From contig JACOXZ010000012.1 in assembly GCA_016182105.1 (NCBI GenBank), positions 1-33,885 on the forward strand: 33,885 nucleotides of DNA, in the 5' to 3' direction. The notes under the pieces were generated by a model. The model was not told the DNA's origin, did not search any database, and was given only the letters and a program-made list of their open reading frames with translations. How positions within the stretch are numbered: the first letter of the stretch is position 1; each line of letters opens with the position of its first letter. Positions 1 through 33,885 of the stretch are shown one piece after another. This DNA comes from Candidatus Liptonbacteria bacterium (GTDB lineage Bacteria; Patescibacteriota; Minisyncoccia; UBA6257; 2-01-FULL-56-20). The position numbers and the translations under genes are program-made.

Positions 1-124
1 TGACTGTGATTCGGCTTCTATTTTATTTTCCTCAAATCCACTAAAGACTTTCCTCAGATTAAAAGTAAGAATAACATTTTTAACGCTTTTCGCAAGCTGA
101 TTTGACCCCGCACCGGTGACGGGG

Positions 125-152
125 TTGACTTTTCCCGAAAGCCGAGTATAAT
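125..152 (+). promoter_or_regulatory. sigma70-type promoter (TTGACT-N16-TATAAT) for the 80-aa ORF
   Basis: TTGACT 125-130, TATAAT 147-152; overlaps the palindrome ACCCCG-CACCGGTG-A-CGGGGT just upstream. Confidence 0.75.
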
Positions 153-209
153 TAGAAGCAGAAAATTGAGGTTTGGATATTAAAGTTCTGTCTCGAGAAG
201 GGAGGTAAT

Positions 210-452
210 TTGCGATCAACCAGAAATGGCCAGGAGAAAAAACTTTACCGTGGGATAGTGACAGAGCTTTGTCCCTACGGCGCCCCGGAGGAAATCTTTT
301 TCACGCACGCCTTCTCCATATTTCAAGCCGAGAGGTTCATCCAGCAGAAATTCAACACATCCCACGGCTATGTAGGGTGGAAATATGTAGAGATGTCGGT
401 AAGCGTTGTGCCTAGAGACAAGGCAAAGGAACGACTAGTTCCGGTGACGTAA
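210..452 (+). CDS. hypothetical 80-aa protein
   Basis: TTG start after GGGAGG Shine-Dalgarno, own promoter and terminator. Confidence 0.65.
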   Translation: MRSTRNGQEKKLYRGIVTELCPYGAPEEIFFTHAFSIFQAERFIQQKFNTSHGYVGWKYVEMSVSVVPRDKAKERLVPVT

Positions 453-482
453 GCCCCAATTCCAAAAATTGGGGCTTTTTCT
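451..482 (+). terminator. Rho-independent terminator
   Basis: AAGCCCCAATT...AATTGGGGCTTTTT stem plus T-run. Confidence 0.85.
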
Positions 483-569
483 TTAAAAGTGGGCTGGATA
501 GCCACAAAGACTGCCGCGATAAGCTTCGGCGTGAGCCGAGCGACACTCATAGTAGTCCTAGACTAATCC

Positions 570-599
570 AAAAACCCCCGTAAAGCTGGGGTTTTTGTT
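570..599 (+). terminator. Rho-independent terminator
   Basis: AAAAACCCCCG-taaag-CTGGGGTTTTTG. Confidence 0.75.
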
Positions 600-748
600 T
601 CACGCCGCCTTTGGTCGGTCGCTACCTAGCCGGAGACCGAGAGCTCACTCGCCCCAATCGCTCGACCACCTTCGAGGCGGAGTTTTCCACTATTTGGGCG
701 TTGCCACAGGCCCACCGTCTGCTAGAATATAATGAGAGGTCAAAGCGA

Positions 749-1795
749 ATGATAAAAGTCAAAAAACTGGGAGTGATTCTTGAGCCAACCAAAATTCCTT
801 TCGAGAGCCAAGCGGTCTTGAACCCAGGCACTTATCAAGAGGGAAAGTTCGTTCATCTTTTTTATCGGGCCATCGATAAAAGAAATCACTCGTGTATTGG
901 CTATGCCAAACTTGATGGACCGACTAAAGTTGTTGAGCGTTCAAGGAGACCGATAGTCCGCCGAAATTTCAATTACGAAAAGAAAGGGGTGGAAGATCCG
1001 CGGATTGTGAAAATCGGGAATATTTTTTACCTACTTTATGTGGCTCACGATGGCAAAAACGCCTTGACTGCCTACGCGACAAGTCACGATCTTAAACACT
1101 TCAAAAAACACGGCGTGGTGAGCGCCCAAATCACTTATCATGAAGCCGAACGAATTTTCAAAAAGAATCCCAGACTAAAGGATGCTTATTTTTTCTTTGC
1201 TTCGTTTTATGAACAGTTTGCCGGCCAGGATGTTCTTCTTTGGGAAAAAGATTTTCTTCTTTTCCCGAAAAAAATCCGCGGCCAGTTTGCTTTGGTTCAC
1301 CGCGTTCTTCCTGATATGCAAATCGTTTTTTTTAAAAAATTCTCTGACCTCACCAATAATTTCTGGCGACAGTATCTAAAAGATTTATCTAAGCATGTCA
1401 TCCTTGAAGGTAAGCACTGGTTTGAGTCGAGAAACATCGGCGGCGGCGCCCCGCCCATCGAAACCAAGGCCGGCTGGCTTCTCATACTCCACTCTGTCGA
1501 AGAACTTAACCGCGGCCGTGTCTATCACGCCTCGGCCGCTCTTCTCGATAAAAATAATCCGGAGAAACTTATCGGCCGACTCCATGAACCGCTTTTCTCA
1601 CCGACGAAGCCTTGGGAAAAATCCGGAGTGGTCTCGAACGTCGTCTTCCCGACTGGTACGGCTCTTTTCGGTGACACGCTCTACATCTATTACGGCGCGG
1701 CAGACAAACGAATCGGAGTGGCATCAGTTGATATAAATGACCTTATTCGTGAAATCAAAAATCCTAAAGGCCATCACAAGAAATCCCTTACATGA
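749..1795 (+). CDS. GH130-family glycosidase / beta-mannoside phosphorylase-like protein
   Basis: GVEDPRIVKIGNIFYLLYVAHDG, GGGAPPIETKAGWLLILH, YYGAADKRIGVA motifs; likely ATG at 749 (ORF is open from TTG 611). Confidence 0.8.
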   Translation: MIKVKKLGVILEPTKIPFESQAVLNPGTYQEGKFVHLFYRAIDKRNHSCIGYAKLDGPTKVVERSRRPIVRRNFNYEKKGVEDPRIVKIGNIFYLLYVAHDGKNALTAYATSHDLKHFKKHGVVSAQITYHEAERIFKKNPRLKDAYFFFASFYEQFAGQDVLLWEKDFLLFPKKIRGQFALVHRVLPDMQIVFFKKFSDLTNNFWRQYLKDLSKHVILEGKHWFESRNIGGGAPPIETKAGWLLILHSVEELNRGRVYHASAALLDKNNPEKLIGRLHEPLFSPTKPWEKSGVVSNVVFPTGTALFGDTLYIYYGAADKRIGVASVDINDLIREIKNPKGHHKKSLT

Positions 1796-1796
1796 A

Positions 1797-1927
1797 ATCC
1801 CTCACTCTTCAAAGATAGAAACAAGATTCAGTATGAAACCAGAATTTACTTCCAAAACATTAGAACGGCTAGAAATAATGCCTTGCTTCGTGGTCGCGAA
1901 GCGACAAATCTCTGAAGAGTGAGGGAT
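1797..1927. repeat. ~131-bp intergenic element bounded by 20-bp inverted repeats
   Basis: ATCCCTCACTCTTCAAAGAT (1797-1816) vs reverse complement of ATCTCTGAAGAGTGAGGGAT (1908-1927), 19/20. Confidence 0.6.
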
Positions 1928-4136
1928 GAAAGAAGAACTGCCAAGCAATAAAATACTTTATCTTGGCACTTTTCCGCCACGTGAGTGCGGAATTGCCACT
2001 TTCACGAACGATCTTACAACCGCCATGGACTTGAAGTTCAATCCGCAAACCAAGTCAGAAATTACGGCGATAAACGACGATTCGGCCACTATCTACAACT
2101 ACAATCAAAAAGTTTCGAACCAAATCGCGGCAAGCGATATCGAAAACTACGTTTCCCTCGCCGAAAAGATCAATGCCCGAGATGAAATCAGGGTTGTAAA
2201 CATACAGCATGAGTTCGGAATTTTCGGAGGCGCCTGGGGCGACTACCTCATCCCCTTTCTCCAAGTCATAAAAAAGCCAGTGGTCACCACCTTTCACTCA
2301 GTGCTCCCAGAGCCTGATGATTATTTAAAGAACGTTGTAAAGATTATTACGAGCAAATCCGCAGCTGTGGTGGTTATGAATGAGTTCTCGAGAGACTTAC
2401 TCGTGAATACCTACGGGGCCCAAGGATCGAAGATCCATCTCATTCCTCACGGTATTCCAGGAACGGCCTTTGAACCAAGCGAGAAATATAAATCCGGACT
2501 TGGATTCGAAGGCAAAATTGTCATTTCCACATTTGGCCTCTTAAGTCCAGGTAAAGGCATACAGTACGCGATTAGGGCGCTTCCCAAGATCCTCGCCCGT
2601 TTCCCTAATACCGTCTACCTAGTCCTCGGAGAGACTCATCCGAACGTGCGCCGAGACTGCGGCGAGGAATATCGGAACTATCTCCACGAACTCGTAGAAG
2701 ATTTAAACCTTAACGACCATGTGAAGTTTTACAATAAATATCTCACGCTTGAGGAAATTGTGAGCTACTTAAAAGCCACTGACGTTTATGTCTCACCCTC
2801 TGTGACCGAGTCGCAGTCAGTGAGCGGAACTCTTTCTTATGCGATGGGTTGCGGCCGGCCAGCTGTGAGCACCAAAACGAATTACGCAAAATTTCTGATT
2901 AACAAAAATACCGGAATACTTGTCGGATTCAAAAATTCAGACTCAATAGCCAGAGCGGTAATTGAAATTTTAGACGATCCTAAAATGATGACCGCGATGG
3001 CCGGCGAGGCTTATGAAACAACAAGAAAAATGATCTGGCCTAACGTGGCGACGGCTTATTTCGGTATTTACAAGAAGCTTGCAAATCTCGGAGCAGAGGA
3101 GAAGAAGCTGCCGCCGATTAAACTTGACCACTTGAAACGCTTGACCGACGATCTCGGAATTTTCCACTTTGCGAAGTACAGCAAACCGGAAAAGCGATTT
3201 GGCTACAGCCTTGACGATAATGCCAGAGCGCTCCTTGTTGCCGTGATGCACTATCGAAAAAATCCCGAGCCCGAAATCCTTGAACTTATCAAAACCTACC
3301 TTAAATTCATCAGATTTGTTCAACGGCCTACAGGAAATTTTGCAAATATCGTGAGTTCGAAAAGAAGAAGGGATGGAACGAATGATGACGACGTTCAGGG
3401 TCGCGCTATCTGGGCTTTGGGTTATACGTCGGCCGAAAACATCCTGCCGCAAGAAATAAGGCGTCAAGCTCAACAAATCTTTTTGAAGTCCGTGAAGAGA
3501 GCCAAAGAAATGAAATCGCCGCGGGCGATAGCCTTTGCCATCTCGGGATTATATGCCTACCTAAAACATTTTCCCCGAAAAAATTTAATGACCCTCTTCA
3601 AGAAACTCTCTGAAGAACAAGTACGTCTCTATAGAGAGGTGGCGGTTCCAGAGTGGCTTTGGTTTGAACATCACTTTTCTTATTCAAACAGCAAAATGCC
3701 CGAATCGCTTTTTTACGCTTATGATTTGACTAAAAACAAAAAATATTTGGAAGTGGCGGAAAAATCTTTGGAATTTTTGAGCCAGATAACTTTTGAGAGT
3801 AATCACTATACTCCTATCGGACAGAACGGCTGGTATTTCCGCAACAAAAAACGCTCATTCTTTGACCAGCAGCCAGAGGACACTGCCTCAATGGTCCAAA
3901 CCAAAGCAGTGGCCTATCAAGTTACCGGAAGAGAAAAACATCTCGAAGACGCTTTCAGGGCTTTCCAGTGGTTTTTGGGAAAAAATCACCTGGGCCAGAT
4001 GGTTTACGACGAAGTGACTGGCGGCTGCTATGACGGCGTCGGTAAGTCAGCTTTAAACTTGAACCAAGGCGCGGAATCAACGATTTCCTATCTTTTAGCC
4101 CGTCTAGCACTAGAGGAGTTCGGAACCAATAAATAA
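1926..4136 (+). CDS. GT4-type glycosyltransferase fused to a C-terminal (alpha/alpha)6-barrel-like domain
   Basis: N-term LGTFPPRECGIATFTNDL, GLLSPGKGIQYAIRALP, SVTESQSVSGTLSYAMGCGRPAVST; ~300-aa helical C-terminus with repeated Trp/His motifs. Confidence 0.8.
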   Translation: MKEELPSNKILYLGTFPPRECGIATFTNDLTTAMDLKFNPQTKSEITAINDDSATIYNYNQKVSNQIAASDIENYVSLAEKINARDEIRVVNIQHEFGIFGGAWGDYLIPFLQVIKKPVVTTFHSVLPEPDDYLKNVVKIITSKSAAVVVMNEFSRDLLVNTYGAQGSKIHLIPHGIPGTAFEPSEKYKSGLGFEGKIVISTFGLLSPGKGIQYAIRALPKILARFPNTVYLVLGETHPNVRRDCGEEYRNYLHELVEDLNLNDHVKFYNKYLTLEEIVSYLKATDVYVSPSVTESQSVSGTLSYAMGCGRPAVSTKTNYAKFLINKNTGILVGFKNSDSIARAVIEILDDPKMMTAMAGEAYETTRKMIWPNVATAYFGIYKKLANLGAEEKKLPPIKLDHLKRLTDDLGIFHFAKYSKPEKRFGYSLDDNARALLVAVMHYRKNPEPEILELIKTYLKFIRFVQRPTGNFANIVSSKRRRDGTNDDDVQGRAIWALGYTSAENILPQEIRRQAQQIFLKSVKRAKEMKSPRAIAFAISGLYAYLKHFPRKNLMTLFKKLSEEQVRLYREVAVPEWLWFEHHFSYSNSKMPESLFYAYDLTKNKKYLEVAEKSLEFLSQITFESNHYTPIGQNGWYFRNKKRSFFDQQPEDTASMVQTKAVAYQVTGREKHLEDAFRAFQWFLGKNHLGQMVYDEVTGGCYDGVGKSALNLNQGAESTISYLLARLALEEFGTNK

Positions 4137-4141
4137 GGATC

Positions 4142-5278
4142 ATGGGCCTTATTCAAGAAGGCTACTTGAACGCGGTTAAGGCCTTAAAACGCTGTATTAC
4201 CCCTAAAGGCCTTTACGCCTCTGGCACTAAGGAGGGTTATACTTCGGTCTGGTCGCGCGACAGTAATATTTCTCTTCTTGGCGGCGCGCTTGTGGGTCAG
4301 GAATTTAAAAAGGCATTTGAGGACAGCTTAAATACCTTAGCTAAGAACCAATCAGCCTTGGGCCAGATCCCGAATGCTGTTGGCATCTATGATCCGCTTT
4401 TAAGATCGGATGTGACCTATAGCACCATTGATTCGAGCCTGTGGTTCATCTTAGGCGAGCATGTTTATGCAAAGGCCTATAACGATAAGGGTCTCCTTAA
4501 AAAACATGCGATTCATATTAAAGAGGCTTTTAAATGGGTTCGCTATCAGGATTTCAGCGAAGAACATTTGCCAACTCAACAACCGACCGGCGACTGGCAA
4601 GACGCTTTTCCCCATAAATACGGCAGAACCATAAACACTGAAGCTCTTTACTATGCGGCTTTAAGATTCTTGGGAAAGAACAAAGAAGCAACACTGGTTA
4701 AGAAACTGGTAAACGGCCCTTCGAGGCCGCACCTGGCTCTATACGAAAAAAAATTGGGGTTCTATCTGCCCTGGGCCTGGAAAGATCACGCTGGCGACCG
4801 CGAAGAAGAACACTGGTTTGATTCGCTGGGAAATCTCCTTGCCATTGTCTCCGGCCTCGCGGGTCCAACAAAAGCGAGGTTAATTCTCCGCTATATTGAA
4901 AAGCATAGGATTAACCGCCCCTATCCCGTGAAATGCATGGATCCGCCGATCTATCCGAAAAGCAAACTTTGGAAATCATATTTTTCAAAATCAGACGCGC
5001 GGACTCCGCATCATTATCTAAACGGCGGCATCTGGCCTTTTATCGGCGGCTTTTACGTGGCAGCCTTAGTCAAAGCCAAGCAATTCAAAAAAGCCGAACA
5101 AGAACTCGAACTTCTCGCGGGAGCCGTAAAGCAGGGACGCAAACTTGTCTGGGAATTCAACGAGTGGCTGGACGGCATCCAGGGTAAACCAAGAGGCGGA
5201 ATTTACCAAGCCTGGTCAGCCGGCGCTTATATCTTTGCCTACGAGTGCGTGAAAAGAAAAAAAGCGCTTTTCTTTTAA
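4142..5278 (+). CDS. glycogen-debranching-enzyme-like / amylo-alpha-1,6-glucosidase-like (alpha/alpha)6 glycosidase
   Basis: GYTSVWSRDSNISLLGGALVG, PTGDWQDAFPHKYGRTINTEALYYAALR, YLNGGIWPFIGGFYVAAL. Confidence 0.7.
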   Translation: MGLIQEGYLNAVKALKRCITPKGLYASGTKEGYTSVWSRDSNISLLGGALVGQEFKKAFEDSLNTLAKNQSALGQIPNAVGIYDPLLRSDVTYSTIDSSLWFILGEHVYAKAYNDKGLLKKHAIHIKEAFKWVRYQDFSEEHLPTQQPTGDWQDAFPHKYGRTINTEALYYAALRFLGKNKEATLVKKLVNGPSRPHLALYEKKLGFYLPWAWKDHAGDREEEHWFDSLGNLLAIVSGLAGPTKARLILRYIEKHRINRPYPVKCMDPPIYPKSKLWKSYFSKSDARTPHHYLNGGIWPFIGGFYVAALVKAKQFKKAEQELELLAGAVKQGRKLVWEFNEWLDGIQGKPRGGIYQAWSAGAYIFAYECVKRKKALFF

Positions 5279-5308
5279 AGAATTACTCCGGAAACGTCCT
5301 TTTATTTC

Positions 5309-5353
5309 TACTATGATTATACCACAATTGTGGTATAATCATAGTAATTTTTT
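5309..5353 (+). terminator. perfect 38-bp palindrome followed by T-run (likely terminator; also carries mirrored -10-like boxes)
   Basis: TACTATGATTATACCACAA|TTGTGGTATAATCATAGTA then ATTTTTTAC. Confidence 0.65.
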
Positions 5354-6497
5354 ACGCGATATTTAAACGCGCTTTGACCAAATCCGCGATGCGCTTCGCG
5401 ATTTTTCGATACTCAAAATTTTCGAGAGCGTGTTTCGCTGCTCGCTCACCCATCTTTTCTCGGAGTTCTTTGTCTGGCAAAAGCTTCATTAAATAATTAG
5501 CCAAATCTTCATGATCAGCCCGGTAAGCAAAAGTTTTGGGCTTATCAAAAATAACCATGTGCCGCTCTTCAAATCCCATGCTGGTATAAACCCACTCCCG
5601 ATCCAGATCAATTGTCCCCGCAACTTTGGCCAGATATCCGGTCTCGCCGTGAATAATCGTCTCCTTGGGCCCCATCATGTCAATTGAGAGTACAGGCTTA
5701 GCGCAGGCCTGGGCCTCGACCTGAATCAATCCAAACCCCTCAAGCCGGCTCGGCGCGGCGTAGATGTCGCAGGCATTCAAGAGATAGGGCATAAAATCGT
5801 GAGAGACCGGGCCTTCGACATACTTCACTTTGTTTTCCGACTCGCCTAGCTCCTGGATCAGCGCCATCTCGTCTTCGTAGTGATCATCCGCGCTTTGCCC
5901 GCCCCAAACTTTGCAGATGTATTTCCACTTCTTGAAGTTCTGGTCAACGATCTTCAGAGCCTTCAAGACCTCTTGGGCGCCTTTAGAACTCACATCTCCG
6001 CCTGCAGTCAAAATCATCACTTCGTCGTCCTCAACGCCCAACATCTCGCGCACCTGTTTTATCCGGGGATCATCTCTCACGATGGGTTTTACTTCTTGGG
6101 GGTCAAAGCCCACTGGCATGACTTCGAAATTTTTGGTATTAACCCCATCCCTTTCGTAGGTATGCTTCACCCAACTGCTCGTGACTAGTACCAAGGGCAG
6201 AGAGCTTAAGGTATTTTGATAATTGGCCACCCAGCCGTCAGCCACGAGCCAAGGCACGGCCGGGATGCCGAAACTTTGCGGGTGCTCTACGATATCCGGC
6301 GTATGCGCCCAGAAGCCGATGCCGATTGAGACATCCGGCTTAAAGTACTTGTAAATCCATTCTTTTTGAAATTCGCTCGCCTGATGGCAGGGCAAAACTT
6401 CCTCGCCGTTCTCCTTCATCCCACGATAAAGCAAATCGCCCTGCAAACTTAAACCGTCCGGCTCTGGTGGATAAGCGTAAAGAATAACCGATCTCAT
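5352..6497 (-). CDS. GT4-family glycosyltransferase
   Basis: ILTAGGDVSSKGAQEVLKAL, APSRLEGFGLIQVEAQACAKPVLS; ATGA overlap with the upstream gene. Confidence 0.85.
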   Translation of the reverse strand: MRSVILYAYPPEPDGLSLQGDLLYRGMKENGEEVLPCHQASEFQKEWIYKYFKPDVSIGIGFWAHTPDIVEHPQSFGIPAVPWLVADGWVANYQNTLSSLPLVLVTSSWVKHTYERDGVNTKNFEVMPVGFDPQEVKPIVRDDPRIKQVREMLGVEDDEVMILTAGGDVSSKGAQEVLKALKIVDQNFKKWKYICKVWGGQSADDHYEDEMALIQELGESENKVKYVEGPVSHDFMPYLLNACDIYAAPSRLEGFGLIQVEAQACAKPVLSIDMMGPKETIIHGETGYLAKVAGTIDLDREWVYTSMGFEERHMVIFDKPKTFAYRADHEDLANYLMKLLPDKELREKMGERAAKHALENFEYRKIAKRIADLVKARLNIA

Positions 6498-7102
6498 CTG
6501 ACCTTTAGCTCGTTAAAAGTTTCAACCAGTCCGGAACTTGCGTATTCAAAAGAAGATTTCTTGAAACCATACATTTTCTCAATAATATTTTTTTTGGTTC
6601 GGAATATTTTTAAGGGGAGTTTAAGGGAGAAGTCGGGCTTGCCGGATGGCCGGGCGATTCCCTTCTCTTCATCAAGCTCATAAGCAAAGGTGAAAATTTC
6701 CCGAGCCGAAACCAGCCTTCTCTTTAAAAGCTCTTTAACGGCCTCAAAAACCCCTTTGTGCCGAAGGTGGCCGTATTCACCGTTCGATCCATGAGTGAAG
6801 AGATAATCGAAGCTCTTACCTCTCAAACTTTTAAGAATTCGCTTTTTTATATGAGGTATGCTCTCGCTTAAATTCATAAGTCCTTCGTCTTCTAGGTCAG
6901 ATATGATTGATTTTGCGCCGTAAAATCTCGAGACATGCAAAAATTTTGGGGCTCTGTCGGAATCGTCCTTGCGGCACAAGGAAAAAATAGTCCAGCTCAA
7001 GTTCCCCCACTTCAAGATCGTTCCCCCCATCCAGATAGTCTCGTCGTCCGGATGGGCAACTATGACAAGAGCGCTCCTCCCGTCAAGTGCGAGCTCCTTC
7101 AT
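6494..7102 (-). CDS. PIG-L/LmbE-family deacetylase
   Basis: ALVIVAHPDDETIWMGGTI and THGSNGEYGHLRHKGVF motifs. Confidence 0.9.
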   Translation of the reverse strand: MKELALDGRSALVIVAHPDDETIWMGGTILKWGNLSWTIFSLCRKDDSDRAPKFLHVSRFYGAKSIISDLEDEGLMNLSESIPHIKKRILKSLRGKSFDYLFTHGSNGEYGHLRHKGVFEAVKELLKRRLVSAREIFTFAYELDEEKGIARPSGKPDFSLKLPLKIFRTKKNIIEKMYGFKKSSFEYASSGLVETFNELKVR

Positions 7103-7103
7103 C

Positions 7104-8072
7104 TTATATTAGTTTCTTGAATTCTTCAACTAGGGGCACCTCCTCCGGATCAACGCCGTACTCTTTGGCGGTGTAGAGCGCTGACCAGTTGGCGAGGACG
7201 AATGAATTGAAAATCTTGTGAAGCTTGGATTCACCCTTAAGTTCAATAACCGTAACCGGAAATTTTCGATCGCGGAAAATTCTTTCCATAACCTCCATCC
7301 TCTTCAAAATCCGGCTGCCGTCAGATGAGTCTTTTAAGATAAGAAAATGGTAAAAGGACGAGAGGGCTTTTGTGGGCGGTGCCACGTCAAAACTCGTCAT
7401 CTCGTTATGGTTCAGTTCAGGAAAAACATTGTAAAAAGCCGGAATTTTTCCAGTCTCATTAAAAGCAATTTTCCAATTATAAGCCAAGCCCAAATTGGTT
7501 GTTGAAGAATAAATAATCGGCACTTTGCCTTTAAGCATGCTCGCCAATTTTTGACCCTCTTTCTCCAAATCCATTGGCCGGAGCAAGACGGCCAAATCTT
7601 GAGCTTCTTTTAAGCCATTCTCGTCGTCAAAGAGTTTCAAGATTGCCTTTATGCTGAACCCGAGAGCTACTCTTGGCTCAATGCCGATATCCGGCAGTTT
7701 TATGTAAGGAATGCCGTTCTTTTTAGCTAAATCCAAGAGCTTCCCGCCTGAAGCAATAGCCGCGAGCGGCAAATTATTTTTTAAGGCGGCGTCATATACA
7801 GATATCGCCTCTTCGGTATCGCCGGAATAGGAACTGGCAATTATGAGGCTATTTTTTAGATCTTCACTTGTAAGCGGCGGCAGGCCGTAATCTTTATGAA
7901 TATAAAGATTCAATGTCGGCTGCCAAGCCTTAAGGAGATCAGCGGCCAAATGCGACCCGCCCATCCCAGAGACAATGAATTTCTTGAACTTCTTCCAATT
8001 CTTATCGTTCACTACCCTCGGCTCGAACTCGAACTGCTTCGCGAAACCCCGAATCGCCTCGTACATCAACAT
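7104..8072 (-). CDS. bifunctional phosphoglucose/phosphomannose isomerase (SIS domain)
   Basis: VSGMGGSHLAADLLKAW, SYSGDTEEAISVY, FPELNHNEMTSFD. Confidence 0.85.
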   Translation of the reverse strand: MLMYEAIRGFAKQFEFEPRVVNDKNWKKFKKFIVSGMGGSHLAADLLKAWQPTLNLYIHKDYGLPPLTSEDLKNSLIIASSYSGDTEEAISVYDAALKNNLPLAAIASGGKLLDLAKKNGIPYIKLPDIGIEPRVALGFSIKAILKLFDDENGLKEAQDLAVLLRPMDLEKEGQKLASMLKGKVPIIYSSTTNLGLAYNWKIAFNETGKIPAFYNVFPELNHNEMTSFDVAPPTKALSSFYHFLILKDSSDGSRILKRMEVMERIFRDRKFPVTVIELKGESKLHKIFNSFVLANWSALYTAKEYGVDPEEVPLVEEFKKLI

Positions 8073-8104
8073 ACATTCATACTACTAAATATCGGAAAAA
8101 ATAA

Positions 8105-8247
8105 GAAGCCGTCAGCTATTCTTGAGGAAGCTCTCGGACCCAGCCGTAGCTCGGTGTCGCCAAAGGCGACTACGGCTGGGGAGAGGCAGCGGGCGCTTGC
8201 CGCTGGAGCAAGCGAACCGCGGTTCCGAAAGGATGGCTGGCGGCTTC
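8105..8247 (+). ncRNA. candidate structured RNA element, copy A (orientation inferred)
   Basis: 12-bp closing helix GAAGCCGTCAGC/GCTGGCGGCTTC; CTCTC-GGA-P2a-GCTCGGT-P2b-GAGAG; P3 with CGCTGGA loop; CCGAAAGG mini-hairpin; helices covary with copy B. Confidence 0.65.
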
Positions 8248-8554
8248 ATCTTAACTCGACGCCTTCCTTCTTGAGCCGCTCAATTTTTTTACTGCTCCCC
8301 CCTCGGCTATAGCCGCCTGGTCGGCCGTCGGAGCGAATCACCCGGTGGCAAGGAACCTCGCGGTCGCGATTCGCCTTCATAATATTCCCCACAGCCCGAT
8401 AAGCACGCGGACTGCCGGCAGCTACCGCCACTTCCTTATAACTCATTACGCTTCCTTTCGGGATTCGGCGGACAACTTCTAAAACTTTTTCCTTAAACCT
8501 CATTTTTGATATCGAATTTCTTACTTTAATTTTTGAGCTTTTGGGCGAATTCAA
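8246..8554 (-). CDS. MGMT-family (O6-alkylguanine-DNA alkyltransferase C-domain) protein
   Basis: IPKGSVMSYKEVAVAAGSPRAYRAVGNIMKANRDREVPCHRVIRSDG; PCHRV active-site Cys present; start may be internal Met (~8503). Confidence 0.85.
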   Translation of the reverse strand: MNSPKSSKIKVRNSISKMRFKEKVLEVVRRIPKGSVMSYKEVAVAAGSPRAYRAVGNIMKANRDREVPCHRVIRSDGRPGGYSRGGSSKKIERLKKEGVELR

Positions 8555-8558
8555 ATTT

Positions 8559-9644
8559 TTACGGCTGCAAAATATCTTCCGTGCGGCCGTTTATGGAAAT
8601 CACGACATCACGGACGCTAGGGAATTGCTTCACGGTTTCTCTGATTTGCGAGCGAATGGCGGTGAGGCGGCAGGAACCGCCCACTTGAAATTCAAGCGCT
8701 TCGTTAAAATCAACCCTCAAAATCCCGTCTCCAATTGTTAAGCTCTGGATTATCACGCCTTTGGGTATGTTAGTAAGAAATCCGTCGCTTACTTCCGAGG
8801 CGGTCGGACCCCTTAGCAACTCCTCAAGAGCGACTCGCGCCACTGCTTGAGTTTGCTTAATAGTTCTTGTGACCGGATAAACCTTTGCGCAATCCGACGC
8901 ATTCGGATCATATATTTTATTGCTAAAGAATGCATTTATTTTCATTGTGTCGGCTCTCGCGAATTTAACCGGCACCACAACCTTATTAATTTCCGAGCCG
9001 TCTTTGGCCGAATACTCAAAAACCTCAAGCGTCCCGCCTTGGCTCTTGGGCAATGGGTATGTCCTTATCACCTCAAATTGGCCGAAAAGACCGGCATCAG
9101 GACTTGCGGCCATCGCGTGCCCTTCGAAAAGAAGGCCTGCGTCCCCGTCGTAGAGCCGGTAGGCAAAAGTACTTTCAAATACTCGTGCTTCACCTTTTAT
9201 TGTGAGCGGCGAACTGATTTCTTCGTTAGGAGCGGGCGAAAAGACAATAATATTCGGAACTTTTGTTATTTTTACTTCGGCGGCTAAGAATGAATCTTTA
9301 GAGATCAGCTTGCCTTTTGCGGAAATCGTAAATCCCCTCTTCAAGCTAGAAAAAGCGACTACCCCACCAGACTCGTCGAAGAATTTTGTCTGCGGAAGAA
9401 CCGTGAGGCTCACTGTCCCCTCCTCGCCAATTTGAAGGGTGATGACTTTTACGCTCGAAGCTAAATCAAAAATAACTCCCTGAATTGAATCTTTGGTCGT
9501 GAGCGGCTCTTCTGGGGCAGATCCTGTTCCTGGAGTTATCGCGGTTTCACTTGGATTAAAGACAAAGTTCTTTAGGAGCAGGAAAGAGGCCCCGAGCACA
9601 ACAATAATCACAATCGTGATCAGGGCGTATTCTTTGTTGGACAT
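8559..9644 (-). CDS. Gmad2 / GerMN domain membrane-anchored protein
   Basis: N-terminal TM; VFSPAPNEEISSPLTIKGEARVFE (Gmad2-like) and ALEELLRGPTASEVSDGFLTNIPKG...VDFNEAL (GerMN-like). Confidence 0.8.
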   Translation of the reverse strand: MSNKEYALITIVIIVVLGASFLLLKNFVFNPSETAITPGTGSAPEEPLTTKDSIQGVIFDLASSVKVITLQIGEEGTVSLTVLPQTKFFDESGGVVAFSSLKRGFTISAKGKLISKDSFLAAEVKITKVPNIIVFSPAPNEEISSPLTIKGEARVFESTFAYRLYDGDAGLLFEGHAMAASPDAGLFGQFEVIRTYPLPKSQGGTLEVFEYSAKDGSEINKVVVPVKFARADTMKINAFFSNKIYDPNASDCAKVYPVTRTIKQTQAVARVALEELLRGPTASEVSDGFLTNIPKGVIIQSLTIGDGILRVDFNEALEFQVGGSCRLTAIRSQIRETVKQFPSVRDVVISINGRTEDILQP

Positions 9645-9650
9645 AGGTTA

Positions 9651-9656
9651 AGTATA
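9651..9656 (-). promoter_or_regulatory. extended -10 (TGTTATACT) 6 nt upstream of ATG; leaderless start predicted
   Basis: minus strand GTGTTATACTTAACCTATG. Confidence 0.5.
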
Positions 9657-9673
9657 ACACCAAAAGCCTCTCA

Positions 9674-9835
9674 TGCCCCCGCCCCTCTTATCTCGAGGCA
9701 GCTCTCGGAGGCGCGTTGGCTTGGTCCGCTCGTTACCATACCCTTAGCCGAGCGGCAACGCGCCGAGAGCGCAGGCGGGCATCTGCCGCTGGAGCAGATG
9801 AACCGCCGGTGCCGAGAGGTAGGAGGGGCGTGGCA
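9674..9835 (+). ncRNA. candidate structured RNA element, copy B (orientation inferred)
   Basis: Same architecture as 8105-8247: CTCTCGGA, P2a GGCGCGTTG/CAACGCGCC, bulge GCTTGGT, P2b CCGCTCG/CGAGCGG, P3 CATCTGC/GCAGATG with CGCTGGA loop, CCGAGAGG. Confidence 0.65.
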
Positions 9836-9842
9836 CACTTTT

Positions 9843-10472
9843 TTATTTTATTTTGCTTAAAGGACAATTCTTGTGGTCATGCGGCCGCGCTGGACAATAC
9901 TTACGTCCATAATCAATCATCCGGTACGTAAACTCAAACCATTCTTTCTTGGGTAAAATAGTCATCAAGTCTTTTTCAATTTTTTCCGGATCAGTGTGAC
10001 TTGTAAGCCCCATAAGTTTCGCAAGGCGCCGGACGTGCGTATCCACCGCAATTCCCTCAATCACTCCGTAAGCATTTCCCAAAACGACGTTCGCGGTTTT
10101 TCGCGCGACTCCCGGGATGGTCAAGATTTCTTTCATAGTCCGGGGGATTTTCCCGCCGAATTTCTCTTTCACTAGTTTCGCCGCGGCAAGAATATTTTTC
10201 GCTTTATTTCGGTAAAAACCGGTAGAACGAATATCTTGTTCGAACTCTTTTTGGCTCGCATGCACGTAGTCATCTAATGACGAGTACTTTTTGAAAAGCC
10301 GCTCCGTCACCTCATTCACCTTTTTATCGGTGCACTGCGCGGAGAGTACAACGGCAACCAGAAGTTCCCAATTATTCGAGAACTTAAGAGAAATTTTTGC
10401 GTGCGGCAAGAGCTTTTTCAAGATACGTACGACCACGCCTGCACGCCGTTTGAGTTTAATGTTACCGGGCAT
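9843..10472 (-). CDS. nth: endonuclease III-like DNA glycosylase
   Basis: SAQCTDKKVNEVTERLF, LTIPGVARKTANVVLGNAYG, AVDTHVRRLAKLMGL; C-terminal Fe-S motif incomplete. Confidence 0.9.
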   Translation of the reverse strand: MPGNIKLKRRAGVVVRILKKLLPHAKISLKFSNNWELLVAVVLSAQCTDKKVNEVTERLFKKYSSLDDYVHASQKEFEQDIRSTGFYRNKAKNILAAAKLVKEKFGGKIPRTMKEILTIPGVARKTANVVLGNAYGVIEGIAVDTHVRRLAKLMGLTSHTDPEKIEKDLMTILPKKEWFEFTYRMIDYGRKYCPARPHDHKNCPLSKIK

Positions 10473-10507
10473 AAAACCTACTAAATTATAAGTTATCCAC
10501 AGCTCCC

Positions 10508-10537
10508 TTGGACACCCCCTGTAAATTATGGTATACT
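10508..10537 (+). promoter_or_regulatory. sigma70-type promoter TTGGAC-N18-TATACT for ncRNA
   Basis: TTGGAC 10508-10513, TATACT 10532-10537. Confidence 0.7.
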
Positions 10538-10543
10538 AACATT

Positions 10544-10915
10544 AGTCTTAATAGTCTAACTTTTGACAATTTAAAACTCCAGCCAGGAAAATCGGAATCC
10601 AGAGTGGAATCACGGGATGCCACTTAGGCGTAAAAGGATGTTAACCTCAACTAGGAGGAGCATATCTATACGAAAGACCCACACGCAGGCAACTGCGAGT
10701 ACTGAAAATGGCTGACAGTAACAGTTGCCTATTAGAAAAATTATAATTTTTCAGCCACTCTTTGGAGTCTTCGGTGCTCCGACACAATAATCTCGGGTCG
10801 TATATAGATCCCCCGCTACTCCCTCACGGAGCAACACGTGCTCGGCAAAGCAGCCGATGACAACAATAATCAAAATCCCCTTACAAACGACGCAATGTTT
10901 GTCGGGGGATTTTTT
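10544..10915 (+). ncRNA. orphan ~370-nt structured non-coding RNA candidate, family unknown
   Basis: Promoter plus terminator with no ORF; nested helices GGCAACTG/CAGTTGCC, TACTG/CAGTA, long-range ATCTATACG..GACCC / GGGTCG..TATAGAT, AGTGG/CCACT. Confidence 0.65.
10875..10915 (+). terminator. Rho-independent terminator of the ncRNA
   Basis: ATCCCC-tt-ACAAAC-gacgcaat-GTTTGT-cg-GGGGATTTTTT. Confidence 0.85.
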
Positions 10916-10917
10916 AT

Positions 10918-11430
10918 TTAAAATGCGAAGTTTACCAGTTTGCCAACAGCCACGCCCACGGCAATGGCGACTCCGCCCACTAAAACCATACGGATACTAT
11001 TTCTCAAAATATTAATACGAGAAACTCTACCACTTAAGAGTCCTAATACGAATAACGCGAAAAGAGAAACAATGATTGAAATCCAAAGAGCCGATTTGGC
11101 TTCGAAAATCACGTAGGGGAAAATTGGAATAAAACCGCTTATAAAATAAGAGAAAAACATTATAAGGCCTAGGGTAAAAGAAGATTTAAGCGGCGCCTCC
11201 CTCTGCTCCAAATAATCTTCAGCCGAATGTTCGGCAAGGAAGCTACCGACTGCCATAGAAAAAGACTCTACAAAAATTAAGATGACGCCGGTTAAGAAAA
11301 TATTCCGCCTAGATAGACCAACGATCGCGATACCGGAAAGAAGCCCAACCGTTGAGACTAAACTGTCTTCAACGCCGAAAATGAAATTCCTAAGGTAACT
11401 CGCCGAAACCTGACGCGAGAGATGCCGCAT
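10918..11430 (-). CDS. VIT1/CCC1-family (vacuolar iron transporter-like) membrane protein
   Basis: RNFIFGVEDSLVSTVGLLSGIAIVGLSRRNI and TM helices. Confidence 0.8.
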   Translation of the reverse strand: MRHLSRQVSASYLRNFIFGVEDSLVSTVGLLSGIAIVGLSRRNIFLTGVILIFVESFSMAVGSFLAEHSAEDYLEQREAPLKSSFTLGLIMFFSYFISGFIPIFPYVIFEAKSALWISIIVSLFALFVLGLLSGRVSRINILRNSIRMVLVGGVAIAVGVAVGKLVNFAF

Positions 11431-11439
11431 TTATTTAAA

Positions 11440-11628
11440 TTATTCTTCGGCAGATTCCTCAACTTCCTCAAAAGCGCCGCCGTGCTCACCGTTCGGGCAC
11501 ATGCACTTTTCTAACTGCTCGCCTTCTTTGGGACAGCCTTTGGCGCCGCAGACGCCGGGCTTTTCCGAGACGCCGTGGCAACCGCCTTTACAAATGAAAT
11601 GGTGTTTCGATTCTGTTTCTTCTTTCAT
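11440..11628 (-). CDS. small Cys/His-rich putative metal-binding protein
   Basis: HHFICKGGCHGVSEKPGVCGAKGCPKEGEQLEKCMC; weakly resembles heavy-metal-binding-domain CPxHP..PGxCPxCGM pattern. Confidence 0.65.
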   Translation of the reverse strand: MKEETESKHHFICKGGCHGVSEKPGVCGAKGCPKEGEQLEKCMCPNGEHGGAFEEVEESAEE

Positions 11629-11669
11629 TATTTACGTAAACTAAACGACCTTTATCCAATTTTACCACA

Positions 11670-11700
11670 CCCAGTAACATTACTTTGTAATGTTACTGGG
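11670..11700. repeat. 14-bp perfect stem / 3-nt loop hairpin
   Basis: CCCAGTAACATTAC-TTT-GTAATGTTACTGGG. Confidence 0.7.
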
Positions 11701-11739
11701 CACAAAGCCCCTTCTTTACTCATATTAAATTACTTAATA

Positions 11740-11748
11740 TGCTATAAT
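11740..11748 (+). promoter_or_regulatory. extended -10 promoter element
   Basis: TGCTATAAT with no clear -35. Confidence 0.5.
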
Positions 11749-11907
11749 ATATAAGCGTAAAGTCAGCAGTTTGAAAACTTAATTTCCCTCTTGCTCCAAG
11801 CCCGGAACAACAACTGGCCTTGGTGCAGGAGGGAAACGCGCCCCGATCGCGGGCCGGCAGTTGAGGTCGAACTGCTCAAATCAAAACCCCTCCGTGCACC
11901 ATATATT

Positions 11908-12045
11908 ATGGGAGGAGCAATTGGGTTTGCCGCCGTCATCGTGGCTCTGGGGATTTTTCTCCCGCGCGTCCTCCAGTCACTGGAGACTTTCCTGCTTCTG
12001 CTCTTTGAAAAAGCAACTCTCTTTCTCCAACACCTCCGACTCTGA
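11908..12045 (+). CDS. possible small single-TM protein
   Basis: MGGAIGFAAVIVALGIFLPRVLQSLETFLLLLFEKATLFLQHLRL; ORF open from TTG 11791; bounded by promoter and terminator; no clear SD. Confidence 0.35.
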   Translation: MGGAIGFAAVIVALGIFLPRVLQSLETFLLLLFEKATLFLQHLRL

Positions 12046-12088
12046 CCGCCTAGCTGATACCCCTGTCCCGTTTAGCGGGACAAACAAA

Positions 12089-12117
12089 AAAGGCACCCTT
12101 AGTGGTGCCTATTTTTT
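12089..12117. terminator. Rho-independent terminator (plus strand T-run; also downstream of minus-strand surface protein)
   Basis: AAAAAAGGCACCcttagtGGTGCCTATTTTTT, A/T tracts on both sides. Confidence 0.8.
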
Positions 12118-12229
12118 ATGGCGTCGTTATTGTTACGTCATCGATCCAGCCGACATCACTACCAGCACTAGCAGTGCTGTCTTTCGCATAGAGCCATCTC
12201 AAAACGAATATATTCTCAACTTCCCAAGC
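12116..12229 (-). pseudogene. vestigial C-terminal beta-sandwich-like tail downstream of surface protein
   Basis: Minus-strand reading WEVENIFVLRWLYAKDSTASAGSDVGWIDDVTITTP* without a start codon. Confidence 0.4.
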
Positions 12230-12262
12230 TTAGAAAATAACTGCAATTCGTAATTCAAGGTT

Positions 12263-15200
12263 TTACGGTCGCGGCGCTGTTGAGGGAAGAGGATTAATTG
12301 TGCCTTGGGTGATAGAATTTGCCTCTAGGCGAATTCTTCCCACACCCCCACCCCCGCCTCCGCCGCCCGGAGTCGCCGCAGCCGTTGAAGCGGCTCCGCC
12401 AGTTCCGCCGGTTGCGGTAAATGTTGCGCTATTGGTAAATGAATTAGCTTGAATCAAAATGCTTCCTCCTGCTCCGCCTCCGCTGGCCCCGTTTCTGTTA
12501 ATCGTAGCAACTCCATTATTGCCGTTAGATATGATCGCACCGTTATTGGAAAATATATCGCAGGCAATAAAGATTATACCGCCTCCGTCTCCTCCGATTT
12601 GACCGGCTATAGCAGTTATAGCATCATGGCCTCCGCCCCCGCCCCCGCCGGAAGCTAAGTATAACTTTGTCAAAGTTGTATTTCCATAAAATCCTCCGCC
12701 ACCGCCGCCACCGGCTCCAACACCGGTTGAACCCGTTGACCCGCCATTTCCACCTTGTCCGGTTTGAGTCCCAGTACCGGCTGAGGCAACAGTCGGACTT
12801 CCTCCTCCGGCGCTTCCAGCATTTCCGCCAGCTCCAGCCGGAACATTGTCTCCTGAAGATCCTCCGCCGCCTCCACCGCCAACATCCGTGCTTCCGCCGG
12901 TACCACCAGCTCCAGCAAGGGTATTATCACCGCCTCCACCGCCTCCACCGCCGGCTCCCCCATAACCGCCTCCTCCTCCGCCACCTGCTCCATCAACAGT
13001 TGCTGATGCATCCGCATTTCCTCCCCCTCCCCCTCCTCCGCGCGTTCCTGCCGGGGAAGGATCGCAAATTCCGCAAGGGACAACTCCTGACAGTCCGGCA
13101 TTAGAACTAGCCCCACCGCCGTTGGTTCCAAATTGTCCACCGGTACCTCCAGAAACAGTGTCGTCTCCGCCGCTGCCGACTATTCCATCATAACTTTCTC
13201 CATTAGTTCCACCGACAGTGGCACCGCTTGTTCCTCCTCTATAACCCAGCCCGCTTGCGCTTATTATTCCGCCAGCATTAATGGTGACCTGACCTGTTGC
13301 CCTGAAAGCAATTATGCCGCCGGAACTTCCCAGCCAGTCATTGGCCGTTAAAGTGCCGCTAGAATTGATGGTAACGGTTGTCCATTGAGCAACTCTTTGC
13401 GCAATTATTTTTTGGTTGGCAAAAGTAACGCCGCCATAAGTCTTTTGAACGGGAGTGGAGAGGTTGAGTGTGGTGCTATTGGGAACGGATGCGATTTTAA
13501 TAAATTCAAAATTGCCGACATCAGCGTTGTCAGTGTTTGTGCCTTGCAAATTAATCAAAATAATTTCGTCGTTGGCCGCAAAGCCGGTTGTAGAAATAAC
13601 GGTTATTGATGAACTGGTGGGGTTGGCAGTTACGGCTGTTACTACACCTGTGGGGTTTACAGTGCGCAATGAACCCAAAATGGCAGTATTGATATTTTGA
13701 GTGGTGGCAATAGTAACAGAGCCGTCAACTCCTGTGCCATTGGGAGTGGCGCCGGATAATGTAGTAGCGCTCGCCGTGGCCGACAAGACAGATTCGTTTC
13801 CTGCCGCATCAATAGCCGAAACCTTGTATCCGTAAGCGGTGCTGGCAAGAAGACCGGTGTCGGAATAGGTGGTGACAACGCCCAAGGTGGTAAAAAGAAC
13901 AGTAGGAGTGCAAGCCGCTCCTGTGCAGCGGTAAACTTTATAACCGGTAACCGCAACGTTGTCAGTGGAAGCGGTCCACGAAAGATCGATCTGGGAAGTG
14001 GATATGGCAGTTGCGGTAAGACCGGTGGGAACCGAAGGCGGCGTGGTGTCACCGGCAGCAGCCACGGTGAAGCCGCCGGAGAGCGTCCCCGTCTGGCCGT
14101 CAGGATTTACCATAACTACATTCCATTTTCCTGTCGCAGCACCTGCCGGAATCATGAATGTTCCGCTGTTTAGGAGCCCTGCATTTTGGAACACAAAACC
14201 ACTTCCGACAATATCAGACTGGCTCGTGGAGGCAAGTTTTACGGTGAAAGACCCATTTTTGAAATTTGAGCCAGTGATGGCGACCGCCGTGGTCGTGCTC
14301 CCCACTGTTCCGCTATTGGGGCTAGAGCTTGAAACCGTTGGCGCCGGCGCTTGGTTGATTGTAAGGCCGGAATAGGTTCCAGTTTGGCTGTCTGGATTTG
14401 TAACAATGACGGTCCAAAGGCCGGTGGTCGCATTCGTAAGGTTAAAGACGATTGTGTTCAATGTTGTCGAGCTGATAAAGGAGAGGCTCGAATTCGTAAT
14501 GGTCGTCTGCCCTGTTTTGGTAAGGCTTACCGTTGGTGCACTCTGAAAGCCAGTTCCCGTAATACTCGTAAGTGTCGAGAGACCCCCATTCGTCGTACTG
14601 GTCGGGCTAATACTAGTAACCGTTGGCGCTGGAGCTGCTACACTATTCACCGTGAATCCGTTCACAAGTGTTCCGGATTGAGGGCCTGGATTTGTTACCA
14701 CGACATTCCACGTCCCCGTTGCGACACCACTCAAGTTGAATGAGCCACCCGTGATGGTTGAAGGATTGGCAAAGGTGAAACCAATACCCGCAATGTCCGT
14801 TTGCCCGGATTTCGTAAGAGCGACCGTAGCCCCGCTCGTTGCGAAGTTCGAGCCGGTGATGCTTGTAATGCTCACCAATCCGGTGTTTACACCACTCGAG
14901 GGGGTGATACTCGAAACGGTTGGTGCGGGCGTGGACGAAGTGGCCGGGCGCGGCGGAGTCAGAGTGAGCTTTGACCCGTTCTCAAAAACATTATCATCAT
15001 CGCCGCCATCATATGCTGCCTTCGATGCATGTTTTTTGGATTCGAAGACGGCGTTGAACTCATACGAGCCGCACACATAGCTATAGTAGAGACCGGAAGA
15101 AAAAGTGTTTGTGGGATCAACAGGAAGGTGTGAGATCGGCGGCACAACCTTAGTGGCCACTTGCCGCAAATCGACTGGAATCCAACCTGTCCCATCAATA

Positions 15201-15559
15201 TTGCGGAGGGAGTTCTCCGGTACGCGCACAAATTGCCAGCCACCCGGGGCACTAGAAGTTGCCTCCCCATTGTCAGCCGGCACTGAAACGAAGATTTTTT
15301 GGTCACTTTGACCTTGGCAAGAATCACTATAATTAGGGCCGTCGAAATCGGTCAATCCCCCGCCGATCGCCTCGACAAGTTGAAAGGTTTTCGTAAGTGT
15401 ATGGAGATCGCTAAAACGGTTTGCGTCGCGGGCCTGCCGCAGTAGCTGTATGGGATTCAAAACGACGATAACCACTGCCGCGATGGTTACGACAACACCA
15501 ATCACAATCAGAAGCTCAATCAAAGTAAAACCGCCCCTCGAATATCTGCTGTAATTCAC
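12263..15559 (-). CDS. giant prepilin-like surface protein: class III/pseudopilin N-terminus + 3 IPT/TIG repeats + FN3 + Gly-rich C-terminus
   Basis: GGFTLIELLIVIGVVVTIAAVVIVVLNP; three PAPTV(S/T)S..TG.NF/GF TIG-like repeats; TPPSVPTGLTATAISTSQIDLSWTASTDNVAVTGYKVYR; GGGGGGG tracts. Confidence 0.85.
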   Translation of the reverse strand: MNYSRYSRGGFTLIELLIVIGVVVTIAAVVIVVLNPIQLLRQARDANRFSDLHTLTKTFQLVEAIGGGLTDFDGPNYSDSCQGQSDQKIFVSVPADNGEATSSAPGGWQFVRVPENSLRNIDGTGWIPVDLRQVATKVVPPISHLPVDPTNTFSSGLYYSYVCGSYEFNAVFESKKHASKAAYDGGDDDNVFENGSKLTLTPPRPATSSTPAPTVSSITPSSGVNTGLVSITSITGSNFATSGATVALTKSGQTDIAGIGFTFANPSTITGGSFNLSGVATGTWNVVVTNPGPQSGTLVNGFTVNSVAAPAPTVTSISPTSTTNGGLSTLTSITGTGFQSAPTVSLTKTGQTTITNSSLSFISSTTLNTIVFNLTNATTGLWTVIVTNPDSQTGTYSGLTINQAPAPTVSSSSPNSGTVGSTTTAVAITGSNFKNGSFTVKLASTSQSDIVGSGFVFQNAGLLNSGTFMIPAGAATGKWNVVMVNPDGQTGTLSGGFTVAAAGDTTPPSVPTGLTATAISTSQIDLSWTASTDNVAVTGYKVYRCTGAACTPTVLFTTLGVVTTYSDTGLLASTAYGYKVSAIDAAGNESVLSATASATTLSGATPNGTGVDGSVTIATTQNINTAILGSLRTVNPTGVVTAVTANPTSSSITVISTTGFAANDEIILINLQGTNTDNADVGNFEFIKIASVPNSTTLNLSTPVQKTYGGVTFANQKIIAQRVAQWTTVTINSSGTLTANDWLGSSGGIIAFRATGQVTINAGGIISASGLGYRGGTSGATVGGTNGESYDGIVGSGGDDTVSGGTGGQFGTNGGGASSNAGLSGVVPCGICDPSPAGTRGGGGGGGNADASATVDGAGGGGGGGYGGAGGGGGGGGDNTLAGAGGTGGSTDVGGGGGGGSSGDNVPAGAGGNAGSAGGGSPTVASAGTGTQTGQGGNGGSTGSTGVGAGGGGGGGFYGNTTLTKLYLASGGGGGGGHDAITAIAGQIGGDGGGIIFIACDIFSNNGAIISNGNNGVATINRNGASGGGAGGSILIQANSFTNSATFTATGGTGGAASTAAATPGGGGGGGGVGRIRLEANSITQGTINPLPSTAPRP

Positions 15560-15641
15560 TTTTTTAGTATAACTTATTTTATAACAAGCACTGCATTTTT
15601 TACAACGCTCTTCTTCAATATCTTTGGGAAAATTGGAAGCG

Positions 15642-16187
15642 TTATAAGTGCTTGTTTGGTGCGGGGCGAAGCAGTAAAAAGACCACTGCTAAAGTTGAGT
15701 AGTTCAAGATTATAAACCAGGGCGTGCCCCAGGAAAAACCATCGAATCTCAAATCAGAAATAGGCCAGAGAAAAGGCGTAGGATAGAACCTATAAGAATG
15801 GGTGGGGATGTCAAATAAAATATGCAGGAACCAACCGCCCATTTCCCAAGCCGGCCGCCGCCAAATTAACCAAACCAAAATAAAAATCGGAAAGAAAATT
15901 ATAAAACTATGGCTCACGCTATAGAGCATCGAGGCCAACCGGAAAATCGGCAGCCGATCAGTTGGCGCAGGCTCGGTTTCGTCCGGCTTTGGCAGATCTG
16001 AAAGACTAACTTCCTTTAAGAGAAGTCCGCCGATTAGCCAAATAAAAGGAACGGTAAAAGCAAAGAGATCCGGAAACATTCCCCATAAACCGGTTCGCCA
16101 GAGATTCAATGGTTTCCGGATTTTTTTAGTTTTATTCGCAGTTTTCGCCGCCGCTGCTGCCCAGAGTCCGTGAGAAATGATGTCCAT
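15642..16187 (-). CDS. YdjM-like / metal-dependent hydrolase-like membrane protein
   Basis: MDIISHGLWAAAAAKT, GMFPDLFAF, HSYRFYPTPFLWPISD. Confidence 0.6.
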   Translation of the reverse strand: MDIISHGLWAAAAAKTANKTKKIRKPLNLWRTGLWGMFPDLFAFTVPFIWLIGGLLLKEVSLSDLPKPDETEPAPTDRLPIFRLASMLYSVSHSFIIFFPIFILVWLIWRRPAWEMGGWFLHILFDIPTHSYRFYPTPFLWPISDLRFDGFSWGTPWFIILNYSTLAVVFLLLRPAPNKHL

Positions 16188-16252
16188 CCCTGTTACTTAA
16201 TAATAACAAAAATCCCCGCAAGGAGATTTTTGTTATTAAAATCTTTCGGAAG

Positions 16253-16657
16253 CTACTTAGCCATTCCGTCATGCATCTCTCCGGCCATCATCATTTTTTT
16301 GCCCTTGATTGACATAAGCGCCCAGGCGCCGACAGCTAGGTGGAGAAGGTTGTCGAGCGGGTTTTCAAGATTTGCGCCTAAGAAATTCGCGTTGAAGAAT
16401 CCGTAGACGCCGACAAGAAGCGCGAGAATGCCAACTAGCATCACGAGCTTCTTCTGGACTGCTTCGTTTTTTAGGGCCGTGATCGCTACAAGAGCCACTA
16501 CGCCGAAAAGAATATGGGCCCAGTTCTCGCCGTTATCGAACCACCACGCGCTGCCGAAGACACTTGCATCCGGGGTTGGCCCAATCACGAAAAATCCGAG
16601 AATACCGACGACGACAAGCACAATGCCGCCAATTTTCAAAAACGATTTCGGTGTCAT
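16253..16657 (-). CDS. DUF4383-like four-TM membrane protein
   Basis: WAHILFGVVALVAI...YGFFNANFLGANLENPLDNLLHLAVGAWALM. Confidence 0.6.
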   Translation of the reverse strand: MTPKSFLKIGGIVLVVVGILGFFVIGPTPDASVFGSAWWFDNGENWAHILFGVVALVAITALKNEAVQKKLVMLVGILALLVGVYGFFNANFLGANLENPLDNLLHLAVGAWALMSIKGKKMMMAGEMHDGMAK

Positions 16658-16715
16658 TTTTTAAGTACACTGCGTTCTATAAATCGACCTTTGTCAGATT
16701 TACTCCATTATACCA

Positions 16716-17957
16716 TTAGAACATCATTTTAGCTCCTCGTAATTTTTTGTGATAGCTTATGGCAAACCGATGGGCTTCGTCGCGAACCTTAATAAGCGTC
16801 TGCTCGTCTGTGCCCGGCGGAATCCTGCCTACAAACTCGTTTTTCTTGCGCTTCGCGCCCTTCGCAATGCCGACTACGGAAATCAAGAAATTGAATTTAT
16901 GCAAGACAAGTTTCGCCGCATTCACCTGGCCCATCCCCCCATCAATTAAAATCAGATTAGGCTTCGGCCAGTTATTCCTAAAACGCCGATATAAAACTTC
17001 TTTGAGCATTCCCACGTCGTTCGAGCCATAAACGGTCTTGATGCGAAACTTCCTGTATTCATCCTTGTCCGGCTTGCCGTTCGTAAACACTACCATTGAA
17101 CCGACTGCGGACGTACCGGAAATATTGGAAATATCATAGCCTTCAATCCTAAATGTAGGTTTTAGGTTATAGGTGTTAGGTTTTAGGTTGTCGTCTTTGA
17201 TGAAGGCGACGTCTTGAATATGCTGGAGCGCAAAGATCTGTCTACGGAGCGTTTCCGCCTTCTCGAACTCGAGCGCCTTGCTTGCGGCCCTCATCTCGCG
17301 CTTGAGGGATATCAAAATCTGCTTTTTCTTACCTTTAAAAAGACGTTTGATATTACGAATGTTTTTGAGGTACTCCCCGTGACTTATTGCGCCGATGCAC
17401 GTTCCCGGGCAAAGACCAATTTCATAATCGAAACAGGGGCGGCCGGCCCGACTTGCTCTGAGCTCCGTCGAAGGGTGAGTGCTGAACGGAAAAATCCTCC
17501 GAACGAGCCGTAACGCCTCGCGGACACTTCCAGCCGACGTAAACGGACCAAACCACTCGACGCGCTTACGCTTGCTCGCGGCAAGTCGCTCCCCTGCCGG
17601 CTTATCTTTACCGCGCGCGAGAAGAACCCTCGGAAACTTGTCTCGAGTGATCTCAAGATATAAGAAACTTTTATCGTCCTTTTCTTTAACATTAAAGGGC
17701 GGCTGATGTTTTTTGATGAGTTCTGATTCTAAGATCAGTGCTTCAAGCGCTGTATCGGTTTTTTTATAATCAATTTTTTTAATCGCGCCGACAAGCCGCT
17801 CTATGCGATAATCGTGCGGCCGCTCAAAATAGCTCGCTACCCGCTTTCGCAAGTTTGCCGCCTTGCCGATATAAAGAACCCCGCCCCTAGCGTCTTTAAA
17901 TAAATACACCCCCGGCGTCCCTGGAAGCTTTTTGTAGAACTTTTTACCTTCTTCCAT
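16716..17957 (-). CDS. uvrC: excinuclease ABC subunit C, short form lacking C-terminal HhH
   Basis: LPGTPGVYLFKDARGGVLYIGKAANLRKRVASYF, FRIEGYDISNISGTSAVGSMVVF, LILIDGGMGQVNAA, DEAHRFAISYHKKLR. Confidence 0.93.
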   Translation of the reverse strand: MEEGKKFYKKLPGTPGVYLFKDARGGVLYIGKAANLRKRVASYFERPHDYRIERLVGAIKKIDYKKTDTALEALILESELIKKHQPPFNVKEKDDKSFLYLEITRDKFPRVLLARGKDKPAGERLAASKRKRVEWFGPFTSAGSVREALRLVRRIFPFSTHPSTELRASRAGRPCFDYEIGLCPGTCIGAISHGEYLKNIRNIKRLFKGKKKQILISLKREMRAASKALEFEKAETLRRQIFALQHIQDVAFIKDDNLKPNTYNLKPTFRIEGYDISNISGTSAVGSMVVFTNGKPDKDEYRKFRIKTVYGSNDVGMLKEVLYRRFRNNWPKPNLILIDGGMGQVNAAKLVLHKFNFLISVVGIAKGAKRKKNEFVGRIPPGTDEQTLIKVRDEAHRFAISYHKKLRGAKMMF

Positions 17958-18005
17958 GCATAACCAACTTTACATAGTGAAGCAACAAACAGCAAATCAA
18001 AATTC

Positions 18006-18047
18006 TTTTGTTATCATTTTCTACGATCGTAAGAAATGATAGCAAAA
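18006..18047. repeat. palindrome family member 1 (upstream of uvrC)
   Basis: TTTTGTTATCATTTTCTACGATCGTAAGAAATGATAGCAAAA. Confidence 0.65.
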
Positions 18048-18126
18048 AAACCGCTGGACCAAAAACAAAGCCCCGGATAGATCCAGGGCGGGTTGGAAAC
18101 TTATGCTTATGAAGGATCTACGGGAT

Positions 18127-18564
18127 TTACATAGGCGTGTACCCCGATGAATTCGTTGGCGCCGGGAAGGCGTTTTCCTCTGGATAATCAAATCCATAAA
18201 CAAATCCTATCCTGTCATAGAACCAGAAAAACTCCTTATCCTTGTTGAACTTCGGATCATTTGGCCCAAGTCGAATGAGTTGAGGTTTTTCTTCCCAAAA
18301 CCCTTGAATAAGGAGGTATGTTCCGTTGTTGCTGTCAATAGCTGAAATAACATTATACAAACCTCCATCTTCTAGCGCATCAAGCGTAAGCGGCTGTCCA
18401 CGATAACTGGCCAGAGCCATAATGTTAAAAAACGCAAGTACCATAGTAGAGGCAAGACCAGCAATAAAGCCGGACTCCTTTCTCTTAGAACCGGCACAGG
18501 CAAGACCTACCAAAACACCAAGTACGATGACGAGAACCCACGACCACACCCAAAAAGATGGCAT
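18127..18564 (-). CDS. hypothetical N-terminal two-TM protein
   Basis: ATG after AAAAAGGAGGATTT; MPSFWVWSWVLVIVLGVLVGLACAG. Confidence 0.65.
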   Translation of the reverse strand: MPSFWVWSWVLVIVLGVLVGLACAGSKRKESGFIAGLASTMVLAFFNIMALASYRGQPLTLDALEDGGLYNVISAIDSNNGTYLLIQGFWEEKPQLIRLGPNDPKFNKDKEFFWFYDRIGFVYGFDYPEENAFPAPTNSSGYTPM

Positions 18565-18628
18565 AAATCCTCCTTTTTCATGTTTTAATTTTCTAGCTCT
18601 TTTATACCACGCCCACGGAGAAATAAAA

Positions 18629-18684
18629 AGCCCCGCGCCTGCCCCGCCGTAGGTCAAAAATAGGCGGGGATGGGATTCGGGGGG
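18629..18684 (-). terminator. terminator with a nested hairpin in its loop
   Basis: AGCCCCG..[CCCCGCC taggtcaaaaata GGCGGGG]..ATTCGGGGG. Confidence 0.65.
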
Positions 18685-18697
18685 TCTAAAGTCTTCT

Positions 18698-18949
18698 CTA
18701 TTGATAGTGGTTATTCACATCGATAATCTCGATCGTTCCTCGATTATGGAAAATAAAGATCGCCCGATATTTTCGATCCACCCGAAAACTAAAAAACCGC
18801 AGGTGTCGCGGTTCTAGGAGTTCAACCGCCAAGCTCGGGTGATGAATGTTCTGCCGGAGAAGTCTGGTTTGTTTTGAAAACTTCTTTTCGAGGCGGTGCC
18901 GCTTGAGGTATGCCTCAATCTCGGGGTGGATCGGCAGAACTTCCATCAA
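18698..18949 (-). CDS. RelE/ParE-superfamily-like toxin
   Basis: LRQNIHHPSLAVELLEPRHLRFFSFRVDRKYRAIFIFHNRGTIEIIDVNNHY. Confidence 0.7.
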   Translation of the reverse strand: MMEVLPIHPEIEAYLKRHRLEKKFSKQTRLLRQNIHHPSLAVELLEPRHLRFFSFRVDRKYRAIFIFHNRGTIEIIDVNNHYQ

Positions 18950-18952
18950 GGA

Positions 18953-19177
18953 TTACTTTTTGAAATACGGAGAGCGCGCAAGGCCTCGCTTGAGACTCGC
19001 TAAGAAACGAGTGTTATAGCGTCCCATCTTCTTGAACTCGTTCAAAACTTTAGCCGCGCTCCTCGTGGACGGTGGACCAAACAGGTCGCCCTCAACGAGG
19101 CGGGAAATATATTCGTAAACCTCCGCCTTTTTCTTAAGCTCAATATATTTTGCCTTGGGAATGGTTACGGTGCTCAT
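18953..19177 (-). CDS. RelB/Phd-like antitoxin partner
   Basis: MSTVTIPKAKYIELKKKAEVYEYISRLVEG immediately upstream of the toxin. Confidence 0.6.
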   Translation of the reverse strand: MSTVTIPKAKYIELKKKAEVYEYISRLVEGDLFGPPSTRSAAKVLNEFKKMGRYNTRFLASLKRGLARSPYFKK

Positions 19178-19185
19178 CAAGAAAA

Positions 19186-19213
19186 AGTATAGCACACTAC
19201 TCCACAGCGTCAA
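19186..19213 (-). promoter_or_regulatory. promoter TTGACG-N16-TATACT; leaderless start predicted
   Basis: minus strand TTGACGCTGTGGAGTAGTGTGCTATACT, ATG 8 nt further. Confidence 0.65.
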
Positions 19214-19217
19214 AAAC

Positions 19218-19257
19218 ATATTAACAATTCTTCACGATCGTGAAAAATTGTTAATAT
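19218..19257. repeat. palindrome family member 2
   Basis: ATATTAACAATTCTTCACGATCGTGAAAAATTGTTAATAT (40 bp, one mismatched pair). Confidence 0.75.
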
Positions 19258-19276
19258 TCTGCTTTTACAAAAACAA

Positions 19277-19322
19277 AGCCCAGGATGCCTGCCCTGCCTG
19301 CCGGTAGGTAGGGATTAGGGGG
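19277..19322 (-). terminator. terminator with nested palindromic insert
   Basis: AGCCCAGGAT-[GCCTGCCCTGCCTGCCGGTAGGTAGGG]-ATTAGGGGG. Confidence 0.6.
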
Positions 19323-19349
19323 CGAAAAATCTCAAAACCTACAAATTCC

Positions 19350-19541
19350 TCAAATAAAATACGAGGGGTTTGATCGGGCGACGTCGAGGCACAAGGAAAT
19401 TGCCTCTTTGACGCGTTTATTAAGGTCGGAAAGCGTTTTGGCCTGCGTATGGCAGCCCGGGAGCGCAGGAACGGAGGCAACGAAAAAGCCGTCCTCATCG
19501 CGCTCAATAATAATTTGAAATTGTCGCTTGGCCTTAGGCAT
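19350..19541 (-). CDS. HicB-like protein (type II TA antitoxin family), no HicA seen
   Basis: FQIIIERDEDGFFVASVPALPGCHTQAKTLSDLNKRVKEAISLCLD. Confidence 0.8.
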   Translation of the reverse strand: MPKAKRQFQIIIERDEDGFFVASVPALPGCHTQAKTLSDLNKRVKEAISLCLDVARSNPSYFI

Positions 19542-19548
19542 TTTTATA

Positions 19549-19576
19549 AGTATACGGTACAAAACCGTTTGGTCAA
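19549..19576 (-). promoter_or_regulatory. promoter TTGACC-N16-TATACT; leaderless start predicted
   Basis: minus strand TTGACCAAACGGTTTTGTACCGTATACT, ATG 7 nt further. Confidence 0.65.
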
Positions 19577-19616
19577 TATTAACATTTTCTCACGAGCGTG
19601 AGAAAGTGTTAATATT
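19575..19616. repeat. palindrome family member 3
   Basis: AATATTAACATTTTCTCACGAGCGTGAGAAAGTGTTAATATT (42 bp). Confidence 0.75.
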
Positions 19617-19633
19617 CTACCTTATATAAGAAA

Positions 19634-19658
19634 AAAGCCCCGAACGAGTCGGGGCTTG
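19634..19658 (-). terminator. Rho-independent terminator
   Basis: AAGCCCCGA-acgag-TCGGGGCTT with A-tract on the plus strand. Confidence 0.8.
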
Positions 19659-19668
19659 ATTATTCCCT

Positions 19669-19923
19669 TTATTTAAATTTAACGTGATCCAGATTCCAGA
19701 AGGTGTATATCCACTGCCCAGGATGCTTCCCACGCGTGAGCCGTCTCCTCACCGCAACGAAGTAATCTGAACAAGTGTACAGCTTCTTCGGCCTGTCCGG
19801 GTCTGCACGTAATTCACCCATATTGCCAGTGCGTATATTACGGGCAACCATACCGGGTTTAAGCTTTGCCTTTCTGCGACGGTACGGTACGGGACTTATG
19901 ATCTTCACTAAATTGCCTGTCAC
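19669..19923 (-). CDS. hypothetical small basic protein
   Basis: GTG start after AAAGGAGGACACC; VTGNLVKIISPVPYRRRKAKLKPGM. Confidence 0.6.
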   Translation of the reverse strand: MTGNLVKIISPVPYRRRKAKLKPGMVARNIRTGNMGELRADPDRPKKLYTCSDYFVAVRRRLTRGKHPGQWIYTFWNLDHVKFK

Positions 19924-19984
19924 GGTGTCCTCCTTTCTTTTTAAGCTTCTCATTTCTTTATATCACAGCCTGTTGCAAACAAAA

Positions 19985-20026
19985 AGCCCCGGATGCCTGC
20001 CTGCCGGTAGGCAGGGATTCGGGGCT
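19985..20026 (-). terminator. terminator with nested palindromic insert
   Basis: AGCCCCGGAT-[GCCTGCCTGCCGGTAGGCAGGG]-ATTCGGGGCT. Confidence 0.7.
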
Positions 20027-20043
20027 AGGTATCAAAAACAATT

Positions 20044-20721
20044 TTACGACACAATCTCGGCCTCATCAGTAATAAAGAGAAGTTCTTTTCCTCTGAAGTT
20101 CTCCTCAAACCACGTGGCGGCTTCTTCGGATTTCCCGCGCATAAGCGCTACGGCGCGAATTTTGGGAACCACGTAGGTATCTTTCCCTGGTGTATTGTGC
20201 GGGACATCGAGGCAGGTCACTCCGCGCCGAGCCGGGAGTTCTATGCCTACCCATAGCTCGCGGAAGCGTTCCGGAGCCGGACCTGTAGGGACTTTCGTAA
20301 TCCTGATAGTCATGTCATATCGCTCCCCTTCGTTGAGTTTTACATACGTCTGACCATCTTTGCCTTTTTTAGCGACAAATATTCCCGCTTCCACAGCTTC
20401 CAAAACCGGAGAGATAACACGAGCCTTAGGCAACTCCACGCCGTATTCTTTTATAAGTACGTCTCGTATAAGAGCGAGGATCTTGGTGAGTTCCTCCCAT
20501 ATTAGTTCGTCAAGCTCCTCTTCTCCGTTAGAGAGGCGACATCCAACCGACACCTGGAACTGTTCTTTAACCCAGAGATAGAAGTTAAGAACTCGTTCTC
20601 GCGGAATCTCGACAGATGAATTCGGTCTAAGAGCGCCGATCGCGTGAGCGAATATAACAGTGGACTCGATTTCCGGGGAGTGGTCGCGCCTAAGCCTCTC
20701 GATAAATTCTTGTACTGTCAA
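20044..20721 (-). CDS. hypothetical 225-aa protein
   Basis: AAGGAGGAAG SD, own promoter and terminator. Confidence 0.7.
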   Translation of the reverse strand: MTVQEFIERLRRDHSPEIESTVIFAHAIGALRPNSSVEIPRERVLNFYLWVKEQFQVSVGCRLSNGEEELDELIWEELTKILALIRDVLIKEYGVELPKARVISPVLEAVEAGIFVAKKGKDGQTYVKLNEGERYDMTIRITKVPTGPAPERFRELWVGIELPARRGVTCLDVPHNTPGKDTYVVPKIRAVALMRGKSEEAATWFEENFRGKELLFITDEAEIVS

Positions 20722-20765
20722 TGTTCTTCCTCCTTATTTAGATTGTGATTTTCTAGATTTCTTAT

Positions 20766-20795
20766 ACCACACCGTAGACGATATTGGCAACTCCT
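20766..20795 (-). promoter_or_regulatory. promoter TTGCCA-N18-TATAAG
   Basis: minus strand TTGCCAATATCGTCTACGGTGTGGTATAAG. Confidence 0.6.
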
Positions 20796-20834
20796 CGGAT
20801 TTACTCGGAGTGATTGCTTCGCAATCAAATAAAA

Positions 20835-20858
20835 AGCCCCGCAGTGTTTTGCGGGGCT
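20835..20858 (-). terminator. Rho-independent terminator
   Basis: AGCCCCGC-agtgtttt-GCGGGGCT flanked by AAATAAAA. Confidence 0.8.
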
Positions 20859-20877
20859 GGGTTACTCGCCTCTTGGT

Positions 20878-21669
20878 TTATTCCAACTGAGCCAACCCGG
20901 CGAGGAGTGTGTCATAGCTGCCGGTAATGCAAGGCTGCAAAGCCAGCACGTCCACCTTCCCTTCAGAGACAGAAGCGAACGATAGGCCAGACTTGCGCAC
21001 GTGGGCAAGAACATCCTCAAAGTCCTGGTTGCTTTGAGCGCTATACAGTCTCACCCCTGAACCCTTCCAGAGCCAGGAAGCGACCTCCGGCTCCAGCCTC
21101 TTCAGGTCTAAGGAGGCAGCTTCGATACACTTAGTGAGCGCCGTCAGGCTTGCTTTGTTTACCCGCTTGGTCAGATCGTGCGGTTTGAGCAGATTCCAGC
21201 CAGGACCCAAGATCACGGCCTGCGAATAATCCACACGCGGGCTACGAAATGGATGGCCTGATACAAACACTCCTAACGTCTCGACGAAGACGATACCCCA
21301 CGCAGCTGCTCGAGGCATGGTGTGCCCACAAGCGAGATTCAGGATTTTGACAACCCCCTGCCTCTGAGGCTCTGGGGCGCAATCGATCTCGTCGAAAAGC
21401 CAAGTGAGTTTCCGCTCGGCAATCGCGGGATGGATTGATGGGACCCATTCGCCATGTTCGTACTCAAGAGCCGCTTCCGGGAACTCAGTGGCACCTAGCA
21501 AGATAAGCTCGCGATCGAACAAGCGTCGTTTGAGCCATTCCCTGAATGAGCCGGATTTCTTCGCCAATCCAAGGAAACCCAAGGCCGCTGTCTCAAGATG
21601 GCTTCGTTGAGGAGTTTCCGCGGTGATGTTAACTCCCACATCTACCCCTACGGAATGCAGTGCTTTCAT
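20878..21669 (-). CDS. hypothetical protein with possible degenerate AAA+/MoxR-like ATPase fold
   Basis: SD AAGGAGGAAAAGATATG; Walker-B-like TWLFDEIDCAPEPQRQGVVKILN; no clear Walker A (GFLGLAKKS). Confidence 0.5.
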   Translation of the reverse strand: MKALHSVGVDVGVNITAETPQRSHLETAALGFLGLAKKSGSFREWLKRRLFDRELILLGATEFPEAALEYEHGEWVPSIHPAIAERKLTWLFDEIDCAPEPQRQGVVKILNLACGHTMPRAAAWGIVFVETLGVFVSGHPFRSPRVDYSQAVILGPGWNLLKPHDLTKRVNKASLTALTKCIEAASLDLKRLEPEVASWLWKGSGVRLYSAQSNQDFEDVLAHVRKSGLSFASVSEGKVDVLALQPCITGSYDTLLAGLAQLE

Positions 21670-21764
21670 ATCTTTTCCTCCTTACTGGTTATTGGTTGAT
21701 GTCAAAAGCACTCTAAAGCACTCTAAACTTGATGATACCAGAAAACGCCGGAAAAAGCAACACT

Positions 21765-21803
21765 CTATACAATTTCTCACGATGGTGACAAATAGTTAAT
21801 ATC
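21765..21803. repeat. palindrome family member 4 (degenerate)
   Basis: CTATACAATTTCTCACGATGGTGACAAATAGTTAATATC. Confidence 0.45.
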
Positions 21804-21804
21804 C

Positions 21805-24327
21805 TTATTTCAGCACTTTCCTCAAATACTCTCCCGTAAAACTTCCCGCCTTCCGCACAATCTCCTCTGGCGTGCCCACGGCCACAACCTCCCCGCCTTT
21901 CTCCCCGCCTTCGGGGCCGAGGTCAATCACCCAGTCCGCGGACTTAATGACGTCCAAATTGTGCTCGATTACGACCACCGTATTCCCACGATCCACGAGC
22001 CGCTCTAGCACCCGAAGAAGCTTATCAACGTCCGCAAAGTGGAGGCCCGTGGTCGGCTCATCGAGTAAATAGAGCGTCCGGCGGGTGTCGCGCTTGCCCA
22101 ATTCCGCGCCGAGCTTCACGCGCTGGGCTTCCCCGCCCGAGAGCGTTGTTGCCGACTGACCGAGCTCGAGATAGCCCAATCCGACCTCCTCCAAAATACC
22201 CAGCCGATCTTTAAGCCATGGGATTTCCTCGAAAAACTTCACCGCTTCCTCAATCGTCATTCGCAGAACGTCATAGATGTTTTTGCCTTTATATTCAACC
22301 TCTAAGGTCTCGCGATCGAACCGCTTGCCTTTACAGACATCGCAGCCCACGTAAACCGTCGGTAAAAAGTGCATTTCAATCGCAATCGTGCCGTGGCCTT
22401 CGCAGTTTTCGCACCGGCCGCCCGGCACGTTGAAGCTGAACCGGCCGGGCTTGTAGCCGCGCACGCGGGCGTCCTCGGTCGCGGTAAAAAGGTCGCGGAC
22501 AAAGGTCCAGGCGCCGACATAGGTCGCGGGGTTTGAGCGCGGCGTGCGGCCGATCGCCGACTGGTCAATGTTAATCACTCGATTTATATGTTCCAACCCT
22601 AACATCCCCTTGTGCGCGCCGACTTTGTACGTCGCGCCGTTCCACTTGTTTGCGAGCGCCTTATAGAGCACGTCATAGACGAGCGAGCTCTTGCCCGAAC
22701 CAGAAACGCCCGTGACAGCCGTGAGTCGCCGGAGCGGGACATCAACGTCAATATTTTGCAGATTATTTGCTGTTGCTCCTTTGATCTTGAGGAGGTCGTG
22801 CGTTTTTTTAATCGCCCTCCGGTCTTTAGGAACCTCAATAAATTGCTTGCCACGGAGATAGTCGAGGGTTAAAGAATGTTTTGTCTTGTCTTCAAGGATT
22901 TCCGGGATAGGACCGACTACGACGATTTTTCCGCCGTGGATGCCAGCAGCCGGGCCGATATCAACAAGGAAATCTCCGGAACGAATCGTTGCCTCATCGT
23001 GCTCGACCACGATCACCGTGTTACCAAGATCCCGAAGCTCATGTAGCGTGCGGATGAGCTTCGCATTGTCTTTTTGGTGGAGCCCGATTGTCGGTTCATC
23101 AAGAATATAGAGCGTACCCACGAGCCGCGAGCCGATTTGGGAAGCAAGCCGGATTCTCTGCGCCTCCCCGCCCGAGAGCGTGCCTGCCCTCCGGTCGAGG
23201 GTGAGATACTCAAGCCCCACGTCGATCATGAACTTGATACGGTTCTTGATCTCGCGTAGCGGAACCCCGGCAATCTCCATGGGTCCGCCCGCGAGTTTGA
23301 GCGAACCGAAGAACTGGTAGGCCTCGCTGTTCGAGAGCGCCGTGACCGAGGCGATATTCTTACCATGCAGAAGAACGCTAAGTGCCTCTTCTTTCAAACG
23401 CTTGCCGCGGCAGACCGGACATATTTTTTCCGACCACACCTCCTCTGTTCCCAAACCATGGCACTCCGGGCACGCACCATATGGACTGTTGAAGGAAAAG
23501 AGGCGCGGCTCTATCTCTGGGAAAGAAAAACCTTCCTCGGGACAGGTGAACTTGGCCGAAAGCGAAGTTTCTTTGTCAGTGATTATTGTGACAACATCAT
23601 GACCGTATTTCAAGGCAGTCTCAATTGCCTCGGCGAGTCGGAGCCGGTTATCTTTGCCGGTTTTAGCCGAGAAATCCAACCCGGCTGGCAGGCGGTCGAT
23701 CACAAGCTCAATCGTGTGCTGTTTGTAGCGGGAAAGTTCAATCCGCTCGCGGAGTGGATAGAATTTTCCGTCAATCCGCACATCAGAGAAACCGGCGTTC
23801 AAAAAGTCATAGAGCATTTGGTAGTATTCCCCTTTTCTGCCGCGCACAACCGGCGCGAGGACCACAAGATTCTTCTCTGCCTTGTTGCTTTTGGAAATTT
23901 GGATGGCCACGTCAACAATCTCTTCGCTCGTCATCTTTCTGATTTCCTTGCCGCATTTGGGGCAGTAAGGAATGCCCGCGCGCGCGAAAAGAACGCGGAG
24001 ATAGTCATAGATTTCGGTAATCGTTGCAACCGTTGAGCGGGGGTTGTGAGAGTGGCTTTTCTGATCAATTGAAATTGCTGGCGAGAGTCCTTCGATTTCG
24101 TCCACATCCGGTTTATCGAGTCGGCCCAAAAACTGCCGCGCGTAGGCCGAGAGTGATTCTATATAGCGCCGCTGGCCTTCGGCAAATATGGTGTCGAACG
24201 CCAAACTCGACTTCCCTGAACCGGAGAGGCCGGTAAAAACAACCATTTTATCGCGCGGGATCTCGAGATTAACGTTCTTTAAGTTATGCTCGCGCGCGCC
24301 TTTGATAATGATTTTATCGTGTGCCAT
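21805..24327 (-). CDS. uvrA: excinuclease ABC subunit A (compact)
   Basis: [92 protein letters not shown]. Confidence 0.95.
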
Positions 24328-24382
24328 ATTACTCCAAAACGTAAACCGCCCCCGTCCTTAGACCCTAGGGGGTGGCATCGTG

Positions 24383-24452
24383 AGTTCTTTATACCACGCC
24401 GCCGATAAAATTAGCAACCCTTCGACAAACTCAGGATGATTGCTTCGCAATC
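24383..24452 (-). promoter_or_regulatory. promoter module for uvrA, TTGCTA-N18-TATAAA, with upstream GATTGCGAAGCAATC hairpin
   Basis: near-duplicate of module at 20766-20826. Confidence 0.6.
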
Positions 24453-24460
24453 AAAAACAA

Positions 24461-24487
24461 AGCCCCCACACTAAATTAGTGTAGGGG
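24461..24487 (-). terminator. Rho-independent terminator
   Basis: GCCCCCACACTA-aat-TAGTGTAGGGGC with plus-strand AAAAACAAA tract. Confidence 0.8.
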
Positions 24488-24493
24488 CAACAC

Positions 24494-24694
24494 TTATGAA
24501 GTCTTCTTTATGACAATCGCGATAAAAACCCAAAGATAGAGAATTATCGCACCAAGTCCATACAAACCCTTAACCGATCCGACTACAAAGCCAGGATTGA
24601 CCGTGAAGTAGAGACCACCGCCGAAGAGAAGAAGAGCAAAGAAGAATAAGATAACCAGCCAGCTACCGAAAAGCATCTTCAGCATTCTAACCAC
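24494..24694 (-). CDS. small two-TM membrane protein
   Basis: MLKMLFGSWLVILFFFALLLFGGGLYFTVNPGFVVGSVKGLYGLGAIILYLWVFIAIVIKK; SD present. Confidence 0.65.
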   Translation of the reverse strand: MVRMLKMLFGSWLVILFFFALLLFGGGLYFTVNPGFVVGSVKGLYGLGAIILYLWVFIAIVIKKTS

Positions 24695-24767
24695 TCCTTT
24701 TTTAGGTTGTTATTGAGAAACTACACTAAGTTGTACCAAAAACTTTATCCGAATGCAATAAAAAAAG

Positions 24768-24789
24768 AAGGGCCGCCTGAGGCGACCCT
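24768..24789 (-). terminator. Rho-independent terminator
   Basis: AGGGTCGCC-tca-GGCGGCCCTTCTTTTTTT on minus strand. Confidence 0.8.
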
Positions 24790-24797
24790 ATTCAAAT

Positions 24798-25970
24798 CTA
24801 AACCAAAACTTTTTCGTATTTGCCGCTCGCAAAACTCGAGTGGATATATACGACCCTCTCTTTGTCTTGCCAGTTCTCGTAGAGTTGGAGTAAAACTCCA
24901 CGGAGAATTACTTCTCCAGCGCTGCCCTTCTGAGGCAGATCCTCTTCCCTCCAAATTTTGAGCGAGAGTGCCTGATCGATAACCTGCTCGGCACGTTCGC
25001 CGCTCCTCTGTACCATGCCGATTTGGCCGACCAATTCCTCAGCAAGAATAAGCGCAAGAATAGTAAGTAGGGTTGGGTTAGTAACACCATGACTATGAAG
25101 CGTCTGTACCATTCCCTCAAAGTGGACACAGTAGCTGCAATCTGGCTTGAGCCCATACTTTTCAAAGTACGGCTCGGCTATCTTCCGGCACAATTCCTTC
25201 CTCCGGGCCGTCTCGCTTAACTTCTGCCACAGAGTAGATTCATTGTAACTGCGGTAGAAAACGTCTGCATCGGGACAACCTCTCACTAAATCAATGGCAA
25301 GGTCATACCCATGACCTCGGCTTACTACTTCGGAGACGCGGATGACGCTTTCGCTGCCCCCCGCCTTGATACGCTCTGGTGTATTAAGCCTGAAAGTGAC
25401 ATCTAGTTGTCTCTCGGCATCTATCAGTGAATACTTCCTACTCGCTCGAAAGGACGAGTGTAGAAAATTCGGCAGAGGGTTAAAGTGGAGCGTAGGATGT
25501 TTAGCCTTCACAATCCATTGAGGCGCGTGGATTTCATACTCACTCTGTTCGCTAAGCGTCGGAGTACGAACTTGGACGCCGGCTGACGTTGAAATAATAA
25601 GGTTGGCAAACGACTGGACAACCTTTCGAAAGCTGCCTCCGTTAATTTTGTGATAAGGCAACCCTGTGAGCCACATCACCACTTCTTTCTTCTGATCGCT
25701 CCTCCACGGCGTCCGGATATGAAGTGAAGGACAAAGATACTTTTCAAGCTCCCCTTGAAGCCCTTGCTCTTGAAGGGAATTCATAAACTCCTCGGGGAGT
25801 TCAAACTCGCCATCGAATTCCGCAAAACGTACTTCATTAGGAAACCTGACTTCAATAGTCGTCAGGAACTTCTTGAAACCTCCGGTGAGACATCGTCCTT
25901 CTTCAAACCTAGCGAGTAGTTGCGTGGCGTGCAACAGACTCCCTCGGTAAACCACGTTCACTGGTTTCAC
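24798..25970 (-). CDS. hypothetical 390-aa protein, no recognised family
   Basis: GTG start after AAAGGAGCGCCA; own terminator. Confidence 0.65.
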   Translation of the reverse strand: MKPVNVVYRGSLLHATQLLARFEEGRCLTGGFKKFLTTIEVRFPNEVRFAEFDGEFELPEEFMNSLQEQGLQGELEKYLCPSLHIRTPWRSDQKKEVVMWLTGLPYHKINGGSFRKVVQSFANLIISTSAGVQVRTPTLSEQSEYEIHAPQWIVKAKHPTLHFNPLPNFLHSSFRASRKYSLIDAERQLDVTFRLNTPERIKAGGSESVIRVSEVVSRGHGYDLAIDLVRGCPDADVFYRSYNESTLWQKLSETARRKELCRKIAEPYFEKYGLKPDCSYCVHFEGMVQTLHSHGVTNPTLLTILALILAEELVGQIGMVQRSGERAEQVIDQALSLKIWREEDLPQKGSAGEVILRGVLLQLYENWQDKERVVYIHSSFASGKYEKVLV

Positions 25971-26093
25971 TGGCGCTCCTTTGTTGTTGTTAAGGTGCTC
26001 TCCGTGACCCCCTCACGGCGGGGTTATCGTTACGTCCTTGCAAAACGACAGAGATGACTATATCAGAAAATCTGGAAGAGTTCAAATAAACGG

Positions 26094-28124
26094 TTACGAT
26101 AGCCGCTCTTTTTTCGTAAGCGCGCGAACTTCATCACGCAAAATTGCGGCTAACTCAAAGTCGAGCCGTTTTGCGGCTTCCTTCATTTCACGTTCTTTAT
26201 CAATAATCAATTTAGCTAAAGCCGGACCAGATTTCGGTATCGGCTTCATTTCTAACTTCAAAATTTCTTCAACTGGCAGAATATCGGTTATGGCCTTCTG
26301 GATAGTTTTTGGTGTAATACTGTATTTCTTATTGTATTCAAGTTGAAGATTTCGTCGGCGTTCGGTTTCAGTCACGGCCCGCTTAATGGAGCCTGTAATT
26401 TGATCAGCATAGATCAACACCTCGCCGCGGACATTCCGCGCCGCACGCCCGATAGTCTGTATAAGCGAAGTCTCGCTACGCAAGAACCCCTCTTTGTCGG
26501 CATCGAGAATCGCGACAAGCGACACCTCGGGTAGATCCAAACCCTCGCGCAAGAGATTTACGCCCACGAGCACATCAAATCCGCCGGCACTGGCGGACCC
26601 CTTTCTCAAATTCGTCAAAATCCTGATACGGTCTAGAGTTTTCACATCACTATGAAGATAATTTACCTTCATCTTTTTTTCTTCAAGATAGGCGCTTAAA
26701 TCCTCTGCCATTTTTTTCGTTAACGTTGTCACGAGGACTCGTTCTTTTACCTTAACCCGCTCCTCAATTCTAGGGATGAGATCATCGACCTGGCCTCTGG
26801 CCGGCCTGATAACTATCCCAGGATCAACAAGGCCGGTTGGCCGAATGATTTGTTCCACTATCTGGCCTTGCCCTGAGTTTATCGAAGGGTCGCTTTTATT
26901 TCGCTCGTACTGACTTGGCGTGGCCGACGTATAAACCACCTGCTTCACTCTGGCTTCAAATTCTTTAAAGCGTAATGGCCGATTGTCAGCCGCCGAAGGC
27001 AAACGGAAACCGTATTCAATCAAAGTCTTTTTACGGGAAGCATCGCCTTCGTACATCCCTTGAATTTGAGGGACTGTGACGTGCGATTCGTCAATAACGG
27101 TGAGAAATCCGCCAGCTGGCGGACTCGGGAAATAATCAAGGAGAGTATCAGGCGGCTCGCCAGGATTTCGGCCGGAGAGATGTCGTGAGTAATTTTCAAT
27201 GCCATGGCAGTAGCCGATCTCTCGTATCATTGCCAAGTCAAACTTGGTACGGCGCTCTAAACGCTCGGCTTCCAAGAATTTCTTTTCCTTTTCAAAGTAT
27301 TTCAAACGCTCTTTAAGTTCTTCTTGAATGGCTTTTAAGGCCCGCTCGCGCTCCGGCACGGGGGTTATAAAGTGTTTGGCTGGCGCTATATAAATCTCGG
27401 GTAAGGTTGGCGTTATTCCCGGCCGAAATCCTTGAATTGGGTCAATTTCATATATTTTTTTAATCGCTCCGTTTTTAAGCTCAAAATTGTAAATCACTTC
27501 TTTATCAGGCGGCATTATCTCCCAATTGTCGCCCCGGAGCCGAAAGGTGCCACGCTTAAGGTCTGCCGTCGTCCTATTAAACTGGAGCTCAATCAATTTC
27601 TTCACAAACTCCGCACGCCTGATTTTGTCGCCGACTTTTAAATGAAAAATGTTTTCGGCGTAAATCTCCGGCGCGCCCAAACCGTAGATGCAGGAAACTG
27701 ATGCCACGATTATCACGTCTTTTCGCGTTAAAAGCGCGGTTGTGGCCGCGTGACGAAGCTTATCAATCTCATCATTGATCATCGCTTCCTTGCCGATATA
27801 AGTGTCGGTTGTTGGAAGATAGGCCTCTGGCTGATAGTAGTCGTAGTATGAGACGAAATAGTTTACCGAGTTCTTCGGGAAAAGCTCACGAAGCTCGTTC
27901 GTAAGCTGGGCCGCGAGAGTCTTATTATGAGCAATAACAAGCGTTGGCTTCCCCATCGCCGCGATCACATTCGCCATTGTGAAGGTCTTGCCGCTACCGG
28001 TCACGCCCAAAAGCGTCTGATGCCGAAAACCTTTTTCTAAACCAGCAATAAGCGCCTCAATCGCCCTCGGTTGATCACCTGCAGGCCTAAACTTGCTTAC
28101 TAATTGAAATGAATTGGTAGACAT
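26094..28124 (-). CDS. uvrB: excinuclease ABC subunit B
   Basis: [82 protein letters not shown]-terminal UVR motif. Confidence 0.96.
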
Positions 28125-28142
28125 GGAAGTATCGGTTGGCTT

Positions 28143-28222
28143 GCCCCGTCACCAACCGAGCACCATTTTTATCCGACCCGCACGGCAGTGCGTAGGTCGC
28201 AGTGCTCGGTTTGGTGCGGGGT
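28143..28222. repeat. long imperfect hairpin between uvrB and the upstream gene
   Basis: GCCCCGTCACCAACCGAGCAC / GTGCTCGGTTTGGTGCGGGGT plus inner CGACC-CGCAC-ggca-GTGCG-ta-GGTCG. Confidence 0.65.
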
Positions 28223-28320
28223 CCCCGGCTGGTTTAAATTTTGAAATTAGTTGAAACATAAACGCGCGAAACGCCCCTCGTTTTGTCCTAATAGGGGTAT
28301 TACATCTTAACTTTAACAAA

Positions 28321-28348
28321 AACCCCCCGTTTTGACGAGGGATTTTTT
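28321..28348. terminator. terminator downstream of DUF5666-like gene
   Basis: CCCCCCGT-ttt-GACGAGGGATTTTTT, T-runs on both strands. Confidence 0.65.
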
Positions 28349-28363
28349 GTGGACCTACTCTCT

Positions 28364-29197
28364 CTAATCAGAACGGCCTTTGATCTTACCCTGAAGCTCT
28401 TTGATCTGATCAAGGATGGCCTTGAGTTGGTCGCGAATGCCCTGAACCTCGGTGCTGCTTGAGCTCCTGCCTTTCTTTTCTTTGTCCTTATCATTATTAT
28501 CTTCGTCTTCAACTTTAAACTTAACCTCTCGTTCGAGAACTATGCTGTAGTTTCGAACCACCTTAGCTTTGACAACGAGCGGAGTCGCGGGATCAACACG
28601 GCCTGAAACCCCCACTTCGTCGCCCGGCTGCAATATGCTCACGTCAATAACGCGGCGAACCAATTTCCCCTCACGAAGCAGAAATTCGCCGAGACCCGAC
28701 GTGTCAATCGTCCAGGTCGTACCCCAAACCTTCCCCACGAATGAATTCGCGCCAACGCTCACCACTTCCATGCCGCGAGCCAAAAAATTGCCCGGAGGGT
28801 TGATATTGAGCATCGGTTGCTTGAACTTGCGGCTGGGCGGGGTGGATGTTGCGGCCGGAAGGGTTGTCACCGTCGCCGAACAGTTCGCGTTTACCGCGCT
28901 TGACGACGCTGTGGTCGTTGCCGTATCCATTACGGTCACTGCCGCCGAAAACGTGCCTGTTGAATTGTAGGTCGCGGTCACGGTTTGAGTCGTACCGGTC
29001 ACATTCGTTCCTGACCACTGGTAAGAATAGGGCTGATTCCCGCCGGCAGGACTCGCTGTCCAGGTAATAACGTTCAGATTGGCCGTGCCTGAACAAGTAG
29101 CTGAAAGCGGGGCGTTTTGAGCGTAGACCAGCGAACCTAAGAATAATATTCCAAGCGCGCCAATCCCCCCAATCTTCGTAAAATTCTTGCTAATCAT
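28364..29197 (-). CDS. secreted protein with PKD-like and DUF5666-like regions
   Basis: signal-like N-terminus; SATCSGTANLNVITWTASPAGGNQPYSYQWSGT (PKD-like); ILQPGDEVGVSGRVDPATPLVVKAKVVRNYSIV. Confidence 0.65.
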   Translation of the reverse strand: MISKNFTKIGGIGALGILFLGSLVYAQNAPLSATCSGTANLNVITWTASPAGGNQPYSYQWSGTNVTGTTQTVTATYNSTGTFSAAVTVMDTATTTASSSAVNANCSATVTTLPAATSTPPSRKFKQPMLNINPPGNFLARGMEVVSVGANSFVGKVWGTTWTIDTSGLGEFLLREGKLVRRVIDVSILQPGDEVGVSGRVDPATPLVVKAKVVRNYSIVLEREVKFKVEDEDNNDKDKEKKGRSSSSTEVQGIRDQLKAILDQIKELQGKIKGRSD

Positions 29198-30059
29198 TTT
29201 TGAAGTTTTTGTTTTCTTCGACCTTTGGAATTTCTTGTTTTTCTTGATTGCCTTTATTGCTCCTCTCAATTTTCAACTCATCCCCGGAACTTTCTTCTAT
29301 TTTCTGTAAACACTTCTTCTCAAACTTCTCGATAAGTTTAGGATTCTCGCCTATTACTTCACGAACTTCTAAACTTTGGCTCGTGATCAAAGCGCGGAAA
29401 CTGGCGCAAATTGAAGGGCCTGATTTTTCGGTAAAAACCTGCTTTTTGAAAGAGGACTTGTTATAGCTTTTTATTGGTTGAGTTGAGGTCGCCGTGCTTG
29501 TAGGAAGCGTTGACTTATAAAGAGGTTGGGGCGGCGGGATTAAGCGAACCGGAAGTTTATTTTCTAGCTTCTCTACTTGAATATCTTCAATTTCATCGCC
29601 ATTTAGCGCGCCGACTGAATTATGCAATTCTTCACGAAGATCATCCGAAAGGCCGAAGATTTTTCCGCTTAATGGATCCTTTTGTTTCACTTCTTCAATT
29701 TCTTCGAGGCGGCGCTCGGCTAATTTGAGATGAAGAACCGGCTTTTCCTCCGCGTTTGAAAGCGTCAAATTGATCAATTCCTGCGCCCGCTTTAAAGGAT
29801 AGAGTAAATTATCTGGCCCCACGTTTCTCTGATCAGCGTAAGCCGCGCCGCCGCTTATAATGAGCATTAAAGCAACGCCGGAGGCCAGACCGCGGACGAA
29901 ATATCTAAAGGCCGACGGCTCCGGCTTGGAATCTCGGCTGAATTTTTGGCTAAAAGCCGAGAGAAATAAAAACCCGGTCCGGCGGACAAAATCGGGGCTT
30001 GGTTTTAAAAGCTTTTGGAAATCCTTCGGTTTTTTGTTTCCTCTAAAAATATTGAGCAT
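29190..30059 (-). CDS. DUF5667-like membrane protein (putative anti-sigma partner)
   Basis: TM segment; GPDNLLYPLKRAQELINLTLSNAEEKPVLHLKLAERRLEEIEEV; TAATG coupling to the sigma factor gene. Confidence 0.7.
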   Translation of the reverse strand: MLNIFRGNKKPKDFQKLLKPSPDFVRRTGFLFLSAFSQKFSRDSKPEPSAFRYFVRGLASGVALMLIISGGAAYADQRNVGPDNLLYPLKRAQELINLTLSNAEEKPVLHLKLAERRLEEIEEVKQKDPLSGKIFGLSDDLREELHNSVGALNGDEIEDIQVEKLENKLPVRLIPPPQPLYKSTLPTSTATSTQPIKSYNKSSFKKQVFTEKSGPSICASFRALITSQSLEVREVIGENPKLIEKFEKKCLQKIEESSGDELKIERSNKGNQEKQEIPKVEENKNFKND

Positions 30060-30610
30060 TATTTTAGGTGCTTGCGAATTTTCTCTTTAAGGCGGCTCAC
30101 CGAGACCCGCAAACTGCCTTCTGATTTATTTAAAATTTTGGAAATTTCCCTATAAGAAAGATCGGCCAAGTAATGAAGCCGGAATAATTCTTGGTCTTCC
30201 TCTGGGAGCGACTTCAAAAATTCCTGGAGCCGCCGAAGTTCTAGACTTTCTTCTACCCTTGTCTCTGGATTATCTATAAAGGCCGTCTCAATCCTCGTTT
30301 CGCTTACGTCAGAGAAAGACAGGTCTCTCGCTCGGCGATAGTGGTCAGTCAAAGTGTTTCGTGCTAACTGCCAGAACCAAATAGAGAAAACGCCTATTTT
30401 CGGATCAAAGGTTTGAATCCCATCCACAACTTTCAAAAATATCTCCTGGGTCAGGTCCTCGGCTTGGTGCCGATGCCGAACTCGGCTCACGCAAAACCCG
30501 AAAGTCTTTCCGACTAATTCGTTATAAAGTTTCTCGGCCGCCCCCTTGTCCCCTTTTTGCATATTGAGGGCCAAGCGAGTCAGCTTATCCTTCAAGAATC
30601 GGCCTTTCAT
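30059..30610 (-). CDS. ECF-type sigma-70 family RNA polymerase sigma factor
   Basis: HQAEDLTQEIFLKVVDGIQTFDP, FSIWFWQLARNTLTDHYRR, LPEEDQELFRLHYLADLSYREISKILNKSEGSLRVSVSRLKEKIRK. Confidence 0.9.
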   Translation of the reverse strand: MKGRFLKDKLTRLALNMQKGDKGAAEKLYNELVGKTFGFCVSRVRHRHQAEDLTQEIFLKVVDGIQTFDPKIGVFSIWFWQLARNTLTDHYRRARDLSFSDVSETRIETAFIDNPETRVEESLELRRLQEFLKSLPEEDQELFRLHYLADLSYREISKILNKSEGSLRVSVSRLKEKIRKHLK

Positions 30611-30671
30611 TAAGAAATACGCTTATATAGCGATAGTGTTACAGGTATTTTGAGGTAGTTCATACACTTTA

Positions 30672-30700
30672 TTGACTATCCCGCATAGATTCGTTACATT
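30672..30700 (+). promoter_or_regulatory. promoter TTGACT-N17-TACATT
   Basis: 30672-30677 and 30695-30700. Confidence 0.6.
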
Positions 30701-30731
30701 CTACAATAGCAATTTACCAAAGGAGGACAAG

Positions 30732-30896
30732 GTGACAAAAGAACGCTTTTCTGAAATCCTGAAGGAATGCGGATTCACAGATTACCAAATCAATATTCTG
30801 TGGAATACTAGACCGCCTGAGAATCTCGATGAACGGAAATTGCGGGAAACCGCCAAGCAGTTCGTTCTATATAAAGACCTTCTTATCCAAGCCTGA
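30732..30896 (+). CDS. hypothetical 54-aa protein
   Basis: GTG start after AAAGGAGGACAAG; VTKERFSEILKECGFTDYQINILWNTRPPENLDERKLRETAKQFVLYKDLLIQA. Confidence 0.65.
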   Translation: MTKERFSEILKECGFTDYQINILWNTRPPENLDERKLRETAKQFVLYKDLLIQA

Positions 30897-30917
30897 CCAT
30901 TGTGTCAGGCTTTTTTC
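30889..30917 (+). terminator. Rho-independent terminator
   Basis: AAGCCTGAC-cattgt-GTCAGGCTTTTTTC. Confidence 0.85.
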
Positions 30918-30931
30918 TTTTCCCCACGCTC

Positions 30932-30994
30932 CGTGACACTTTTTGTACTTAACTGGCCGTCCGTCTGACTTTTTCGATCCGCACAAACAAGGAT
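30932..30994 (-). pseudogene. orphan SEC-C motif fragment, near-duplicate of the secA 3' end
   Basis: Minus-strand NPCLCGSKKSDGRPVKYKKCHG; nucleotide match to 31828-31890. Confidence 0.7.
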
Positions 30995-31001
30995 TTAGAA
31001 G

Positions 31002-31562
31002 CTACAACAATTTCTCCAATAACTCCCAGCAAGATAATCTTTTTGCCCATTTTTCTAAATAAGCTCTTTTCAACTCGTTGCCGGATATCTTGATTATTGA
31101 TTCCACGTCTTCCAACTGGCGGCTAGAGCCGGAGTTCTTGTACCATTTAAGTTTTATCAAGATCAAATCCTCGGGAGAAGTGAAGTAAACAATTTCCCCT
31201 AAAATCTTTTTGGCGACTCTTCTCTTTAATCTGGAAATGTCAAAATCATCGTTCTCCTGCAAAAGCCAAAAATCAACTTTCACGCCGGTTTCGCCGTCAA
31301 TAAAGTTGAATTCTTCGCGCTTCTTGACCGCGTTTACCATCATTTCTTCGTCAAAGTAGCCACTGCCTAGTTTTTTAAATTCCCCGGCAAAACGCGCAGT
31401 ATCTTTTCCTCTCAATTCAACGACAATATCGATATCGGCCGTAAATCTCGGCCGACCCCAAACCAAGACCGCAATACCGCCGGTCACAAGATAAGGAACG
31501 TTAAGCCGCTTAAGAATTTTTGCGACTTTTACCAAAAGCCGCCGCGGGTCTGCCTCTGTCAT
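31002..31562 (-). CDS. nucleotidyltransferase-fold protein (AbiEii/MNT/DUF6036-like)
   Basis: LVTGGIAVLVWGRPRFTADIDIVVEL, VKVDFWLL. Confidence 0.75.
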   Translation of the reverse strand: MTEADPRRLLVKVAKILKRLNVPYLVTGGIAVLVWGRPRFTADIDIVVELRGKDTARFAGEFKKLGSGYFDEEMMVNAVKKREEFNFIDGETGVKVDFWLLQENDDFDISRLKRRVAKKILGEIVYFTSPEDLILIKLKWYKNSGSSRQLEDVESIIKISGNELKRAYLEKWAKRLSCWELLEKLL

Positions 31563-31698
31563 AGCGAATCTTATCCCCTACCAGATCCTTAGCCAATCTC
31601 CAGAACCACGATCCCAGTTTTATTTTTTCGTCGGCAGACATTTTACGGAAAATTTCATCTTGAATATTTTGAGCGGATTGTTGGCCAATCATTTCCAT
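31510..31698 (-). CDS. small partner protein of the nucleotidyltransferase
   Basis: MEMIGQQSAQNIQDEIFRKMSADEKIKLGSWFWRLAKD; 53-nt overlap with the NTase gene. Confidence 0.6.
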   Translation of the reverse strand: MEMIGQQSAQNIQDEIFRKMSADEKIKLGSWFWRLAKDLVGDKIRYDRGRPAAAFGKSRKNS

Positions 31699-31704
31699 AT
31701 ATTC

Positions 31705-31713
31705 AGTATACCA
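31705..31713 (-). promoter_or_regulatory. extended -10 TGGTATACT, leaderless start predicted
   Basis: minus strand ATGGTATACTGAATATATG. Confidence 0.55.
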
Positions 31714-31760
31714 TGTTGTAATTATGCTCCATGACATTTTTTATATTTTTTCCCGCTCCC

Positions 31761-31789
31761 GTCCGCCTTCACTAAAGTTTCGGCGGGAC
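31761..31789. repeat. short palindromic repeat-like hairpin
   Basis: GTCCGCC-ttcactaaagtttc-GGCGGGAC. Confidence 0.5.
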
Positions 31790-31812
31790 TCCGCTCGTTT
31801 TGATGTATAACC

Positions 31813-33885
31813 CTACTGATTTTTACCATGACAATGCTTGTACTTAACTGGCCGTCCATCTGGCTTTTTCGCTCCGCACGGGCAGGGATCGTTGCGTCCA
31901 ATTTTCATCCCGCTCCTCGGGATTCCGGTGGGCAAGCCTACTTTTTTCGTTGCTTGTTGCGATTGGATTCCAGTTTGCGTTTGGCTTTGAGCCAACTTAA
32001 ATATATTACTAAAAATCCACCCGTTGAAGTTCTGCCAGAGGTCTTTAAATAAGCGGTGGCTTTCTCTGCGGTACTCCACAAGCGGATCTTTCTGGCCATA
32101 AGCCCGAAGGCCGATAGACTCGCTTAAGGCCTCAAGGTCGTCCAAATGATTCATCCACAGAAGATCGAGAAGACCAAGAATCCTGCTTCGCGACATCTGG
32201 TCGCCCGCAATCTCCAAACTGCGCTTTTGAATCAATTCTTTCAGTTTTTCTATTTCGTCTTCATTCAGTTCGCCGGCTTTAACCTCCGCTCCAATCGGCC
32301 ACTGATTTTCATTCGTCAAGAGTTTGGCCTCTTCAAAAATTTTCTTTAATTCCACCTCCCCTAGAGCTCTTATATTTTTCTCCAAATACTCACTTGATGC
32401 ACCACTTACAATTTTAGCGACATCTTCTCGATTTACGCTTGTGAGAATCCGCTGCCTCTCTTTATAAACAGCAATTCTCTGTTTATTCAGGACATCGTCA
32501 TACTCGAGCAAGTGTTTGCGCATGTCGAAATTCGCGCCCTCTACCTTGGCCTGGGCCTGTTCAACAGCCTTCGAGACAATTCCCAACTGAATCGGCTGAT
32601 CATCCGGCAAGTTAAATCGCTCCATTAAACCCTTAATGCGATCTCCGCCGAAAATCCTCACTAAATCATCTTCAAGCGAAAGGAAAAACTGCGAGGAACC
32701 GGGATCGCCTTGCCTGCCAGCCCGGCCTCTGAGCTGGTTATCAATCCGCCTGGCCTCGTGCCGTTCGGTCCCGATAACGTGGAGGCCGCCGAGTTCCTTA
32801 ATTTTTTGCGCTTCTTCCAGCTTTGGGGGATTCCCTCCCAGGATTATGTCCACTCCTCGGCCTGCCACATTAGTTGCCACAGTTATACCTTTGAGTCGGC
32901 CGGCTTGGGCAATTATCGCGCCTTCACGCTCATTGTTTTTAGCATTCAAAACCTCGTGGGGAATGCTGGCTTTAGCGAGCATCGCCGAGAGAAGCTCGTT
33001 TTTTTCAATCGAGGTCGTCCCTAAAAGCACTGGCTGGCCTTTTCTATAGCGTTCCTTAACTTCCCTGACCACAGCCGCATACTTGGCTTTGAGATTTTTG
33101 TAAATCACATCAGAGAGGTTTAGGCGGACTAGAGGTTTATTGGTGGGAATGCTTACCACGTCCAAGTTGTAAACTTTATAAAACTCTTCAGCCGAGGTTT
33201 GGGCAGTGCCGGTCATCCCAGCTATTTTTTCGTAAAGACGGAAATAGTTTTGGATGGAAATTTTGGCGTAGGTTCGCGATTCTTCTTTAACCAACACGCC
33301 TTCTTTGGCTTCGATTGCCTGGTGGAGCCCTCCGCTATATCGCCTGCCAAGAAGCATTCTGCCAGTGAACTCATCAACAATAATGACTTCGTTCTGCTTA
33401 ACTACATAATCCTTGTCTCGGTGGAAAAGCGCTTTGGCTTTCAAGCTTTCTTCGAGGTAATGGACCAAACGGAAATTTTCCGGCGCATATAAATTCTCCA
33501 CACCGATTATTTTCTCAACTTTCTCGATGCCAGCCTCGGTGATCGAAACCGAACGAAACTTTTCATCAACCGTATAGTCAGTATCTTTTTCGAGACGGCC
33601 GACCACCCGCGTGAAGAGTTTATAGAACTCGCTCGATTCGGTATCCGGCGCGGCAATGATAAGCGGGGTCCTTGCCTCATCAATTAAGATTGAGTCAACC
33701 TCGTCGATAATAGCGTAGTGGTGGCCTCGTTGGACTTGATCCTCGGGGCTCTGAGTAAGATTGTCTCTTAAATAGTCGAATCCGAATTCATGGTTAGTGC
33801 CATAGGTGATATCCGCTAAATAGGCCTCGCGTCTAAGTATAGGCCGTAAGAATTTCGTCTGAACGAGAAAACTACCGGTTGTATC
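31813..33885 (-). CDS. secA: preprotein translocase subunit SecA (5' end beyond window)
   Basis: Reading frame continues past 33606 to the window edge (ADITYGTNHEFGFDYLRDNL, AIIDEVDSILIDEARTPLI); GMTGTAQTSAEEF, TNVAGRGVDI, SEC-C C-terminus. Confidence 0.96.
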   Translation of the reverse strand, partial: DTTGSFLVQTKFLRPILRREAYLADITYGTNHEFGFDYLRDNLTQSPEDQVQRGHHYAIIDEVDSILIDEARTPLIIAAPDTESSEFYKLFTRVVGRLEKDTDYTVDEKFRSVSITEAGIEKVEKIIGVENLYAPENFRLVHYLEESLKAKALFHRDKDYVVKQNEVIIVDEFTGRMLLGRRYSGGLHQAIEAKEGVLVKEESRTYAKISIQNYFRLYEKIAGMTGTAQTSAEEFYKVYNLDVVSIPTNKPLVRLNLSDVIYKNLKAKYAAVVREVKERYRKGQPVLLGTTSIEKNELLSAMLAKASIPHEVLNAKNNEREGAIIAQAGRLKGITVATNVAGRGVDIILGGNPPKLEEAQKIKELGGLHVIGTERHEARRIDNQLRGRAGRQGDPGSSQFFLSLEDDLVRIFGGDRIKGLMERFNLPDDQPIQLGIVSKAVEQAQAKVEGANFDMRKHLLEYDDVLNKQRIAVYKERQRILTSVNREDVAKIVSGASSEYLEKNIRALGEVELKKIFEEAKLLTNENQWPIGAEVKAGELNEDEIEKLKELIQKRSLEIAGDQMSRSRILGLLDLLWMNHLDDLEALSESIGLRAYGQKDPLVEYRRESHRLFKDLWQNFNGWIFSNIFKLAQSQTQTGIQSQQATKKVGLPTGIPRSGMKIGRNDPCPCGAKKPDGRPVKYKHCHGKNQ

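Follow-up and report, generated by a model that had tools for sequence, protein, structure and literature searches.

Two intergenic structured elements of a Liptonbacteria contig belong to a multi-copy, patchily distributed and mobile-looking repeat family

The structured intergenic elements designated copies A and B, located on the 33,885 nt Candidatus Liptonbacteria contig JACOXZ010000012.1 (here termed the window), are two members of a multi-copy, patchy and mobile-looking family, of which a sequence-only reading of the same DNA had seen only part. We slightly favour the interpretation (probability of approximately 0.5) that they are non-autonomous, mobile, structured interspersed repeats recognized by their shape in trans, as opposed to cis-regulatory RNAs. 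This is suggested by dispersed and patchy copies, near-identical copies at other sites, a nested twin of copy B and filled and empty sites, as well as by the lack of a recurrent neighbour, the strong fold of one strand and an oriented position at stop codons. Against this interpretation, no mobilizing enzyme was found among Y1 transposases, reverse transcriptases (RT) and TnpB, there was no clear target-site duplication, the terminal arms are copy-specific, unlike those of a classical transposon, and several copies are orthologous between species. Host-useful 3′-end structures and trans-acting RNAs are both live rivals.

Two copies in the window

Both copies were found where previously placed, at 8105-8247 and 9674-9835, and both display the shared architecture described from the letters, namely P1, P2a, a 7 nt bulge, P2b, P3 with loop CGCTGGA, and a CTCTC/GAGAG helix with GGA (Table 1). 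Their folding energies compared with dinucleotide shuffles gave z = -8.4 for copy A and z = -6.2 for copy B. A covariance model, R1, was built from eight copies of the same genome (alignment A4, with a hand-written structure) that did not include A and B, and the scores of these two are therefore out-of-sample. In the window the model identified exactly copies A (99.5 bits) and B (105.0 bits), both at E ~1e-25, with no other match up to E = 5. Energies and scores place both copies far from chance. The genes next to both copies are ordinary genes.

Table 1. Features of copies A and B in the window, with sites of type 3 and type 4 repeats at other loci
Feature	Position	Strand	Remarks
Copy A	8105..8247	+	from one P1 end to the other; R1 match 8116-8240, 99.5 bits
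Copy A P1 5′ arm	8105..8129	+	tandem G.A included
Copy A CTCTC/GAGAG flanking helix	8131-8135 / 8181-8185	+	
Copy A unpaired GGA	8136..8138	+	conserved; precedes P2a
Copy A P2	8139..8180	+	P2a 8139-8148/8171-8180
Copy A P2 bulge	8149-8155	+	GCTCGGT
Copy A P2b	8156-8161/8165-8170	+	
Copy A P3	8189..8220	+	loop CGCTGGA 8201-8207
Copy A P1 3′ arm	8223..8247	+	2 nt overlap with stop codon of gene 8246-8554 (-)
Gene abutting copy A by its stop codon	8246..8554	-	6-O-methylguanine DNA methyltransferase DNA-binding domain protein
Copy B	9674..9835	+	R1 match 9687-9827, 105.0 bits
Copy B P1 5′ arm	9674..9700	+	
Copy B P2	9710..9764	+	P2a 9710-9718/9756-9764
Copy B P2 bulge	9719-9725	+	GCTTGGT
Copy B P2b	9726-9732/9749-9755	+	
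Copy B P3	9774..9807	+	loop CGCTGGA 9787-9793
Copy B P1 3′ arm	9810..9835	+	7 nt from stop codon of gene 9843-10472 (-)
Gene abutting copy B by its stop codon	9843..10472	-	HhH-GPD base excision repair protein (endonuclease III-like)
Type 3 sites	L186 near 5885, L187 near 1437, L191 near 1418		
Type 3 sites	L089 near 3415, L131 near 189, L123 near 1994		
Type 4 sites	L130 near 4203, L194 near 1355, L224		

Distribution of the family

BLAST searches with copy A or copy B against their own genome (588,305 bases in 28 contigs, 94 % complete) returned further copies at once. R1 matched 16 places up to E = 1, 12 of which scored above 90 bits. Of the other four, three were divergent or of reduced length, and the last (E = 0.04) was instead a type 2 repeat, described below. 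The genome thus holds approximately 15 dispersed copies of an element of some 130-190 bases, although tiny Patescibacteria genomes are expected to purge repeats (0.6 Mb in this case), and copies differ between sister species. The element was carried by 35 of 61 near relatives, at least 117 of 244 genomes of the order and at least 12 of 380 genomes sampled across the phylum, with 1-16 copies per carrying genome; the large searches scored the best candidates of each genome only, so carrier and copy counts are lower bounds. Named carrier records comprised Lipton-, Wolfe-, Colwell-, Harrison-, Jorgensen- and Niyogibacteria, and four carrier contigs from metagenome-assembled genomes were labelled Omnitrophota, possibly through misbinning.

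The family was previously uncatalogued. In accordance with the earlier statement that no Rfam family was recognizable, none in Rfam 15 matched at the gathering score or up to E = 10, the phage and plasmid collections contained no match, and the open-licence full texts searched yielded no account of a comparable element from Patescibacteria. Pattern matches in a single viral contig (L100) and in Rhodobacteraceae, Arthrobacter, Lautropia and Telmatospirillum records were discarded as they lacked model support, as was a Clostridiales match with a marginal model score (17.6 bits, E 0.07). Many copies were located a few hundred bases or less from contig ends (L143, L113, L114, L127, L128 and L139), as expected if near-identical repeats break assemblies, and the element is a likely reason for assembly breaks at gene ends.

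Conserved fold, covariation and hairpin exchange

The consensus fold is a three-way junction in which a long P1 encloses P2 and P3. It includes the short CTCTC/GAGAG helix with GGA unpaired, a P2a of 10 bp in nearly all copies, a one-sided 7 nt bulge (GCTTGGT) followed by a variable P2b hairpin, and P3 with the loop CGCTGGA. P1 is one continuous helix with a tandem G.A interruption (TTGAGGAA/TTCCGAAA in copy A), the positions of which are Watson–Crick paired in many copies. The CC-GNRA-GG mini-hairpin proposed from the two window copies was not conserved; the strand concerned forms the P1 3′ arm and is paired with the 5′ strand across copies.

Amongst the eight own-genome copies of A4, 88 % of cells were paired and double changes were present at 28 of 40 pairs, with a covariation score of 0.61 compared with 0.23 in shuffles. 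In 46 matches fitted to R1 (A5), 92.4 % of cells were paired and 542 cells carried double changes (149 in shuffles), whilst in 75 R1-fitted copies from other genomes (A7) 92.5 % were paired and 957 carried double changes (283 in shuffles, at most 210 in slid controls). Because fitting biases the counts in A5 and A7, we also took 24 copies found in other genomes, aligned them by MAFFT without the model (A8) and derived the structure de novo with RNAalifold. This yielded the same structure, with 44 pairs, 41 of which displayed kept double changes. Homologues keep the pairing; covariation exceeds the controls in the fitted alignments, and double changes are equally evident when the alignment is made independently of the structure. 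Nearly all copies found were structurally intact, a property for which the model itself selects. Covariation this strong in natural sequences is useful for fold determination.

Changes in the helices were not confined to single pairs. Identical P3 hairpins were shared by 11 of 314 same-genome pairs of copies compared with 23 of 7436 between-genome pairs, an excess from which whole hairpins appear to be exchanged as modules between copies, and helix sequences differ partly because of this exchange. The view that the pattern is the signature of selection on RNA structure was borne out with regard to covariation, which is massive, but covariation alone is no proof of selection on an RNA product because whole hairpins swap between copies. 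A folded single DNA strand would also leave a similar signature. Extreme covariation can accompany dispersed, turning-over repeats, which calls for caution in naming functional RNAs by covariation alone.

The folded strand

The strand that folds is the plus strand. Mismatches were asymmetric, with GT/TG at 188 versus AC/CA at 73 and GA/AG at 243 versus TC/CT at 18 (counts that are partly model-biased), and when 135 copies were folded on either strand, the plus strand was the more stable in 123 under RNA parameters and in 126 under DNA ones. The same strand had previously been favoured on its unpaired/GNRA pattern; mismatch asymmetry and folding energy uphold the choice. A model-free count of interruptions in the outer arms of P1 gave 23 G-T and 15 A-C, a ratio that is not a clear RNA-only signature, and the folded form may be either RNA or single-stranded DNA. 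G-U made up 188 of the 4840 standard pairs, or 3.9 % of paired cells, and 5.6 % of pairs in tRNA stems, a control that does not settle the matter, since mismatches are left unbracketed by the finder.

The similar frequencies of G-T and A-C in the outer arms, the small G-U share and the exchange of whole hairpins are all compatible with DNA-level palindromes kept perfect by template switching at replication and by gene conversion, in which case the fold would be functionless and covariation a by-product. Palindrome correction alone would not give unpaired motifs at fixed places in a three-way junction, however, and both the near-constant 10 bp P2a and the strong G.A strand asymmetry count against it. 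We consider this account improbable.

Position at gene ends

Position was assessed in 89 de-duplicated copies that had no type 2 shell and had genes on both sides in simple ORF calls. In co-directional contexts, 46 copies were antisense and 13 sense (p = 2e-5). The 3′ end of the element was located -5 to 15 nt from the stop codon of an antisense gene in 32 of 62 cases, compared with 2 of 29 for the mirror case, in which the 5′ end is equally near the stop codon of a sense gene; both window copies match the oriented gene-end position. In four genera (L021, L115, L142 and L143) the 23S rRNA gene had an antisense copy immediately at its 3′ end, with helices that differed completely yet remained paired, and copies also occurred near tRNA 3′ ends. 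No recurrent protein or gene was identified amongst the neighbours of the copies. In two genera, an ORF recognized by eye as resembling a LAGLIDADG homing endonuclease lies within or adjacent to the 23S rRNA gene (L115 4535-5003 (-), and a relative near L021).

Two cis-acting roles were rejected: an intrinsic terminator in the plus orientation, as a T-rich right flank was present in just 2 of 95 copies, and a riboswitch or leader, given the orientation and the lack of recurrent neighbours. A third role, which we consider unlikely whilst treating it as a live rival, is that of a host-useful 3′-end element, whereby the complement of the folded strand would form a terminator, protecting or processing structure in the mRNA after the stop codon, and likewise at 23S rRNA and tRNAs, with gene conversion spreading the copies. 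The close, oriented place behind stop codons and at 23S rRNA (four genera) and tRNA 3′ ends would be explained in this way, as would the persistence of orthologous copies between species. An A-rich left flank, which is a U-tract in the mRNA sense, was present in 12 of 95 copies versus 1-2 of 95 in controls, although most copies lack it. In addition, mismatch asymmetry and folding energy place the structure on the opposite strand, half of the genomes of the order do without the element, the corresponding gene in sister species has an empty site or a different repeat, and nesting inside type 2 repeats would go unexplained.

Dispersal and turnover

Three near-identical Colwellbacteria copies were found at different sites, their identity ending approximately at the end of P1, with a short 3′ flank in common to two of them. 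Copy B stands alone, whilst a twin with 96 % identity on another contig of the genome (C7; G000:C7:974-1133), which shares both P1 and core, is nested inside a type 2 repeat. Across five congeneric species, three syntenic sites displayed different structured repeats or the opposite orientation between flanks whose identity reached 94-99 % for the closest pair. Filled and empty sites between congeneric species were identified at two loci, and could reflect either insertion or deletion. In one (L123 versus G140), the element is present at a gene end and the stop codon differs from that of the empty allele; near 4053-4180 of L123, the reading frame of the antisense gene was seen to run into the element, unlike in the empty G140. 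In the other (L122 versus G144), the element directly follows the stop codon on its 3′ side in the filled allele. No target-site duplication was evident at the two filled/empty pairs or the near-identical copies, where divergence could mask a few bases. Congeneric species also shared orthologous copies, in which double changes or a swapped P3 helix stood out against otherwise near-identical surroundings. As several copies are orthologous in this manner, turnover is not extreme.

Locus-specific arms and the nested form had raised the idea of a core inserted into pre-existing host hairpins. This was rejected as the sole explanation, given that the near-identical copies have common arms and that copy B and its twin have the same arms in different surroundings.

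Under the mobile-element interpretation, the moving unit would be P1 together with the P2/P3 core. The folded plus strand, as RNA or single-stranded DNA, would be recognized by its shape and by unpaired GGA, GCTTGGT and CGCTGGA, and moved by an enzyme supplied in trans. It would then insert, or survive, just behind gene 3′ ends in antisense, which is the position and orientation observed. Pairing is kept thereafter whilst the sequence turns over by the double changes and hairpin swaps seen amongst copies. The element allows the idea of mobility guided by shape instead of sequence to be tested directly.

The other live rival, which we regard as rather improbable, is that the family consists of multi-copy small RNA genes whose plus strands are transcribed into structured, trans-acting RNAs. 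Conservation of structure alone with conserved unpaired motifs, the strand bias and same-place persistence with double changes all speak in its favour. However, the left flanks contained no conserved promoter-like sequence when their composition was inspected, copy number varies to an extreme degree with half of the order lacking the element, copies are present or absent at syntenic sites, and antisense positions at gene ends would make most of the copies antisense RNAs.

Candidate mobilizing enzymes

Neither Y1 transposases (9 of 35 carriers versus 5 of 26 non-carriers) nor RTs (18 of 35 versus 14 of 26) were associated with the element, and neither was found in its own genome, which is 94 % complete. 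TnpB was absent from all 61 relatives searched, including the own genome, and no linked ORF or autonomous relative was seen amongst the neighbours of the copies. Two RT genes resembling those of DGRs were each followed immediately by a copy on the same strand (L168 4376-5509 (-) and L169 4202-5242 (-)). These genes, in genomes G058 and G049, had Avd-like and variable-protein neighbours, and in G058 the RT reading frame continues through the element. Despite the two RT-adjacent copies, an RT association was rejected as RT presence is uncorrelated with the element.

Comparison with known elements

HEARO and the omega-RNAs of IscB/TnpB are multi-copy, standalone, structured RNA-like elements tied to mobile DNA; the present element differs in having no Rfam match, no linked ORF and no TnpB in 61 relatives. 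REP/BIME sequences are short palindromic extragenic repeats that form strand-specific hairpins and are mobilized in trans by a Y1 enzyme (RAYT). In contrast, the element is larger and branched, with no Y1 in its own genome and no association with Y1 across relatives.

In integrons, attC sites are found directly behind the stop codon of the cassette gene. Where an antisense gene lies 3′ of a copy, this kind of geometry, with the folded strand antisense to the gene and directly behind it, is seen in approximately half of the cases (32 of 62), and in this the element resembles attC (PMC2727003). Little sequence conservation, a folded bottom strand and strand choice by unpaired bases are further likenesses (PMC2727003). 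Unlike attC, however, it has no R′/R″ core boxes (RYYYAAC/GTTRRRY) at the arm ends and no constant sequence in the outer arms or flanks, forms no cassette arrays, and is exchanged whilst the neighbouring gene remains.

ERIC, NEMIS/Correia, RUP and BOX are MITE-like small interspersed repeats of bacteria (PMC2229807, PMC3049150). These are likewise below approximately 200 bp, without an ORF, intergenic and dispersed, have long base-paired transcripts, often lie behind genes and lack a linked enzyme; BOX repeats are, in addition, modular and able to provide stop codons (PMC2229807, PMC3049150). As a repeat the element behaves like them, being similarly short, non-coding, dispersed and present in many copies. 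Its ends are always complementary (P1, with an outer extension of median 11 bp), but the arm sequence varies, including at the arm ends, unlike in recognized terminal inverted repeats. It further differs in its branched core, conserved loops, extreme covariation and orientation to the stop codon. Since it has neither conserved terminal sequences nor a visible target duplication, we did not file it as a MITE-like member.

Companion repeats

Type 2 repeats consist of an outer helix, a covarying hairpin with loop CCAGCG, then CGCTGG, CTCGCTC, an insert and ACCATGCCCGCTCGG. The insert slot holds either a plain hairpin or a nested unit of the present family (type 1). The nested form occurs in the own genome at L018, L003, L008 and L011, and type 2 repeats were found alone at L035 near 1525, L194, L106 near 5854 and L175 near 2011. 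By base complementarity, the CCAGCG loop could form a pseudoknot with the downstream CGCTGG, and a kissing contact with CGCTGG in the P3 loop of type 1 is also conceivable.

A type 3 repeat of ~100 nt, with a variable outer helix around CGAAGGCTAAGACTTGGGCG ... CGGAGACAGCCTGAG, was also observed at gene ends. We tentatively raise the possibility, doubtful as it is, that this family and types 2 and 3 form an undescribed guild of small mobile elements in Patescibacteria, whose folded single strands would be recognized by shape, largely independently of sequence, and would transpose, swap hairpins, nest and replace each other at the gene ends of sister species. A type 4 repeat of ~90 nt (GCCGAGCCAGGCCCCCCGCCC ... 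GGGTGGCGAGGAGCGTGCGAGCG) was present in many copies in genus g101.
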